From: an archaeon | Lineage (GTDB): Archaea; Thermoproteota; Nitrososphaeria; Nitrososphaerales; CADDZS01 | Assembly: GCA_902812485.1 (NCBI GenBank) | Contig: CADDZS010000001.1 | Span: forward strand, 1-64,000 | Direction of reading: 5' to 3' | Length of the DNA stretch: 64,000 nucleotides | In this document: piece after piece, positions 1-64,000 of the stretch | Layout of the letters: each line of letters opens with the position of its first letter | How positions within the stretch are numbered: position 1 is the stretch's first letter | Translations under genes and position numbers: made by a program | Notes under the pieces: model-generated | Told to the model about the DNA's origin: nothing | Databases searched by the model: none | Seen by the model: only the letters and a program-made list of their open reading frames with translations

Positions 1-131
1 TCTTTTTGACTGTGAGTTAGGGCTCTTTTGCCTCCTGAGCTCTCTCTTTCTTTATTCCTCCTTCATGATTCTTAGGAGAAATAAACTCTCAAAAAGAATA
101 GTTTCGGATTAGATTTGACTAATTTAACTGC

Positions 132-1391
132 TTATTTGTAGATTCGTATTTGCGGATTGATCATTCCAAGTATATTTGGAACGGTTAGCCCTTCAAGGAT
201 TCTGTCGTTGAACCATCTGCAGACTGCTACCAAGCATCTGTCCCTGATCCGTCTGCAGCCATCGCCTATGCTTTGGTGTTGTTGCTCTTGTCTTTTCTCC
301 ATCCTGTTGTTCAGGATCAGAAGCAAGCTATACGCCAGGAGGACTAGGTGCGAGTGGATTATCGCCGCGTCGCTCTCCCTGAACCTATAGTCTTCAAATC
401 CAAGCACGTTTTTGATGTCCCAGTGAAATGATTCTATGCGAGCTCTCTTTAGAGCATGCTTGATTATTGTCGCGGTTGAAGGTTCTTTGCTCTTCAGAAT
501 GTTGGTGCAGGTGAAGTGAATGTCTTTTGTGTCAGCCTTGCAGTTGAACACAATTCGTGTGTTCTTTCCACCCATCTTTGGAATGTATACTTCAGTGTCG
601 AGACATTGGTAGAGCTCGCCGTCAACCTCAACATCATGGAAGAGAGGTCTTGATCTGTCAAGAAGCTCTGAGACATTCAATCTCTCTTCATTGTGGAATA
701 CAATACGATTGCTCTTTGCCTCGCTCACCCAATTGAAGCCTCTATCTTCAGCGTGTTTGACCATCTCTCCACAGAAGTACCACTCGTCGAACTCAGCTAT
801 CACGTGCTTGGATGGCGGATTGAACTCATCGACCATCTCGCATGCAAGATCTATCTTGTTTTCGAATGGTTTCTTCGTCGAGCCTTCAGACATGTAGAGA
901 CGCAGATCGATTGGATTGGTCGTTTCGTTTACAGAGCACACTTCTGTGACGTAATTGTGTCCCTTGATCATACCATGCTTTAAGTCGTGGTGGTATCCAA
1001 CTCCCTCTCCAGAATATCTTTCGACATTGGTGTCGTCGTCCAAAATCAGGTAGCAGGGTTCTTCTGTTGTCGAGCCTCGAAGAAGATCTAGCTCCTCTTC
1101 AACAAGTTTCACTCTTCTTTGATTCAGAGCCTTGTAATCCCGTTTTGGATTAGTTATGAATCGATTCAGGTTGCTCTGGTCCTTGTGCGGGATGAATGTG
1201 TCGTTTATCTTGCTGACGTACTTCTCGCCTTCGTAGGCGAGCATTCCGGTGATAATCCTGACAAGATTGTCCTGCTGCGGCTTGCTCAGGAGCGGATTGA
1301 AATTCCTCAGGAGACCCTTGAGGGGTGAAGGAACTTCTGCAAGCATTCGAGGTTGAGATTGTCGCGAATTCCAAATTATCTCATGAGACAA
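132..1391 (-). CDS. IS-type DDE transposase (IS4/IS701-like)
   Basis: Probable DDE transposase of an insertion sequence, 419 aa. Visible catalytic blocks are ILDDDTNVERYSG near residue 117 (first Asp), AEFDEWYFCGEM near residue 199 (second Asp) and RARIESFHWDIKNVLG near residue 320. The last block keeps the E-x6-K spacing of the IS4-like YREK signature, although the Tyr is missing. Length fits the 400-450 aa usual for these enzymes and the frame is intact. The start is a TTG; no better ATG lies upstream. I could not find convincing terminal inverted repeats or a target-site duplication, so element boundaries are undefined. The neighbouring integrase remnant suggests a site of repeated insertion. 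Exact IS family is inferred. Confidence 0.75.
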   Translation of the reverse strand: MSHEIIWNSRQSQPRMLAEVPSPLKGLLRNFNPLLSKPQQDNLVRIITGMLAYEGEKYVSKINDTFIPHKDQSNLNRFITNPKRDYKALNQRRVKLVEEELDLLRGSTTEEPCYLILDDDTNVERYSGEGVGYHHDLKHGMIKGHNYVTEVCSVNETTNPIDLRLYMSEGSTKKPFENKIDLACEMVDEFNPPSKHVIAEFDEWYFCGEMVKHAEDRGFNWVSEAKSNRIVFHNEERLNVSELLDRSRPLFHDVEVDGELYQCLDTEVYIPKMGGKNTRIVFNCKADTKDIHFTCTNILKSKEPSTATIIKHALKRARIESFHWDIKNVLGFEDYRFRESDAAIIHSHLVLLAYSLLLILNNRMEKRQEQQHQSIGDGCRRIRDRCLVAVCRWFNDRILEGLTVPNILGMINPQIRIYK

Positions 1392-1984
1392 GAAACCTAG
1401 ACCACAAGCGTAAATTTACAAATATCCAGTTAATCCTTCCAGAAATTGCTGAGTACAGACAGGTGATCCGAAGTATTGCATGATTTATGTCTCTTCTGAC
1501 CCAAACACTTTCATCTAGGTCATGGAGCACATCACCTGGAAAGAAGCAATCTTTTATTTTCATGAATGCTTTATCATCGTCACCAACATTCATTTCTTGT
1601 TGTTTCTAAGGTATCAAGCAACCAGTTCAGTTGGATTGTTTACCATTTGACAATCCTAACGACAACATGCAATATCTGCCTAGTTCGCAAAATAGAAAGA
1701 GCCTGCATGATCAGCAAATCAGCAAAAGTCACAAGACAGAGCCAAATACGCTCAATTTTGTTGCTGAAACAATCGCCGTCTAATTCAACGAGTCTTCCTT
1801 AAGCGTTACTCGAACCATCAACTGGAAATGTGCACGCGAGGGTCCTTCTTGACTCAACTGCGCCTGCAAGAATAGGGGGTCAGATTCAGATATTAGTTAC
1901 TCGACCCTTTTCCCTATCGTAGTAATTCGCTTACGTATTTCTGAGCGTGCCAAAAAAATGAGCACCAGATTGTTCCCTGAGTTA
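1392..1984. other. Gap with decayed coding sequence
   Basis: No intact gene is convincing here. A short leftward reading frame at 1381-1593 includes DESVWVRRDI, which is loosely reminiscent of the region downstream of the first catalytic Arg in archaeal tyrosine recombinases. It could be a further piece of the integrase remnant described next, but the match is weak and the spacing is wrong by about 400 bases. Confidence 0.3.
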
Positions 1985-2240
1985 TCACATAGGATTTTTG
2001 CCACCCGCAATTGCATAATCTTTTGCTTCAATGCGTTCGACATGCTTGACCTTCAGATAATCCCATGCACCAACTCTGAAGCCCCCAGAAACCATGAATA
2101 ACACTATGACGTTGATTCTAGGATCGTGGTACCCCAGAATCGAGAGGAATCCCTCTCTGTCGTCGTAGCTCTGTCATTTGCGTGTCTTCTTCCCTTTGGT
2201 ATCCTTTTGGATACAATAGAGTAGCTTCTAGTTCGAAAAA
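1985..2240 (-). pseudogene. Tyrosine recombinase (integrase) remnant
   Basis: Two adjoining leftward reading frames carry pieces of an archaeal tyrosine recombinase. The upstream piece reads KRIPKGRRHANDRA, like the linker before the catalytic domain. The downstream piece contains VIVLFMVSGGFRVGAWDYLK, which matches the first catalytic-Arg block (S-G-x-R-x-G-A-W-D-Y-L) of integrases from mesophilic TACK archaea. The frames are joined if one base is added in the G run near position 2155, but a TGA at 1985-1987 then ends the protein well before the C-terminal His/Tyr boxes. The 3' end of tRNA-Arg(CCG) lies about 215 bases away and faces it, the arrangement expected of an element integrated at a tRNA. 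No second copy of the tRNA end was found, so any element likely continues left of the window or is lost. Confidence 0.6.
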
Positions 2241-2243
2241 AAA

Positions 2244-2271
2244 TTGCGGAGTATATAAGGACTATTTAAAG
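2244..2271 (+). promoter_or_regulatory. TATA-containing element, copy 1
   Basis: A 28-base stretch with TATATAA followed about 5 bases later by TTTAAAG. It is 24/28 identical to a stretch at 36094-36121. Archaeal TATA boxes look like this, but no clear gene follows on the plus strand before the tRNA. Both copies lie beside decayed genes, so it could be a promoter left from a mobile element or the start of an unannotated small RNA. Assignment is tentative. Confidence 0.35.
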
Positions 2272-2454
2272 AGCCGATCGAAGCAAAAATTGGAAAAACA
2301 GACAACGGCTCTAGAGGAACTGAAGAGAAAGAAGCTAGACAGATAGGAGAAGCTAAACCTAACAATTCTACCTACTACTCTACTGCATCTGTTTATTCTT
2401 CTTCTTCTTCTTTGCTGTTGCTCAGCAGGTTCTATATTTGAATCTAAATAAAAT

Positions 2455-2629
2455 CGGGCCCGATGGGATTTGAACCCATGACCTATGGCTCCGGAGGCAT
2501 GCGATTTACTACTGAATAGTAAACCATCGCCCTAATCTGTTTGCAAGAGCCTGCTCAAGACAGTTCTTTTTTCCTGGCTCCTAGCAATTTCTGGAAAGCC
2601 GCAATTTATCCATGCTAGGCTACGGGCCC
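2455..2629 (-). tRNA. tRNA-Arg(CCG), two introns
   Basis: Acceptor stem GGGCCCG pairs with CGGGCCC. The T arm is ATGGG-TTCAAAT-CCCAT and the discriminator is G. Removing about 73 nt (2534-2606) from the D loop and about 26 nt (2498-2523) from the anticodon stem gives a 76-nt tRNA. Its D stem is GCCT/AGGGC, its anticodon stem ATGGC/GCCAT and its loop CTCCGGA, with anticodon CCG. The second intron falls between positions 30 and 31 and folds into a hairpin with stem TTTACTA/TAGTAAA. Both sites are non-canonical (the usual site is 37/38) but typical of archaeal bulge-helix-bulge splicing in TACK lineages. Exact splice points could shift by a few bases. Confidence 0.85.
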
Positions 2630-2653
2630 ATTTCTAGATTTGTCAAGCTATCC

Positions 2654-2662
2654 GTAATAAGC
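2654..2662 (-). promoter_or_regulatory. Probable TATA box for tRNA-Arg
   Basis: GCTTATTAC on the minus strand, about 25-33 bases upstream of the first tRNA base, the normal distance for an archaeal TATA box. Short and AT-rich, so only moderately specific. Confidence 0.4.
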
Positions 2663-2756
2663 CTTGGTCGATTTTTTCAATGATTTTATTTTGAAACATG
2701 CAAGAAGCTGAAAAATGATTAAGGGGACTACTTTGTATCATCTTTGGAAATAGATG

Positions 2757-3527
2757 TCACGCTGAAACGTACTCGATCACTATGGTGTGCCCGGTACCAT
2801 ATGGATAGCCGTTCCCAATGTTCCATGAAGGATTACCCTGCGCACTTGCGTAGCAGGGGGACGAAAGCGACGCGGAATTAGTGCTGTTGCAGTAATCCAG
2901 AGTGTCTAGGACGAGGCTGTCATAGTTGAAACTTGTGGGCTCCTGCCTACCGTCCACAATCAAAAGCACTTGATGTGAACTGTTTGCTGTAAAACCGAGT
3001 ACATCCGTATTGTTGAACACAATCGGTCTTTGAGAGCCGTTAAATAGCTCATATGCGTAAGTAGCTGCCCACACTTGGAAAAAATTTCCCAACGTATAGT
3101 TTGTGTTAGTCGGCGACTCGATATGAATTATCCCGGTGTCATCATGAGTGTGTAGAGGCTCATAGCATGTTGATGCAGCGTAAAATGGTACGCCATTTGA
3201 TGCCGTGCCGTCCACAAAGGCTCCTTCCATACCCACTCCAGGCGGGATGGTGACATTTTTCCCGTCAATTATTATTCTAAGCCAGGGATGTACATGGTAA
3301 GCAAGTGTCTCCGTTGTAAGGCAGCTATAGGGGAACTTGTAATTTCCAGGAGGTGGCAGGACAGAACCCGTCGAGCTGGTATTCTCCTTCGCGCTGACAT
3401 ACAGTACCCCCACGATTACGAGCAAGATTATGACCGCGGGAATCACGTACGACCAGGGAATTCTTCCCCTTTCTTGAGCCCGCCTGCGCCTTGCGCTGAC
3501 GTCCTGAGATTTCTTCTTCTTGGACAA
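2757..3527 (-). CDS. Membrane-anchored extracellular protein, HVHP/HTHD motifs
   Basis: 256 aa. A short lysine/arginine-rich cytoplasmic tail (residues 1-24) precedes one membrane segment (about 25-45), so the rest is probably outside the cell. The outer domain carries YHVHPWLRIIIDG near residue 78, PLHTHDDTGIIHIES near residue 124 and TLGNFFQVW near residue 145, with several N-x-S/T sites and four to five cysteines. Paired His-x-His-Pro and His-Thr-His-Asp motifs suggest metal binding. I recall similar secreted proteins of unknown function in Nitrososphaerota and some bacteria. The TATA-poor gap and opposite neighbour lysS give no functional hint. Function unknown. Confidence 0.75.
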   Translation of the reverse strand: MSKKKKSQDVSARRRRAQERGRIPWSYVIPAVIILLVIVGVLYVSAKENTSSTGSVLPPPGNYKFPYSCLTTETLAYHVHPWLRIIIDGKNVTIPPGVGMEGAFVDGTASNGVPFYAASTCYEPLHTHDDTGIIHIESPTNTNYTLGNFFQVWAATYAYELFNGSQRPIVFNNTDVLGFTANSSHQVLLIVDGRQEPTSFNYDSLVLDTLDYCNSTNSASLSSPCYASAQGNPSWNIGNGYPYGTGHTIVIEYVSA

Positions 3528-3734
3528 TATCGCAATCGTTCCTATTCTAACTGGAAGTGCAAGAATCTGACGATTCCTAATGCCTTTCTAGCTTATTCGT
3601 CGGGAAATAAGCGTTACAGTCTGAGACTCACCAGTTTCCGTTCGAGACTCAGTTTATCAGCGCTCCTTACCTTCGTCCACAAAATGAACCCAAGGTACTG
3701 ATATCACGATGGGAGACCGGATTTCTGTCCAGTG

Positions 3735-5456
3735 TTAGTTCAGCGCCAAATTCAACCGTTCCCTTACCCTCTCCAAACCGACGTCACAGATGTAGTTTCC
3801 AAGTCGAGGTCCCCGATCGATGCCAAGAAGTATCTTGTATAGTAACTTGAACCACTGGCTCGGTTCAATTCCGTTATTCCTTGCGGTTTCGAAAATCAGA
3901 GACTGAACCTCTTGCGGTTCGCAATGAGGGGATTTCTTGCTCAAGAGAGAAGATAACTCGCGAATAGCGTTTCTTTCCCTCTCTGAAAGCTCTACATGTT
4001 CCTGCTTTATGCTAAATTCCTTTGACCAGTTAATCGCGTACCTGATTCTTGCCTTAACGTCGGCATCAACCTCCCTTATCACGCGATACTGGAGCAATCT
4101 CTTTGCGATATAGCCTTCCGGATCCTCAGGCGGCGCAACGGTCGCGAGCTCCGCAAGAAGATTGTACGGGACATGCTGAGAAGGCTTCTGAGGCGGATTC
4201 CTCAAATTTACATAATAGTAGATCCCCTTGAGACGTATCTCCTTCATCTTGTTCGGCTCTCTCACCTTTCCGAAATAAAGATCTTCGAGCTGGTCGTATT
4301 CCTCCATATACGAAGGTATGTCCTCTTCAGAAATATTTCTAGAGCCAATTATCCTCTTGAAGTAAAAGAGTAGGAGCGTCTTGGGACTCGCAAGCGAGAG
4401 CCATTTCTGCGGAGTGACCAAATTCCCGGTGGATTTTGAGATCTTCCTCCCAGACTTGTCTTGGAACAATTCGTAAACGACGTGGTAGGGAGGAGGAAAG
4501 CCTAGCACATTCTCACAAACCCAATCGTTGATCTTGACTGAATCTCGAAGCTCCTTTCCATGGGCCTCATATCTTATATCAAGGGCTGCCCAGCGAGCCG
4601 CAAACTCCACCTTCCAGGAGAGTTTCCCCTCTCCCTTCGTGATGTCTGCATAGCCCTCGTAACCGCAGCCTTCAATCCATTTCTTTCCGATTTCATCGCC
4701 TACACATCTATAATGAACTTTCTTTGTCGAAGGATCGTAGCCGTCTGCGTGGGCCACATTCAACCTCCCACACTTGGCACAACGGGGAAAGTAGGGTAGA
4801 GTTTCTTCGAATTTGGTCTGACCGGTCATCTCCTCTATTTTCTCTCCAATGCGCTTCGCGTCTTTCAGTATGAGATCGATCTCCTTTAGGAGAAGTCCCT
4901 TCTTGTAGGCCTCGTAACCGCTTTGAAAAATGTAGGAGAGACGAAGTGCCTCTAGTCCTTCAATCAGAAGGCCGCTCATGTGGGCTCCGTAGGATCCATG
5001 ACAATCGAATGGATCTCTTATTTCCGAAACTGGTTTCCCTATTTCTCCCTCAAGCCACGAAGGGAGTCCTGCCGGCACTTTTCTCAACGCATCCATGTCA
5101 TCAGAGTATGCTATTAGCTCGGACTGGAATCCTGCCTCTTCTAGGGCCATCTTTACTCCGTAAGCTCTTGCAGCATCTCCTAAGCTACCGATGTGAGGGA
5201 TACCCGATGCTCCGAGGCCTGATTCTACTCGGATTCTCGTGAGGTTCCTGCCAAGTCTCTTCTCCCGCTCGACGATCTCCTTCGCCACTCTATCGAGCCA
5301 GGTCCCACGCCCAATTACCCCCTCATTTTCACTTCTCCGTTCGTCTTCTTTTTCGAATTCTTCTTCCTTCTCCTCAGTCTCGTCCGGAGAGTTGCCTCCA
5401 AGATCCTGCACCTTTGATTCTGGCCCGTCGGCTTCAGTACGCAGCTCTGATGTCAT
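3735..5456 (-). CDS. lysS: Lysyl-tRNA synthetase, class I
   Basis: Charges tRNA-Lys in the cytoplasm. Class I signatures are SGIPHIGSLGDA (HIGH-type, near residue 83) and GRKISKSTGN (KMSKS-type, near residue 340). A zinc-like cluster FPRCAKCGRLNVAH lies near residue 225. The protein is about 45 residues longer at the N terminus than typical archaeal class I LysRS; the extra segment is very acidic (Glu/Asp/Ser-rich), with family similarity starting near GTWLDRVAKEIVE. An ATG at 5456 is preferred to the TTG two codons upstream; a GTG a few codons in is possible. The gene is divergent from a HAD gene only about 40 bases away, so promoters must overlap or one start is too far upstream. Confidence 0.93.
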   Translation of the reverse strand: MTSELRTEADGPESKVQDLGGNSPDETEEKEEEFEKEDERRSENEGVIGRGTWLDRVAKEIVEREKRLGRNLTRIRVESGLGASGIPHIGSLGDAARAYGVKMALEEAGFQSELIAYSDDMDALRKVPAGLPSWLEGEIGKPVSEIRDPFDCHGSYGAHMSGLLIEGLEALRLSYIFQSGYEAYKKGLLLKEIDLILKDAKRIGEKIEEMTGQTKFEETLPYFPRCAKCGRLNVAHADGYDPSTKKVHYRCVGDEIGKKWIEGCGYEGYADITKGEGKLSWKVEFAARWAALDIRYEAHGKELRDSVKINDWVCENVLGFPPPYHVVYELFQDKSGRKISKSTGNLVTPQKWLSLASPKTLLLFYFKRIIGSRNISEEDIPSYMEEYDQLEDLYFGKVREPNKMKEIRLKGIYYYVNLRNPPQKPSQHVPYNLLAELATVAPPEDPEGYIAKRLLQYRVIREVDADVKARIRYAINWSKEFSIKQEHVELSERERNAIRELSSLLSKKSPHCEPQEVQSLIFETARNNGIEPSQWFKLLYKILLGIDRGPRLGNYICDVGLERVRERLNLALN

Positions 5457-5498
5457 GAACAAGGGAAATCACTTTATCACTTCACGGTAAAAACGATT

Positions 5499-6254
5499 TT
5501 GTCGAAAGTAGGGTGGACTTGCTTGGATTTTCATCGATCTTCGGAAAAGTCTAGAACGTTCAACCTTCAATTTCGGCCGAGCGCAGTCCTATTTGATCTA
5601 GATGGAACCCTTGTGGAGTTCAAGTTCAAAGTGCGCGAATCACGAAGGGCTATGATTGAATGGCTGCGTCAGAAAGGGTTCAAAGTACAGAATTTGACTG
5701 AAGCCACACGTACGCAGGAAATAATCGACGCTGCCTACAAAGAGTGGAAAGAAGGATCAATTGACTCTCCCATCAGGAGGTCGTTCGGATCCTTTGAAGC
5801 CGTTAAAGCTGAGCTATCTTCCATTCTTGATCAATTCGAATTTGCGGCTTTTCAAGACGCAAGACCGCACACCGGGTCGCTCGAAACACTGAAGGAGCTC
5901 AGGCAAAGAAAGATTGAGCTCGCAATAGTCACAAACAGCGGAAGGCGCCCCGTAGATTCTGTTCTCAAGAAGTTTGGGTTTCTACAATTCGTATCTCTTG
6001 TGTTAACTCGGAATGAGCTTTCAAGGTTGAAACCAGATCCCGAGGGATTGATCAAAGCTTTGAACATTTTCAAAGTCAGACGAGAAGGAGCAGTCTTCGT
6101 AGGAGACTCGATAATCGATATCGAAGCTGCTCGCAATGCTGGGATAAGATCTATTGCCGTATCTTGCGGAATGTACAGCGAGTCTGAACTCAAGAAAAAT
6201 CATCCTGACTTCTTGATTTCCAAAATCGAGGAGCTTGTTAAGCTAATCCCGTGA
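5499..6254 (+). CDS. HAD-superfamily hydrolase (phosphatase-like)
   Basis: 251 aa, likely a small-molecule phosphatase. HAD motif I is AVLFDLDGTLVEF near residue 30, with the nucleophile Asp and the D+2 acid. Motif II is IVTNSGRRP near residue 145, and the motif III/IV region is VFVGDSIIDIEAARNAG near residue 200. An alpha-helical cap fits between motifs I and II, as in phosphoglycolate phosphatase and beta-phosphoglucomutase relatives. The start is a TTG with about 28 residues before motif I, slightly long; a second TTG nine codons later is an alternative. Substrate cannot be told from sequence. It precedes hutH on the same strand with an 84-base gap, so co-transcription is possible. Confidence 0.88.
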   Translation: MSKVGWTCLDFHRSSEKSRTFNLQFRPSAVLFDLDGTLVEFKFKVRESRRAMIEWLRQKGFKVQNLTEATRTQEIIDAAYKEWKEGSIDSPIRRSFGSFEAVKAELSSILDQFEFAAFQDARPHTGSLETLKELRQRKIELAIVTNSGRRPVDSVLKKFGFLQFVSLVLTRNELSRLKPDPEGLIKALNIFKVRREGAVFVGDSIIDIEAARNAGIRSIAVSCGMYSESELKKNHPDFLISKIEELVKLIP

Positions 6255-6338
6255 GAGAGCGGAGGCAAACTTATTTCAATGAAGCTCAACAGAGTGCGTT
6301 CTCGAAGTTTGCTGGAAGAGGGGAAAAGGAAGAAAAAC

Positions 6339-7865
6339 ATGACTCAAGGCACAAGTATCTCGGTTGATGGACACTCTCTCACAACCGATCAAGTAGTGAA
6401 AATTGCTCGTGGATACGAAAGAGTTGAGATCACTTCACAGGCCCTTCAAAAAGTAAGAGAAGGCAGAAAATCTGTCGAAAGAATTCTAAAATCGGGAAAG
6501 ACAATTTACGGATTGAATACTGGATTCGGGAGACTGAGTGATGTAAGGATCAAAAGCGACCAGCTTGACGAGCTTCAGCTCAACCTGATAAGAAGCCATG
6601 CCGTCGGAACAGGTAGAAGCCTTTCAGTTGACGAAGTGAGGGCAGTCATGGCCGTTAGACTCAACACTTTGCTCAGGGGAAATTCTGGAATAAGGCCGGA
6701 TGTAGCCCAGCAGCTTCAGCGATTTCTCAATAAAGGAATTCATCCAGATATTCCACGATATGGTTCACTCGGGGCCAGCGGAGATCTCGCTCCCTCGGCT
6801 CATTTGGCTTTGGCGCTAGTTGGAGAAGGATATGTCATCGACGAGTCTGGGAGGAAGCTACCTACAAAGTCTATTCTCCGCAGAAAGAAGGTCTCTCCAA
6901 TCAAGCTCAAAGCGAAGGAGGGACTTGCTATAATAAACGGAACTCAGGTGATGACTGGCCTTGGGTGTCTCTTGCTGAACGACTCCAATTCCCTCCTGTT
7001 CAATCTAGATGTGGCTGCGGCCATGACGCTGGAAGCCCTCAGAGGGAGCCAAGCCTCGTTTGAGTCAAGGATTCACCAGCTCAGGCCCTTGCACGGTCAG
7101 GCTCATGTTGCTTCTAGAATCCTCCGCTTGATCAGAGATTCGTCTTTGATTGGGACGAGCAACCGAATTCAGGATCCCTATTCTCTAAGGTGCGTCCCCC
7201 AGGTTCATGGTGCTTTTCTCGATGCTCTTCAATATCTGAATCAGGTTCTCGAGGTTGAACTGAACTCCGTGACGGACAATCCGATCATCTTTCCCGAAAC
7301 TGATGATGTCGTGAGCTCTGGAAACTTTCATGGTCAGCCGATCTCGCTTGCTCTCGATCTTCTCGGAGTGGCTCTTGCTTCAGCTTCGGTCATTTCGGAG
7401 CGAAGGATAAATAAGCTACTTTCCTCCTTCAACCCCGAACTTCCACTTTTCCTTGCAAAGGAATCGGGTCTGAACTCTGGTCTCATGGTGCTTCAGTATA
7501 CAGCAGCATCACTAGTCGCCGAAAACAGAATTCTCGCAAGACCATCGAGTGTGGATAGTGCAGACGTGTCAGGCGGCCAAGAGGACCATGCAAGCATGGG
7601 CGTGACATCTGCGCTCAAGGCTCGAAAAATCTGGAGGAACACGACGAAGGTGATAGCTCTTGAGCTTATGTGCGCTGCTCAGGCTATAGATCTTCTCCAA
7701 AACGGCAAGCTCGGTCAGGGGACTTCAATTGCATATTCACTGATCAGAAAGTATACTCAGACTGTGGAAAAAGACAGATCTCTCTCTGACGACCTCGAAA
7801 GAGTGGCGAGAGCTCTTGAGAACGACGAACTAAGGAGGGCAATAGAGGGAACAGTTCAACTGTAA
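6339..7865 (+). CDS. hutH: Histidine ammonia-lyase
   Basis: First step of histidine breakdown: L-histidine to urocanate plus ammonia. The MIO prosthetic group forms from the Ala-Ser-Gly triad, seen in GSLGASGDLAPSAHLAL near residue 145. Other family blocks are YGLNTGFGRLSDV (near 53), GTQVMTGLG (near 205) and SSGNFHGQPISLALD (near 325). From the ATG at 6339 the protein is 508 aa, the usual size. An in-frame ATG 20 codons upstream would add a basic tail; GGAAG just ahead of 6339 supports the shorter form. It converges on hutI and overlaps its 3' end by 10 bases. Confidence 0.95.
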   Translation: MTQGTSISVDGHSLTTDQVVKIARGYERVEITSQALQKVREGRKSVERILKSGKTIYGLNTGFGRLSDVRIKSDQLDELQLNLIRSHAVGTGRSLSVDEVRAVMAVRLNTLLRGNSGIRPDVAQQLQRFLNKGIHPDIPRYGSLGASGDLAPSAHLALALVGEGYVIDESGRKLPTKSILRRKKVSPIKLKAKEGLAIINGTQVMTGLGCLLLNDSNSLLFNLDVAAAMTLEALRGSQASFESRIHQLRPLHGQAHVASRILRLIRDSSLIGTSNRIQDPYSLRCVPQVHGAFLDALQYLNQVLEVELNSVTDNPIIFPETDDVVSSGNFHGQPISLALDLLGVALASASVISERRINKLLSSFNPELPLFLAKESGLNSGLMVLQYTAASLVAENRILARPSSVDSADVSGGQEDHASMGVTSALKARKIWRNTTKVIALELMCAAQAIDLLQNGKLGQGTSIAYSLIRKYTQTVEKDRSLSDDLERVARALENDELRRAIEGTVQL

Positions 7866-9184
7866 TGATTTCCAGCTGAGCGTGTGCCTAAATCCCTGTC
7901 TATCACGACCTTGCCTCTTTTGATTACCTTCTTGATGCAATCGGAAGAAATCCTATATGGTATCTCGCGATAGTTTTCAAGATCAAAAACTATCGCATCC
8001 AAGGACTTTCCGACTTCTAGCGAGCCCACGTCATCTGCCCTGCGTATCGCATGAGCGCTATTTACAGTTGCGGCAACAAGACACTCTGCGGGTGTCATCC
8101 TCATTCCGTAGCAGGCAAGCGAAATGACAAACTGCATCGATTCTATCCAGCTATTTGGGCTCAAATCAGTCCCCAGCGCCACCACTCCTCCCAAGTCGAA
8201 AAGTTCTCGGGCATTCGCATAGAGCCCAACAAAGGACGAAAGAGAAGTTCCAGGGAGCAAAACGCATGGTATCTTTCTTCGAGCAAGAGCTTCGAGACCA
8301 TTCCTTGAAGCATAGAGCAAGTGATCGGCTGAAACAACATTCATCCTCGCAGCAAATTCCGATCCTCCATGATCAGAAAATTCATCGGCATGGACCTTTG
8401 GAAGTAGTCCCTTCTCGGTTGAAAAATTCAATATTTCCCTAGCTTCTTCAGGCTCGAAAACTCCTTTCTCCAAAAAGACATCGCAAAAAGTTGCAAGCCT
8501 TCTTTTTGACGCGATCTCAATTGTTTCCTTCACTACCTCTTTGATGTACTCCCTTCGTCTGTTCTTGTACTCCTCGGGTATCGCATGAGCAGAAAGAAGA
8601 GTTGATTCGATGTCAAACCCCTTCACTTCGCGGAGGTAAGAAAGGATCTCTAGCAAACGGGTTTCAGTTTCCACGCAGAGCCCGTATCCTGACTTTACCT
8701 CAAATGTTGTAGTTCCAGATGCAAGCATCCTTGAAAGGCGCCTTCTTGTCTGTTCAATAATCTCTTCGTCTGAAGCCTTCCTAGTCTGGGAAACTGTTTT
8801 GAGTATACCACCCCCGTGTTTGAGAATCTCAAGATAGGGAACGCCCTTGACCTTGAGTTCGAGCTCTTCTTCTCTGCTACCTGCAAAGATTGCATGAGTA
8901 TGGGAATCCACGAATCCCGGAGTCACAAGACTTTGCTTGCAGTCGATTTCAATGGCAGATGAAGTGTCAACGTATTGGCGTATGTCCGATTCCCTTCCAA
9001 TGTAGCATATCCTTCCTTCCGAAGATGCGATCACAATTCGCTTCGAATCAGAGTTTTGAATAACTGATAGAGAATCTTCTGAGGGATGAATACAAGGTTC
9101 TGATGAGTGACCCGAGAGAGTCACAACTTGCCCGAAATTAGAAAGAACTAATTCAGCTCTTATTCTGCGTTCTTCTTTCTTCAA
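7856..9184 (-). CDS. hutI: Imidazolonepropionase
   Basis: Third step of histidine breakdown: 4-imidazolone-5-propanoate to N-formimino-L-glutamate. Amidohydrolase fold with metal ligands in GFVDSHTHAIFAGSREEE (near residue 91), a His in KVHADEFSDHGGSE (near 265) and SADHLLYAS (near 285), and a catalytic Asp in ALGTDLSPNS (near 346). 442 aa versus about 400-420 for typical HutI; the N terminus includes a loop around residues 25-50 that looks inserted. Starts at TTG. It is transcribed away from hutU and toward hutH, so the three hut genes are in at least three transcription units. Confidence 0.94.
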   Translation of the reverse strand: MKKEERRIRAELVLSNFGQVVTLSGHSSEPCIHPSEDSLSVIQNSDSKRIVIASSEGRICYIGRESDIRQYVDTSSAIEIDCKQSLVTPGFVDSHTHAIFAGSREEELELKVKGVPYLEILKHGGGILKTVSQTRKASDEEIIEQTRRRLSRMLASGTTTFEVKSGYGLCVETETRLLEILSYLREVKGFDIESTLLSAHAIPEEYKNRRREYIKEVVKETIEIASKRRLATFCDVFLEKGVFEPEEAREILNFSTEKGLLPKVHADEFSDHGGSEFAARMNVVSADHLLYASRNGLEALARRKIPCVLLPGTSLSSFVGLYANARELFDLGGVVALGTDLSPNSWIESMQFVISLACYGMRMTPAECLVAATVNSAHAIRRADDVGSLEVGKSLDAIVFDLENYREIPYRISSDCIKKVIKRGKVVIDRDLGTRSAGNHYS

Positions 9185-9404
9185 TTTTTCATTCGCTCAG
9201 ACCTTTTTCATTCGTCATTCATCAGCATATTTTCCTTCCCCGAATGCTTAACTCATACGATTCTGTCCTTGTTTCAGGATATAAGAAAATAATAATGTAA
9301 AGTAAACTCTTGTGCCCCCTTTTAGCTTGAACCCGATCTTTACATATCACGCCTTTCGGATTTACATCCCAGTGTGAGTTAAGAGAAGAAGGGGGAGGGC
9401 TGAC

Positions 9405-11060
9405 TTGCTAAAGCATTCTGTGAGAGCTCCCAGGGGACGCGAAATTTCTTGCAAGAGCTGGCATCAAGAAGCTGCCCTAAGAATGTTAATGAACAATCTC
9501 GACCCAGAGGTCGCAAGGGACCCAGACAACCTCATAGTTTACGGGGGAACTGGAAAGGCAGCTAGGAACTGGGAGTGTTTTGAAGAAATCGTAAGAACGC
9601 TGCGAGAGCTCGAAAACGATGAGACACTTCTCATCCAGTCTGGAAAGCCCGTAGGAGTATTCAGAACGCACCACTACTCGCCCAGAGTCTTGATCTCAAA
9701 CGCAATGCTTGTTCCAAATTGGGCGACATGGGAGCAGTTCTGGGATCTTGAGGCAAAGGGGCTCACCATGTACGGGCAAATGACTGCAGGCTCTTGGATA
9801 TACATCGGTACTCAGGGAATACTTCAAGGGACCTATGAAACACTTGCCTCAGTTGCAGAGAGGCATTTCCAAAGTTCTCTTGCAGGTACCATAACGCTTA
9901 GTGCGGGCCTCGGAGAGATGGGAGGAGCGCAACCACTTGCCGTGACGATGAACGACGGTATTGCAATCATAGTTGAGGTAGATCAGGATAAAATAGACAG
10001 AAGAATAAAGACAAAATACTGCGACTTGAAAACGGAAAGCATAGAAGAAGCTCTTTCCATCGCAAGCAATGCAAAGGAGGAAAGAAAGCCGGTTTCGATT
10101 GCCCTTCATGGTAATGCGGCAGAGGTTCTCCCCGAGCTTGCCCGTAGAGGGTTTGTGCCAGACATTTTGACAGATCAGACATCGGCGCATGATCCGTTAA
10201 GCGGTTACATCCCAATCGGTCACGATGTAAAATCTGCGTCAAACCTCCGAAAGTCAGATCCGAAGAGGTACCTTTCAGAAGCGACTCAGTCAATTGCGAT
10301 ACACGTAAGAGCGATGCTCAAGATGCAGAAAGCTGGCGCAATAGCCTTCGAATACGGAAACAATATTCGAAAACAGGCCTTTGATGCAGGAGTTAAAGGT
10401 GCGTTTCTTATCCGAGGATTCGTGCCCGAATACATCCGCCCTCTTTTTTGTGAAGGTAGAGGGCCTTTCAGGTGGGCTGCTCTCTCTGGCAACGAGCAAG
10501 ACATTTTCGAAACTGACAAAATGGTCATGGAGATGTTCTCCGAGAACACTAGCCTTGTCCGCTGGATTAAGAAGGCGCACGAAAGAGTAAAGTTTCAAGG
10601 TCTTCCTGCACGGGTTTGCTGGCTAGGGTACGGAGAAAGAGCAAAGTTTGGAAGGGCGATAAACGAAGCAGTGAGAGATCGTCGATTGGACGCCCCAATT
10701 GTCATTGGGAGAGATCATCTTGATTCTGGGTCTGTCGCCTCACCGTTCAGGGAAACCGAAGGGATGAAGGATGGAAGCGACGCGATCGCTGATTGGCCAA
10801 TACTCAACGCTCTTTTGAACACGGCATCCGGGGCGAGTTGGGTAGCAGTTCATCACGGCGGAGGAGTGGGTATCGGCTACTCAATCCATGCAGGGCTTGT
10901 GGTCGTTGCCGACGGAACAGATGAGATGGATGAGAGGCTCGACCGTTGTCTCACGAACGATCCAGGGATAGGAATCGTGAGACATGCAGATGCGGGATAC
11001 GACAAAGCAAAAGAGGTGGCGAAAAGAAATGCGATACGCATCCCCATGCAACGAAATTAA
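9405..11060 (+). CDS. hutU: Urocanate hydratase
   Basis: Second step of histidine breakdown: urocanate plus water to 4-imidazolone-5-propanoate, using tightly bound NAD+ as electrophile. 551 aa, the family norm. Diagnostic stretches are [12 protein letters not shown] (near residue 45), [16 protein letters not shown] (near 166), [13 protein letters not shown] (near 356) and the C-terminal [15 protein letters not shown] (near 486). The TTG start is supported by a strong purine-rich ribosome site, GGGGGAGGG, about eight bases upstream. A run TTTACATAT about 60 bases upstream could be the TATA box. Divergent from hutI. Confidence 0.95.
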
Positions 11061-11233
11061 GAGGGATGAACATCTCTTTCGCCTCTTTCGCGATGTCTAC
11101 TTTTACGGTTTCCCTTAACGAATAATGAAAGAAACACGCCCAGTAGTAAGCTACTCGTTGTCCTCCTCCCCCTTGTTTGTATCAACACAGTCAAGAATTG
11201 CCTAAATCAAATGATGCAGTGATCATCCAGAGA

Positions 11234-13135
11234 ATGAGCTCAACACAGAACTACGTCCTTGATACAAGCGTAATCATTGACTGCAAAGCTAGCAAGATGG
11301 TTGAGACGGGGGAGATACCTTCCGGCTCGAAGATAATTGTACCTGTCGCAGCTCTAGATGAGCTCCAGGCTCAGGCGTCGAAGAACAGGGAAGAAGGCTT
11401 CATCGGACTCTCGGAGCTCACCAAGCTTAGGAAGCTTTGCGAAGAAAGAAAAATCGAGATCGAGTTCTTGGGCAGGAGGCCATCGATTGAAGATATCAGG
11501 CTAGCTCGGAATGGGAGGATTGATGCAATAATCAGAGACGTTGCAAAGGAAAGTAACGGCATGCTTCTAACTGCCGATTATGTCCAAGCCCTGGTCGGCA
11601 CTGCTCAGGGGATCTCTGTTCTTCACCTGCCGTCGACCGCGGTGAAAACAACTGGACTCGAATTCGAGCGATTTTTCGACAGTTCAACAATGAGCATTCA
11701 CCTCAAGGAGGGTACTGTCCCTCATTCCAAGAAGGGAAAACCAGGTGAGTTTGTTTATGCCCCAATTGGAGATAAGGTTCTGACTCGTGAGCAGCTCGAA
11801 ACCATGATTAAAGAGATAACAGAAGCGGCTAGGATATCTTCCGAAGGATCGGTCGAAATAAGCAGGAGCGGCGCGACAGTAGTTCAGCTTGGACAGTATA
11901 GAATTGCCATAACGCGGCCTCCTTTCTCTGACGGGCTTGAGATTACTGTTGTGAAACCACTCGTGCGCCTCACCCTCGAAGACTATCAGATCTCTGAGAA
12001 ACTTAGAGAAAGGCTTCGCACTCAGGCTGAGGGTATACTGATTGCAGGGCCTCCTGGCTCGGGAAAATCAACGCTCGCAAGCAGCTTAGCTGATTTTTAC
12101 GCGAAACAGGGAAAAGTGGTCAAGACATTCGAGTCGCCCAAGGATCTCCAAGTCTCGGACGAAGTATCCCAGTATGGGCCGCTTGAGGGCGACTTTGAAA
12201 AGACGGCCGAAATACTACTTTTAGTCCGACCAGACTATACCATATTTGATGAAGTTAGGAAGACGAAAGATTTCGAAGTGTTCTCTGACATGCGGCTCGC
12301 CGGTGTGGGCATGGTTGGCGTTGTCCACTCAAGCGATCCTGTGAACGCAGTTCAGAGATTCATGAGCAGAATGGAGCTCGGGATGATTCCACACGTCGTC
12401 GACACAGTCATCTTTGTGAAGTACGGACAAATCGAGCAAGTGCTAGAGCTCGACCTTGTGGTAAAGGTTCCGACTGGAATGACCGAACCAGATCTAGCAA
12501 GACCGGTTGTTGAAGTTAGAGATTTTGAAACAGGTAAACTCGAATTTGAGATCTACACATTTGGCGAGGAAAATGTTGTGATACCAATAGGAAAGGGAAG
12601 GGGAGGTGTCGCAGAAAGAGCAAAGGAGTCAACTCCTGTAGAGAAGCTTGCGAGTGAACGTATATTGCAAACGATCAGGAAATACGACCCAAGCGGGCAG
12701 GTTAGAGTTGTCTCTCAAAACAGGGCAGAGATCATCGTGGACGAATCTGTCGTTCCGCGCCTAATAGGAAGAGGAGGATCGAACATAAGAGAACTGGAAG
12801 ATGCGCTTGCGATAAAACTTGATGTGAGGCAAAGAGACGCGAAAGGGACAGAAGAAGGAAATGAAGAGGAAGCAGCTTCGGGTTTGGTGAGACCTAAACA
12901 GGGAAAGGAGTTGCACTTTGACTATGAGGAAAAGGGAAATTCGGTGATTCTTTCGTTTTCTCCCGAACTTGCTGGATTAGAAGTGAAAATAGTATCTGGA
13001 AACGAGGAAATTGCACGAGGCAGAATTGGAAAGGGAGGAAAGATCTCATTCGGAAAGAAGACTCCTGAGGGAAAGATGCTAAGAAAGCTCCATCGCTCTA
13101 ACGCAAGAGTTAGAGCGTTTCAATCAGAAAGCTAA
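11234..13135 (+). CDS. PIN domain-ATPase-KH protein (archaeal PilT-like family)
   Basis: Three modules in order. First is an N-terminal PIN domain with acidic residues in YVLDTSVIIDCKAS and LLTADYVQAL. Next is a type II/IV secretion-like ATPase with Walker A IAGPPGSGKSTLAS near residue 275 and a Walker B-like TIFDEVRKTKD. Last is a KH domain with VVPRLIGRGGSNIRELE near residue 520. The approximately 80 residues after the KH domain are unassigned. This architecture is widespread and single-copy in archaea and is thought to act on RNA, though its substrate is unknown to me. An ATG at 11234 starts right at the PIN domain; a TTG 19 codons upstream is less likely. Confidence 0.9.
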   Translation: MSSTQNYVLDTSVIIDCKASKMVETGEIPSGSKIIVPVAALDELQAQASKNREEGFIGLSELTKLRKLCEERKIEIEFLGRRPSIEDIRLARNGRIDAIIRDVAKESNGMLLTADYVQALVGTAQGISVLHLPSTAVKTTGLEFERFFDSSTMSIHLKEGTVPHSKKGKPGEFVYAPIGDKVLTREQLETMIKEITEAARISSEGSVEISRSGATVVQLGQYRIAITRPPFSDGLEITVVKPLVRLTLEDYQISEKLRERLRTQAEGILIAGPPGSGKSTLASSLADFYAKQGKVVKTFESPKDLQVSDEVSQYGPLEGDFEKTAEILLLVRPDYTIFDEVRKTKDFEVFSDMRLAGVGMVGVVHSSDPVNAVQRFMSRMELGMIPHVVDTVIFVKYGQIEQVLELDLVVKVPTGMTEPDLARPVVEVRDFETGKLEFEIYTFGEENVVIPIGKGRGGVAERAKESTPVEKLASERILQTIRKYDPSGQVRVVSQNRAEIIVDESVVPRLIGRGGSNIRELEDALAIKLDVRQRDAKGTEEGNEEEAASGLVRPKQGKELHFDYEEKGNSVILSFSPELAGLEVKIVSGNEEIARGRIGKGGKISFGKKTPEGKMLRKLHRSNARVRAFQSES

Positions 13136-13148
13136 GTTGTCAGAGCAA

Positions 13149-13841
13149 TCAAACTAAGATCGCGAAAGCCCTTACGGGGCTTGCGCTTCCTCCTGCGAGC
13201 GCAATCGGGGCACCGAAGAAAAGGAATCTCTTTCCGAGAAGCTTGTCGAGATTGGTCAGATTTTCATACACACTAATCATCTTCGGAAGCAGTATCTTGT
13301 GAGCTGGGAAGGGAGGATGATCTGGACTAGGTGCATCAAATCCAACCGCATTCACTCCGAGACTTGCAATAAAATTGCATGCTTCTTCGGAAAGTTCAGG
13401 GTGATCGAGCCAATCCGGAGATCTGGACTTTTCAGTGTAACCGGTATAGAACAGTAAAACCCAGCCTCTTCCGACCTTCTCATCCGAAACAGAGTGACTT
13501 ATAGCTTCAGCCACATCTTCCTTGGTCAACGAATATCTTGGAGGTTTCTTCGAAAAATCTAGCACCACCCCTCTTCCTACATACTTTGATATTGGGACTC
13601 TGTCGACCGTGGCACCCTGATCAAAAAAATGAGCTGGCGAGTCAACATGGGTACTTGTATGCTCCACGAATATCCAGACAAATGAAGAGTAGCCTTGATC
13701 TCTGACCGTAGTGAAAGGAGCCTTGAGAGGCTGTGGATAGCCCGGAAAAACTGGAGTGTCTAAGCTCTTGAGAGGCACAGATAGATCTACTATTTCCTTA
13801 ATCCAATCAACGGACGAGCTAGGAACGTGGAATTCGGACAA
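13149..13841 (-). CDS. Cyclase-family metal hydrolase (kynurenine formamidase-like)
   Basis: 230 aa with the family signature H-x-x-T-H-x-D-x-P-x-H in EHTSTHVDSPAHFFD near residue 60, which binds the metal. Downstream blocks DLSVPLKSLDTPVFPG (N-terminal), GWVLLFYTGYTEK and NAVGFDAPSPDHPPFPAH also fit PF04199. Characterised members hydrolyse N-formylkynurenine or cyclic amides and lactones. Here it sits next to a histidine-degradation locus and beside a cupin, so a C-N hydrolase role in amino-acid catabolism is possible but unproven. Convergent with the PIN-ATPase gene with a 13-base gap. Confidence 0.85.
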   Translation of the reverse strand: MSEFHVPSSSVDWIKEIVDLSVPLKSLDTPVFPGYPQPLKAPFTTVRDQGYSSFVWIFVEHTSTHVDSPAHFFDQGATVDRVPISKYVGRGVVLDFSKKPPRYSLTKEDVAEAISHSVSDEKVGRGWVLLFYTGYTEKSRSPDWLDHPELSEEACNFIASLGVNAVGFDAPSPDHPPFPAHKILLPKMISVYENLTNLDKLLGKRFLFFGAPIALAGGSASPVRAFAILV

Positions 13842-13967
13842 ATCGGCTTCGGCTTTCCTCCTTGCCTTCCTAATTAGACCCTTTCGAAAGGAGGATCAAA
13901 ATTAAAACTTTGCGTGACTCGCTCTCTTTTTTTATTTCCTATCCGTTATTTCGAGCTTGCGAGTTCT

Positions 13968-14483
13968 TTACGGGCCATCAGGAGGCGGGCATTCAGATGC
14001 GTAATCTTTTCTTTCCGGAGTAAAAAAGTCCACAACAACGCTTACTTCGTCTCTGCTTGTTCTTAGCTCGTGCATCACGCCCGGTGGGATGAAGTAGCTG
14101 TCTCCCTTCTTCATCTTCCATGTCTTTCCCTCTACGAGGAAATCTCCCCCGCCTTCAAGAAAGACGCCGAACTGAGCATGCGGGTGGCTATGAAGTGGGA
14201 AAATCTTTCCTGGTTCGATTCGGTAGAGAACCATGACGCCGGTCGTCGAATGCGATAGGACTCTTCTCTTTACTCCGGCGAACGCTTCATGCCAGGCCTC
14301 ATCCTTGTCATGCCAGAAGGCAGGCCTAGAGTATGGATCTTCAGACAGATTCCCCTTCACACCCTGTCGGAGTATTCCGAAAGTCAAAAGTATTAAGCGT
14401 TCTTGATTGAACGAAATTGGAGACAAATGGAATGTTTTTTGGGATACTGGAATCCTTTTCGTTACTTTCTGCTCTTCAATCAA
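13968..14483 (-). CDS. Cupin-domain protein
   Basis: 171 aa. The C-terminal half is a single cupin barrel. Motif 1 is PLHSHPHAQFGVFLEGGG near residue 96 and motif 2 is GDSYFIPPGVMHEL near residue 127. These provide the His/Glu metal ligands. The N-terminal 75 residues are less conserved, and the start (TTG) is uncertain; a start 40-50 residues inside is plausible. Function may be an oxygenase, isomerase or sugar-binding regulator and cannot be refined. It is divergent from the aminotransferase gene with about 30 bases between. Confidence 0.8.
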   Translation of the reverse strand: MIEEQKVTKRIPVSQKTFHLSPISFNQERLILLTFGILRQGVKGNLSEDPYSRPAFWHDKDEAWHEAFAGVKRRVLSHSTTGVMVLYRIEPGKIFPLHSHPHAQFGVFLEGGGDFLVEGKTWKMKKGDSYFIPPGVMHELRTSRDEVSVVVDFFTPERKDYASECPPPDGP

Positions 14484-14514
14484 GGATTCTAAAACAGAAA
14501 GAGGAGGGTAGCCA

Positions 14515-15687
14515 ATGCGTCTAACTGCTATCGAAGGTTCGCCCTCCCTTGAAATTGTGAATCTAGTTCTTCAAAGGCGAGCTAAAGGAGAGAAAATTGT
14601 ATCTCTTGCGGTGGGCGATCCTTCATTTTCGACTCCAAAGGAAATAATCGATGCCGCGTACGAAAGCATGAAATCAGGAGAGGTGCACTACACCTCTTCT
14701 TACGGTATCCCTGAACTTCGAGAGGCAATCAAAAACAAAGTCAGAAAGAAGAATCGCATCCAAGCTGAAATAGAGAATACGATCTTCCTCACAACCAAGC
14801 TCTCTGTTTACGCTGTACTTGTTGCTCTGTTGGAGGAAGCAAGAGGAGGAGAATTTGAAGTTCTCACTCCTGATCCTGGGTATTTTTACTCAGAGCCGAT
14901 AGTTCTTTCGGGTGGAACTCCAGTACGATATCGACTTGGATCAGAGGACTTTTCGCTTGATTTGGAGGAAATAAAGAGGAAGAGCACAAACAAGACAAGG
15001 GCGATATTCGTCAATTCTCCATCAAATCCTACATCGAGAGTTCACAGCAAGGATGAGCTCGAAGGTCTCTATGAGTTTTGCCAAAAGAATAGAATATTCA
15101 TCATCTCGGACGAAGCGTACGAAGATCTAGTTTACGGGAAAGAACATGTGTCGGTTGGTTCTTTCGAAGAGAGCCAGCCGGATATTGTTGTTTCGCTCTT
15201 CAGCTTATCAAAGAGCTACAGCATGACTGGGTGGAGGGCAGGGTACGTTGTCGCAAATGAGAGAGTTGTGCATCTCATAAATAAATTTCTCGAGCACACT
15301 GTTACTTGCTTTCCGCCCTTCATCCAGAGGGCATCGGCTTTTGCTCTCAAGAACTGCGAGAATATCATTGCCTCATTCAGAGAGCAGTATGAAAGGAGAA
15401 GAAATCTTACAATGCAAAGGATCAAAGAAATTGAAGGGCTAGAAGTCAATCATATCGAAGGAGCTTTCTACGCTTTCCCCAAATTCAATCTTCACAAGAT
15501 GAACTCGATAGAACTCGCAAGGAATATGCTTGAGCGGGAAGGAGTTGCGGTTCTGCCGGGTCTTGCGTTCGGTCCTGCTGGAGAGGGGCACATTAGGATT
15601 TCGTTCTCAGGCTCGATCGATGAAATCGAAGAAGGGTTGACCCGAGTGAAAACCTTCTTTTCAAAAGAGCATATGCTTGCAAGTTAG
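14515..15687 (+). CDS. PLP-dependent aminotransferase, class I/II
   Basis: 390 aa, fold type I aminotransferase of the aspartate aminotransferase type. The PLP lysine is in SLSKSYSMTGWRAGYVV near residue 232. The phosphate/pyridine contacts are in FVNSPSNPTSRV (near 164) and ISDEAYEDLVYG (near 197), and the substrate carboxylate Arg is in HIRISFSGS near the C terminus. Starts with ATG preceded by AGAGGAGGG, a good ribosome site. Likely substrates are aspartate, alanine or aromatic amino acids; the aromatic cluster a few kilobases away makes an aromatic role possible, but nothing in the sequence proves it. Confidence 0.92.
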   Translation: MRLTAIEGSPSLEIVNLVLQRRAKGEKIVSLAVGDPSFSTPKEIIDAAYESMKSGEVHYTSSYGIPELREAIKNKVRKKNRIQAEIENTIFLTTKLSVYAVLVALLEEARGGEFEVLTPDPGYFYSEPIVLSGGTPVRYRLGSEDFSLDLEEIKRKSTNKTRAIFVNSPSNPTSRVHSKDELEGLYEFCQKNRIFIISDEAYEDLVYGKEHVSVGSFEESQPDIVVSLFSLSKSYSMTGWRAGYVVANERVVHLINKFLEHTVTCFPPFIQRASAFALKNCENIIASFREQYERRRNLTMQRIKEIEGLEVNHIEGAFYAFPKFNLHKMNSIELARNMLEREGVAVLPGLAFGPAGEGHIRISFSGSIDEIEEGLTRVKTFFSKEHMLAS

Positions 15688-15768
15688 TCACAGTCGGTGA
15701 AAAGTGAAGGAGTGAGACAGCGGAGCGAGGGATACACTAAGGAAGTGAGGAGGAACAGCTCTATCGTG

Positions 15769-16617
15769 TCAGCTATGATCATTTCGACTCTTAAGTTTGA
15801 AGGCGAATGTATTGCGCGATTTGTCATAATGAATTTCGGATGCTTCAACTGGTTCTCCGAAGATGTTTTCAACTATTCCTGAGATGATTCCAACAAAGAA
15901 ACTTGAGCCCATCATCTTCATTTCTCCAGATGGATCCTCAATAAATAACACGATCGGGTCTTTCACGATAACTTCGAACGAGACTCCCCTGCCCCGCCGC
16001 ATTTCAAGAATTCCCCAACCCATTGCAGTAAGTCCATCCTTTACCACTTCAAGTTTTGAGTCTGAATCCAGACCAGCAAGAAGGGTAGAGTAACAATCGA
16101 CCCAGTCTTTAGAATAATTGCGCCCCTCTTCGAACATGATTGCTGCACCACCTGATCCAAACTTTTCGCTCAGCTTGAGTTCTATTTTCAGGAGGTTATC
16201 AGTCAAAAGAAGAACTGCCCTCTTATTTCCCAACACGGTGATCGGAAATAGAAACTGGTCATGGTAGCGCCTTTCAGTGCTCACCCATCGGATTTCGCGA
16301 ACAAATGGGAGTGATTCGAGTTCCGAAGCAAGCTGCTCGACAGAGCAATCAGCTTGCGAAAAATCGCAGAAAATGGTTTGAATGACAAGCTTTGAAGAAC
16401 CATCTGCAAGGTATCCATAGTACGAATTCATATTGATGCCATGCTTGTAGAAGATAGCCGCAATTCTTGATAACACCCCTATTTCATCATGCACAACTAT
16501 CAAGAACTCATAGATCCCTTTCCCGCGGGGGCCGATAACAGGGATTTTCCTCGGATAGTATCTGTGCTGTCCTTTTGAGAAGTCATCAAAGGAATTTTGC
16601 ATGAATAAATTTCGCAT
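15769..16617 (-). CDS. ACT-domain protein
   Basis: 282 aa. Residues about 30-110 form an ACT domain (FLIVVHDEIGVLSRIAAIFY, then the HGINMNSYYGYL region), the small-molecule-binding fold that senses amino acids. The remaining 170 residues include VEVIV-like beta segments (GVSFEVIVKDPIVLFIED) that may be a second degenerate ACT or related regulatory domain; no catalytic domain is recognisable. It faces the aminotransferase gene tail to tail. A role as an amino-acid-responsive regulator is inferred from the fold only. Confidence 0.78.
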   Translation of the reverse strand: MRNLFMQNSFDDFSKGQHRYYPRKIPVIGPRGKGIYEFLIVVHDEIGVLSRIAAIFYKHGINMNSYYGYLADGSSKLVIQTIFCDFSQADCSVEQLASELESLPFVREIRWVSTERRYHDQFLFPITVLGNKRAVLLLTDNLLKIELKLSEKFGSGGAAIMFEEGRNYSKDWVDCYSTLLAGLDSDSKLEVVKDGLTAMGWGILEMRRGRGVSFEVIVKDPIVLFIEDPSGEMKMMGSSFFVGIISGIVENIFGEPVEASEIHYDKSRNTFAFKLKSRNDHS

Positions 16618-17066
16618 CTACGAGTATGATATTAGTCAGTTATGGATTCTGGGGAAGAGCTCCAGATTCTACATTATGATTTCATCTGTTCAATGTGGAG
16701 ACTTCGGATGATCTCTTCAGTTCCCTCTTTTTTATCTCACTTTCTTTCTTCCATTTCTTTTTGGACTTGCGTATCTTGAAAAATTTGAACTGTTTATCTT
16801 GCTCAAATGCAAACAGCCTCAAAATCAGCAAAGTTGGGAATGTTCTGTCGATGCATTTTCGAGACCCTCGAGCAACGAGATTGGGATGACCGCTGTGAAT
16901 AAGCAAAAAGATTGTTACTGAGGCGGGCTCTAACGACACCTCCGCTCCTCATTGTCTATCGATTCTAGATATGATTTCGGAAAACAGTACTTTGGATTTC
17001 GTTCGAGGATTCATAATCCAATTAATTAGCTTGCGTTCACATACGAAATCACTAGGAGCAACAAAA
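16618..17066. other. Gap without a convincing gene
   Basis: A leftward reading frame at 16682-16939 encodes a lysine-rich tail but lacks a plausible start or family resemblance, and the plus-strand frames are T-rich. A neighbouring frame begins MHRQNIPNFADFEAV, so a frame-broken small gene is possible but weak. Otherwise this is regulatory space between divergent genes. Confidence 0.3.
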
Positions 17067-17423
17067 ATGACTTCTGACATGGAAACGGAACAGCTTCAGG
17101 AAAAGGGTCAGCCGCAAGGGAACCTGGAAAACGTTGAAAATCAGATAATGGGTCGCAACGACACGAGACTCATCAGGAGATCGCATCTTGAGATATTCTG
17201 TGATATCTTGAGAGCAGTGGGCTCTGGCGCAGAAAGACCGACGCATATAATGTACAAAGCAAATCTTTCTTGGGATGTCCTTCAATCTTACCTAAAGACA
17301 CTCCAATCTCAAGATTTGATCGAGGCTCAAGCAACCGAAGGAAGGAGAACATATAGGCTATCAAAGAAGGGATACGAGATTCTAAAGCAGTTCATTTCGA
17401 TCCGCCAAGACCTGAATTTCTAA
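17067..17423 (+). CDS. Winged-helix DNA-binding protein (HTH_45-like)
   Basis: 118 aa from the ATG at 17067, which has AGGAG nine bases ahead; a longer frame upstream lacks this support. A polar, probably disordered N terminus (about 40 residues) is followed by a single winged-helix domain: HLEIFCDILRAVG, then THIMYKANLSWDVLQSYLK and the wing RRTYRLSKKGYEIL. This short type, with the N/S-Y-x-x-N-L-S pattern, is abundant in Nitrososphaerota. It is probably a transcription regulator; targets are unknown. A paralogue is present at 39571-39918. Confidence 0.85.
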   Translation: MTSDMETEQLQEKGQPQGNLENVENQIMGRNDTRLIRRSHLEIFCDILRAVGSGAERPTHIMYKANLSWDVLQSYLKTLQSQDLIEAQATEGRRTYRLSKKGYEILKQFISIRQDLNF

Positions 17424-17489
17424 AATCGAATCCAAAACTGTGCCGCAATTTCCAAAAGTTTAATGATCTCTTCCGCTCGCGAATTGAGC

Positions 17490-17711
17490 ATGCCCAATGT
17501 ATGCCAACATTGTGAGCAGCCAGGCAACGGAAAATGTTCCGAGTGTCACGGGAGAGGGACGATAGAAAGGCCCGTTCAGAAGAAGCTCAAGAGCGTGCTC
17601 GGGGTAAAGACAGAAACCGTAGGATGTACGAGCTGCAACAATCCCAGTTTCCCTGGAAGACCTCGTGGAGACGGAAGGTGCTTCTTCTGCAAGGGAAAGG
17701 GGTACATCTAG
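17490..17711 (+). CDS. Small CxxC zinc-finger protein (DnaJ zinc-domain-like)
   Basis: 73 aa. Four C-x-x-C knuckles: CQHC, CSEC, CTSC and CFFC. Two are followed by the G-x-G of DnaJ-type central zinc domains (CSECHGRGTI and CFFCKGKGYI). No J-domain or substrate-binding domain is present, so this is a free-standing zinc module. It could help protein folding or bind nucleic acid; the function is not known. The ATG at 17490 starts directly at the first knuckle; an upstream ATG at 17463 is less likely. Its stop overlaps the stop of the next convergent gene by four bases. Confidence 0.8.
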   Translation: MPNVCQHCEQPGNGKCSECHGRGTIERPVQKKLKSVLGVKTETVGCTSCNNPSFPGRPRGDGRCFFCKGKGYI

Positions 17712-17983
17712 CGGCGAATGCTCGCGATGATTTTCCCAGTTAACTTGTCTCTCACGTTGATCTGCTGAGGATGGACTTCGAAAGTTACGTAGCTCAAAGC
17801 TTCAATTTCCTCTTCTCCCACTTCGAAAGATTCTTTTCCCCTGAGGCTCCTTGATTCTGAGATCAGCTTTATCATTTGCTGTCTATTCCTCGGTATTCCA
17901 TCGCGGACAAGAATCTTGGCGGTGTTCTCGCTTGAATAGAAAGATTTTCTCAGGGCGATCTGTTCTTCTCCACTAGTTGTCAA
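17708..17983 (-). CDS. Hypothetical protein
   Basis: 91 aa, mixed charge, no membrane segment. It contains VRDGIPRNRQQMIKLI and a C-terminal VHPQQINVRDKLTGKI that looks like a small beta domain. I do not recognise a family. TTG start with GGTGAG about 12 bases upstream. Convergent with the zinc-finger gene and head to tail with the DUF1614 gene at some distance. Coding character (compact frame, good ribosome site) supports reality. Confidence 0.65.
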   Translation of the reverse strand: MTTSGEEQIALRKSFYSSENTAKILVRDGIPRNRQQMIKLISESRSLRGKESFEVGEEEIEALSYVTFEVHPQQINVRDKLTGKIIASIRR

Positions 17984-18167
17984 GTTGAATGACTCTCACC
18001 TTTTAAGCAAAGTAAAAAATTGCTCTTTTTTCTCATTTCTAAGGTCTATGTCTGCAAGCTCAAAGAGATGTGCATCAGCAAATGGCTGAATCGCACGAGT
18101 TCCTAATTATTTCTCTTTGTTTTTTTCGAATGTTACTAAATTTATCGTATTCGTATTGCCTCCAAGT

Positions 18168-18971
18168 TCAGAGAAGCGTGACAAGAAGGACTGCAATCAG
18201 CCCAGTTAGAAATATTCCGTCGAATGTCCCAGCCCCTCCGATGCTTGCAACCGGGGCACCAAGCTTCTGTATTTCCGCAAGGTTTGACAAGTCCGCTCCA
18301 ATCAGTGCTCCAAGAGTTCCTGAAACATAGGCAGTAATCCCTGCGCCAACAGGAGAAGCTGGGAAGAGAAGAATAGAAACTAGGGCTGCGACGAGCGGTG
18401 GAACAAAAAGCGGGGTGACAATTCCAACGCCTTCAACCGGCCGCGCGACGAGGTGTATTACAAGTGAACATACTACAACCCCGATCAAAGCAAGAGGTAT
18501 GATTGCAAGATGTGAGGCAAGAAGATATGCTGAAACTGCTACTGGGATGAAAGCACCGCCGATGTTGACTGCTATTACGGTAATCTGTTGCCTTTGAACG
18601 ATCTGAGGTATTCTGTAAGTCAGCCAGAAGATTCTCACTTCACTTACTTCAACAACTGGTCTCGATGTAACAACTCTCTTAACAGGGACGTTGAAGAAGC
18701 TTCCCACGAGGGTCAAAAATAGGATCCCAGTGAACTCTATCCTTGTGAATCCAATGCGCTCGAATGCTATCCCCGCAATGTCAACGAAAAGAAAGGTTGA
18801 AACGAGCAAGAACAAGAAGCCAAAGACCCAATGGATGGCGCTCCTGTGGTGACGGTACACTGCGAATATCAAATCGAGTCTTCCTTCTTCTCCAAATACT
18901 CTCGTTTCCCTGTTTGTTTGCCTTCCTTCATTTGAGCCCATCGATTTCCATGATGCAATGACCATTAGCAT
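18168..18971 (-). CDS. DUF1614 membrane protein
   Basis: 267 aa with about six to seven hydrophobic membrane segments after a 40-residue polar N terminus. The C-terminal block GADLSNLAEIQKLGAP followed by SIGGAGTFDGIFLTG matches the conserved end of the DUF1614 family, which is common in archaea and some bacteria. Biochemical role unknown to me. Several in-frame ATGs lie at the start; the first is given. Its upstream region is shared with the rightward aro leader. Confidence 0.82.
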   Translation of the reverse strand: MLMVIASWKSMGSNEGRQTNRETRVFGEEGRLDLIFAVYRHHRSAIHWVFGFLFLLVSTFLFVDIAGIAFERIGFTRIEFTGILFLTLVGSFFNVPVKRVVTSRPVVEVSEVRIFWLTYRIPQIVQRQQITVIAVNIGGAFIPVAVSAYLLASHLAIIPLALIGVVVCSLVIHLVARPVEGVGIVTPLFVPPLVAALVSILLFPASPVGAGITAYVSGTLGALIGADLSNLAEIQKLGAPVASIGGAGTFDGIFLTGLIAVLLVTLL

Positions 18972-19051
18972 TTACATAGAGCCTTAACATTGTTTTCCTG
19001 ATCTGTAGCTTGCTTTTTCCTGATTGCAGAGTTCAGACGGCTACCATTTCA

Positions 19052-19058
19052 TTTAAAA
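19052..19058 (+). promoter_or_regulatory. Probable TATA box of the aroF operon
   Basis: TTTAAAA in an AT-rich run about 45 bases upstream of an ATG at 19101 that carries a purine-rich ribosome site. Spacing would give a transcript leader of about 20 bases. This would start a transcript reading through the broken small ORF into aroF and aroB. Confidence 0.45.
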
Positions 19059-19100
19059 ACCCATTTCGTTTACACTGTTTCTTCACCGAGGACAAGTGAG

Positions 19101-19357
19101 ATGATGATGTCCTTCCAATATTCGTCGCCCCCTGTGGGCTAGATTCTAGTTTTTCTAAGACTATCCTAGATGACCTCTTCAACGTTCAATTTACTCAAGA
19201 TATCTCGCATGATCATTGCTTGCTTTCTCTTTCAAGGATCGAGATGCTTCCGGTGGTTCGATACCTTGATTTTCCGGAAAACTACAGCAATTATGCTTCT
19301 TTGATTTCGAGTTCATATGCGTCATTAGCCATCGCTGCAAAGAGAAATGGAAGGTGA
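19101..19357 (+). pseudogene. Small ORF ahead of aroF, frame broken at a C run
   Basis: ATG at 19101 with GAGGACAAGTGAG just upstream starts a frame that ends after 12 codons. If one base is added in the C5 run at 19128-19132, the frame continues for about 85 codons to the TGA at 19355. The restored protein includes DSSFSKTILDDLFN, SLSRIEMLPVVRYLDFPE and SSSYASLAIAAKRNGR, which is clearly protein-like. The stop is 13 bases before the aroF start, so the ORF would be first in the aroF-aroB operon. I do not recognise the family. It is either a sequencing/assembly indel in a real gene, a recent pseudogene, or a frameshift-controlled leader. Confidence 0.55.
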
Positions 19358-19369
19358 TCTACAAGACAA

Positions 19370-20446
19370 TTGAGCATAGTAATGAAGCCTGATGCAACTA
19401 GGCAGCAGCTTGCAGAAGTTGTTCGCCTGGTTAAATCACGTGGCCTCAAAGTTGACATTTCAGCAGGACAATTTCAAACAGTCATAGGAATCATCGGTGA
19501 CGAAAAGAAAATCGACTTTGACCAGCTTCGTTCAATGCCCGGGGTGTACGACGCCATAAGAATTCAAGCTCCCTATCGTCTTATGAGTCGCTCCTATCTG
19601 GCTCAAAACATCTCAGTGAAGATCAGGAGCGATGTCGTAATTGGCGAGGGAAACCCTCCGGTTTATATTGCAGGCCCCTGCTCTATCGAAAGTTACGAGC
19701 AGCTTTACAGAATCGGAAAGAAAGTCAAGGAAGCTGGCGCGCACATCTTGCGCGGAGGAGCTTACAAGCCGAGAACCTCTGTTCATTCCTTCCAAGGGCT
19801 GGGTGTCGAAGGACTGCGTCATCTCAAAAGAGTTGGTAAGGATCTCGACATTCCGACCGTCACAGAAGTTCGCAGTGAATTTGATGTCAAGACGGTTGCA
19901 AGGTATTCGGATATTCTCCAGATAGGGGCAAGGAACATGTACAATCAGGATCTGATTGAAGAAGCAGCAAGACAGGGAAAGCCCATTCTCTTCAAGAGAG
20001 GCTTCTCGGCACAGATCGACGAGTTTTTGAGCTTCGCAGAAAGGATTGTCGCAAAGGGCAACAAGAAAATAATTCTCTGTGAAAGGGGAATAATCCCACT
20101 CGGCGGCTCTTTCAAGTCACAGACGAGATTTACTCTTGACCTTAACGCAGTGCCAGTTTTAAGAAGAGAGACGCCCTTTCCAGTAGTTGTGGATCCAAGC
20201 CATGGAACTGGAAGAAGAGATCTGATCTTACCCATGAGTCGATCTGCGATCGCATGTGGAGCCCACGGCCTCATGATTGAAGTTCATGACAGGCCTCACG
20301 AAGCTTTAAGCGACGCAAACCAGGCCATCGATCCAGCAAAACTTGGAGAATTAATCCGAACCTGCGACTTGATCTATAAATCAATCAACGAAAGCCCGTC
20401 TCCATTTTCAAGCGATTTAATCAATGAAAAAGATGGTAGCCAATAG
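19370..20446 (+). CDS. aroF: 3-deoxy-7-phosphoheptulonate (DAHP) synthase
   Basis: Joins phosphoenolpyruvate and erythrose 4-phosphate to start the shikimate pathway. 358 aa. An N-terminal ferredoxin-like regulatory domain (about residues 1-70, MSIVMKPDATRQQLAEV) precedes the TIM barrel, as in the Thermotoga/AroAbeta type. Barrel signatures are IAGPCSIESYEQ, GAHILRGGAYKPRTS, QIGARNMYNQDL, ILFKRGFS and VVDPSHGTGRRD. The N-terminal domain is the usual site of feedback inhibition by aromatic amino acids, so this enzyme is probably regulated. TTG start after AAGGTGAT. The 3' end overlaps aroB. Confidence 0.95.
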   Translation: MSIVMKPDATRQQLAEVVRLVKSRGLKVDISAGQFQTVIGIIGDEKKIDFDQLRSMPGVYDAIRIQAPYRLMSRSYLAQNISVKIRSDVVIGEGNPPVYIAGPCSIESYEQLYRIGKKVKEAGAHILRGGAYKPRTSVHSFQGLGVEGLRHLKRVGKDLDIPTVTEVRSEFDVKTVARYSDILQIGARNMYNQDLIEEAARQGKPILFKRGFSAQIDEFLSFAERIVAKGNKKIILCERGIIPLGGSFKSQTRFTLDLNAVPVLRRETPFPVVVDPSHGTGRRDLILPMSRSAIACGAHGLMIEVHDRPHEALSDANQAIDPAKLGELIRTCDLIYKSINESPSPFSSDLINEKDGSQ

Positions 20447-21698
20447 AAGTCACGAAGGAAGTAGTAATGGGTTTGATTCTTCACTGAAGCAGAGCAGAGT
20501 TCTTGAAAGGTTTACATTTCTCATATCAAGAGTGATGGAGAAGTGCGAGATTGTAATCGGTGAAGGCATTCTTCCCGAAATTTCGTCATTTGTCCTTCCA
20601 CATCTAGGCTACCCCAGTGAGCGCAACTCACACGGGGAAGAAGATGAACACTCTGTCGCAATTATCAGTGACTCCCGTGTTTCAAAGATATACGGAAAGA
20701 CCCTGACTGATTCCTTTTCAAAGATTCACACAAGACCACCAACACTGATATCCTTTCCTTTTGGAGAAGCTAGCAAAACTCTTGAGACTGCTGCTAGGAT
20801 CACTTCGAAACTTTCGACAATAGGTATGGATCGCCAAGGCTGTCTCTTAGCACTCGGGGGTGGAGTGGTAGGCGATCTTGCAGGTTTTGTTGCTTCGATC
20901 TACAAAAGAGGAGTAGCCTACTACCAGGTTCCGACGACCCTTCTTGCTCAGGTGGATAGTAGCATCGGGGGAAAAACAGCAGTCAACACGGAGTGGGGAA
21001 AAAACCAGCTTGGCACGTTTTATCAACCAAAAGGAGTCTTCATCGACACCTATACTCTTGAAACTCTTCCCAAGGAAGAAGTCATGAATGGAGTGTCAGA
21101 GATGATCAAGTATGGTGTAGTTGCAGACAAAGAAATGTTTTGGCAACTTTTCAAATATGAAACATTCTACGATACGTCGGAAATTAAGAAGTTCATCCCC
21201 AGATGTTGCAAAATCAAGGCAGAAATAGTCTCCGAAGACGAGAGAGAACATGGCCTGAGATCGGCACTTAACTACGGTCATACCATCGGACACGTGCTAG
21301 AAGCATCTTCTCGGTATTCTCTTGCCCATGGAATCGCAGTTGCTTTGGGGATGATCGCAGAAGGCTGGATTTCGAAAGAACTTGGAATTTTTGACTCAAA
21401 CGAGGCAATCCAGCAAGAAGAATTGCTCCAAAGATTTCTCTCTGATGCTGGACAGAAAAGGAAAATATTTGCCACTTTGGGCTCAATCAAAAAGAGCAGA
21501 GCAATTTCGCTTGCACTTTCCGATAAAAAGAGCATCCAAAGAAAGATCAGGATGAGCCTTCCGGAAAGAATAGGAAGGATACACTTTGAAGAGAAGGAGA
21601 ACAGCTATACAATATCCGTCCCATCAAATATTTACATCTCTTCATTTCGGTATCTTGAAGGTTTAGTTAGGTCAACAATCATGAAAAATCACAACTAA
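20424..21698 (+). CDS. aroB: 3-dehydroquinate synthase
   Basis: Cyclises DAHP to 3-dehydroquinate with NAD+ and a divalent metal. 424 aa, longer than the usual 340-370 because of an N-terminal lead-in. Signatures are LALGGGVVGDLAGFVAS, VPTTLLAQVDSSIGGKTAVN, EMIKYGVV, and the metal His in LNYGHTIGHVLEA. This is the classical NAD-dependent enzyme, not the archaeal DHQ synthase II. The start overlaps the end of aroF by 23 bases, which indicates translational coupling; ATG codon 4 is an alternative start. Confidence 0.95.
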   Translation: MKKMVANRSHEGSSNGFDSSLKQSRVLERFTFLISRVMEKCEIVIGEGILPEISSFVLPHLGYPSERNSHGEEDEHSVAIISDSRVSKIYGKTLTDSFSKIHTRPPTLISFPFGEASKTLETAARITSKLSTIGMDRQGCLLALGGGVVGDLAGFVASIYKRGVAYYQVPTTLLAQVDSSIGGKTAVNTEWGKNQLGTFYQPKGVFIDTYTLETLPKEEVMNGVSEMIKYGVVADKEMFWQLFKYETFYDTSEIKKFIPRCCKIKAEIVSEDEREHGLRSALNYGHTIGHVLEASSRYSLAHGIAVALGMIAEGWISKELGIFDSNEAIQQEELLQRFLSDAGQKRKIFATLGSIKKSRAISLALSDKKSIQRKIRMSLPERIGRIHFEEKENSYTISVPSNIYISSFRYLEGLVRSTIMKNHN

Positions 21699-21710
21699 TC
21701 AGCAAAGAAT

Positions 21711-22988
21711 TCAGCTTTCTAAGATTTTTCTCGCTAAGACCGAACCGCGAATTCTTTCGAGCAAGAGCTTGAATTCTCTCGAATTTCCTTGCTTTATGAT
21801 TTCTCGTAGCTTTTCAACCGACTTGATGAGCTCGTGTGTGATTTCGAGGGTGTTTTCGCTATTAAGAGATTGAATCTCAAAATAAATGTCCGGATTTTGA
21901 GAAAGAACGTTTTGGAGCAGCCTTAGTAAGTGTCCCATGCTCGGCGAGGTGATAAGCGAGTGAGCTTCCCTTGCTTCAAGCCAATCTATCGCGGTTATTC
22001 CGAAGGCTATAGCAAGAGCATGAGGAAGCCCTAAAAGAAGTGCCATGAGTTCCTCGTGATCTTTCGAATTCATTGAAATTATGTGAAAGCTTGGAAAGAG
22101 TCGCTTGATGAATCTCAGATTTCTCCTGTTTCTACCCCCCGCTCCAACTTCGTCTCCGCTTGAGGTTACGTAGATTATCGTGCCCTCGTTTGAGAAATCG
22201 AATGAAGGCCCGAAGAGTGGATGGATCGATATTACATCAAGGTTTCTGGAACCATCGTTTCTTCGCCCGTCTCTGCTTCCAAGTAGAGGACCCTTGACAG
22301 ATGAAATCTCGATGAGTCGTGGGATTTCATTCAATGTGAAATTGATTTTGCTTCGCTTTTCGTTGAAAGCTTTTTCGAACTTTTCCACGATCCTTGCTGT
22401 CTCTCTTATTGGGAGAGAGAGCAATATCAGATCTGAGGAAAGAGCCTTAAAGACATCGTTGCTCGCCTTACAACCAAGCTCTCGAGCCAGGATACTTGCG
22501 GTATCCCAATTTCTGTCAAAAATCGTAACCTGCGATACAAGCTTTGAAAAGTAATCACCAAACCAACGCCCCATGCGGCCGGCTCCAATTATTGCAACGC
22601 TCTTTACCTCTTCTGAATGCAAAAAGTCCTTAGCTTCCTTAAAATTGCTCTTCTTTCGTTGAACCCTTTTAGACGCTTGAATAAGTTCATTCGTGAGCCT
22701 AACTGCAGTCTTCTCTTCAAGCCCGATCCTCTTGGCGTACCATTTCATCGTACCTAAGAGCTGAGATTCTCGCGCGAGATCTTCAAGCAAAAGCCCTTTT
22801 GATAGCTTGATTTTAGATATTTGCTCCGAAAGATGTTCTCTCTCCTTTGCAAGATCCATGATCTCCTGTGTAACTTTAGTGATCCTCTTTCTTAGGCTCG
22901 AAAGATCGCTCCCTTGCGGCGACTCTCTTGAGGAATTCAAATCGAGGAGGGAGTTCAGCCAGTTGGCTTTTTCACGGTTTTGGAGCAT
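21711..22988 (-). CDS. tyrA: Fused chorismate mutase-prephenate dehydrogenase
   Basis: 425 aa, two domains. Residues about 28-110 are an AroQ-type chorismate mutase (SLRKRITKVTQEIMDLAKER, then the KGLLLEDLARES region), turning chorismate into prephenate. From about residue 132 a Rossmann domain starts with VAIIGAGRMGRWFGDYF and contains ISIHPLFGPSF, typical of prephenate dehydrogenase, giving 4-hydroxyphenylpyruvate for tyrosine. The C-terminal helices match the dehydrogenase dimer region. The first codons overlap the end of aroC by 17 bases, so it is coupled to the aro operon. Arogenate specificity cannot be excluded. Confidence 0.9.
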   Translation of the reverse strand: MLQNREKANWLNSLLDLNSSRESPQGSDLSSLRKRITKVTQEIMDLAKEREHLSEQISKIKLSKGLLLEDLARESQLLGTMKWYAKRIGLEEKTAVRLTNELIQASKRVQRKKSNFKEAKDFLHSEEVKSVAIIGAGRMGRWFGDYFSKLVSQVTIFDRNWDTASILARELGCKASNDVFKALSSDLILLSLPIRETARIVEKFEKAFNEKRSKINFTLNEIPRLIEISSVKGPLLGSRDGRRNDGSRNLDVISIHPLFGPSFDFSNEGTIIYVTSSGDEVGAGGRNRRNLRFIKRLFPSFHIISMNSKDHEELMALLLGLPHALAIAFGITAIDWLEAREAHSLITSPSMGHLLRLLQNVLSQNPDIYFEIQSLNSENTLEITHELIKSVEKLREIIKQGNSREFKLLLERIRGSVLARKILES

Positions 22989-24096
22989 TTAGGACTGGGG
23001 GGATGAACCCGCCGATAATGGCAAGATCAGCCAGGGTGCATGCCGTCATCGCCTCGACAACGGGAACTGCTCTTGGCACCACAGTCGGGTCATGTCTTCC
23101 AGGTACTATAAGCTCGTCAACCTCCCCTGTAACGAGGTTCAGAGTTTTCTGAGGCATTGCAATTGAGGAAGCTGGTTTGAAAGCCACTCTGAAAACTAGA
23201 GGCATGCCGTTTGAAAGCCCACCGAGAATTCCACCAGAGTTGTTAGACTTTGTAACTACCTTTCCCCCTTGTTTCTCTAAAATGTATGGATCGTTGTTAG
23301 AAGAGCCCCTTGATCTTGAACCTTCAAATCCGGAGCCAAATTCAATCCCCTTTACTGCTGGAATAGAGAAAATCGCTCGGCTGATTTCAGATTCAATCGA
23401 GGAAAAGATGGGCTCGCCAACTCCGACTGGGAGATTGAGGCCCCTGCACTCGACTACTCCTCCGAGAGAGTCACCCTCGCCGCGAATCTTTACTATCAAA
23501 TCCCTCATTCTCTCAGCTGCAATTTCATCTGGACAACGTACTTCGTTTGCATACCTCTTCATTGCAATGTCCTCGACAGACATCGACGAGAGGTTGGCCC
23601 TTATTCCTCCAATCTCAAGGGTATAGGCAAAGACATCCACAGAGAGAACAGTTCTCAGAAGCTTCAAAGCGACAGCGCCCGCCATCACAAAACCAGCGGT
23701 TATTCGGCCGGAGAATCTTCCCCCTCCCCTAAAATCGTTGAAACCAGAGTACTTCACAAATGCAGGATAATCAGCGTGCCCCGGGCGTGGAATGTCTTTA
23801 AACCTTTCATAATCAGAGCTTCGATAATCAGAGTTCCAAATTAACATACAAATGGGAGCGCCGGTGGTTCTTCCTTTGAAAGTGCCAGAAAGAATTTCGA
23901 CCTTGTCTTCTTCCTTTCTCTGCGTCGAAACAATGGATTGCCCCGGCTTTCTCAGGTCAACTATTTGCTGAACGTCCTCTTCTGAAAGTTCTAGCCCAGC
24001 TGGGCATCCTTCAAGGGAGACTCCAACACATCTTCCGTGGCTCTCACCAAAGCAAGAGAAGGCAAATCGATTGCCGAAGGTATTTGGAAGACCCAT
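22972..24096 (-). CDS. aroC: Chorismate synthase
   Basis: Final common step: EPSP to chorismate with reduced flavin. 374 aa, normal size. Signatures are FGESHGRCVGVSLEGCPAG at the N terminus, PGHADYPAFVKYSGFNDFRG, RFSGRITAGFVMAGAVA, and NSGGILGGLSNGMPLVFRVA near residue 290. ATG start. It lies 33 bases downstream of aroA and overlaps tyrA, consistent with one leftward operon. Confidence 0.96.
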   Translation of the reverse strand: MGLPNTFGNRFAFSCFGESHGRCVGVSLEGCPAGLELSEEDVQQIVDLRKPGQSIVSTQRKEEDKVEILSGTFKGRTTGAPICMLIWNSDYRSSDYERFKDIPRPGHADYPAFVKYSGFNDFRGGGRFSGRITAGFVMAGAVALKLLRTVLSVDVFAYTLEIGGIRANLSSMSVEDIAMKRYANEVRCPDEIAAERMRDLIVKIRGEGDSLGGVVECRGLNLPVGVGEPIFSSIESEISRAIFSIPAVKGIEFGSGFEGSRSRGSSNNDPYILEKQGGKVVTKSNNSGGILGGLSNGMPLVFRVAFKPASSIAMPQKTLNLVTGEVDELIVPGRHDPTVVPRAVPVVEAMTACTLADLAIIGGFIPPVLNAPKP

Positions 24097-24129
24097 CTTG
24101 GAATTGAATCCTTCCTTTTTCTTTCGAGA

Positions 24130-25656
24130 CTATCTGATTTTCTCTAATCTGATAGCGGGCGGCTGACCATGACAGAGTTTCTTTATATCTGAAACAAAGC
24201 TCGGATAGGACTTTCTGACACATTCTGGTTCTGAAATCAAGACTCCCCCGAATCTTCCAGACAATGCAGCTATCACGAGTGCCATGAATATTCTGTGATC
24301 ACCGAACGAGTCGAGAACAATAGGTTTTACCCTCCTCTTCTTATTATTACAAGATAGAGTGCACCCAGGAGGCCCAATTGAAAGGGAATTTTCCCCTTTG
24401 AACACATTTAGTCCAAGCCTTCGAAGCCCTTCTGAAATTGAGGACACTCTGTCACTTTCTTTGAATCGAAGTCGTCCTACGTTTGTCAACTCAATTGGAA
24501 TGGAAGCTGTTGCAGCTGCGAGCGCGGCTAGTACCGGCGCAAGATCTGGACAATTCTTCAGGTCAAACCGAATTGGTCCATCGCGATGCGAAGAACGAAC
24601 AGTCGAGTCTGACGCAGAGTAAGCCCCTCTCAGGTTTCGAGCACCACTGAGAGCATCAGGTGACTCAACCCTAATTACGTTTGATCTCAGACTTACTTTC
24701 GCTCCAAAGCGTCTTGCGAACTCAAAGAAAGCATAGTCAGCTTGGGGCAAAGTGCTGTCAACTATTCCCGAAATAGTGATACTACCTCCAGCGGAAATCG
24801 CAGCTGCCCCAAGAGCGGCTGCTGAGCTCAAATCTCCGGGTACTGTAAAACTCGTCGCAATAGGTTTCACCGATGTAGAGTCGATCTTGAAGCTTGAATA
24901 AGCCCCATCTCTTGATCTCGTAACGTGGACTCTCACACCAAAATGCCCTAAAACTGCAATTGTAGCGTCAATGTAGGGCAAAGAGACTGAGCTCGAAGAT
25001 CTTGTCAAACGAATGACAAACCTCTTCGCGCCTCCTGCGCTAGCTATCAAGAGTGCTGAGACGAACTGGGAGGAAACAGAACCATTGATCCTAATGATCT
25101 CGTTGAATCGAGCAGGTGTTCTTCCCGCTTCGATCACAACTGGAAGTGCCCCAATTCCCCTTGCCTCTTCGCTTTCGGAGTAACATTTTACTCCCACCGC
25201 AGAAAGTGCGTCCAGAAGGTGGCGCATCGGCCTACGAGAAAACGATCTGTCTCCACAAATCCTCAATTTTCTTCCAGGTTTGTTGGCAAGGCAAGCCAGT
25301 CCTGCTATTGCAATTGAAAAACGTGCGGTTGTCCCCGAGCCTCCCACATAGATCTCCTTTGACTTGAATCTTAACAGGCCAGAAGAGGCAACAATTATTG
25401 TGCCATTTCTTTTGCTTGAGTACCTGTAGCGCACACCAAAGGCGGAAATTGCTCTGAGTGTGCCTTTCACATCTTCTGATAATTTTCGGCCACAGTTGTG
25501 AATCATTGAAGTTCCCGAAGCCAGTGATGCAATGAAAAGCGCTCTGTGAAGATAGCTCTTGCTAGAAGGTAAGCGCAGAGTGCCGTGAAAATTTCTCGGC
25601 CTTTCTCCGCTTAAAAATAGGAATTTTTTACTTTCATTCTTCATATTCGATGTCAA
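24130..25656 (-). CDS. aroA: 3-phosphoshikimate 1-carboxyvinyltransferase (EPSP synthase)
   Basis: Transfers enolpyruvyl from PEP to shikimate 3-phosphate. 508 aa, about 70-80 longer than typical, because of inserts such as the Ser/Arg-rich stretch near residues 325-345. Signatures are LPSSKSYLHRALFIASLASG, GGSGTTARFSIAIA, DRSFSRRPMRHLLDAL, VSSQFVSALLIAS, CPDLAPVLAALAA, FKESDRVSSISEGLRRLG and SFGDHRIFMALV. ATG start; a second ATG is at codon 5. It lies 145 bases downstream of aroE, and no kinase gene fits in that gap. Confidence 0.95.
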   Translation of the reverse strand: MTSNMKNESKKFLFLSGERPRNFHGTLRLPSSKSYLHRALFIASLASGTSMIHNCGRKLSEDVKGTLRAISAFGVRYRYSSKRNGTIIVASSGLLRFKSKEIYVGGSGTTARFSIAIAGLACLANKPGRKLRICGDRSFSRRPMRHLLDALSAVGVKCYSESEEARGIGALPVVIEAGRTPARFNEIIRINGSVSSQFVSALLIASAGGAKRFVIRLTRSSSSVSLPYIDATIAVLGHFGVRVHVTRSRDGAYSSFKIDSTSVKPIATSFTVPGDLSSAAALGAAAISAGGSITISGIVDSTLPQADYAFFEFARRFGAKVSLRSNVIRVESPDALSGARNLRGAYSASDSTVRSSHRDGPIRFDLKNCPDLAPVLAALAAATASIPIELTNVGRLRFKESDRVSSISEGLRRLGLNVFKGENSLSIGPPGCTLSCNNKKRRVKPIVLDSFGDHRIFMALVIAALSGRFGGVLISEPECVRKSYPSFVSDIKKLCHGQPPAIRLEKIR

Positions 25657-25801
25657 GGCTAGTACTTCGCTTTCCTCTCACTCTGAGTTCTTTAGAACAA
25701 CTTGAAACCAATCACCCTTGGAGAGATCGAAAAACACAGACCAAAACGCTTGTAACAAAAAAAGAGTCTGAAGAAGCTAGGGAAAGAGCTTTCATCTTTC
25801 T

Positions 25802-26710
25802 TCAATCGTTCAACTCTCTTTCGTTGAGCGCTCTTCTAGCAGCAGCCATCATTGTCTTTCTTGGCGCCTTCATCCGAAACCAGATCTCGAGCGACTTCGC
25901 GGCCTGTTCCACTAGCATCGGAACACCGTCCAAAAGCCTCAGATCCTTCCTCCTCTCTGACGCCAATTTGAGAAGCGGAGTTCTTGGCAAGGCGTACGTA
26001 AGATCAAAGACCGCCATTCCTCCTGGTGCCGAATCAAAGTTAATTTCAAGGGGATAACTTTTGCGGGAAGGTGTAGCTATCGCGCTGATAAGAAGATCGC
26101 ATTCCGAAAGAGAGTTTTGAGGAAGCTTCCCATTATCCTCGAACCTTTGGGCTCCGATTTCGAGTTCTGGAAGGATCTTTCCAAAGTAGGTTGCAATCTC
26201 CTTCGCCTTCTTGAAAGTTCGGTTGAACAACATTATTGAACGAAAGCCAAAACTTCCAAGGGCATAAACACAGGCTCTTGATGCTCCGCCTGCACCAAGG
26301 ATTACTGCATTAAGAGTCCTTTTCCGATTGGGTTTATGCTTCCTGAATCCAAGTTTTTCAAGTGAAAGCACTATTCCGTCATAGTCGGTGTTGAATCCTA
26401 TGAGGCCACCGTCCTTCGCAACTGATACCGTGTTGACAGCACAGATTAGACGAGCGAGAGAATTGCATCTTTCCAGATGGGCCATTATCCTCGTCTTGTA
26501 AGGTGCTGTCACATTGAATCCTTTGGTGCCTTCAGCTTTCGAGAGCTCCAAAATCACCGAATCGAACTTGGATTCATCCGTATCAAAAAGAGAATAGCTT
26601 GCGTTTGTTCCTAGTTTCTTGAAGGCTGCGCCGTGAATTGCCGGGGAGATCGAGTGGGATATCCCCTTTCCCACGAGATAGAATTTCCTTTGCTTGAACT
26701 CAGTTCTCAA
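25802..26710 (-). CDS. aroE: Shikimate dehydrogenase
   Basis: Reduces 3-dehydroshikimate to shikimate with NADPH. 302 aa. Substrate-site blocks are GKGISHSISPAIHGAAF near residue 15 and GFNVTAPYKTRIMAHL near residue 62 (catalytic Lys in APYK). NTVSVAKDGG and FNTDYDGIVLSLEKLGF follow, and the nucleotide-binding loop is VILGAGGASRACVYAL. The last 25 residues are basic and could be extended. TTG start. Part of the leftward aro group between aroD and aroA. Confidence 0.95.
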   Translation of the reverse strand: MRTEFKQRKFYLVGKGISHSISPAIHGAAFKKLGTNASYSLFDTDESKFDSVILELSKAEGTKGFNVTAPYKTRIMAHLERCNSLARLICAVNTVSVAKDGGLIGFNTDYDGIVLSLEKLGFRKHKPNRKRTLNAVILGAGGASRACVYALGSFGFRSIMLFNRTFKKAKEIATYFGKILPELEIGAQRFEDNGKLPQNSLSECDLLISAIATPSRKSYPLEINFDSAPGGMAVFDLTYALPRTPLLKLASERRKDLRLLDGVPMLVEQAAKSLEIWFRMKAPRKTMMAAARRALNERELND

Positions 26711-26774
26711 TTGACATCGTTTGTTCTTGTTCGAAGAAATTCTTCATCTAAGGTCGTGCGAATTATGTCATAGC

Positions 26775-27551
26775 TTAGGTTACGAACATAGATCGTATTT
26801 TTCGAATCATTTGCTTGAACTCTTTGATTGTGGGCTGTCCTGCAGCAGCTGGTTTCCCAAGAAGAGAGCAATAAACTAATGGGCTACCCGCGAAGACAGA
26901 AAGCACTCTTGAGATCTTGCCTACCTCGCCCGTGCAGAAAGCAATGAGCTTTGGTGATCTTCTCCTTTTGAACTCAGAGCGAGAATAAAGTGACAGGGGA
27001 ATAAAGTTGTCAGAAAAACTTCTTGCCAAGCGAACGACCTTTACAGCATAAAGTGAATTAGATTGAAGCGGAGCTTTGACCACTACATTTAGAAGATCGT
27101 CAGAGCTCGAGTTCCCTTCGAGATCATGGAAGGAAGCTATCAACCTTGTAAAATTTGAATGTTCGATCTGTTTCAGTATTTCGGGATGTTTTTGAAGTGT
27201 CTTGATCTCGATGTCAAGGAAATCAGGCTCAACCTCGGAGAGAAGCTTTGAAATCTGGAAAACACGCTGTGATTCAGATATTCTTCCATTTGCTCCTCCT
27301 TCTGAGAACCTTCTGAAAGTCAATAAAATGTTTCCAAGCTTCAAAGTACGCTCTAAAGAATCAATCCTGTTCAGATTCCGCAAATAGTCGAGTCTAACTT
27401 CAATGAGATCTGGCTTTTCTCTCTTTGCTAGAGTGATGTTCGATCTGAGAGCTGATAGGTTCTTTGCGAAGACAGATACGCAAATCCCAAAATTGGATTC
27501 CTTGTGAGAAAGAATATTTGAAGAAAACATGATTGTTGAGTCGCTCATCAA
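26775..27551 (-). CDS. aroD: 3-dehydroquinate dehydratase, type I
   Basis: Dehydrates 3-dehydroquinate through a Schiff base. 258 aa. Visible blocks are DLIEVRLDYLRNLN near residue 48, the catalytic His in IASFHDLEGNSSSDD near residue 141, and the Schiff-base Lys in YAVKVVRLARS near residue 168. The C-terminal GKPAAAGQPTIKEF replaces the usual A-P-G-Q version of this loop. Type I with catalytic Lys/His is the form typical of archaea. It is first in the leftward aro group, 64 bases ahead of aroE. Confidence 0.93.
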   Translation of the reverse strand: MMSDSTIMFSSNILSHKESNFGICVSVFAKNLSALRSNITLAKREKPDLIEVRLDYLRNLNRIDSLERTLKLGNILLTFRRFSEGGANGRISESQRVFQISKLLSEVEPDFLDIEIKTLQKHPEILKQIEHSNFTRLIASFHDLEGNSSSDDLLNVVVKAPLQSNSLYAVKVVRLARSFSDNFIPLSLYSRSEFKRRRSPKLIAFCTGEVGKISRVLSVFAGSPLVYCSLLGKPAAAGQPTIKEFKQMIRKIRSMFVT

Positions 27552-27718
27552 TTTGAAATTAAATATCTCAGATCGAAGTTGCGAACTGAAGATAAATTCC
27601 TCTCATCAAATTCTAGGCGTAAAATTTGGTTGAACAAGGGAAAAATCTTTAGGATGCAAGATAATCACCTGAATCTGTATTCGCTCATCTTTAGTTTGCC
27701 AACGAGAAACTGATCAGC

Positions 27719-28045
27719 CTAACTTCTTTTCCCTCTCTTCTCTTGGATGAACCCTACTTTTTGCTTGTCAAGCAATTCCTTTAGCCCCTTGATATTTTCT
27801 CGTAGATAAACTAAATCTGAGTGAAATAGTCGAACGCCCTTCCTCAGGTGCGAAAATTCCTTCGAGAACTCTGCTGAGCGCGACAGCTGTTCCAATGAAC
27901 ATACGTGATTCAAAAAAGGATCAATTCTTAGCTTAACCCAGTTGGTCTTCACTGAATCAGGATTAAGATTTAAGAAGCGTGCATTCAATTCTTCGAGAGC
28001 ACTTCTCATCCTCGGCAAATCTGCTTTGTACACCCTGTCAACCAA
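27719..28045 (-). CDS. Hypothetical helical protein
   Basis: 108 aa, almost wholly alpha-helical by composition, with heptad-like leucines (SALEELNARFLNLN, LRENIKGLKELLDKQ). No membrane segment and no cysteines beyond one. It resembles small coiled-coil proteins found singly in archaeal genomes, but I cannot name a family. TTG start. It lies between the aro group and tRNA-Leu(CAG) with no obvious operon partner. Confidence 0.6.
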   Translation of the reverse strand: MVDRVYKADLPRMRSALEELNARFLNLNPDSVKTNWVKLRIDPFLNHVCSLEQLSRSAEFSKEFSHLRKGVRLFHSDLVYLRENIKGLKELLDKQKVGFIQEKRGKRS

Positions 28046-28239
28046 TTCTCTACACGGCTCGATGCTAACTCCTCCTCTTTGGTTCTTCTATATAAGACAC
28101 GATGTGATTTTCGCAAAAATGAACGAAAATGCTCTGCAGTGTGCAAGATTCTTTTTCCCCTTCATCCAATCGCTATTCAGATCAAGATGCTATGATAAGA
28201 ATAGAAAATCCCGGAAGGAAAAAATCTGTGAAGCCGAAG

Positions 28240-28391
28240 TGCGGGGGGTGGGATTTGAACCCACGAACCCCTAAGGGACGAGGTTTCTCAATCACACTCC
28301 TTCTTTCAAGGAAGGGGGAAAAGAGATCGAACAGAGCAAAGAAAAGAGAAACCTGAGCCTCGCGCCGTTGACCAGGCTGGGCGACCCCCGC
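28240..28391 (-). tRNA. tRNA-Leu(CAG), one canonical intron
   Basis: Acceptor GCGGGGG pairs with CCCCCGC, the discriminator is A, and the T arm is GTGGG-TTCAAAT-CCCAC. The long variable arm TCCCTTAGGGGTTCG marks a class II tRNA. Anticodon stem CGAGG/CCTCG encloses loop CTCAGGA, anticodon CAG. The intron of about 67 nt (28285-28351) sits between positions 37 and 38, the canonical archaeal site. Mature length is 85 nt. Confidence 0.92.
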
Positions 28392-28423
28392 AACGTTCAC
28401 GGAAAGAGGCGCAAACTCCTTGC

Positions 28424-28431
28424 CTTTTAAT
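28424..28431 (-). promoter_or_regulatory. Probable TATA box for tRNA-Leu(CAG)
   Basis: ATTAAAAG on the minus strand about 33-40 bases upstream of the tRNA 5' end. It overlaps the downstream side of queC, leaving little room, which supports use as a compact tRNA promoter. Confidence 0.45.
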
Positions 28432-28440
28432 TGTTCTAAA

Positions 28441-29154
28441 TTAAGATTCTGTGAAGGGCTCGGAGAAAGAGTACTCGGTCATGTCTGGAATGGCCGCAAG
28501 CCTGAAGGCTTTCTTCCTGTTGAGACAAGATTCGCATCTGCCACATTGCTTTTCTCCACTGAGATAGCAGCTCCAAGTCTCGTAGATCCTGCTTCGCAGA
28601 ATGTTAAAGGAAATCTTGAGCATTTCTTCCTTCGTGAGACCCTCTATTGCAGGGCTCCAGATGTTCACCCTTGGATGAGATTTCGATTCTATTGCATCAA
28701 TATCCCCCAGATTCAGTGCTTCAGCCAAGAGCTTCGCAAACCCTGGACGGCAGTCAGGATATGGTTGATCACTAAGATGAGCCCCATAGGCAACGATCTC
28801 AGCCTTGATTGCGAAGGCATATGCTGTCGCAATCGAGAGGAAGATCGCATTTCTTATGGGAACGACTATGCTTCTCTCAAAACGCGAGGGCATTTCTCTT
28901 GATTCGTCGGTCAGTACATTTGACGAACCATATAGCTCCTTAAGGAAGGAAATGTCCAAAGTCTTGTGCTCTACTGCTCCAAGATGCTTTCCGATGCGAA
29001 GGGCGGATTCTATTTCCTTTGCACCACGCTGGCCATAATTGAAAGTGAGCAGGTAGAGCGAGTAACCTTTCTCCTTCCAGAAGGCGGCTACTCCTGAGCT
29101 ATCGAGACCGCCGGATACAATTATGACCGCTTTGTTTCCACTATGTTCTACCAA
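28441..29154 (-). CDS. queC: 7-cyano-7-deazaguanine (preQ0) synthase
   Basis: ATP-dependent conversion of 7-carboxy-7-deazaguanine to preQ0, the precursor archaea insert into tRNA for archaeosine. The PP-loop is IIVSGGLDSSGVAAF at the N terminus. Other blocks are TFNYGQRGAKEIESA, VPIRNAIFLSIATAYA and the zinc site SCYLSGEKQCGRCESCLNRK near the C terminus. From the TTG at 29154 the protein is 237 aa, close to the family norm; a longer upstream frame would add 26 unlikely residues. Its start overlaps the end of the queT-like gene by 14 bases, so the two are translationally coupled. Confidence 0.93.
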   Translation of the reverse strand: MVEHSGNKAVIIVSGGLDSSGVAAFWKEKGYSLYLLTFNYGQRGAKEIESALRIGKHLGAVEHKTLDISFLKELYGSSNVLTDESREMPSRFERSIVVPIRNAIFLSIATAYAFAIKAEIVAYGAHLSDQPYPDCRPGFAKLLAEALNLGDIDAIESKSHPRVNIWSPAIEGLTKEEMLKISFNILRSRIYETWSCYLSGEKQCGRCESCLNRKKAFRLAAIPDMTEYSFSEPFTES

Positions 29155-29782
29155 TCTTCGCTTCGACCATCTTCCCAAGTCCGATCGCTTCAAGAGCTTT
29201 GTAGAGTAAATAACCCAGAACCACCACAACAAACGATATTCCGGCTAGCACCGTTACGAAGGAAAGAAGAAACGTACTATTTCTTACGAGCCCGACGATA
29301 TCGAGCTCAGTAGTAACCCAAATCGACAAAATCAGCGAATAGGAGATCAATCCGAGAAGAACGCTCTTTCTTCTTACAAGATAGAGTATGGTGAGGCCTG
29401 CAAGGCTGAAAACTGGAGAGATAAGATCGATTGGGCCGAGAGGACTACCCAAGTTTGCAAGGAGCACTCCAAGGGTGATCCCGAGAACAGAGGGCCAACC
29501 GAGTATCGGGACGATACCAATGAGAATGTTTGATAATCTCAGATTCAATACCTCGTAGGATATCACACCCAACACAAATGTTGTGATTGCATAGATTCCA
29601 GCAAGAAGTCCAGTCAGAGCCAGCTTGAGAGAACGGCTCTCTTGCGGTGTTCGACTTTCGAAACCTTTTCTCTCTTTCCCTTTGATTCCCTCATCCAATT
29701 TCTGATCCAAACGCTCCGGGGTTTGTATAGCGCATCGGGGCCTTGGGAGTGACCACGCGCTGAACGAACGCGAATATTCCAA
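29141..29782 (-). CDS. queT: QueT-like transporter, substrate-binding component
   Basis: 213 aa. After a polar N terminus of about 50 residues come five to six membrane segments. The stretch NLRLSNILIGIVPILGWPS, followed by GITLGVLLANLGSPLGPIDL, matches the QueT family, S components of ECF transporters that import queuosine precursors. Overlap with queC supports uptake of preQ0 or a relative. No ECF energising subunits (T and two ATPases) are in the window, so they must be elsewhere or the protein acts alone. The start is uncertain because the first 50 residues are not family-like. Confidence 0.8.
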   Translation of the reverse strand: MEYSRSFSAWSLPRPRCAIQTPERLDQKLDEGIKGKERKGFESRTPQESRSLKLALTGLLAGIYAITTFVLGVISYEVLNLRLSNILIGIVPILGWPSVLGITLGVLLANLGSPLGPIDLISPVFSLAGLTILYLVRRKSVLLGLISYSLILSIWVTTELDIVGLVRNSTFLLSFVTVLAGISFVVVVLGYLLYKALEAIGLGKMVEAKIGRT

Positions 29783-29939
29783 GCTGCACTTTCGAAGCTA
29801 TTAAAGTGATCCTGAATCGATCTCGAGCCTACGTGAGTTTTTCAAAGATCAACAAAACAATTCGAAAAGTACCTTGCTAGGATTCCCTTTCTTGTCGCAG
29901 TAAGTTTCAAGCTCGAAAAATGAAAATCGCGAGCTACAA

Positions 29940-30503
29940 TCATTGGGACGAGGAAGAAGGCGGAGAGTTCTGTGGAGACGATGGTGATTTGGAAGCAGGT
30001 GCCGTAGTAGGCTGTGTACCTCCTGTCGCAGCCTCAACTCTTAGTCGCTTGAGTTTTCTCTCATTGTAAACGCTTAGGATCGAAAGCACGAAAACGATGA
30101 ACAACAGCGCAATTATAAGTGGAACAGTACCTCTAAACAGAACCCAACCTTGGGCTGGATCGTTTAGAATAAGATAGTCAAAGGCTGATCTATGAGTAGG
30201 CCAAGCTCCAGTGCACGATGCGCTCCCCCCAAGACATAGATATGTGTACACATCTACTGCAAGTGAGAGAACATAGACCACCGGCCAGGCAATTCCCGCG
30301 AGGCTTACCCAAGTCGTACTCAGGGGCTTTATGAATAGAATTATAGCAGCTACTATGTCTACAACCGCAATCAGCCAGTTTAGATAATAGTGGGCTGGAT
30401 TCACAGAACGAATTACTGTGTCTCCAACTCCAATGTAGACGTTAAGCAAGAAAACGCCGATCATCAAAACGCCAGAAATCCTTGACATAAGCATGGTGTT
30501 CAA
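29940..30503 (-). CDS. Hypothetical four-helix membrane protein
   Basis: 187 aa with four hydrophobic segments (about residues 8-26, 40-60, 68-88 and 125-147). A two-cysteine loop, YLCLGGSASCTGAWP, lies between segments 3 and 4 and is probably outside the cell. The C-terminal 35 residues are Ser/Pro/Thr-rich and likely disordered. No family recognised; no operon partner is certain. ATG start. Confidence 0.65.
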   Translation of the reverse strand: MNTMLMSRISGVLMIGVFLLNVYIGVGDTVIRSVNPAHYYLNWLIAVVDIVAAIILFIKPLSTTWVSLAGIAWPVVYVLSLAVDVYTYLCLGGSASCTGAWPTHRSAFDYLILNDPAQGWVLFRGTVPLIIALLFIVFVLSILSVYNERKLKRLRVEAATGGTQPTTAPASKSPSSPQNSPPSSSSQ

Positions 30504-30578
30504 ATTACTATCACGATGGTAAAGGAGAAAGTAACATCAATAAAAGCAATTTGCATATTTTCCTTCGAAGGAAGACGC

Positions 30579-31751
30579 CTAAAGAGCCCTCTGTACTCCT
30601 ATATTCCAAGTCCTGACCTTCTTCCCCAAGAGTCCGTATTTTATAGCGCATCTATTCCAAATGAGAGTGTCGACCATCGAGAGGAAGAAGGTAATAATGG
30701 TTCCTCTTAGAATGGTCCTGAGTCTCTTTGTGACGGCTGCCTTGTACGCTGTGATTCCAAACTGCAGGCCAAAGTTAAGGGCGAGTATCAAGATGCCTGT
30801 CAGGAAATCTCCAACGTACAGTGAATAAGCAATGTAGGCGAGAAATACCGGAGTCCAGAGGCCTTGAAGGATTCCAAATATTATCGAGATTGTAAGAGCA
30901 CGTGATTTGAAGATCTTCGATCTGTGAGCATGAAGGCACTCAAAGAAGCCGCCGTACCATCTATCGAGCTGAGTCCTGTATGCCCTAAAATTCTCTGGCT
31001 CATCGGTGAAGGCAAAAGCATTCTTAGTGTAAATCGTCTTGTATCCGTTCTCGACAAACCTCCAGCTCAAATCCATGTCCTCGACTATAGTTTCAAGTGG
31101 CATGCCCCCGAGCTCGAGGAGAACCTTCCTTTTGTAAGCGGCTGCGCATCCAGCTAGCACTATCATTCCATTGATGGACTCTTGCGCTCTCTTTTCGATC
31201 TCGTGTCCGTAGATGTAGGCATAAGCTCTGTGAAGCATGAATGGAGAAGGGTTTCCCCTTTCTGTATATGGTATCACATATCCAGTTGCCGCAGCCGCAT
31301 CATAGAACCTCAGGGCACGTATCATGTTTTCGCAGTATTCGGGATGGAGGAAGGTGTCTGCATCTATGACCATAACAATATCCTCTGTGATGTGATTTAG
31401 GGCATAATTTATTCCCCCCGCCTTTCCTCTTTTGACATTATTCTTCAAGAGCATGACATTGGGAAATGCACGTGAAAAACTCATCACAATTTCTGCAGTT
31501 CTATCCGTGCTCATGTCGTCTATTACGATAATTCTGTTTGGAAGCCTCGTCTGCTCAAGGCAAGACCTGATCGTATGCGCGATCATCGCCTCCTCGTTGT
31601 AAGCTGGTATTAGGATCGCCACAGTGAAGTTTACGTAATTTGGATCAACTGACATGTGCGACTTTCGATGGAGCAACCTGTCCACAAGTGACATTCCGAT
31701 CAAAGGAGAGGAAGGAGATAGAGGGAGCGGGAGCCCCGGAGACATGCCCAT
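30579..31751 (-). CDS. Family 2 glycosyltransferase, membrane-bound
   Basis: 390 aa. GT-A domain: AILIPAYNEEAMIAHTI near residue 47, IIVIDDMSTDRTAEIV, the DxD-type VMVIDADTFLHPEYC, a second acidic motif TIVEDMDLSWRFVE, and the processive Q-x-x-R-W in RTQLDRWYGGF. Two to three C-terminal membrane segments follow. This layout fits processive or lipid-linked enzymes such as poly-N-acetylglucosamine synthase or dolichyl-phosphate sugar synthases. A start inside the first 35 residues is possible. It is divergent from a GT-C enzyme, suggesting a shared glycan pathway. Confidence 0.87.
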   Translation of the reverse strand: MGMSPGLPLPLSPSSPLIGMSLVDRLLHRKSHMSVDPNYVNFTVAILIPAYNEEAMIAHTIRSCLEQTRLPNRIIVIDDMSTDRTAEIVMSFSRAFPNVMLLKNNVKRGKAGGINYALNHITEDIVMVIDADTFLHPEYCENMIRALRFYDAAAATGYVIPYTERGNPSPFMLHRAYAYIYGHEIEKRAQESINGMIVLAGCAAAYKRKVLLELGGMPLETIVEDMDLSWRFVENGYKTIYTKNAFAFTDEPENFRAYRTQLDRWYGGFFECLHAHRSKIFKSRALTISIIFGILQGLWTPVFLAYIAYSLYVGDFLTGILILALNFGLQFGITAYKAAVTKRLRTILRGTIITFFLSMVDTLIWNRCAIKYGLLGKKVRTWNIGVQRAL

Positions 31752-32004
31752 CTAGTAGGTTCACCTCATCCCCTTTTCTGAAAAATCAGCAAGAGCTAAA
31801 CAGTTCATATTGACATTGATTGGCCTTGTAAGAACCAGCTCTCTGTTGGCAGAGGATGCCAATATCAAATTCGTATCTTCTGACTGAATTTAATTGATCT
31901 GAAAGAATTCTATGTACATCCCTTTCGTCAACGGAATTATTCACACATGAGCTTTCAGGAATATCTTGAAAGTACTCCCAAAATCTAGTAGGGGGGCTTT
32001 GGAA

Positions 32005-33594
32005 ATGATCCGCGAAACGAAACAACAGAAAGAAGGGGCAAGGCTAATCGTAACATACACAGGCTCTTCCGGGCTTCGCAGCAGGATATTCGGATTCGAG
32101 CTTCACAACTTCATCGCGTTTATCATCATTGTGGCCTTGGGCCTCTTAGTAGCTTTGCTGAGATACTCTCAGGTTAGCAATGCCCTATCGCTCGAGTGGG
32201 ATAGTGCTCTCTTTCTGACAGACGGAGCGACCTATGCTGGACTTTCTTCGTACATTCAAGGATATGACCCGACCAAACCTCCAGTAGTTCCTTTTCTCCT
32301 TTCGATCATATTTCGAATCACAGGCCCGAACCAAATTTACGCCTACGCGGTTTCTGTTTCCCTGTACTTCATCGGTATAGTGGGATGCTTCTTTCTTGCG
32401 AGGAGGCTCATCGGAACGCTATTGGCAGTATTTGCGGCAGCTAGCTTTGCAGCTAATCCTTTGGTTTTCGATTGGTCAGGAATTGTGCTAGCAAATGTAG
32501 AGAGCACTTGTGTTGCAGCACTTGCACTTTGCTTCTTCTACTCGGCATTCGAAGATAAACGTCCACGGCTCTTGTTAGCCGCAGTTCCGCTTATCGTTTT
32601 GGCTTCTCTCACTCAGTTTTCTCAAGGCTCGATAGTAGCTGCTGCTGCAACCTACCTTTTGGCTTCGGAGCGAAAGCAGTCGATATTCGACAGCTATTCA
32701 TTCTATTACGGATGCGGAATCGCGTTCATTGTATTCTTGATTTTCGGAGGAAAATGGATTTCCTATCCGATCTTACATCATACCACAATCGCTACGATTT
32801 TTCCCAGACTTGAGAGTAGCGGACCTACAACGCTTGAGTCAGGTTCTCTTTATTTTTCGAGCTTTCCGCAGCAGCTTGGCAATGGACTTTACGGATCTGT
32901 GCTGGCTTTACTCTTTCTCCTCTCGCTATTCATTATTTTTGGAACTCTGATTTCGAAGATAAGGAGTAAGAAGAAAGATGAGCAGAAGGGCTACCCTATC
33001 GCGCTTTCTCTTGCCGTATGGGTTGGAATACTTGTCGCGTATTTTGTTTTTCTCTGGCCCTCCAAGGACATCAGATACTCTGTAGAGTATTCTATGCCTG
33101 CAATAATACTTGCTTTTTGGCCAGTTTCATTTGTGAAAAGCAAGCTAGAGAGAATAATGAAGAGTGGGCACAGATCCATGAAGATTGTCTGCGCTTCTTC
33201 CCTAGTGCTTTTGGTTTTCGTACTTTCATATCTTGGGCTGGTATCGGCATTATCAACTATTGAACACTCGTATGTTCCAGAGACGCAGATAAACATCGGG
33301 ATGAGGGAAGCCGCTTCTTGGCTTGTATCCCATGTTCCGCATTCTTCGAAACTACAATCAAACTGGTACACGCTGATGTGGTGGTACGCTCCAGAGTACA
33401 ACACAACAGCTGCGCCTCTTACGTTTCCAATTCAGGAGAATAACTTGGCTGCGTGGAGAACGAGCCTACTAAAGAATGGAATAGACTACGTCGTCTATGT
33501 GGAATCCCCAAGCTTGAGTAACGAGACAAGCTTTCTGAAAGCAATCTGGAGTTCGAGCAACGGCTACGTGACAATATACAAAGTCGTATCTTAG
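32005..33594 (+). CDS. GT-C glycosyltransferase (PMT/ArnT-like) membrane protein
   Basis: 529 aa from the ATG at 32005, which has a GGGGGG ribosome site; an upstream TTG is less likely. About ten to eleven membrane segments. The first outside loop carries LEWDSALFLTDGATYAGLSS with an Asp-rich pattern typical of lipid-phosphate-sugar-dependent enzymes, and PTKPPVVPFLLSIIF follows, like the Y-x-K-P-P motif of family 39/83. The C-terminal 130 residues form an outside domain (MREAASWLVSHVP, NWYTLMWWYAPEY). Likely transfers a sugar from a polyprenyl-phosphate donor to a surface glycan or protein. Substrate unknown. Confidence 0.82.
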   Translation: MIRETKQQKEGARLIVTYTGSSGLRSRIFGFELHNFIAFIIIVALGLLVALLRYSQVSNALSLEWDSALFLTDGATYAGLSSYIQGYDPTKPPVVPFLLSIIFRITGPNQIYAYAVSVSLYFIGIVGCFFLARRLIGTLLAVFAAASFAANPLVFDWSGIVLANVESTCVAALALCFFYSAFEDKRPRLLLAAVPLIVLASLTQFSQGSIVAAAATYLLASERKQSIFDSYSFYYGCGIAFIVFLIFGGKWISYPILHHTTIATIFPRLESSGPTTLESGSLYFSSFPQQLGNGLYGSVLALLFLLSLFIIFGTLISKIRSKKKDEQKGYPIALSLAVWVGILVAYFVFLWPSKDIRYSVEYSMPAIILAFWPVSFVKSKLERIMKSGHRSMKIVCASSLVLLVFVLSYLGLVSALSTIEHSYVPETQINIGMREAASWLVSHVPHSSKLQSNWYTLMWWYAPEYNTTAAPLTFPIQENNLAAWRTSLLKNGIDYVVYVESPSLSNETSFLKAIWSSSNGYVTIYKVVS

Positions 33595-33670
33595 CTTCGC
33601 TTAGGCTTTTTCGGCCTTTTTCAAATCCTGGACACTGGATGCAGTTCTATCAATTCTTTGTCATCTCATT

Positions 33671-34450
33671 TCAATGACTCGGCAGCTCGACTGTTTGCTG
33701 AACTTTCGCTGCATCAGGAGCTGGAATTCGATCCGTGCTTTCGAGTTTGATCAGTGTGTAGTTGCCGCTTGCATCTGCCTTGAAGAGCTCACCGTTCTCA
33801 ATGGAGTGCCAATCCAATCCAAGGATTTTCTCCTGACAGATAATCAAGGCCTCTTCAGTCTCAGCGTAAAACATTGTGTAGTACCTTTCATGCTTTGCAA
33901 AATCCCTGAAAGCATATGTTTCCTTTCCGTTCGACAGAAGAAAAGTCAAGGAGCTCGTTCGAGGATACAAAGCCTTAACCTCTCTAACAGTCCTAAAGAT
34001 AGCTTTTTCTGGTCTTTCATCTTTCGTTTTGATTTCCTCCAAGAGACGGGAAAAGAACCACTCGCTGTCTGTCTTGGTTTTGGTGTTCAGCCTTCTTATT
34101 GTACCATTGTGCGCAAAAGCCCAAAATCCAGAAATGAAAGGATGAGTGTTACTCAAAATCTTGGCTCCCTTCGAGGCCTTTCTAAGGTGAGCTAGCAACG
34201 GAGATTCAATGCGTAATTTGGATATTTCAGAGCACGCTTCTTCGAAACGTGGATCTTTGCTTGCGTCAGTAGGTTGTCTTCCCAAGTAGAACGGCTCTGA
34301 ATCTCGCCATGCAACTATCCCCCACCCATCCGGGTGACCAGATGTTTTGCCTATTACTAGCCCCGAGGCAGCAAGCTTACGAAATTCTCTCACCAAACCA
34401 GCATTCACATAATGGCCCGGTTTCGGGATTATAGCTAGCATTCTACACAA
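33671..34450 (-). CDS. Class II glutamine amidotransferase (YafJ-like)
   Basis: 259 aa. Cys2 (MCRMLAIIPK) would be the N-terminal nucleophile after Met removal. SGHPDGWGIVAW, LLAHLRKASKGA, NTHPFISGFWAFAHNGTI and the SEWFFSRLLEE region complete the Ntn-hydrolase glutaminase fold. No synthase domain is attached, so it works alone or with a partner. Family members in archaea are mostly uncharacterised. It starts two bases from the opposite frame of the M24 gene, whose real start is probably further in. Confidence 0.88.
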   Translation of the reverse strand: MCRMLAIIPKPGHYVNAGLVREFRKLAASGLVIGKTSGHPDGWGIVAWRDSEPFYLGRQPTDASKDPRFEEACSEISKLRIESPLLAHLRKASKGAKILSNTHPFISGFWAFAHNGTIRRLNTKTKTDSEWFFSRLLEEIKTKDERPEKAIFRTVREVKALYPRTSSLTFLLSNGKETYAFRDFAKHERYYTMFYAETEEALIICQEKILGLDWHSIENGELFKADASGNYTLIKLESTDRIPAPDAAKVQQTVELPSH

Positions 34451-34547
34451 TTTGACCTATGTTCACCCCACAACAAATCTAACAGAAGAAACCCCACACC
34501 AAATAATGGAAAGAAGCACGCCTTGGTTTAGCATAGGGTTTTTGAAT

Positions 34548-34556
34548 CTTATAAAT
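34548..34556 (+). promoter_or_regulatory. TATA box for the M24 peptidase gene
   Basis: CTTATAAAT preceded by a purine-poor stretch. A transcript would begin near 34578-34582, downstream of the longest possible start of the next gene, which argues for the GTG start at 34596. Confidence 0.5.
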
Positions 34557-34595
34557 TGCTTCTCTATTCTAGATGCTAAAGAAAGGCAGATCGAT

Positions 34596-35708
34596 GTGCA
34601 TTTCGTCTCCTCTACTTATAGAAATCGGATTAAAAGCTTGGCAAAGCTCGTTAGAGACGGCTATTCGTTTTATCTAATCGCATCGGAGTCAAATCTCAGA
34701 TACTTCTTTGGTTACGCTGGAAGATCCTTCGAGAGATTCAGCTGTGGACTCATAAGTTCTGATGGAGAAAAATCTGCTATCATCGTTCCCGAACTCGATA
34801 GGAAGAAGGCCGAGCAAAGCTTTGCCCAGATGATCCTATCTTGGACGGATAACGAGACTTACAAGCCTGCTTTGAACAAGGCTGTTTCTGAGCTCGCCAT
34901 CGAGGAGGGAACGATTGGTTGTGAAGACTCGCTGACTCTGGGCATGATGGAATCGCTCAAAGTAGTGCTGCCCGGAATTCGATTTAGGTCAGTCTCTAAA
35001 GCAATCGAAAGATTAAGGATGAAAAAAGATGAGTTCGAACTTCGTTCGGTCAGGAACGCAAGTCGGATACTTGTAACATGTTACTCAATGGCCGAGAAGC
35101 TCATCAAACCTGGAGTAAGGGAATGTGATGTTGCGAACTCTATCAAGAACTTTCTCTTAGCTCAGGGAGCGAAATCTGTGAATTTCTGCGCCATTCAATC
35201 TGGCAGAAATGGAGCCATACCACACCTCGAGTCAACTCCCAAGAGGATCGAACGGGGCGACATGGTCATTGTTGATGTCAGTATGACATCGAACGATGGA
35301 TATTTTGCAGATTTGACTAGAACCTATTCGGTTGGAAAGGCTTCATCTTTGCAAAGGGAAATCTATGAAATTGTGAAGGCGGCTCAATGCGTGGCTTTCA
35401 AGGAGGCGAGAATTGGTACACCCTCAGATCTGGTTGATCGCTCTGCGAGACGGGTCATCGAAGAGGCTGGATATGGCAAGTTCTTTATTCACAGGACTGG
35501 TCATGGGTTAGGACTCGATGTCCACGAACCTCCTTGGATATCGCATGGTAACAAGGAGAAGCTTGCAAACGGGATGGTGTTCACAATAGAGCCCGGGATC
35601 TATCTACCACGGAAATTCGGAGTGAGGATAGAAGATGATGTGGCAATCGAAGACGAGCGACCGGTGATGATCTCCCAGAGACTAGAGCGAGACTTGAGGG
35701 AGATATAG
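34596..35708 (+). CDS. M24-family Xaa-Pro aminopeptidase (prolidase-like)
   Basis: 370 aa from a GTG at 34596. The N-terminal creatinase-like domain has YRNRIKSLAKLVRDGYSF and ESNLRYFFGYAG. The catalytic pita-bread domain shows the five metal ligands: VIVDVSMTSNDGYFADLTR (two Asp), HRTGHGLGLDVHEPP (His), FTIEPGIYLP (Glu) and VRIEDDVAIE (Glu). Removes N-terminal residues before proline or splits X-Pro dipeptides. A start 48 codons earlier is open but lies upstream of the likely TATA box. Confidence 0.9.
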   Translation: MHFVSSTYRNRIKSLAKLVRDGYSFYLIASESNLRYFFGYAGRSFERFSCGLISSDGEKSAIIVPELDRKKAEQSFAQMILSWTDNETYKPALNKAVSELAIEEGTIGCEDSLTLGMMESLKVVLPGIRFRSVSKAIERLRMKKDEFELRSVRNASRILVTCYSMAEKLIKPGVRECDVANSIKNFLLAQGAKSVNFCAIQSGRNGAIPHLESTPKRIERGDMVIVDVSMTSNDGYFADLTRTYSVGKASSLQREIYEIVKAAQCVAFKEARIGTPSDLVDRSARRVIEEAGYGKFFIHRTGHGLGLDVHEPPWISHGNKEKLANGMVFTIEPGIYLPRKFGVRIEDDVAIEDERPVMISQRLERDLREI

Positions 35709-35781
35709 GCCATGCCGAGGTGGGGGGAGATCTGAAAATCGCTAATCACAAACGCAAATCGCCACCTGGCATGATGATATC

Positions 35782-36098
35782 GATCTGAATTTGCGTTTTC
35801 TTCTTTCAAAAGATGTGAAAAACAACAGAATTTTCTTCGGAAGTCTCTATCGAGCTGCAGGACTTCACTATTATGCACGATCCCTTTTCTCCCAAGTATT
35901 CGATTGCGAATTTTTCGTACCACGTGGCAAAATGAAAGAGCTTGATCTCATTTTGAAAAAGTTGGAAGAAATGAAGATAGTAAAAAATCCTATAGCGCGT
36001 AAAATTGACTGGAAAGAGATCTTAATGATGAAGACTGAATATTATGACTACGAGAATGGTCAGTGGGATGTTGATTTTTCACGAGATCTGAATTTGCG
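35782..36098. repeat. 14-bp direct repeat flanking a regulator remnant
   Basis: GATCTGAATTTGCG occurs at 35782-35795 and again at 36085-36098, at both ends of the regulator-like frame; both copies encode Asp-Leu-Asn-Leu-Arg in the same reading frame. It could be the trace of a deletion between two helix-turn-helix domains of one gene, or simple chance at this length. Confidence 0.4.
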
Positions 36099-36108
36099 GA
36101 TTATATAA
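35791..36108 (+). pseudogene. Lrp/AsnC-like regulator remnant
   Basis: 105-codon frame with only a TTG start. FLLSKDVKNNR resembles the opening helix of a Lrp-type DNA-binding domain. KMKELDLILKKLEEMKIV, then DWKEILMMKTEYYDYENGQW, resembles the ligand-sensing half of archaeal Lrp-like regulators. The recognition helix region is missing, as if the middle had been deleted. In-frame residues before the TTG (DDIDLNL) also look like the family, but no start codon precedes them. Probably a truncated gene; a working small protein cannot be excluded. Confidence 0.5.
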
Positions 36109-36121
36109 CGGCTTTTTAAAG
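36094..36121 (+). promoter_or_regulatory. TATA-containing element, copy 2
   Basis: 24/28 identical to 2244-2271: TTGCGGA, then TATATAA, then TTTAAAG. It overlaps the end of the regulator remnant. The purine-rich 120 bases that follow contain no credible gene before alaX (opposite strand). Could drive a small RNA or be a relic shared with the copy near the integrase remnant. Confidence 0.35.
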
Positions 36122-36249
36122 GAAGAAAAACAAATGCAGATAGAATATAGACGATAAAGACGAACAAGAGGATCAGATAGAGCAGCTATCGATGAATGAA
36201 TAGACGGAGGAGGGAAGAGAGAGAGCGAAAAGAACATTTGCTGAAAGGA

Positions 36250-36996
36250 TCACACGGTTCCCGACAGAACTATTTCTATGCGTTTGTTTTCTTTTCCCTT
36301 GTTCTCAGTTTTCGAAATCCTCACCCTGCCAACCTCGCCTGTCCTTCGAACATGCGTTCCGCCGTCGAGTTGAGCATCAAAGCCGACGATATCCACTACC
36401 CTGAGCTTGTCAAGCCCTCTTGGAAGAAGATCCGCGTTGAGTCTGTATAGATCGCTTCTCGCTCGCGCTTCTTCTGCGCTTATCCAAAATGTTCTCACTT
36501 CGTGATCTTCACCCACCACCCTGTTAATTTCTCGCTCAATAAGATCAATCTTTTCCTTATCCAAATTGTTCAATGTAAAATCTAGTCTTGCCCTATCGGA
36601 ATAGATCTGCCCGCCGGTGATCCTCGAGCCGAACCGCTGATACACGACTCCCGAAAGAATGTGAAGCGCAGTGTGATAGCGCATGTATGTGTACCGAAGA
36701 TCCCAATCTACTATTCCACGAACAGCACTTCCCAATGCACTCGATAATTGATCTGCCTCGATTCCGCCCGATATCTGATGGACAATTGCTCCCTCGTCAT
36801 TCTCGGACTTGAAGGAATCTATGACTTCGAGCCTTGTATTCCCAAGTAGTATCCACCCGTGATCGGAAGGCTGACCGCCACTTTTAGGATAGAGTGCCGT
36901 CCTGTTTAGAACCAACTTACTTGGTGATTCAATCCGGGTGATGATCGCGTCGAATTCTTTCAAGTAGTGATCGTTAAGGTAAAGTGCTTCAGTCAT
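36250..36996 (-). CDS. alaX: Alanyl-tRNA editing protein (AlaX)
   Basis: Free-standing editing domain that deacylates mischarged Ser- or Gly-tRNA-Ala. 248 aa, the AlaX-M size. Family blocks are YPKSGGQPSDHGWI near residue 37, the zinc pair HTALHILSGVV near residue 108, and DAQLDGGTHVRRTGEVG near residue 215. The usual Cys before G-G-T-H is replaced by Asp here, which changes one of the four expected zinc ligands. ATG start. Isolated between the regulator remnant and a hypothetical gene. Confidence 0.88.
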   Translation of the reverse strand: MTEALYLNDHYLKEFDAIITRIESPSKLVLNRTALYPKSGGQPSDHGWILLGNTRLEVIDSFKSENDEGAIVHQISGGIEADQLSSALGSAVRGIVDWDLRYTYMRYHTALHILSGVVYQRFGSRITGGQIYSDRARLDFTLNNLDKEKIDLIEREINRVVGEDHEVRTFWISAEEARARSDLYRLNADLLPRGLDKLRVVDIVGFDAQLDGGTHVRRTGEVGRVRISKTENKGKENKRIEIVLSGTV

Positions 36997-37238
36997 CAGA
37001 ATTATTCTCCTTGCCTTTTTCTATGCTGCAAATAATGCGATGAGAATTGACCTTTAATTAACCCTTATCGAAGATTGGAGGATTTCGTCTTCATCTATTA
37101 TTTTTTTCAAAAGCAAGTTTCAAATAGTCGGCCGTCATGCGAATGCTCAAGGACGACCACTGGAAAGAAAATAAGCTAAAACCTCTCACGAAACTGTATT
37201 CAGAAGTGTCAATGAATTAAACAGCTGAAATTAGGCGG

Positions 37239-37787
37239 TTGAGGAAGAGTACTTCTTTTGCAGGTGAATTGAACAGCAAATTGAGCCTCAAGCTCGGAGA
37301 AGAACCCGAAATATACAAGATACTCGTGTACAACCAGCTTACGCCAGAAGAAGTAGAAAAATCAAATCTTCCCATTGAAAAGCTGATCTATTGGGACATT
37401 ACTGCGAGTCTTCCCGGACAGAGCCCGACTGAGGCTCCTCATGTTACAATTTACTGGTATGGCCCCAACGTTTCATTAACAGAGAAAGGAAAGATTGTAC
37501 ACTTGAAGAGTGTGAAGGTCGACTCAAAGTTCACGGAAAAAATCAAAGAGATTGTAGCTTCCAAAGTAGGTGGAGAGATCTCAGAGAAAGAACACGGCTT
37601 CGAATTCAAAGATTTCTCGATGCAGTTGAGCTACGACGCAATTTCAGATCTCGCAAGGTCCATCCGGTCTCTAGGAAACTTGACTGTCGAACTTTCATTG
37701 GAATTCGGCAAAGTTACAAAGGAAGAAAAGAACCGTTCTTCCTTTCCGAAGACCAAAATTCTTGGCGAAAGAGCGTTAGAAAAGTAA
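37239..37787 (+). CDS. Hypothetical protein
   Basis: 182 aa, soluble, mixed charge. It contains LTPEEVEKSNLPIEKLIYWD, then an aromatic beta segment, VTIYWYGPNVSL. The C-terminal lysines suggest a flexible tail. No family recognised. TTG start (GCGGTTGAGG context), with an alternative start uncertain. No operon partner. Confidence 0.6.
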   Translation: MRKSTSFAGELNSKLSLKLGEEPEIYKILVYNQLTPEEVEKSNLPIEKLIYWDITASLPGQSPTEAPHVTIYWYGPNVSLTEKGKIVHLKSVKVDSKFTEKIKEIVASKVGGEISEKEHGFEFKDFSMQLSYDAISDLARSIRSLGNLTVELSLEFGKVTKEEKNRSSFPKTKILGERALEK

Positions 37788-38100
37788 GTAGATGCAGATC
37801 ACTTTCCCTATTCGTCTAGAGCTCTCGAAATTTCGCTCACAGAAGAAAATCCTTTGTAAATGTGATTCTAAGAAATTCCGAAGAAAGACTTCCTTCCATC
37901 ACTTCCGCTCGTGTTGTGTGTCATTGATGTGAGTCGGTGTTATATCTAACGGATTCTGTTCTGGACTTATAAGGAACAGCGGAATGATGTCATCGATTCC
38001 ATTCAATAATCCGGCCTTACAATCAGAAAACATTCAAAATTTCTCACTGGTTTGCTGTCGCTAACTCTTTGCATCAAGGATCGAATGGGTTACATTGGCA
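37788..38100. other. Intergenic region, possible promoter only
   Basis: No protein-like frame seen on either strand. CTTATAAGG near 37964 could be a TATA box for the downstream repeat protein, about 130 bases from its start. Confidence 0.4.
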
Positions 38101-39333
38101 ATGGAAGGATTTGGCCGTACTAGGGGGAGAATTGTGGAAATTCGCGAACTGGAAGAAGATCTGATAGTTGGCAATGGGGAAAGAGTCATTGCCGCGTCGG
38201 ATGTCCCTTGCGCGAGAATAAGAGGGAGTGTTCGTTGCAGGGGAAGAGTTGAATTCGCGGGAAAATTCGAATGCGATAATTTCAGCGGGGATGATTGTGT
38301 TGTCTCGATCGATTCCCTTTCTTGTCACAATCTCGAAATAAGAGAAGGCGAGCTCCTTGTGAGAGGAGATCTGATATGTGATTCCATCGATGTTGATCGG
38401 AAACTTGTCGTTCAGGGAATAACCCGTTGCGTGGACATTGACGTAGGTGGAGTCCTCGAATTGAACACCGCGACTGCGAGATCCATAGACGTGGGGGGGA
38501 AGTTGAGGGCCTCTTCCGATGTTGAAGCGGATGACATAGACGTGGGCGGTCTCTTGGAGATAGCAGGTCAAATCAGATCGAAGAAGCTCGATGTTGGAGG
38601 AAGGGCCCTTGTTGGAGGGGGACAAATTGCTGAGAAGATCGATGTTGGTGGAGTTTTCGAATCAAAGGGGCCGCTGAGATTTGGTGATATTGATGTCGGC
38701 GGTGCTGTGACCTTGAGGGGGGAATCGTCCGGTGGCAAGATAGACATAGGAGGTAGATTGAGGGCCGAGGGAGACATCGAGTTCAAGTCTCTTGACATAG
38801 GAGGGCTTGCAGAGATACGTGGTGCGGTTCGAGGAGAAAGTGTGCGGATAGGAGGTCGTCTAGAAGTTGGAGGTTCCCTTACTCTCACGGAGGATCTAGA
38901 CGTGGGCGGAGATGTAACGGTGGAAGGTTTCGCAAAGGCAAAAAGAGTCGACGTTGGGCGTCGACTTTATGCGCAATCTCTTGAAGTAACAAACGGGCGT
39001 CTGTCTGGGCAGGTGAAAACCAAAACGGGAGTGAAGGCCTCCGAGAGGATAGTCGTCTCTCATGGCAGCAGGATCGAAGGTTGGATCAAGGCCGGCATGG
39101 AGATAATTATTGAGTCAAAGGCTAATGTCGAATCAGTTGCTGCTCCAAGGGTCGTGCTTGAAGAGAGAGCGCGTGCAACAAACGTGTACGCCGAAGAATT
39201 GATTGCGGAGGAGAGAGCTGAGATCCTTGGGGTTTGTATGTATACGAAGTCGATTCGATTCGAAGGAATTTCACGATCAGGAATGGGGCCGACCAAGGTT
39301 GACTCCATACCGCAGGAAAGTAGCTGGGTTTAG
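38101..39333 (+). CDS. Bactofilin-like repeat protein
   Basis: 410 aa from the ATG at 38101 (a TTG two codons upstream is possible). The middle of the protein is a regular repeat, about 18-20 residues per turn, built on I-D-V-G-G or variants (IDVGGVLEL, IDVGGKLRA, IDVGGLLEI, LDVGGRALV, IDIGGRLRA). At least twelve copies lie between residues about 105 and 300. This is the signature of a right-handed beta-helix, as in polymer-forming bactofilins (DUF583) and related proteins. No signal peptide or membrane segment, so probably a cytoplasmic filament or scaffold. It is followed by a winged-helix gene. Confidence 0.78.
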   Translation: MEGFGRTRGRIVEIRELEEDLIVGNGERVIAASDVPCARIRGSVRCRGRVEFAGKFECDNFSGDDCVVSIDSLSCHNLEIREGELLVRGDLICDSIDVDRKLVVQGITRCVDIDVGGVLELNTATARSIDVGGKLRASSDVEADDIDVGGLLEIAGQIRSKKLDVGGRALVGGGQIAEKIDVGGVFESKGPLRFGDIDVGGAVTLRGESSGGKIDIGGRLRAEGDIEFKSLDIGGLAEIRGAVRGESVRIGGRLEVGGSLTLTEDLDVGGDVTVEGFAKAKRVDVGRRLYAQSLEVTNGRLSGQVKTKTGVKASERIVVSHGSRIEGWIKAGMEIIIESKANVESVAAPRVVLEERARATNVYAEELIAEERAEILGVCMYTKSIRFEGISRSGMGPTKVDSIPQESSWV

Positions 39334-39570
39334 AATTACACTGAAAACAAGATGGGAAGACCGCGCGCAATCTATCCGAAGAACCTACACGCGAACAGGC
39401 GACAGATGAGCTTCAGCTGATATTGTGGGGATTGCTCTTAGCTTGATTGAAGTCCGCGTCTATTGTGATCCCTCTTGCTTCTTCAACTCTCTTTCATTGT
39501 TAGAGCTCCTCATAGCTTGATTTTGTCTTAATCTCGACTCGATAAAAAGTGGAAGAGGGAGGGGCTCCAT

Positions 39571-39918
39571 TTGAATCACGAAGACAGCACCCCAAAATCC
39601 CAATCTTCGACTTTACCTTCGGAAGGAGAAGAGTCTCAGTCAAGACGAACGACGGTTGACATCTATGCTGACATTTTGGAAGTCGTGAAAAGACATGGAG
39701 GTCATGGCAGAGTTACAAGAATTTCGTATGGCTGCGGCATGCCAGTCGATAGACTCAAGAAATTCCTAGATAGACTTGAGCGATTCGGGCTTGTGAGAAC
39801 AGGCAAACCCTTTGGTGACGAAGAAGGAACGACCTACATACTCACTGCGAGAGGTCAGGAATTTCTGGATACTTATTGGAAAATGAAAGGATTTCTTGTT
39901 TCATTCGGAGAAGTTTGA
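39571..39918 (+). CDS. Winged-helix DNA-binding protein (HTH_45-like)
   Basis: 115 aa. Polar N terminus (30 residues), then one winged helix: VDIYADILEVVKRHG, then VTRISYGCGMPVDRLKKFL and the wing GTTYILTARGQEFLDTYW. Same family as the gene at 17067-17423. TTG start with a strong GGAGGGG ribosome site. Located 237 bases downstream of the bactofilin-like gene, so it may or may not share its transcript. Likely a regulator; targets unknown. Confidence 0.85.
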   Translation: MNHEDSTPKSQSSTLPSEGEESQSRRTTVDIYADILEVVKRHGGHGRVTRISYGCGMPVDRLKKFLDRLERFGLVRTGKPFGDEEGTTYILTARGQEFLDTYWKMKGFLVSFGEV

Positions 39919-40101
39919 TGCAGAGATCAAACGTGTTTTCCATACATATAGTGGGACCAAGACTCTGAAAAGGAGGTCTCCCCTACTAGCATCTAAGCGT
40001 AGAATTTGATTATCAAGAAAGATTTTCTAAAGAGTTATCTTTCGCTGAGCCATGACAATGTACGTTAGCGAATCGTTCCGCATTCTAAGCTAAGAGTATA
40101 A

Positions 40102-40782
40102 TTGCCTGTCGAGCGAAATAAGGCTCCGGGCAAATCAGATTTGGAAATCGTCACGGTAAGCGATTATTGGTCTGTGCTAGCAAAATCCTGGGATCGCCCC
40201 TACATAGGATTGATTGCCCGAATACCACCAAGGCTTTGGCGTGAGATCCGAAAGTTTCAAAACAAGCTCCGCTCGGTCGACGATCGGCAAGTTTTCGCTG
40301 ACCTATCTACACTTCACATACCTGTGAAGGGTTTAGGACTTCTAGGTGAAAGATTTACTGCTGAGAAAGAGGAGCAAATCTTCGAAAAGATAAGTAAGAT
40401 AGTTTCAGATTTTCCAGCGTTTCAAGTGCAATTGAAAGGTGTAGGGGTCTCCCCGATGTCAGTTCACATACGTGTGACAGACACGAGCCAAACTCTAAGG
40501 AGCATAAACAAGCGAATCTGCAAAGCACTCGAAGGTGATATTGACACAAGTCCCTACGATGGTGACTCATACGTACCTTGTGTTACGATCGTTTCATTTA
40601 CCTCGAAGGATGCTTCGAAAATTATGGAGTTTGTTGATTCGATCGAGTCTCGTGAGATGTACTTTGGCGAAGCTTCCATATTCGAACTTGAGGCTGTCGA
40701 AGCTAAGATGCACTTCGCTTTTGGGGGTAAGGATACTCAGCCCGATACTTTCTCCTATGTCAGATCATTTTCTCTTCGTTGA
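40102..40782 (+). CDS. 2H phosphoesterase-like protein (2'-5' RNA ligase fold)
   Basis: 226 aa. The first signature is seen as STLHIPVKGLG near residue 70 (H-x-x, where H-x-T/S is usual). The second is VPCVTIVSF near residue 156, where the catalytic His is replaced by Cys. Beta segments and spacing (about 85 residues between motifs) fit the 2H fold (LigT, CthL). Loss of one His suggests it binds RNA or nucleotides rather than cutting cyclic phosphates. The start context is GTATAATTG; no ribosome site. Alternative: unrelated fold with chance similarity. Confidence 0.55.
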   Translation: MPVERNKAPGKSDLEIVTVSDYWSVLAKSWDRPYIGLIARIPPRLWREIRKFQNKLRSVDDRQVFADLSTLHIPVKGLGLLGERFTAEKEEQIFEKISKIVSDFPAFQVQLKGVGVSPMSVHIRVTDTSQTLRSINKRICKALEGDIDTSPYDGDSYVPCVTIVSFTSKDASKIMEFVDSIESREMYFGEASIFELEAVEAKMHFAFGGKDTQPDTFSYVRSFSLR

Positions 40783-40866
40783 AGGTTTGTACTTGCATCA
40801 ATACTATTCACAGATTTAGAGATAGAAGAAAGAGCGCGCGGCTGAAGAAGAAGATGATAATAAGAT

Positions 40867-43368
40867 TCAGGAGATCTTGTGCATGACTTTAAGGTCGGGC
40901 TCGAACAACCGCAGATTTTCAGGGATTTTGATGGAAATCGGATCTTTGAGTGAAAGCTTTCTTGCCTTCTTTTCGTTCCAAACCAAGCTGTTGAACTCGA
41001 CTAGTTCCTTTCCGTATTTTACAAATTCCTTGCTCCAAATGTTAGGAGACGGAAACAGCTCCTTGTGGATCGTGGATTGCGAGTAAATTCCCCTCCATAT
41101 TGCCTCGGTTATGAAGGGGCATATCGGCGCGAGCAGCAACAAAATCGTTTTGAGACATTCGTGAAGTGTGAACCACGCGGAAAGCGTTTCTTCGTGAGAA
41201 AAGGGAGTGCCATAGGCGCGCCCTTTGGCAAGCTCAATGTAGTGTGAGGCAAAGATATTCCATGCAAAATCTCTGATTCGATTAGCGGGAACAAAAAAGT
41301 TGAACCCCTTGTAGCCATCCAAGCACTCTGAGACGAGTTGTGAAAGTTCTCCGAGGATCCACTTGTCGGAAGGCATTAGCCGATCAAAGGAAAGAGGCCC
41401 TTTCGGTATGGGATAAAGCGATATGAATCTTGCGATATTCCACAGTTTTGAGAGAAATTTACCCGTTGAGGCAATCCTTTCTTCGGAACACACATAGTCG
41501 GAGCCTACAGAAACTTCAGAAGCGATCCAAAGTCTGAAACTTTCTGCTCCATATCTTTCAAGTATTGTTAGCGGGTCCATGACGTTTCCTTTGCTTTTGC
41601 TCATCTTCTGCCTGCTTTCATCCAGTCCGAGACCCGAGATTCTCACATATCTCCAAGGAACCTTGCCAGTCAGCTGCCAGCACCTGAGGATACTATAGTG
41701 CAACCAAGTTCTCACGATGTCCTTTCCCTGTGGACGCAAGCTCGTAGGGTACGTCTTTTGAAAGAACTCGTCGTCTTCGCTATACTTCGTGATGAAAAGG
41801 GCGCTCACGCTCGAGTCCATCCACGTGTCAAATGTTCTCGTATCTCCGATGAAACTTTTCCCTCCACACTTTGAGCAGATAGGATTGCCAGGAGGAGGCT
41901 CTTTCCAGGGTTGATAATATCTGCCAGGCTCTGGAAGAAGGGGTTCGGAGCAGTTTTCGCAGTACCAGACCGGTATCTCTGTACCGTAAAATCTTCGTCT
42001 AGAAATCGGCCAGTCTAGGGCAACATCGATCCAATTGAGCAAGATCGAACGGTGCATCTCTGGGAAGAAAGCTAGAGATCGTGCTATTTGCCTTAGCTCA
42101 TCCTTCACGTCAACAACTTTGAGGTAGTACTCATCAAGCGGTATTATTTCGATTGGAGTCTTGCTTCTCTCGCACATTGGAGTTCTGTGTTTGATGCTCT
42201 CGATCTTCTCAAGGGACCCAGTTTCCTTGAGCATATTGATCATCTTTTCACGAGCTTCTTCAACTTTCAGTCCGCAAAGCTCAGGTCCGGCTTCCTTTGT
42301 CATTCGACCATCCAGATCGATGGCAATGATTTCAGTCAGCCCGAGCTCTCTGAAGAGAAGCACATCCGCATAGTCACCGTAGGAGCAGACCATTACTGCT
42401 CCAGACCCGAACTCTGGGCGAGCCGCTGGATTTGCGATTATCGGAACCTCTCTTTTGTAAATGGGAAGTATTGCCTTGCGACCCACGAAGTGCAAGTATC
42501 GCTCATCCGAAGGATTCACGATTACAGCCTGACAGGAACAAAGAAGCTCTGGCCTTGTGCTTGCAACTGGAATATTTTCAGAACCTTCGCCGTCGCTCAA
42601 TTTCATGTTGAAGTATACAAGTCGGGTCGTGATCTCACCGTATTCCACCTCAGCGTCTGCTATCGTGGTGCCGCAATCCCAGCAGTAATTACTAGGCCTC
42701 TTTCCCTTGTAGATTCGACCTTGCTTCCACTGCTCAATGAATGTCGTCTGAGTCAGCTTTCTATACGAAGGATCATCTGTCCTATACTTGTTCTTGTAAT
42801 CGCAGGAATACCCCATTCGCCTTAGAGTTTGAATCATTTCCTCCTCGAGGTCATCGAGAGCGACGCGACAGAGCTCGAGAAATTTTTCTCTTTGGGTGTT
42901 CCTCATGCTGATCTTGTATTTCTTTTCGGTGTATATTTCGACTGGCAGTCCGTTTCTATCTATGCCAAGCGGGAAAAGCACCTCAAAGCCCTGCATTCTT
43001 GCCGATCTTGCAATCATGTCGATCTGAGCGTAGTGCGAAGCTCCACCAATGTGCCAAGGCCTTCCAGAAGGATACGGAGGAGGCGTGTCGATTACAAAGA
43101 ACTGCTTGTCAGATCTTGGATCAAAGGAACCGAGTCCGATTCTTTCCCAATCATCCATCAGACCAGATTCGAATGATTTGTCCCACGACTTCGTTTGAGC
43201 GAAGAATCCTTTCCAAGAACCTTGACTCGGGGCAAATTCTTGTTGCTGCTGCTGCCTACTTTCGCTAGATTGCATTGAAGAGGTCTGCTGATCATCCAAA
43301 ATTTGAGTATCACGTCCTGTACCTGAGGAGAGCAGAAACCCCTCCGAAATTCTTGAGCATTGAGCCAT
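40867..43368 (-). CDS. valS: Valyl-tRNA synthetase
   Basis: 833 aa, class Ia. HIGH-type motif in PPPYPSGRPWHIGGASH (near residue 95), the editing domain between about 240 and 400 (VASTRPELLCSCQAVIV), DWPISRRRFYGTEIPVWYC (near 455), and ESRQKMSKSKGNVMDPL near residue 612. Together these fit archaeal ValRS better than IleRS or LeuRS. The first 50 residues are unusual, Ser/Gln-rich with a Q5 run, and the frame overlaps prf1 by 59 bases. An ATG at 43275 would remove the overlap. Downstream partner of prf1 in a translation operon. Confidence 0.9.
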   Translation of the reverse strand: MAQCSRISEGFLLSSGTGRDTQILDDQQTSSMQSSESRQQQQQEFAPSQGSWKGFFAQTKSWDKSFESGLMDDWERIGLGSFDPRSDKQFFVIDTPPPYPSGRPWHIGGASHYAQIDMIARSARMQGFEVLFPLGIDRNGLPVEIYTEKKYKISMRNTQREKFLELCRVALDDLEEEMIQTLRRMGYSCDYKNKYRTDDPSYRKLTQTTFIEQWKQGRIYKGKRPSNYCWDCGTTIADAEVEYGEITTRLVYFNMKLSDGEGSENIPVASTRPELLCSCQAVIVNPSDERYLHFVGRKAILPIYKREVPIIANPAARPEFGSGAVMVCSYGDYADVLLFRELGLTEIIAIDLDGRMTKEAGPELCGLKVEEAREKMINMLKETGSLEKIESIKHRTPMCERSKTPIEIIPLDEYYLKVVDVKDELRQIARSLAFFPEMHRSILLNWIDVALDWPISRRRFYGTEIPVWYCENCSEPLLPEPGRYYQPWKEPPPGNPICSKCGGKSFIGDTRTFDTWMDSSVSALFITKYSEDDEFFQKTYPTSLRPQGKDIVRTWLHYSILRCWQLTGKVPWRYVRISGLGLDESRQKMSKSKGNVMDPLTILERYGAESFRLWIASEVSVGSDYVCSEERIASTGKFLSKLWNIARFISLYPIPKGPLSFDRLMPSDKWILGELSQLVSECLDGYKGFNFFVPANRIRDFAWNIFASHYIELAKGRAYGTPFSHEETLSAWFTLHECLKTILLLLAPICPFITEAIWRGIYSQSTIHKELFPSPNIWSKEFVKYGKELVEFNSLVWNEKKARKLSLKDPISIKIPENLRLFEPDLKVMHKIS

Positions 43369-44584
43369 CCTCTGTCTTTGAGGAAATGATCTCGACTGTT
43401 GCTCCAGAGTCTATGGAAACATCGGCGAGATAGTCGACGATATCCTTCTCTGTTACGTCGAACTCTAGCCCCCCGCATTTTGGGCAAGGTGATGAGAGCA
43501 ATTTTTGTTTCTCCGAAACATACTGCGCTCTCTGGATGAATCTCTCTCTCACATCTCCGCATTTCCTGCAAGTTGCCTTCATGTACACTGTGTCGACATC
43601 ATCGTTGACGAGGACGATATCGACCGCAGCTCTCTTGAGAGCTGCCAAAACGTCTTGGATACCGTAAATGGCAAGTCCAGAGTCGGAATTTACTTCCTTC
43701 AAGAAGCGTTGAACTAGTTTCTTCTCTTCGATTACTCGAACATTTTCAAGCAGACTGCCTGACTTTTCTATCGTTTCCCTAACTCCTTCGCGTCCCGCGT
43801 ATCCAGTGTCAAGTGTTCCTATGATGAGATTCTGAAGACGATAATCTAGATATTTGTCCTTCACAAACTCGTCCTTTGTAGGCCCTGGGCCGCTTACTAT
43901 GAGACCTTTGATCGTGTATTGCTCGAGAAACACCTTCCTTGCATGATCTGCTAGGCGGTTGAAATAGTCGGTGAGTTCCATTTCTCTGAGTCGCTCGTAG
44001 CGCCTTGCACTTTGTCCTCCCTTTCGAGTCTTGCCAGACACTCCAGACGTGACGTTCTCGACTACCTCCCAGTTGTCACCCGAAACAATTCCAAGCCCTG
44101 CCTCTGTCGAGTCAAGCGATAGAATGCCGATTACATTTTCCTCCTTGAGCATCTCACGAAGCGGCTCAAGATGGAAGTGGTCATCACACCTGTAAAGATA
44201 AGTTGTAACTGGTTTGTTTGGAATCACTTCAAAAAGCTCGATTGTCTCGTTTCCCGGGCCTCCGGGGCCGGGAATTGCTCCGCAGAAGATTACAAGACCG
44301 TTCTCCGGAGTGTTCTTGTAAAGTCTCAGCCGCTGCATCGTCTTTGTGAGAGCGTCCTGCACGTGAGTTCTCGTGGTGTCTGACTTGATGTTTGATGCCG
44401 TTCCTGCTTCTTCTCTTAGGGCTGAGATTGCTTCGTGAATGGGTTTCTTTGCAGGCAAGTAGAGAGACACAAGCTCTGTTCCTCGACCTGTCTTGTCCGA
44501 CAGCTCAGAGAGCAACTTGCGTATCCTGTAAAGGGCTAGCGAATCGAATTTTTTTGAATTTAGGGCAGTATCAACACGGCTCAT
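43310..44584 (-). CDS. prf1: Peptide chain release factor aRF1
   Basis: Recognises all three stop codons and triggers release. 424 aa. Stop-codon reading motif NIKS in GTASNIKSDTTRTHV near residue 66. Catalytic GGQ in KGGQSARRYERLRE near residue 190, with flanking SGKTRK. C-terminal domain has a C-x-x-C pair in TCRKCGDV and another in SSPCPKCGGLEF, which form the minidomain zinc site found in some archaeal aRF1 proteins. ATG start. Upstream of valS. Confidence 0.95.
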   Translation of the reverse strand: MSRVDTALNSKKFDSLALYRIRKLLSELSDKTGRGTELVSLYLPAKKPIHEAISALREEAGTASNIKSDTTRTHVQDALTKTMQRLRLYKNTPENGLVIFCGAIPGPGGPGNETIELFEVIPNKPVTTYLYRCDDHFHLEPLREMLKEENVIGILSLDSTEAGLGIVSGDNWEVVENVTSGVSGKTRKGGQSARRYERLREMELTDYFNRLADHARKVFLEQYTIKGLIVSGPGPTKDEFVKDKYLDYRLQNLIIGTLDTGYAGREGVRETIEKSGSLLENVRVIEEKKLVQRFLKEVNSDSGLAIYGIQDVLAALKRAAVDIVLVNDDVDTVYMKATCRKCGDVRERFIQRAQYVSEKQKLLSSPCPKCGGLEFDVTEKDIVDYLADVSIDSGATVEIISSKTEDGSMLKNFGGVSALLRYRT

Positions 44585-44984
44585 CTTTTAAAGAAAACAC
44601 ACTCCTTTCTTCCATGAAATAGCACATCTTCCAAGCTGACAGGTTTTACTGTCAGCTAACCACAATGGTTCGAAGTAGAAGAACTGAATCTACAGAGGCG
44701 AGAAGAATAAAAGAATGCAATCTTTCACTTGTCGAATCAAAGTTTTGCTTTGGTTGAGTCAACTTGTTGGACAGCATCCTTTTTCTTGTTGCTGATGTTG
44801 TGAAAAAAGACCTGATAGTATGATGCATTATTACTTATGTGTTTCCTGATTAAAAAACGTTGCATTCTTCTTGGCTTTGAAGACATTTCGTATCAATGAA
44901 TTCTCCCAATAGAAGGAGGAAATTGGATAAATCATTGCGCTATTCAAATTTTAGGAAGCCAAGTATCTCCAAGGTAGCCTTTAA
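44585..44984. other. Gap between prf1 and dinB
   Basis: No protein-like frame of useful length. It contains an inverted repeat with arms CTGACAG and CTGTCAG around 44635-44656 (spacer GTTTTA), and the weak box C/D candidate given separately. Both flanking genes are leftward, so this also holds the prf1 promoter. Confidence 0.4.
44791..44849 (+). ncRNA. Weak box C/D guide RNA candidate
   Basis: Order of boxes is C (CTGATGT, two off the RUGAUGA consensus), D' (CTGA), C' (ATGATGC, one off) and D (CTGA). The first guide is about 13 nt, normal for archaea, but the second is about 19 nt, which is long. Terminal stem is poor. Listed only as a candidate. Confidence 0.2.
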
Positions 44985-46142
44985 TCACAGACTTCCACTC
45001 CACTCGAGCAGTGAGGCTTGCTCGCTCGACACTTTCCGAAGCCCAGAAACTCTCACCCCAACGAGACGAACCTTCTTTCCAGAGTTTTTGAACTCCGAGA
45101 GGAGCTTTTCAGAGTCTTTGATTAAGATCTCAAGCGATCTGGAGGGAGATGCTAAGGCCTTTTGCCTTGAATGAGTCTCGAAACCTTCGAACCTTATCTT
45201 GACAGCTATATTCGAGAACTCGTAGCCTTCTTCATTCAACCTTTCATATACGTCGAGTGCAACCCCTCTCATTGCAGCTACGACCTTCGAGAAATCGGAT
45301 TCATCTTCTTCAAATGTTGTTTCTGCGGATATCGAGCGAGGTTGCCATCCCTCTTCGACTTGAGAGTCATCCCTCCCCTCCGCGACTCTTTTCAGCCAAA
45401 ATGCAAAGCGCCCGAAACGCTCTAAGAGCTTTTGGGTATCTGACTTTGATAGATCTCCGATCGTAGTTATGCCGAACTCTGTCTGCAAGATTTGCTGCGT
45501 TACTCTTCCGACTCCTGGAATCTTCCCAACTTGAAGTGGGGAAAGAAAATCCTTGACTTTCTCCGGCATTACGATTATGAGACCATCGGGCTTGTTTGTG
45601 TCAGTCGCTATCTTTGCAACGATTTTTGAGTTTGAAACTCCGATCGAGCATGTTATCTTCTCTGAAATTAGGATCTCTTCCTTGATGCGCGTCGCCCGAT
45701 TTGCAATTGCTTCGCTGTTCCAGATCCTGAAAGAAGTCTCGTTTGTTGATTCCGAAGCCGGTTCCCTGATCGAATGTGTCATGTCAAGATAGGCTTCATC
45801 TATGCTTACAACTTCTACTTTTGGTGTAAACTTCTTGAGGATGAGCATAATCCTCTTTGAAACTTCTTCGTACAGTCTGAAATTCGGCCTTACGTAGACA
45901 GCATCGGGACACAACTCCCAGGCTTTGGAAATTGGTAATGCCGAGTGAATGCCGAGCTTGCGAGCAGCGTAGTTACAGGAAATCACAACCCCTCTTCCCC
46001 TTCCGTTTTTGGGGTCGGCACCAACTATGAACGGCCTGTTTCGAAATTCTGGTTTATCTCTCAGCTCGCATGAGGCATAGAACGAATCCATGTCCACATG
46101 GAATATCACTCGCTCACTCTCAGGGACCTCGTTGGTCGACAA
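44985..46142 (-). CDS. dinB: DNA polymerase IV (Y-family)
   Basis: Lesion-bypass polymerase. 385 aa. Catalytic acids in VIFHVDMDSFYASCELRD (near residue 12) and VVSIDEAYLDMTHS (near 105). Also visible are NYAARKLGIHSALPIS, IGVSNSKIVAKIATDTNKPD (near 157), the helix-hairpin-helix GKIPGVGRVTQQIL, and the little-finger domain from about residue 240. Ends in a polar tail without a clear PCNA-interacting peptide. ATG start; divergent from the UPF0182 gene. Confidence 0.94.
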   Translation of the reverse strand: MSTNEVPESERVIFHVDMDSFYASCELRDKPEFRNRPFIVGADPKNGRGRGVVISCNYAARKLGIHSALPISKAWELCPDAVYVRPNFRLYEEVSKRIMLILKKFTPKVEVVSIDEAYLDMTHSIREPASESTNETSFRIWNSEAIANRATRIKEEILISEKITCSIGVSNSKIVAKIATDTNKPDGLIIVMPEKVKDFLSPLQVGKIPGVGRVTQQILQTEFGITTIGDLSKSDTQKLLERFGRFAFWLKRVAEGRDDSQVEEGWQPRSISAETTFEEDESDFSKVVAAMRGVALDVYERLNEEGYEFSNIAVKIRFEGFETHSRQKALASPSRSLEILIKDSEKLLSEFKNSGKKVRLVGVRVSGLRKVSSEQASLLEWSGSL

Positions 46143-46308
46143 ACGAAGTACTTCACCTAAGCTTTACGATTTTTCTCTCTCTTGCTCCAGTTCCAGAATC
46201 TATTTTGGTTTGAGTATTTCTTACATTTCAAAGGAAAACACTAGGTGTAAACGCAAGAATTTACTTAAAAGGATGGTTTCGAAAAAGGATCTCTTACCTC
46301 GGTGATTC

Positions 46309-49230
46309 TTGCACACGGATGCCGGAGACGACTTCCCAGGGTCTGCGGGCGCGATATCCCGAAGGGGAAGGTTTCGAATCAGGATCACATACCTAGTCGC
46401 TGCCGTCATAATTCTCGTGATTGGGTTCTACGGCGCTACGGTGTGGCTTAACTGGACCATTCTTCAGAACATGTATGCTACAAAGGCGGGGTTGAATTGG
46501 TTCAGTGTAAACTTCTACGGAGGTCTCACTTTCATAGTTGCGGGACTCTTGGCTCTCCTTTTTGTTAATCCAATTCCCAGAAGATCAGATCTCTTCGAAG
46601 CATTCAACTCCATGATTGGACTCCAATACAGAGAGAGCCCGTACACGTCTCGATATGGCGGAACAGGTATACCTAGTAGGAGAATCAGACCAGTTTACAT
46701 ACGCCCCAGCCTTTCTCTCTGGATTTTCTGGCAAGCCCTCAAATGGAGTATCCTCTTTGCAATTTTTTCTGCAAGCAATGGATTTCCACTCTTCACGAAC
46801 CTCACAATCGTGGTGGATCTTGCTTTGAAAGGGTTCGGGAGCTGGAGTGCAGTGCCCCGCATTTTTGGACTTCCTCTCTTTCCGGCGTCAGGGCAAGAGC
46901 TAATCAAACTTATCCCGAGCATGGAGATTCAATATCAGATTGTCGCATACTTTGTCACAGTCTTCCTATTTGTACTTGCAGTGCGCTTCTTTCTCAAATT
47001 CATAAGGGATGCGATAATTCGGGCTGGGGACAGATGGCTCAGAAACATATTCGTCTCCCTTTCAGCAATCATGATGTCAGTTCTCATCAACGTCCCTTAT
47101 TGGGCAATGGACATCAGAATTCCATATGAGTTCGGGGCTGTCGCGACTGTATTCTTCTCGTTTGTTGCTCTTGCGCTTTATTTTCACATCAGATCATCGC
47201 AAGATACAGTTCCACTCGTTAAGAGAAAGAGAGTGGGAATAATGGTGCTTACATTTCTATTGATCGGACTTCTTATTTTCAACATTGGTGCAGTAATCTA
47301 CTACACTGTCAACTTAAACAACAACTGGATAGCTTACGAGTGGCAACCCCTCACGCAGAAGCAAGTAGAGGTGACTAGATGGACTGCTGGGATTCAAGAC
47401 ATGAACTATTCGAGTCTCTCTTCCCTGCCATCTGGAAACGCATCCAAGACTCTTGCGCTCATCCGCCAGTGGAGCTCAAACGCTTCATACATTCAAAGTC
47501 AGAACAAGATCGGAGTGAACTACTATCAGCTTGTAAGCCAGCCCGAGATAGTCTACGTCTACAATCAAGAATACTGGGTCACGCCAACAACTTTCAACTA
47601 TCCTGATCCAAACGACTGGGTCGCCGTTCACTTGGTTTACACTCACACCTCAAGGATAATAGTGATGAATTCGCACACCGGGGAATTTGTGAATGCAACT
47701 GAGGCATTTCACTTGAAATCTCAGCCACTGATTTACTATGGAGAAGACCTGCCAAACTATCCCGGCTTTGCAAACGACGTCTATGTTCACGTCAAGAACG
47801 CACCCTCGGAAATAGAGAACGTCTCCTATTCGGGTCAACCGGATTACTCTCTTTGTGGTGCTCAGAGAGCACTTTGGTTTTTGGAGCAGGGTCAGCTAGG
47901 ATTCGCATTTTCTCCGCCACAGGACTGCATTGACATGCTTCATCTCAGGAACGTCTTCGACAGAGTCCAGAACATTTTGGTCTACGGCCTTGTCGAGGAT
48001 AGCTCGACTTATCTCGTGACTGATTCGCCTGCAGGCGGAGACAACCTCTACTATGCGATCCAGGTCTACATCGACTACCCACTCCACACTAGTTTCTCCT
48101 ACATACCTTCAGGGCCGCTTTCTGCCCAGGGTCCACTCGGTTACCTACGATTCTTCGGTGTGGTGCTTGTGAACGTTGCGACCGGGGCAATGCAGGGCTA
48201 TACAGTGGCAAACAACGATTCATTCCTCGCTTCATTCTACAAGGAGTACTACCCGACTTGGCAAGCTCCACCAGCTTGGCTCAAGTCGCAGCTGAGGTAC
48301 CCGGAGGAGCTTCTAGGAAATCAGAATAGCATAGGTCAGCTAGATGCTGATTTTGTTTTACATGTGAACGACCCAAGCAGTTTCAAGGCTCAGTCAAGTT
48401 TCTTCGAAAGACCAAACGACACCGAAGTTTTGTACATCCCCTTTGTAATAGGCAACAATGTTTCCTTCACCGCAGTTCAATTGGTACAGTTCTTTCAATC
48501 GACTGGAAAGAACCTCGCAGGTATCTACGTGGTCTACGGCGGAGATCAGCTTGGTCAAATGACCCTGTACGAGGCACCCATCACAGGATCTAACGGGACA
48601 TCGCTACTGGGCCCCAGTGCTGCTCTTAACGCCTTCGAAAATGATCCCACTACCAAAACTGAGCTGACACTTACTGGCGCAAAGCCTGGAAGCATACTTC
48701 TCTATCCTGTGGAAGGCCATCTCTACTATTTCATTCCAGCCTACATATTTCAGTCTGGGGGGAGCGGCGTGGTTGCAACGAATCCTTTCATAGATGTGAT
48801 AGACGCTGAGAACTCGAGCGCTCCGGTCAGGCTCGTAAACACAACACTGACAGAATCTCTAAACTACGGCTTTTCGAACATAATAGCCGCTACGAACGAA
48901 ACAATAAGGGCAAATTACATCGAGAGCCTTTTCACCTCCGCCGGGATAACGCTCGACAACGCCACTGTAACAACGACAAATGCTGTAACCTACTTGGGGC
49001 AGGTCACTTACACTCTTGATTCCGAGAACGCAAGTGCCACAAAATTCGTAGAGAACTTTATCAATTCTTACATAAAGAACCCTCAATACACAAACTCAAC
49101 TTGGAAGTGGACTCCATATGGGACGGTATTCTTTTGGGCGCCTGATGCAAACACGCTAGATTTTGCTTTCATAGTTGCCGTGAACGGAGTAACTCAAAGA
49201 TACCAGATTTCAGTGGTGGTCGGCCCTTAA
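46309..49230 (+). CDS. UPF0182 (COG1615) large membrane protein
   Basis: 973 aa. Seven membrane segments in the first about 330 residues, including NVPYWAMDIRIPYEFGAV, which fits the family. A large outside domain of about 640 residues follows, with TPTTFNYPDPNDW, YGEDLPNYPGF, GPLGYLRFFGVV and QLRYPEELLGNQNSIGQLDA; Y-P-E-x-L-x-x-x-Q is characteristic. Rich in N-x-S/T sites. Family is known from actinobacteria, cyanobacteria and some archaea; function unknown. TTG start behind GGTGAT. Divergent from dinB with 166 bases between. Confidence 0.85.
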   Translation: MHTDAGDDFPGSAGAISRRGRFRIRITYLVAAVIILVIGFYGATVWLNWTILQNMYATKAGLNWFSVNFYGGLTFIVAGLLALLFVNPIPRRSDLFEAFNSMIGLQYRESPYTSRYGGTGIPSRRIRPVYIRPSLSLWIFWQALKWSILFAIFSASNGFPLFTNLTIVVDLALKGFGSWSAVPRIFGLPLFPASGQELIKLIPSMEIQYQIVAYFVTVFLFVLAVRFFLKFIRDAIIRAGDRWLRNIFVSLSAIMMSVLINVPYWAMDIRIPYEFGAVATVFFSFVALALYFHIRSSQDTVPLVKRKRVGIMVLTFLLIGLLIFNIGAVIYYTVNLNNNWIAYEWQPLTQKQVEVTRWTAGIQDMNYSSLSSLPSGNASKTLALIRQWSSNASYIQSQNKIGVNYYQLVSQPEIVYVYNQEYWVTPTTFNYPDPNDWVAVHLVYTHTSRIIVMNSHTGEFVNATEAFHLKSQPLIYYGEDLPNYPGFANDVYVHVKNAPSEIENVSYSGQPDYSLCGAQRALWFLEQGQLGFAFSPPQDCIDMLHLRNVFDRVQNILVYGLVEDSSTYLVTDSPAGGDNLYYAIQVYIDYPLHTSFSYIPSGPLSAQGPLGYLRFFGVVLVNVATGAMQGYTVANNDSFLASFYKEYYPTWQAPPAWLKSQLRYPEELLGNQNSIGQLDADFVLHVNDPSSFKAQSSFFERPNDTEVLYIPFVIGNNVSFTAVQLVQFFQSTGKNLAGIYVVYGGDQLGQMTLYEAPITGSNGTSLLGPSAALNAFENDPTTKTELTLTGAKPGSILLYPVEGHLYYFIPAYIFQSGGSGVVATNPFIDVIDAENSSAPVRLVNTTLTESLNYGFSNIIAATNETIRANYIESLFTSAGITLDNATVTTTNAVTYLGQVTYTLDSENASATKFVENFINSYIKNPQYTNSTWKWTPYGTVFFWAPDANTLDFAFIVAVNGVTQRYQISVVVGP

Positions 49231-49369
49231 AGAGGCTCGAACCATTTCACTCTGAATCTCGGTGAAACTCCCCTATTTTTCCCTAATCTATGGTAACAGT
49301 TACTTACACATCGCAATTTGGGAAGAGAAAGAAAGAGAGTTCATGTGAACTGAAAGGTGGAATCTTAAA

Positions 49370-50092
49370 GTGCCTCGAGAAAAGAGCGAACAGTCCAATA
49401 TCAACGTCCTAAAGCTTTCGGGCTCGATCTTCTTCTCAGAGGGTTTTCGCGAAATAGTGGAGAGCATCACTCGGGTTCTGGATCGAATGAAGAAGCTAAG
49501 GCTCGTTGTTATCTGTGGAGGAGGATCTACGGCTCGCAGATATATCGAGGCAGGAAGTCGACTCGGTGTTGACAAGGCAAGTCTCGACGAGATCGGCATA
49601 CAAATCTCCCGTTTGAATGCAAGAATTTTCTCTCTTGCGCTTGGGGATCTTGCTTTCGAGCAAATACCTAGCAGCATCTCCCAGGTGGCCGAACTTATCA
49701 CCCTTTCATCTATTAGGGGGAAGAGAGTTGTCTCGATGGGAGGGCTTCATCCGGGTCAGAGTACAAACGCTGTTGCCGCGCTTGTGGCGGAGAAGGTGCG
49801 AGCAACCAAGTTCTTCAATCTGACAGATGTCGAGGGAGTGTATGACAAGGATCCTAAGAAGTTCCGGGATGCGAAGCTTCTGCGAACTGTGACTGTCGAA
49901 CAATTGGAGGGAATTCTAAGGAACGAAGCCATGTTGCCTGGCGGATACGATCTGATGGATCCAGTTGCTTTGAGACTCATTCGCAGATCAAGGATAAACA
50001 CGATTATTTTGAAATGCGGAGGGAAGGAACTTGAGCGAGCCTTGAGCGGGAGATATGACTTCGGCACGCGCATAGTATTCAAACGTGTTTGA
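49370..50092 (+). CDS. pyrH: UMP kinase, archaeal type
   Basis: Phosphorylates UMP to UDP. 240 aa of the amino-acid-kinase fold. Blocks are VLKLSGSIFFSEGF (phosphate loop), LVVICGGGSTARRYIEAG, VVSMGGLHPGQSTNAVAAL (archaeal PyrH signature), ATKFFNLTDVEGVYDKDP and MDPVALRLIRRSRI. The GTG start is followed directly by the conserved first strand. Stands alone; upstream of tRNA-Leu(CAA). Confidence 0.94.
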   Translation: MPREKSEQSNINVLKLSGSIFFSEGFREIVESITRVLDRMKKLRLVVICGGGSTARRYIEAGSRLGVDKASLDEIGIQISRLNARIFSLALGDLAFEQIPSSISQVAELITLSSIRGKRVVSMGGLHPGQSTNAVAALVAEKVRATKFFNLTDVEGVYDKDPKKFRDAKLLRTVTVEQLEGILRNEAMLPGGYDLMDPVALRLIRRSRINTIILKCGGKELERALSGRYDFGTRIVFKRV

Positions 50093-50253
50093 ATCTTTCA
50101 GTGCCCGCTTTGGGCAGCGAGAAGGGAAGACAACGACTACGAGGGGGAGGAGGAGAAGAAGAAATGCCCGACGAGTCTAAAGGCGATCTCTTTATTGTGG
50201 GATGTTTAGAGACTATTTCCCCGTCATAGACTCGGCGGCTTCTTGAGCCTTTC

Positions 50254-50414
50254 GGAGGGGTAGCGAAACAGGTCAAAGTACTGACCTGCACAAAGCCTGG
50301 TCAAACGCGGCGGTGGGGCCTCAAGCTCTGCCGAAACTCAAGATCCTAGGCGGTTACAAAGAAAAGTGATCCGCTCCCTTTAGGGGTTCGTGGGTTCGAA
50401 TCCCACCCCCTCCA
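50254..50414 (+). tRNA. tRNA-Leu(CAA), three introns
   Basis: Acceptor GGAGGGG pairs with CCCCTCC; discriminator A; T arm GTGGG-TTCGAAT-CCCAC; long variable arm TCCCTTTAGGGGTTCG. The exons only join into a sound tRNA if three inserts are removed. The first is about 27 nt in the D arm (50267-50293, hairpin CAGGTC/GACCTG). The second is about 22 nt between positions 30 and 31 (50314-50335). The third is about 26 nt on the 3' side of the anticodon stem (50347-50372). The last is bounded by a repeated GATCC, so its exact edges are ambiguous. Mature form: 86 nt, stem GCGGA/TCCGC, loop CTCAAGA, anticodon CAA. Confidence 0.82.
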
Positions 50415-50491
50415 CCTGATGGGCCCTATCGTCCCTCATGGATTGAAGTCCCATCACCGGCACTCCAATCACTGGTATTGATTTGTCAAGA

Positions 50492-50498
50492 TTTATAT
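50492..50498 (+). promoter_or_regulatory. TATA box of the small protein gene
   Basis: TTTATAT about 24-30 bases upstream of the ATG at 50522. This spacing implies a leaderless transcript, common in archaea. Confidence 0.5.
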
Positions 50499-50521
50499 TG
50501 TCACATCTTCGATTTTGCTAT

Positions 50522-50674
50522 ATGAAAGCCAACATTGCATGGCATCAAAAGAACCCCATGCTCAAGAACCCAACGCTGCAACAGAAGATAGGATGGCATG
50601 TAGAGCATGCAAGGAAGTGCGGTTGCAGACCCATTCCGACCTCGATTCAGAGCAAGATTAGAAAAGAATCTTAG
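50522..50674 (+). CDS. Small conserved protein with C-G-C-R-P motif
   Basis: 50 aa, MKANIAWHQKNPMLKNPTL at the start, then RIGWH-type sequence (KIGWHVEHARKCGCRPIP). I recall short proteins in bacteria and archaea with the same pattern K-N-P-T-L-x(5)-W-H-x(2)-H-A-x-x-C-x-C-R-x-x-P. They have no assigned function; His and Cys spacing suggests metal binding. A good TATA box just upstream supports expression. A longer upstream frame from 50483 is unlikely because it would include the promoter. Confidence 0.68.
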   Translation: MKANIAWHQKNPMLKNPTLQQKIGWHVEHARKCGCRPIPTSIQSKIRKES

Positions 50675-50825
50675 ATCGAATCACTTGATGAGTCAGATCC
50701 CAACTCCCTCCACGTGATCATCCACGTTCTTTGAGTATTTACTTCCAGTATATTCTACGTACAGTTCACTTAATCTTCTTCCTCGGTAGACTCCTAGTGT
50801 AAAATCTGTCTTTTAGTGAAACACG

Positions 50826-51221
50826 ATGCGGAAGATTGTCATCTCAATTCAAGCGTTGATAGTTCTAACTCTTATTCTTGGCATTCCCACGGTCTTGACA
50901 ATAAGAAATTTCGTTCCGTACTTCGTGGTTGAAGCTGCAATTGCGATTCTCCTCCTTTACTTAGCCGCACTGATTTGGTCTTTCTCAAGTCGCTCTCAAG
51001 GCCCTGCATTGATGTGCTCAGTTCTCAGTGCTCTCACCATCGCAGCCACTCTCTCCGAACCAGCGCATTTTGGATTGATCGAGAGCGGTTACTTTCCGGC
51101 AATCGTAATTATTTTCTTGGGCAATACCGTGCAAATGATCTTGTTTGTGCTTTCTCTTGTGTTTTTGAAAAAATCTCGAGCGAGGCACTCGACGACAGCA
51201 AAGCAAACTCTTGCAAGCTAA
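50826..51221 (+). CDS. Hypothetical four-helix membrane protein
   Basis: 131 aa with four hydrophobic segments evenly spaced (about residues 5-25, 31-53, 62-78 and 88-112) and a basic C terminus. Resembles small uncharacterised membrane proteins of Nitrososphaerota. ATG start. No operon partner is evident. Confidence 0.68.
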   Translation: MRKIVISIQALIVLTLILGIPTVLTIRNFVPYFVVEAAIAILLLYLAALIWSFSSRSQGPALMCSVLSALTIAATLSEPAHFGLIESGYFPAIVIIFLGNTVQMILFVLSLVFLKKSRARHSTTAKQTLAS

Positions 51222-51297
51222 AGAACCTGAAATCTTCATATTCATGAGTCGATGAGCACTAAAGGAAGGCATCATCCCGAGGAAGTTGACCTAGGAA

Positions 51298-51603
51298 GTG
51301 ACTCAAACGCAGAGTAACTCTATACCATCATTCAACTCGCGACAGATGAATTGCATCATCTGCGGCAAGAAAATGTTCTATTCGAGTGAGAATCTTGTTC
51401 ACGTATGTCTTGACGCTGGGCATGGGGCTCTGTGCTTCTTTGAGCCCGACACTTGCTGGTTTGCCGTGAGCGAAGAGACTGCCCTCAAACTTGCTACTAT
51501 GAACCTCAAGTTTCACCTAATTCCAAAGGAAGTTTTGGAAAATGCTGGGCTGGGCGGAAGCGAATTTCAATGCGATTACATGGGAAAGGGAGAAGTAAGC
51601 TGA
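51298..51603 (+). CDS. Hypothetical small Cys-rich protein
   Basis: 101 aa. NCIICGKKMFYSS near residue 18 gives a C-x-x-C knuckle, followed by single Cys residues in LVHVCLDAGHGALCFFEPD, so one zinc site is plausible. The rest is a small alpha/beta region. Start is GTG; an ATG 16 codons in begins at the knuckle. No family recognised. Confidence 0.62.
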   Translation: MTQTQSNSIPSFNSRQMNCIICGKKMFYSSENLVHVCLDAGHGALCFFEPDTCWFAVSEETALKLATMNLKFHLIPKEVLENAGLGGSEFQCDYMGKGEVS

Positions 51604-51661
51604 AATCTAGTATAGCTTATCTCCCGCCTTTAGATGTGCATGACATTGATCATTCCTTTCC

Positions 51662-52042
51662 TTAGCGCTCTTCGATGAGCTCAATCCAAATTCCATTTGG
51701 ATCTTTGATGAATGCGATTGCACTGTTCGAGCCTGTGAGTGTGTAAGGTTCCTTTGCGATTTCGACGCCTTTTCTTCTAAGAGTCTCCACGGCAGATTTG
51801 ACATCCTGCACTGAGAGTGCGATGTGATCCAATTGATCTCCGTCTGTCCAGTCGCTCTTGCCTCGCCAATAGGTCAGCTCAAGCGCAAGGTTGCTCCCGT
51901 CTTCGCCTTGCACGAATGCAATTTCTGCGTTGTTTTCTGGGATTTCTCTCCTTCTTGCGAGTTTAAGGCCAAGAGTGTCACAATAGAAGCGAAGAGACTC
52001 TTCCATGTCTTTCACAGTTATTGAGGCATGAAGTATTCTCAT
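51662..52042 (-). CDS. Glyoxalase/VOC-family protein
   Basis: 126 aa, two beta-alpha-beta-beta-beta units. First unit: RILHASITVKDMEESLRFY, with LALELTYWRG carrying the metal Glu. Second unit: QLDHIALSVQDVKSAVETL, with IKDPNGIWIELIEE. His7-equivalent is replaced by His5 (ILHASI), and all four metal positions (His, Glu, His, Glu) appear filled, as in lactoylglutathione lyase. Archaea lack glutathione, so the real substrate may differ. ATG start. Confidence 0.86.
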   Translation of the reverse strand: MRILHASITVKDMEESLRFYCDTLGLKLARRREIPENNAEIAFVQGEDGSNLALELTYWRGKSDWTDGDQLDHIALSVQDVKSAVETLRRKGVEIAKEPYTLTGSNSAIAFIKDPNGIWIELIEER

Positions 52043-52164
52043 GTTCTGCGCCTACTGGAAATATACAACAGCAGAGACATCCCTTAAGATTTGGGTCTGT
52101 TTTTTCCCTCTTCTCTTATCCCTCTCAAGTGAAAAACAAGTACATTTACTAATGGGCTTCTAGG

Positions 52165-52350
52165 ATGGTGTTAGCTTGCCGGAACAAGAAGATGATGCCC
52201 AAGGAACAAGACCCTAGAAAATCATCCATGAAGCCAGTTCAATGCCCCATTTGTGAGAACGATATGACTTACATTCAGGTGTGTCATGTCAAGTGCGAAA
52301 ACTGTGGAACGGAGCTTTCCTGCGAAGACAAGGGCTGGTTCTGGGGGTAG
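52165..52350 (+). CDS. Small zinc-ribbon protein
   Basis: 61 aa. Two knuckles, CPICENDM and CENCGTELSC, form one zinc ribbon. Basic N terminus. Such ribbons are common in archaea as RNA- or protein-binding modules. Several ATGs (codons 1, 10, 11 and 22) could start it; codon 22 begins just before the ribbon. The gene precedes the phosphohexomutase on the same strand by 87 bases. Confidence 0.65.
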   Translation: MVLACRNKKMMPKEQDPRKSSMKPVQCPICENDMTYIQVCHVKCENCGTELSCEDKGWFWG

Positions 52351-52437
52351 GAACTTGCTGATGATCGAATTCTTGGAAAAGGCCAGAACAAAGAAAGCAG
52401 TCTAGTCGAGTTGTGTCTAGGAGCTGCATTTCATCTT

Positions 52438-53823
52438 ATGGGCACAGTTCAAAGGAAGCTATTCGGGACAAATGGTATCAGAGGAGTGCCCGGAGAAGAT
52501 CTAGGCCTTGATTTCATAACTGAAATGTCCCAGTCTATTGCAACTTTCTTTTCAGAAATGGAGGGCCCAATCCTCATTGGGCACGATGTTAGGAATTCGA
52601 GCCCTGCGATCGCAAGGGCAGTACTCTCTGGAACACTAGCTTCGGGTAAGAATGCGAGGGAGGGAGGGCTTGCTCCGACTCCTGCTCATCAGTTTGCTGT
52701 GAGGACTCTTGGATATGCTGGTGGGATCATTGTAACCGCCTCACACAATCCTCCAAAATATAACGGACTCAAGGTCGTTGGGAGGGATGGTGTTGAGATC
52801 AGCAGGGAAAGTGAAGCGGAGATTGAATCGATTTACTTTGGAAGATCTTTCAAGAGGGCAGAATGGAACTCTCTTGGAAAATCTGGTAAAGAAACACGAG
52901 TCGTGGAGAATTATATCAAGGGAATTATGTCACAAGTTAGTGTTTCGAAGATCAGACAAAGAAAATTCACCGTGGTCCTTGATGTCGGGAACGGCGCACA
53001 AGCTGTCGCGGCCCCGTATCTTTGCGAGGCGCTAGGCTGTCGTGTGATAAGCATCAACGGACAGGCCGATGGAAATTTCCCGGGGCGTGGGCCTGAGCCA
53101 ACTCCACCCCTGCTGGGAGATCTTTCTGAAGCAGTCAAATCTTACTCTGCAGATTTTGGAGTCGCGTACGACGGAGATGGCGATAGAAGTCTGTTTTGCG
53201 ACGAAAATGGAAAGATCTATTGGGGCGACAGAACTGGTTGCTTTTTGGTCGATAGGCTTCTCAGAAGACATGAAGGCGGCCCAGTGATCACAACGGTAAG
53301 CACATCTCAGCTAGTCGATTGGGTTGCAAAAAAGCATGGAGCCAAAGTCATTTGGACAACTGTTGGGAGTGTGGATGTTTCCCGAGCGATGATCACAAAT
53401 TCAGCTCCTCTTGGACTTGAAGAGAACGGGGGGTTCTTCTATGGCCCCCACATTCCAGTGAGGGACGGTGCGATGACGACCGCGCTCGTTTTGGACTCGC
53501 TTGCCGCAGATCGTGATGAAAAGAGTTTGTCAGATGCGATCGCCGATCTTCCGAATTTCTTTCAAAGGAAAGGGAAATTCGAGTGCCCCAATGAGAAAAA
53601 GAAAGAGGTGATGTTAAAAGTCGAGGAGGAAGCTAGAGGCGCCAAAATCGACAAGACAGACGGGCTCAAAATCTGGACTGATGATGAAAGCTGGATTCTA
53701 GTGAGGCCCAGCGGAACTGAGCCTCTCATTAGGATATATGCTGAATCAAGCGATGAAACGAAACTTGGCGCGATGTACGAGCGCTATGAAGGCATACTGA
53801 GAAGCGCTCTCCATTCTACCTAG
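52438..53823 (+). CDS. glmM: Phosphoglucosamine/phosphomannomutase
   Basis: 461 aa, alpha-D-phosphohexomutase. N-terminal KLFGTNGIRGVPGE, the phosphoserine loop VTASHNPPKYNGLKV (near residue 100), the Mg site AYDGDGDRSLFC (near 245), the sugar loop GLEENGGFFYGPH and the phosphate loop LVRPSGTEPLIRIYAES. N-terminal F-G-T-N-G-I-R-G and G-L-E-E-N-G favour GlmM-type. Interconverts glucosamine 6- and 1-phosphate or the mannose pair. ATG at 52438 chosen over one nine codons upstream because the family starts there. Confidence 0.92.
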   Translation: MGTVQRKLFGTNGIRGVPGEDLGLDFITEMSQSIATFFSEMEGPILIGHDVRNSSPAIARAVLSGTLASGKNAREGGLAPTPAHQFAVRTLGYAGGIIVTASHNPPKYNGLKVVGRDGVEISRESEAEIESIYFGRSFKRAEWNSLGKSGKETRVVENYIKGIMSQVSVSKIRQRKFTVVLDVGNGAQAVAAPYLCEALGCRVISINGQADGNFPGRGPEPTPPLLGDLSEAVKSYSADFGVAYDGDGDRSLFCDENGKIYWGDRTGCFLVDRLLRRHEGGPVITTVSTSQLVDWVAKKHGAKVIWTTVGSVDVSRAMITNSAPLGLEENGGFFYGPHIPVRDGAMTTALVLDSLAADRDEKSLSDAIADLPNFFQRKGKFECPNEKKKEVMLKVEEEARGAKIDKTDGLKIWTDDESWILVRPSGTEPLIRIYAESSDETKLGAMYERYEGILRSALHST

Positions 53824-53986
53824 AGCAAGTCCTTTCCCTCCGAAAAACAAAAAGTACAAAGCGAGAAATGAGCTGAGTTTTTTCCTTTCCTACTGCGTTC
53901 TTTCTTTGATTGAACATAAAAGGTGTCGTGAGTGGAATCGGAGATTCATAATAAACAAAACAGGTAAGATAGAGAAATAATGAAAC

Positions 53987-54088
53987 TCAAAGTGTGTCGA
54001 GGACAGTGTAGGCTTCGTCTTTTACCCAAACTAGCGAGCGGATCTTAACTTTGATTTTCTTGTACTCATCCGCGTGAAAAATATGCAA
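53987..54088 (-). CDS. Possible 33-aa protein in an otherwise empty gap
   Basis: The 333 bases between glmM and thiL hold no other gene. A leftward TTG-started frame reads HADEYKKIKVKIRS, then LVWVKDEAYTVLDTL, which has protein-like composition. No ribosome site or family match seen. Could be noise. Confidence 0.25.
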   Translation of the reverse strand: MHIFHADEYKKIKVKIRSLVWVKDEAYTVLDTL

Positions 54089-54156
54089 TCAGCAGTTAAG
54101 GGAGTACACGAGAGTTTCAGTTGTGAGCGACAAGGAAAGTGAGATTCTTTGCGCAA

Positions 54157-55239
54157 TTAGAAGTTCTTGCCTGAGTCTCGAGACAAATGAATCCAGCCTT
54201 TTCTCGGCACCACTTTACCTTCGTACTTTACAAGAGGCATTTTTCGAGTAGCTTCTTCCGCAACTCGGCCGATCACAGTGAAACCCTTTGATTCCATCAA
54301 TTTTCTTTCGGATTCGTTTAAAGTGCAGACGAGCTCGTATTCTTCCCCACCGAAAAGAGCAAGGTTGAGAGGATTAAGGGAATTCTCCCTTGCAAATTTC
54401 TCTACCCCGGGGGCAATGGGTATCTGATCAAGATCAAAAGAAACCTTGCTTGCTTCAGCTAGCTGATAGAGTGAGAGTGCCAACCCATCTGAGGAGTCTA
54501 TGCTGCTCGTGAGATGCTTCGAAGCCTCTAGACCAACTTCGAGCTTGGCCACAGGATTCAGGACAGAGGCCACTGCACGCCTGCGAAAGGAATTACTCGA
54601 AGCAAACTTCGTCGAATCTGCTTCGAGAAGGATTTTCAGGCCTGAAGCCTGCAACCCAAATGGCCCACTTACTGCTACGAGGTCACCGACTTTCGCTCCA
54701 TCTCTTCGAACAATTCTATCAGCAAAACCAAAAAGGCAGAAATCAATCACGGTCTCTGCCTGCGATTCATTTGTATCGCCGCCAAGAAGACAGATTCGAT
54801 AAGCAAGACACGCACTCCTTAGGCCCATCGCGAGACCTGTGACAAACTCCTTTGTCGATGAGACTCTTGGAAGAGCTATTGAGACGATTCCAAATGAGGG
54901 TTTGACTCCCTTTGCTGCGAAATCGCTTACGCAACTTGTAACTGCTTTAAATGAAATTTGACGAGGAGACATCTGTTTGGGCACGTCCGTTGAAGATACA
55001 ATCATGTCGGCCTTTGCAACAATGAGCCTTTCACTCCTTTTCCTGTCTTTGATCCAAACCACATCGTCAGAGAATGGATCGGCGCTTTTCTTGTCTCTTT
55101 GAGAAAGACGAAGAGGCCACTGGCTTCGGAAATCCGAAAGTATCTTCCAGATTACTTCGATTATCTCCTCTTCGTTTAGGCGTTTACTATCTTTGTCCTT
55201 TTCCTTTTTCCTCGTTTCATGATTTGTCGGAGTTCTCAT
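54157..55239 (-). CDS. thiL: Thiamine-monophosphate kinase
   Basis: Makes thiamine diphosphate from thiamine monophosphate and ATP. 360 aa from the ATG at 55239, seven bases after the stop of the upstream mutase; an upstream frame would overlap that gene. AIRS-like fold with DPFSDDVVWI (near residue 53), KADMIVSSTDVPKQMSP, FKAVTSCVSDFAAKGV, LLGGDTNES, SIDSSDGLALSL and FGGEEYELVCTL. The N terminus is extended and lysine-rich relative to bacterial ThiL. Confidence 0.9.
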   Translation of the reverse strand: MRTPTNHETRKKEKDKDSKRLNEEEIIEVIWKILSDFRSQWPLRLSQRDKKSADPFSDDVVWIKDRKRSERLIVAKADMIVSSTDVPKQMSPRQISFKAVTSCVSDFAAKGVKPSFGIVSIALPRVSSTKEFVTGLAMGLRSACLAYRICLLGGDTNESQAETVIDFCLFGFADRIVRRDGAKVGDLVAVSGPFGLQASGLKILLEADSTKFASSNSFRRRAVASVLNPVAKLEVGLEASKHLTSSIDSSDGLALSLYQLAEASKVSFDLDQIPIAPGVEKFARENSLNPLNLALFGGEEYELVCTLNESERKLMESKGFTVIGRVAEEATRKMPLVKYEGKVVPRKGWIHLSRDSGKNF

Positions 55240-55246
55240 ACGGGTA

Positions 55247-56611
55247 TCAATAGGACTCAAGTTGTGATTTTTCCTTCTCCTTTCGGGCAAACTCGAGCGC
55301 CTTTTCCGAGTACTCTTTAACGAGTCTGTTTGCAAGTTCCTGCGTCTTTGCTTCCGCCGAAAGGCGAAGAACGTGTTCTGTGTTGGAGGGTCTCAAGAGC
55401 ACCCAGGATCTATCCGATTTTCTAATCTTGACACCGTCGATGAGTTCCACCTGTCCCTCCGTCTCGGAAAATAACTTGACAATCTTCTGTGCAATATCTC
55501 TCTGGATTTCGAGCCTGGTTCTTGCTTGAAAGTAAGTAGGGATGTCGGACAGGATATCGCTTAAGCTTCCTTCTTCGTTTCTCAGCATTTTTGCAATTAT
55601 TGTTGAGGCATAAACACCGTCCCTACACTTTACGAAGGACGGCTCGATGTAACCGCCTGAACTTCCCTCGCCGCCTGCCCCGCACCCATTTTCAAGGATC
55701 TTTTTCAAGACGTTTGTCTCTCCCACCTTTGCGTAGAACAATCTGCCATTGAATTCTCTCACGAGATCTTCAGCCGCCATGCTGGTGTCAATGCTCACCG
55801 CAACACTCCGATTTCGCGTGTTTTCAAGAAAGTAGCGAAGGCAAATAAGAAGGGTGGCATCCCCTGAAAGTTTCCTTCCGCGATCGTCCACTATTACGAG
55901 CCGATCAGCATCGCAGTCATAGGCAAACCCGACATTGCATTTTCTTGCAACAACTATTCTTGAAAGCAAAGAAAGAGGGTCCGAGGTGGGGTCAATGATT
56001 CGGGGGAATAAACCCGGGGAATCGTGGATTGAGTGAATCACGCAGCCCTGATAGCTAAGAATTGTCGGTATGAAGAAGCATCCAACTCCTCCAGCCAAAT
56101 CCAAGGCAACTTTCACATTCTTCGCTGTATCTTTTCCAGCCCTTGCAAGGAGTGAATCATAATACAATGCTCTTTTCTTGAAAACTCTGCCGAATTGCGT
56201 AGACGGCTTTACCTCCAACGAGAGAATGGTCGAAAGCTCCTCTTCGTAGATGCCTCTACCACCCTTTACCACGAATTTCAGTCCATTCCACTCGGGGGGA
56301 TTGTGAGAAGATGTTACCATAATCCCACCATCGAGGCCTCTTGCTAGCACTTCCTTGAAGATACTCGGCGTCGATGAGTATCCGAGGTCAAAAACAGTGC
56401 ATCCTGATTGCAGAAGCCCCGAAATTACAGAAGATACGAATATGCCGGAAGAAGTCCGGGTGTCTGTAGCTACCGCCACAGATCCGCCTCCGACATATGA
56501 GCCAAATCTCTGGCCCATTCTTTGAACGAAGCTCGGAAGGAAGTTCTCATTTACAACGCCCCTTATTCCTGAAGCGGAAATTATTGGCGAAGGTTCACTG
56601 TTTTCTAGCAT
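55247..56611 (-). CDS. Phosphomannomutase/phosphoglucomutase
   Basis: 454 aa, second phosphohexomutase of the window. Visible are SASGIRGVVNENFLPSFV, the phosphoserine loop MVTSSHNPPEWNGLKFV, the Mg site FAYDCDADRLVIVD (D-C-D-A-D in place of D-G-D-G-D), GGEGSSGGYIEPS and LLRPSNTEHVLRLSAE. The altered Mg loop and S-N-T-E phosphate loop distinguish it from the first copy and suggest a different sugar. Probably an operon with thiL. ATG start. Confidence 0.9.
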   Translation of the reverse strand: MLENSEPSPIISASGIRGVVNENFLPSFVQRMGQRFGSYVGGGSVAVATDTRTSSGIFVSSVISGLLQSGCTVFDLGYSSTPSIFKEVLARGLDGGIMVTSSHNPPEWNGLKFVVKGGRGIYEEELSTILSLEVKPSTQFGRVFKKRALYYDSLLARAGKDTAKNVKVALDLAGGVGCFFIPTILSYQGCVIHSIHDSPGLFPRIIDPTSDPLSLLSRIVVARKCNVGFAYDCDADRLVIVDDRGRKLSGDATLLICLRYFLENTRNRSVAVSIDTSMAAEDLVREFNGRLFYAKVGETNVLKKILENGCGAGGEGSSGGYIEPSFVKCRDGVYASTIIAKMLRNEEGSLSDILSDIPTYFQARTRLEIQRDIAQKIVKLFSETEGQVELIDGVKIRKSDRSWVLLRPSNTEHVLRLSAEAKTQELANRLVKEYSEKALEFARKEKEKSQLESY

Positions 56612-56740
56612 TTTGAAAATCCAATCCGCGCTTCCTAGCTTTCCATTGAAGGAGAAGAAACTAGGGGGTAAAGATAACGGGGAGGCTTTTGATTGCCAAA
56701 AGAGAAATACTTGTGAAGTATCTAAGCAGATTCTACTACT

Positions 56741-56750
56741 AATATATATT
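56741..56750 (+). promoter_or_regulatory. TATA box for tRNA-Thr
   Basis: AATATATATT about 33-42 bases upstream of the tRNA 5' end. The strongest TATA-like site near a tRNA in the window. Confidence 0.55.
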
Positions 56751-56782
56751 GGATTTTACCAAAGTTTGGTCTCCTAAAAATT

Positions 56783-56979
56783 GCCGCGGTAGCTCAGCCT
56801 GGCCAGAGCGATTGCCTCGTATCCCAAAATAAGAAGAAGATGAAGGAGCAGCCGGTGGAATACTCTTTAGGACTTATAACTAGCATTAGGGAAACGGGGA
56901 GGGGAAGACTCCGCTACTTCCTTTTTGCTCCACCAGAAGGGAAAGCAATAGGTCACGGGCTCAAATCCCGTCCGCGGCT
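56783..56979 (+). tRNA. tRNA-Thr(CGT), one long intron
   Basis: Acceptor GCCGCGG pairs with CCGCGGC, discriminator T (usual for archaeal Thr), D arm GCTC/GAGC, T arm ACGGG-CTCAAAT-CCCGT. Anticodon stem ATTGC/GCAAT encloses loop CTCGTAA, anticodon CGT. The intron between positions 37 and 38 is about 122 nt (56822-56943), long for an archaeal tRNA. It contains a self-complementary pair GGAGCA/TGCTCC and one box C-like motif (AAGATGA), but no CTGA box D, so I do not call a guide RNA. Confidence 0.9.
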
Positions 56980-57224
56980 TTCACTCTCTTTACGAACGAT
57001 TTGTACGTTTCATTTTCCTTCTGAGGTCGCCGTGAATCGCTCTTCTGTGAGCCTTGATTTGTTTCTGTCTTTCCCTCTTCTTTGATGCCAAGAACGACTT
57101 CTCACTTTAATTTATGGAAACAAAAGCAGAATTTCTAAACTTTCTCTCTTTTTTTGCATTGTGTCGAGAAATCAAAATTCATAACTAAGAAGAGATCGAT
57201 TTGCTAGATTTTCTCCCCTATGAT

Positions 57225-57704
57225 TTACAGAGCAGCCATGACTTCATCGATGTGACCTTCAACCTTTACCCTTCTGAAAGCCTTCTTGATCCTTCCCTGT
57301 TTATCGATGACAAATGTCGATCGCTCTATTCCCCAAAACTTCTTCCCGTACATGTTTTTCTCTTTGTATACGCCATATGCCTTTGAGACCTTCGCATCTG
57401 TGTCAGAAAGTAGAGGAAAGTTGAGTGAGTATTTTGACCTGAACTTGGAATGTGAGTCAAGATCATCGAGACTCACGCCAAGAACCTGCACTCCTCGGGA
57501 GTTAAGCTTTGAAAGGGAGTCTCTGAAAGCACATGCTTCAGCAGTACAACCTGGCGTATCGTCCTTAGGATAGAAGTAAAGAACGACTTCCTTCTTGCCG
57601 AGGAACTCAGAAAGTGAATATTTCTTTCCGTCGTCGGCTGGCAAAGTGAAGTCTGGAGCTTTTTGCCCTTCTCCTATCGCAATTTCTTGTTTCTCTTGAG
57701 TCAT
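57225..57704 (-). CDS. bcp: Peroxiredoxin (Bcp/PrxQ type)
   Basis: Thiol peroxidase. 159 aa, family length. Motifs are [19 protein letters not shown] and the active site [18 protein letters not shown], with the peroxidatic Cys followed five residues later by the resolving Cys. [17 protein letters not shown] and [12 protein letters not shown] follow. ATG start. Alone between two tRNA genes. Confidence 0.94.
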
Positions 57705-57818
57705 ATCAAGTTCACTGCTCTTCTTCCCTCTTCTAGATTATCAGTCGAGGAAATGAGTGGTAACGATTCTCCTATTCAATGTTTGTCCTTGTTTTTCGGG
57801 AGTGTTGGCAGGAAACGC

Positions 57819-57826
57819 TTAAAGAA
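57819..57826 (+). promoter_or_regulatory. Probable TATA box for tRNA-Leu(GAG)
   Basis: CTTAAAGA about 28-35 bases upstream of the tRNA 5' end. Moderate match. Confidence 0.4.
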
Positions 57827-57853
57827 ATATCGTGAATCTTTCAGATTTACGAT

Positions 57854-58043
57854 GCGGGGGTCGCCCAGCCTGGTCAACGGCGCAGGAGATTCTGAAATAA
57901 TCACTTTCTGCGGTTCATGTATTGCAAGTCTGCGAGACTGAGGATCAGGTTTGCGGGCATTTGACTAAACAGTTAGGCTCGCAAGATCAAGAACAGACCT
58001 CCTGTCCCTTAGGGGTTCGTGGGTTCAAATCCCACCCCCCGCA
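57854..58043 (+). tRNA. tRNA-Leu(GAG), two introns
   Basis: Acceptor GCGGGGG/CCCCCGC, discriminator A, T arm and variable arm identical to tRNA-Leu(CAG). Removing about 50 nt (57887-57936, between positions 30 and 31) and about 55 nt (57947-58001, 3' side of the anticodon stem) gives stem CAGGA/TCCTG, loop CTGAGGA, anticodon GAG, and an 85-nt tRNA. The second insert has a clear inner hairpin (TTGCGGGC/GCTCGCAA, one G-T pair). Splice edges of the second insert are ambiguous by one to three bases. Loop CTGAGGA is the usual Leu(GAG) loop in archaea, which favours this reading. Confidence 0.8.
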
Positions 58044-58204
58044 CTCGTAACCTGCCTTCTAGCTTAGGATCTGGAACGCATACGCTTGGCGTCTATGTGA
58101 GTACGGCATCATCCGGATATTTCATAATGTACGCAGCAATTTTGCCGCAATCTTACGGCACGATTTCAGCAAATTGGCCCTAACGAGCAATTTGCAACAG
58201 ATAT

Positions 58205-58528
58205 TCAGCATCCTCCACAAGCGGCGATTGAGCTGACGAAAAGGAAAACGGCAAAGAGTACGCCAAGTATCGCGAATCCGATCCAAATGAATAGAGCTGC
58301 ATTTCTCTCCTCATTGTCTAATGCTACTACGATATAGACGAATAAAACGAAATCAAAGAACAAGAAAAGCATGTAAAGACCTGTGGGAAGTATCCCAACA
58401 CCAGAGCAGTATGTCCCTGCTGCAACCGCAAACTGAGCAAACAAGAATCCAATGAATCTAAATGAAGGCGAGCGGATTCTTTCTTGCTTTTCCTGTCGTT
58501 GATCAGAGGCAGAAGCAGGAACAGTCAT
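58205..58528 (-). CDS. Hypothetical three-helix membrane protein
   Basis: 107 aa. Polar N terminus, then three hydrophobic segments (about residues 25-45, 50-70 and 78-102), ending in a small Cys/Gly tail (SSIAACGGC) that could bind a metal. ATG start. No family recognised. Confidence 0.62.
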   Translation of the reverse strand: MTVPASASDQRQEKQERIRSPSFRFIGFLFAQFAVAAGTYCSGVGILPTGLYMLFLFFDFVLFVYIVVALDNEERNAALFIWIGFAILGVLFAVFLFVSSIAACGGC

Positions 58529-58927
58529 GAAATCTTATTGACCTTGCTCGAGGAAGCGCAGTTATACAAGCGAAGAGAACTCTTCATACGGCGGTACATG
58601 CCAGCCCCAGCACCTGTTTAGGCGGTTGTGAGAGAGAAAGCGAAACAGTTTGTCTCCAATCGTGAACTGTATCGAACTCTGGATCTCCGGCTAGCACTAG
58701 GTGAAAGATTTTATTTGAAAGGCGCAATTGTTGTTTAATAAAACTCTTACAAACGAGATAGAATAATCAGAACCTGTGGTTTTGGTATAATATCAATAAT
58801 AAATTCTTTGGCATTTTGGTCAGCAAGCGTGGACTCGGCATTTTGTTCCTATTCGTCTCTACTTTCGCGCTTTTCACATAACAGAGACAGGTGATTCACA
58901 ATTGCGGAGATGATGAGCGGACTGTGA
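58529..58927. other. Gap with decayed membrane-protein sequence
   Basis: No intact gene. A plus-strand frame ending near 58880 reads GILVSKRGLGILFLF, like one membrane helix, but has no start. Together with the next entry it suggests gene decay. Confidence 0.3.
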
Positions 58928-59218
58928 GAATTCATAGGATTTGGGAAATATGGAAGAACACTAGCTCGACTAGGATTCGAGCATAACATAGTCGTGATGG
59001 GGATGGGTACCTCGACCGCCACATTCGCAAACACGAATTGATTGTTCTTCTTGCCCGTAATACTCACAGCACAGGGATTCAGCCCATTTGAGGTCGGGGT
59101 CGTTTACGCTGTGAGTTTGCTCCTTGCCGCTGTTATTCAATTCCCTGTAGGAGCTTTCGTCGATTCTTACGGAAGGAAGCGCTCCATCTTGATGAAAAAT
59201 GATTACATCAAGGGCTAG
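58928..59218 (+). pseudogene. MFS transporter remnant
   Basis: The plus strand reads IVVMGMGTSTATFANTN, then a TGA, then LFFLPVILTAQGFSPFEVG and later QFPVGAFVDSYGRKRSIL. This is the start of a major facilitator: helix 1, helix 2 and motif A (G-x-x-x-D-x-x-G-R-K-R). The frame stops again 12 codons later and no further helices follow, so only the first about 90 residues survive, with an internal stop. Clearly disabled. A leftward frame on the other strand covers the same bases (next entry). Confidence 0.65.
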
Positions 59219-59371
59219 AAACGAGTCACGCCTGATGTACAAGCTAGAGACTGTGTAACATGTGCTATAAACCAAGTGCTTGTCTCTCCAAGCCGAAGGA
59301 ATACCACCGATAAATTCCTCATCGGGAACTAGAGGAAAGAAAGCGTAAGTTCTTTGACGGGTCTCAAGCAC
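58970..59371 (-). CDS. Doubtful hypothetical protein opposite the MFS remnant
   Basis: 133 aa, GTG start. The N-terminal 58 residues (VPDEEFIGGIPSAWRDK, then SLYIRRDSFLALDVIIFH) look protein-like and lie outside the MFS remnant. The C-terminal half (CECGGRGTHPHHDY) is simply antisense to it. Possibly a new chimeric frame. No family recognised. Confidence 0.35.
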   Translation of the reverse strand: MLETRQRTYAFFPLVPDEEFIGGIPSAWRDKHLVYSTCYTVSSLYIRRDSFLALDVIIFHQDGALPSVRIDESSYRELNNSGKEQTHSVNDPDLKWAESLCCEYYGQEEQSIRVCECGGRGTHPHHDYVMLES

Positions 59372-59374
59372 GTC

Positions 59375-59393
59375 AAAGGGGGAAAAACCCTTT
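59375..59393 (+). terminator. Hairpin followed by T-rich run
   Basis: Stem AAAGGG/CCCTTT with a 7-base loop, followed by CTTAGTTTTTATTTT. Could end rightward transcription or be a recombination-site half. Short stem, so tentative. Confidence 0.3.
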
Positions 59394-59440
59394 CTTAGTT
59401 TTTATTTTACAGTTCCCATTTCTTTTTTGATCGAGTCTTG

Positions 59441-59755
59441 TTAGTTTGGGCTCGTTTGTTTCTCTAATCCTATATTGAACGAAAGCTCGTAACTGTCGTC
59501 GCTCTTTCTCTCCTTTCTCCAGCTGAGCTCGTTTATTCTGTACAATCCTTTACAGACTTTGCCCTCGTCAGTTAGGATCTCCACTTCTTCAGTCCTTCCT
59601 TCTCTCAGAAGGTAAAGCTGGTTCTCGGTTATCTTAAGGTCTGTTTCTGACTGAACGTGTCCTCTGATCCCGATAGAGGTTTCAGAGTAAGAGTGAACCG
59701 TATACTGTGCTTGAATGCTTCTTATGAAATCCACTCCTCCGATTTTGATGAACAT
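59441..59755 (-). CDS. Hypothetical beta-rich protein
   Basis: 104 aa, ATG start. Beta-strand-like pattern: MFIKIGGVDFIRSIQAQYTV, SIGIRGHVQS, NQLYLLREGRTEEVEIL, SYELSFNIGLEKQ. No membrane segment. The layout recalls small structural or adaptor proteins of tailed viruses, but that is only an impression. It is the most downstream member of a leftward series of small genes. Confidence 0.6.
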   Translation of the reverse strand: MFIKIGGVDFIRSIQAQYTVHSYSETSIGIRGHVQSETDLKITENQLYLLREGRTEEVEILTDEGKVCKGLYRINELSWRKERKSDDSYELSFNIGLEKQTSPN

Positions 59756-59799
59756 CGTCTTTTCTATCTTCTTTCTTTTCGCTTAGATTCTTCCATCTA

Positions 59800-60116
59800 T
59801 TATTTTTTTGTTTTCTTTTTGCTGTCTATGGTATCAATTGCTGCTTCAAAATCACGGCTTGCGTAATCGTACGGCGTGTAAGCAGTTGTTTCGCCTTCTT
59901 GCGTTATGATTCCTTTTCGTCCTCTCTTTCCTCGATTTGTTCCGATTCATGTTCTTCTGATTCTTCCTCTGTCTGTTCTTCAGATTCCTCGTTTTCGGCT
60001 TCATCAACAGCCTCTACGTCTTCAGTCGACACTAGTTCGTGTTCCTGCTCTATGGCCCTCGAATCCTCAAGTTCATCCATCTTCCGAGCCTCCCTTCTTT
60101 TCTTAAGATAGTCCAT
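59800..60116 (-). pseudogene. Acidic protein gene, frame broken at an A run
   Basis: ATG start, 70 codons in the first frame, extremely Glu/Ser-rich (MDYLKKRREARKMDELEDSR, then a run of acidic residues). If one base is added in the A4 run (T4 on the plus strand, 59914-59917), the frame continues with TQEGETTAYTPYDYASRD and ends KKKTKK, for about 105 aa. The extension is clearly protein-like and has no start of its own. So either the sequence has a one-base error, or the gene is newly broken, or a frameshift joins the parts. Family unknown. Confidence 0.5.
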
Positions 60117-60242
60117 TTTCTTAGCATCCTTTCATCTTACTTGTAAACGTGTGGCTTCGTTTCCTCTCAAAATGCCATTCCTGATCCTGTGAAAGAATCA
60201 CAAGCGAAGATCTAGACACGGATCTGTGATACAAATGGATCA

Positions 60243-60289
60243 GAAATCCTTTCGAGCAGTTACGCTTGCGTATAACTCGAAAGGATTTC
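60243..60289. repeat. 14-bp inverted repeat with inner stem
   Basis: GAAATCCTTTCGAG and its perfect complement CTCGAAAGGATTTC are separated by 19 bases that hold a second small palindrome (TACGC/GCGTA). It lies between two leftward small genes. Such a strong cruciform or RNA hairpin is unusual here and could be an operator, a replication or recombination site, or a structured leader. Confidence 0.75.
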
Positions 60290-60381
60290 CTAAATGCGAG
60301 AAGTATGCACTATCCAAGGAGAAAGATTATTTCCTCAAATTCGTAATGATACTGGAAACTCGAATGGGAGTAGTTTGAAAC

Positions 60382-60627
60382 CTATTTCTTCCGAGGCCGA
60401 TCAAGTCTCGATACTGTCCAAGTTATGTGTTCCAAAGTCTTTTCGCTGCTACCTTCTCGCTTCAGGATTTCCCTTACCCTGATCTTAGCATCGTCGGGAT
60501 CATCAGCTACGATTTCAAAATCTCTTTGGGAAACTAATTCGCGACCAGCTCTCCGAATCTTGGAGCGATGATCAATTTGGTGAGGGGATTCCTTCCGAAA
60601 CTCGGCTCTGACTCTAAACTTTCTCAT
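60382..60627 (-). CDS. Hypothetical basic protein
   Basis: 81 aa. MRKFRVRAEFRKESPHQI at the start, then RELVSQRDFEIVADDPDDAK and a helical, charged end. A small alpha/beta fold seems likely. The ATG overlaps the stop of the next upstream micro-ORF (ATGA), so I prefer it to a GTG five codons earlier. No family recognised. Confidence 0.6.
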   Translation of the reverse strand: MRKFRVRAEFRKESPHQIDHRSKIRRAGRELVSQRDFEIVADDPDDAKIRVREILKREGSSEKTLEHITWTVSRLDRPRKK

Positions 60628-60698
60628 GAAGCGGCTCCACACTGTTTATTCTTCTCTTTCAACCGCAAGACACCATTTTCAGTTATTCTTATTCTCAT
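60624..60698 (-). CDS. 24-aa micro-ORF coupled to the next gene
   Basis: MRIRITENGVLRLKEKN and a short tail. Its stop overlaps the start of the downstream gene as ATGA, the pattern of translational coupling. May be a real small peptide or a leader. An AT-rich stretch ATAAAG lies about 15 bases upstream. Confidence 0.4.
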   Translation of the reverse strand: MRIRITENGVLRLKEKNKQCGAAS

Positions 60699-60912
60699 GC
60701 CGGGAAATTTCTTTATTGGATATGTGACCGATCTTTGTACGTGAAACAGCTGGTCCTTGCACAATAGATACGCGCGCTATTCATTTGAAAGCATGGGCCG
60801 GCTGTAACTATTGAAATCGAGTGAGTTGACCTATGAGGGCAACTTTCACTTGATTAACATTTAGCCATGGTAGTTATCGTCTTGGAGATGGAGAAATAAA
60901 TGGCTTTCATAA

Positions 60913-61174
60913 TCAAAGAATCGCGATCAGTTCGTAAAGGGCGTTGTTTCTGTAGGCTCTCAACCTCTCTTTGTACGGCTTCACGCTTGACCTTTCGGAT
61001 CCTGTCAGCTCTTCCTTGTCAAGTGTCGCGATGATTTTTGTGGCAGCTGTAAACCACGTTCCAACTGTCTTAACCTCGATTTTGTTTTTCTCTCACTTGA
61101 CAGCCCTTAATGTATATCACGAACCCCAGAAACCTATGCCAGTCCCTTATGCCGTCTTGAAAGTTCCCTAGCAT
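60913..61174 (-). pseudogene. Small ORF broken at an A run
   Basis: Starts ATG with LGNFQDGIRDWHRFLGFV, then IYIKGCQVRE. Removing one base from the A5 run (T5 on the plus strand, 61085-61089) joins it to NKIEVKTVGTWFTAATKI, and the protein ends YRNNALYELIAIL, 86 aa in total. Both parts are protein-like, and the second has no start of its own. Family unknown. First member of the leftward small-gene series. Confidence 0.5.
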
Positions 61175-61595
61175 TTACATGATATTCGTTCCCTATATCA
61201 GCAAGTTTAGTGCCTTGATTCATTGATAGATTTTTGTTTCGACCGCCTTGGCCATAACCCCCAATCCTCTATAGGTTTCTGTACCTTACTTTTTGCATTA
61301 CGCCAGTGTAATGAGGTCTCTGCTTTTGATGTGATATAGGGCATAAAGGGCGGAAAAAACCTTCGAGTGAGCCCCTAGATGCAATTGCCCAGTAAGTTTT
61401 CAGTACTACACCATTGAGGTTTACCTATTTTACTCCCCTCCGATAGTTGCAGACCTGAGAGCTCCTTCTAATCCCGGTGGTGGAAAGAGGCAACCAATAT
61501 TCAAGATAACTTCAAATTCTAGTTATTCATGAAGCGGAAAATCAAACCTCCTTTGGTTCTAAACAAGTTAAGTTCTTTAGCGAGCAAGTTCGAGG
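61175..61595. other. Gap without a recognised gene
   Basis: No protein-like frame seen. It contains a small inverted repeat CATTAC/GTAATG near 61297-61314. Marks the right edge of the scarred region before the methyltransferase gene. Confidence 0.4.
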
Positions 61596-62402
61596 ATGGG
61601 AACAGACATCAGACACCTCGAGATCACTAGCCAGAAGAAAGACCTGGTGGAACCCAATAAGGAAATCTGGAGTGATCTCGGGATCAAACAAAGCGATAAT
61701 GTACTCTTTTTTCCGACTCCCAACGTTCTTGTCCCAATCGCGTTTGCAAAATTCATGAATAAGAGAAAGGTCACGTTTGTGGACGCAAGCGAGATAAACG
61801 TCAGTACGCTTATCTCCTTGGCTGCAGATATGCGACTTTCCAATGTAACAGTGAAGCTTGCAACTCCAACTGGCAAGTTTCCAATCGCAGATTCCACTTT
61901 TGACCTTGTTTTCAGCGATTGGGGGTATTCTCACTTCATTCAGGACTCTACCCCATCTACAGGCATTGAACCTGAAGCACTTACAAAGGAACTCTTGAGA
62001 ATATTGAAGCCTGAGGGACGAATAGCGGCTCTCGATGAAAATGGTCCCCCGATCATGTTTCCTTGCCCTCCCGAAATTCAAAGCATAAGGAACAAAATCG
62101 ATCTCCCAAGGCTTGAGAAATACACCATGGGAAGAAGAATCTACGGCTTGCTCAAATCAAACGGGCTCAAGAACATACGTCTTAAAGGATACTCCCGATT
62201 TGTAACAAGGGATGATGGGGAGAAATTTGCAGCCGAACTTAATCGAAGGATTCAACATTTGGACCTTCAGAAGGATTCATTGGTCAAATCTGGACTTACT
62301 CCTCAGGAAATTGAAAAGTACAAGCAGTGGCTCAAAATTCAGGCTGGAAACGATTCTTTCATTGTCCAATTCAATTCGATCTTGACTGTTGGACAGAAAT
62401 GA
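61596..62402 (+). CDS. SAM-dependent methyltransferase-like protein, altered motif I
   Basis: 268 aa, class I methyltransferase fold. KVTFVDASEINVSTLISLA is the region after the SAM-ribose Asp. FPIADSTFDLVFSDWGYSHF is motif IV, and ELLRILKPEGRIAALDENG is the L-K-P-G-G block. The glycine-rich motif I (E/D-x-G-x-G-x-G) is missing; its place is taken by VLFFPTPNVLVPIAFAKFM. The ATG has a GCGAGCAAG-type leader. Either it binds SAM in another way or it is no longer an enzyme. Substrate unknown. Confidence 0.7.
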   Translation: MGTDIRHLEITSQKKDLVEPNKEIWSDLGIKQSDNVLFFPTPNVLVPIAFAKFMNKRKVTFVDASEINVSTLISLAADMRLSNVTVKLATPTGKFPIADSTFDLVFSDWGYSHFIQDSTPSTGIEPEALTKELLRILKPEGRIAALDENGPPIMFPCPPEIQSIRNKIDLPRLEKYTMGRRIYGLLKSNGLKNIRLKGYSRFVTRDDGEKFAAELNRRIQHLDLQKDSLVKSGLTPQEIEKYKQWLKIQAGNDSFIVQFNSILTVGQK

Positions 62403-62514
62403 TCGAACAGTCAGAAACAGGAATTAGAAAGGGGGATAACTTTGCATTGTTTGAACAGACAACAAACCTATAGTAATTAATTTCTTCATCTTCAACATGT
62501 AAAAAGAAGAACTT

Positions 62515-63450
62515 CTATTTCTTGATAAATACGGGCAGGATTTCCTTTCCCGCCTTCTCTATCTGGTCGATGTCGTATTTGACTGGGATAAATACGAGTC
62601 GCTCGACTCCAGCTTCCTCGTACTTCCTTATCTGATCGACACAGTCCTTCACATCCCCCACGATCGAAGACTCGAAACTGCAAGCTGTATTCTTGGGCAA
62701 ATCCATGTAAGCCCTAGTAAACTCGAGAGCCTCATTCATTCCTTTATCCTTGGATGTAGAAATTGCAAGAGGGACGATGTCCACTCGGTCTAGTTCTACT
62801 GGATCACGGCCGGTTGATATCGCTGAACTTTCTACTTTCTTCCATGATTCTAAAAAGTCCTCAGGCTTGTAATAGTAAGATACCCAGCCGTCAGAGATTC
62901 TTCCCACTCGCTTGAGAGCAGCATCAGAGTATCCTCCGATCAGCATCGGAATCGGGGTGGAATGCCTTGGTTCAAGAGTTGCGTGTTCGATTGCAAAGTT
63001 TTCTGAGTTGTAAGTGACATCTTGTGAAGATAAGAGCTTCTTAACTAGCAAGTAGGTTTCTTCGAATAGTCTTCCTCTTTTGTGAAAATCTGTTCCTGTG
63101 GCACGAAACTCCCGCTCGTACCATCCGGCTGCACAGCCAATAATGAGCCTTCCGCCGGTCAAGAACTGGATCGTGGAAATCATCTTTGCCACAACCAAGG
63201 GTTTTCTCAAAGCCAAAATCAAAACTCCAGTCGCAAGTTTCACGATTGAAGTCCTTGCACCGATGTAGGCTAGAGTCGTAAGCGACTCGAGTACTGGATA
63301 GACTCTTTTCGAACCCAATAGAAGGTGATCCCACAGCCAAATCGACTCGAAGCCAAGCGATTCGGCTTCGGCAGCACACTTGAGAATTGACCCTACGTCG
63401 GGAGTGCGCCCTGGCGGAGTAAAAGACTCAAGGGCGATTCCGAACTTCAA
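62515..63450 (-). CDS. F420-dependent (LLM-type) oxidoreductase
   Basis: 311 aa, luciferase-like TIM barrel. Visible are GIALESFTPPGRTPDVGSIL, SLGFESIWLWDHLLLGSK (near residue 33), IVKLATGVLILALRKPLVVA (near 71) and GGRLIIGCAAGWYEREF (near 99), with FHKRGRLFEETYLLVK and TPIPMLIGGYSDAALKR following. In archaea such enzymes use coenzyme F420. Substrate cannot be predicted. ATG start. Lies 165 bases from nth and is convergent with the methyltransferase. Confidence 0.88.
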   Translation of the reverse strand: MKFGIALESFTPPGRTPDVGSILKCAAEAESLGFESIWLWDHLLLGSKRVYPVLESLTTLAYIGARTSIVKLATGVLILALRKPLVVAKMISTIQFLTGGRLIIGCAAGWYEREFRATGTDFHKRGRLFEETYLLVKKLLSSQDVTYNSENFAIEHATLEPRHSTPIPMLIGGYSDAALKRVGRISDGWVSYYYKPEDFLESWKKVESSAISTGRDPVELDRVDIVPLAISTSKDKGMNEALEFTRAYMDLPKNTACSFESSIVGDVKDCVDQIRKYEEAGVERLVFIPVKYDIDQIEKAGKEILPVFIKK

Positions 63451-63616
63451 GATCTTTCTTTTCTACCTTCCCTCATTCCTTTCTAAACCCACAACGCGAG
63501 AAATAAACACTCTCCGAATGTGAAGCTCGAGTAAGCATGTCTTCTTTCGCGAATCCGCGAAACTGCGATTCCCAACTGATTAGAGTTCAAAGTCAGAGAA
63601 GAGTTCGTTCCCCCGA

Positions 63617-64000
63617 CTAGCGCTTTCCAGCAGGAGATTTTCTTGCATAATAATCGCAGCAATCTGAAATCACGCATCTCTCACATAAGGGCTTTCTAGC
63701 ATAGCAGACATTACGTCCGTGGAGGATTAGAAGAATCGAGATATGTGGCCAAAGATTGCGCGGGGTAATCGTCATCAAGTCCTTCTCGATCTTTTCAGGA
63801 TCCTTGTTTCGGGTGAGTCCTATCCTTCCTGAAACCCGCTTCACATGAGTATCAACAGCGATTCCTTCAATCTTTCCGAAAGCAACGCTCAAGACTATGT
63901 TTGCGGTCTTTCTTCCGACTCCGGGTAGCTTCAAGAGTTCGTCCATAGATTGTGGCACTCGCCCTTCATACTTCTGATCAATAATGGAGGCGACTTGCTT
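63617..64000 (-). CDS. nth: Endonuclease III, 3' part (gene runs off the window)
   Basis: Base-excision DNA glycosylase/AP lyase. The visible 127 residues hold the helix-hairpin-helix LLKLPGVGRKTANIVLSVA with the catalytic Lys, then AVDTHVKRVSGRIGL with the catalytic Asp. The iron-sulfur cluster Cys pattern C-x6-C-x2-C-x5-C lies in CYARKPLCERC and the next residues. The frame stays open to the window edge (residues KQVASIIDQKYEGR precede), so the start lies beyond 64000. Confidence 0.93.
   Translation of the reverse strand, partial: KQVASIIDQKYEGRVPQSMDELLKLPGVGRKTANIVLSVAFGKIEGIAVDTHVKRVSGRIGLTRNKDPEKIEKDLMTITPRNLWPHISILLILHGRNVCYARKPLCERCVISDCCDYYARKSPAGKR

Follow-up and report, generated by a model that had tools for sequence, protein, structure and literature searches.

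The question raised by positions 50254–50414 (plus strand) of the window, i.e., the whole 64,000-nucleotide stretch of archaeal DNA analysed here, is whether they hold a tRNA-Leu(CAA) gene split by three introns, and where exactly these introns end. The region is very probably a functional class II tRNA-Leu(CAA) gene with four exons and three protein-spliced archaeal introns at tRNA positions 14/15, 30/31, and 37/38. The Rfam tRNA model matches exactly 50254–50414 on the plus strand above its gathering score, with a poorly matched middle part that contains large inserts. ARAGORN reported neither this tRNA nor any other in the window. By hand reading, removal of intron 1 (50268–50294, 27 nt), intron 2 (50314–50335, 22 nt), and intron 3 (50343–50368, 26 nt) leaves a complete class II tRNA-Leu of 86 nt. 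Its stems are intact, comprising a 7-bp acceptor stem, a D stem GCG/CGC, and an anticodon stem GCGGA/UCCGC; the anticodon loop is CUCAAGA, and the T arm is normal.

Exon 1 (GGAGGGGTAGCGAA; 50254–50267) covers tRNA positions 1–14 and is followed by intron 1 in the D loop, in which 50269–50275 and 50282–50288 form a 7-bp inner helix. Exon 2 (50295–50313) spans positions 15–30, and exon 3 (50336–50342) spans positions 31–37, with the anticodon CAA at 50339–50341. Exon 4 (50369–50414), comprising positions 38–73, provides the long variable arm, the T arm, and the 3′ strand of the acceptor stem. All of these elements lie on the plus strand, as does the conserved upstream neighbor, a UMP kinase gene (49370–50092). 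Right after the tRNA gene comes a short reading frame, about 50 codons long (MKANIAWHQKNPMLKNPTLQQKIGWHVEHARKCGCRPIP...; 50523–50672, plus strand), that resembles a gene for a small protein.

When 60 relatives were searched at the DNA level, tRNA-Leu(CAA) turned up in five genomes belonging to the host’s family. All five have inserts at the same three sites as the window, with lengths of 22–29, 21–38, and 22–33 nt, respectively; three separate inserts within one tRNA gene are thus kept in six genomes. Once the inserts are removed, residues 1–44 are identical across the six genomes, including the whole of exons 1, 2, and 3, and the intron sequences have diverged. The gene lies directly downstream of the UMP kinase gene in six of six genomes, and this common site identifies the six genes as orthologues. 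In genomes from other families, the first two junctions are closed and the sole insert is in the anticodon loop, i.e., at the site of intron 3. Among the 400 genomes of the order that were scanned, the D-loop insert pattern occurs in six, every one in the host’s family, and the identical 5′ exon string is uninterrupted in 32, all from one other family; the rest fit neither exact pattern and are uninformative in both directions. Since the orthologues share three sites, diverged introns, and identical exon residues 1–44, and since the outgroup junctions are closed, the exon set is settled and the inserts are not due to chance. Judged from these sequences, three introns are the only reading of the gene that is compatible with the orthologues, which bears out the number given in the original prediction.

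The cut of intron 2 at 30/31 is unambiguous. GATCC repeats (50342–50346 and 50368–50372) flank intron 3, as had been noted originally, and six cuts, from 36/37 to 41/42, are therefore equivalent in sequence and give the same mature RNA. For this reason, intron 3 appears best placed at 37/38, the canonical position and a sensible choice. The original prediction had put the inserts in the D arm, between positions 30 and 31, and on the 3′ side of the anticodon stem. The first two placements agree with the sites found here (14/15 in the D arm), whereas the third corresponds to an equivalent cut made available by the repeat, with 37/38 being preferred. A non-canonical intron within the 3′ strand of the anticodon stem is unlikely: the repeat does permit cuts as far as 41/42, and the canonical central helix is weak in the window (2/4 pairs), but the repeat varies among the orthologues (only ATC or ATCC), so that the cuts common to all of them run from 37/38 to 40/41. 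Moreover, the motif at 37/38 is perfect in an outgroup orthologue, and the mature tRNA-Leu(CAA) is unchanged whichever equivalent cut is used.

The site of intron 1 is 14/15, where a two-base ambiguity is removed by the orthologue in genome G004, since its intron ends with AAG and is followed by GCCTGG. When the window is taken alone, a direct repeat of GGTCAAA, 28 bases apart, gives an alternative cut in the D arm. In the host species, the first copy (50271–50277) would then be exonic and a 28-nt intron would extend up to the second copy (50299–50305), still leaving three introns in total. Both cmscan and the structural parser picked this D arm, and the cut has 4/4 central-helix pairs, two of them G-U; nevertheless, it is very improbable. 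The orthologues lack GGTCAAA in intron 1, yet their insert is likewise at 14/15 and they share the exon GCCTGGTCAAACGC, and genomes with the uninterrupted exon string carry GCGAAGCCTGGTCAAACGCG, which argues against the alternative. In addition, the first GGTCAAA copy sits within the inner helix of intron 1. It is hardly credible that the gene is a pseudogene or an assembly artefact, a decayed tRNA with random inserts, because, although standard tRNA finders miss it, its exons are perfectly conserved across six genomes of three genera, its stems are intact, its insert sites are shared, and a second tRNA-Leu(CAA) was not seen among the tRNA genes found in the host genome, an incomplete set. An anticodon located within intron 2, where CCTCAAGC resembles the true loop, was rejected, as it is not conserved in the orthologues.

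Splice motifs were assessed by the usual rule, with two exonic bases plus one intronic base in the 5′ bulge, two intronic bases plus one exonic base in the 3′ bulge, and four base pairs between them (PMC4090602). Intron 2 has a strict central helix, in which CGGC (50308–50311) pairs with GCCG (50330–50333); 4/4 pairs are present in six of six orthologues. The central helix of intron 1 has 3/4 pairs in the relatives and 2/4 in the window. That of intron 3, with the two pairs mentioned above in the window, has 3/4 in G004 and 4/4 in a relative outside the family. Having mostly two or three of the four pairs, introns 1 and 3 represent relaxed bulge-helix-bulge motifs; hence, the motif proposed for each junction is strict at intron 2 and only relaxed at the other two. 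Among the anticodon-loop introns of the host genome, 9 of 19 show 4/4 pairs versus 1.3% at shifted registers, a figure that is somewhat biased since the parser rewarded such pairs. Free-energy folding of the full window precursor recovered the bulge-helix-bulge at none of its junctions, and the intron-2 helix has a probability of about 0.1–0.6 in the precursor folds of the relatives. Thermodynamic folding was discarded as uninformative on splicing order, as the window folds do not form the motifs. A long-range helix is present in most predicted precursor folds of the window and the orthologues: the D loop GCCTGGTC (50295–50302) could base-pair with the 5′ portion of intron 3 at 50342–50351 (GATCCTAGGC; CCAGCGCTTG in some relatives).

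For splicing itself, we infer that the precursor of tRNA-Leu(CAA) would be cut by an (alpha-beta)2 endonuclease of the host that tolerates relaxed bulge-helix-bulge motifs, and that RtcB would join the exons. Introns 1 and 2 would keep the D-stem strands (G10–G12 and C25) paired with intron sequence, so that the D arm could form only once both introns are gone. Likewise, the anticodon stem flanking intron 3 would form only after the removal of intron 2. Excision of intron 2 before intron 3 is likely because intron 2 would split and sequester the strand of the anticodon stem next to intron 3. On account of the GATCC repeat, it had been suggested originally that splicing order may matter; an order is likely from the topology of intron 2, but the repeat itself is an ambiguity of cut position rather than evidence of order.

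The RtcB ligase gene is present in the host genome (E = 6e-174). Of 20 relatives, 19 have two PF01974 endonuclease paralogues and the remaining one, whose genome is 70% complete, has a single gene; a search of the host assembly for such genes found none. In a relative, the endonuclease beta gene adjoins a nucleotidyltransferase gene, and the host contig C153 (L162) starts just before this nucleotidyltransferase gene, i.e., the contig breaks at the expected beta position. A biological absence of the endonuclease was therefore rejected for the beta subunit. The neighbor gene of alpha is also missing, which is consistent with an assembly gap. The best matches of a relative’s alpha chain are crenarchaeal enzymes, and its GKPxGxxKP stretch aligns gap-free to the A. 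pernix chain over the loop region, lysine included. This stretch is presumably the broad-specificity loop of the A. pernix enzyme. Its identification as a loop tied to broad specificity also follows PMC6379350.

A whole-genome Rfam search of the host gave nine tRNAs above the cut-off, with lengths of 92–197 nt and none uninterrupted. With the same search, the matches in three other families numbered 32, 34, and 42, mostly of 72–75 nt; one relative from the host’s family gave 20, some of them uninterrupted. A T-arm pattern search added further host genes, and all 24 of the tRNA genes assembled are interrupted. Of the host genome, the tRNA neighborhoods and one contig end were extracted. By structural parsing and hand reading, the 24 genes contain about 45 introns (1.9 per gene); these are our own counts, made without tRNAscan-SE, which may be off by a few, and roughly half of the tRNAs to be expected are missing from them. 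Three introns each are found in Leu(CAA), Ser(GGA), Arg(CCT), Val(TAC), Pro(GGG), and Leu(TAG). Within the window, tRNA-Arg(CCG) (2629–2455, minus strand) and tRNA-Leu(GAG) (57854–58043, plus strand) have two introns, and tRNA-Leu(CAG) (28391–28240, minus strand) and tRNA-Thr(CGT) (56783–56979, plus strand) have one, the latter of 122 nt. tRNA-Leu(TAG), on the minus strand of contig C143 (L169 1–900), combines introns at 30/31 and 37/38 with a T-arm insert of ~63 nt; since genes with such inserts can escape T-arm searches, the host tRNA count is a lower bound. D-loop introns near 14–16 recur in Ser(GGA), Arg(CCT), Gly(TCC), Gly(GCC), Val(TAC), and Asp(GTC) (L067, L069, L074, L080, L091, and L171), and no shared sequence was found among those of these six tRNAs. 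Recent intron transposition between tRNAs was rejected, as similarity among 36 introns is not above that of shuffles. We lean, if only slightly, toward a non-Thermoproteales lineage whose tRNA genes all have one or more introns, at the highest known density (~1.9 per gene), and in which D-loop introns near 14–16 recur. If every tRNA gene is indeed interrupted, translation would depend wholly on the splicing endonuclease.

According to PMC8450103, the published maximum is 71 tRNA introns in 46 genes, in Pyrobaculum calidifontis, a density that the host exceeds by the present count, and three introns per tRNA gene (the latter also in PMC4033280). The original statement placing three-intron tRNAs mainly in Thermoproteales fits these papers and PMC4090602, but the present host is from an order that includes Nitrososphaera-like genomes. 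tRNA-Pro(UGG) of Pyrobaculum islandicum has introns at 25/26, 37/38, and 56/57 (PMC4090602). The present gene resembles it in one canonical and two non-canonical introns, relaxed motifs, and a putative (alpha-beta)2 endonuclease, but it is a different tRNA with different intron positions, and its host belongs to an order with Nitrososphaera-like genomes rather than to the hyperthermophilic crenarchaea. Position 14/15 is absent from the intron-position list in PMC4090602, which ends in “etc.” As in P. calidifontis, tRNA introns have accumulated genome-wide in the host; unlike in that species, the 24 genes found contain ~45 introns, and an uninterrupted gene was not detected. Intron transposition has been proposed for Thermoproteales (PMC4090602), whereas introns of different host tRNAs share no sequence above shuffles. 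For Thaumarchaeota, the tRNAscan-SE 2.0 survey gives a total of 107 non-canonical introns (PMC8450103); these are of the same kind and probably from the same phylum, and the portions of the survey considered do not mention a thaumarchaeal three-intron tRNA.

The closest named record to the UMP kinase of the window is from a Nitrososphaeria archaeon (48% identity), and the G+C content of the window is 44–47%. The host is an archaeon related to soil and marine Nitrososphaeria. The single tRNA-Leu(CAA) gene is of an already known kind; the surprising part is a genome without a detected uninterrupted tRNA gene. Three-intron tRNAs are now found in a lineage whose order includes intron-poor genomes and whose family includes intermediates, and therefore tRNA intron gain and the tolerance of the splicing enzyme become testable in a single clade. 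The interrupted genes also explain the failure of standard tools to detect most tRNAs in such genomes, the completeness of which these tools may underrate.
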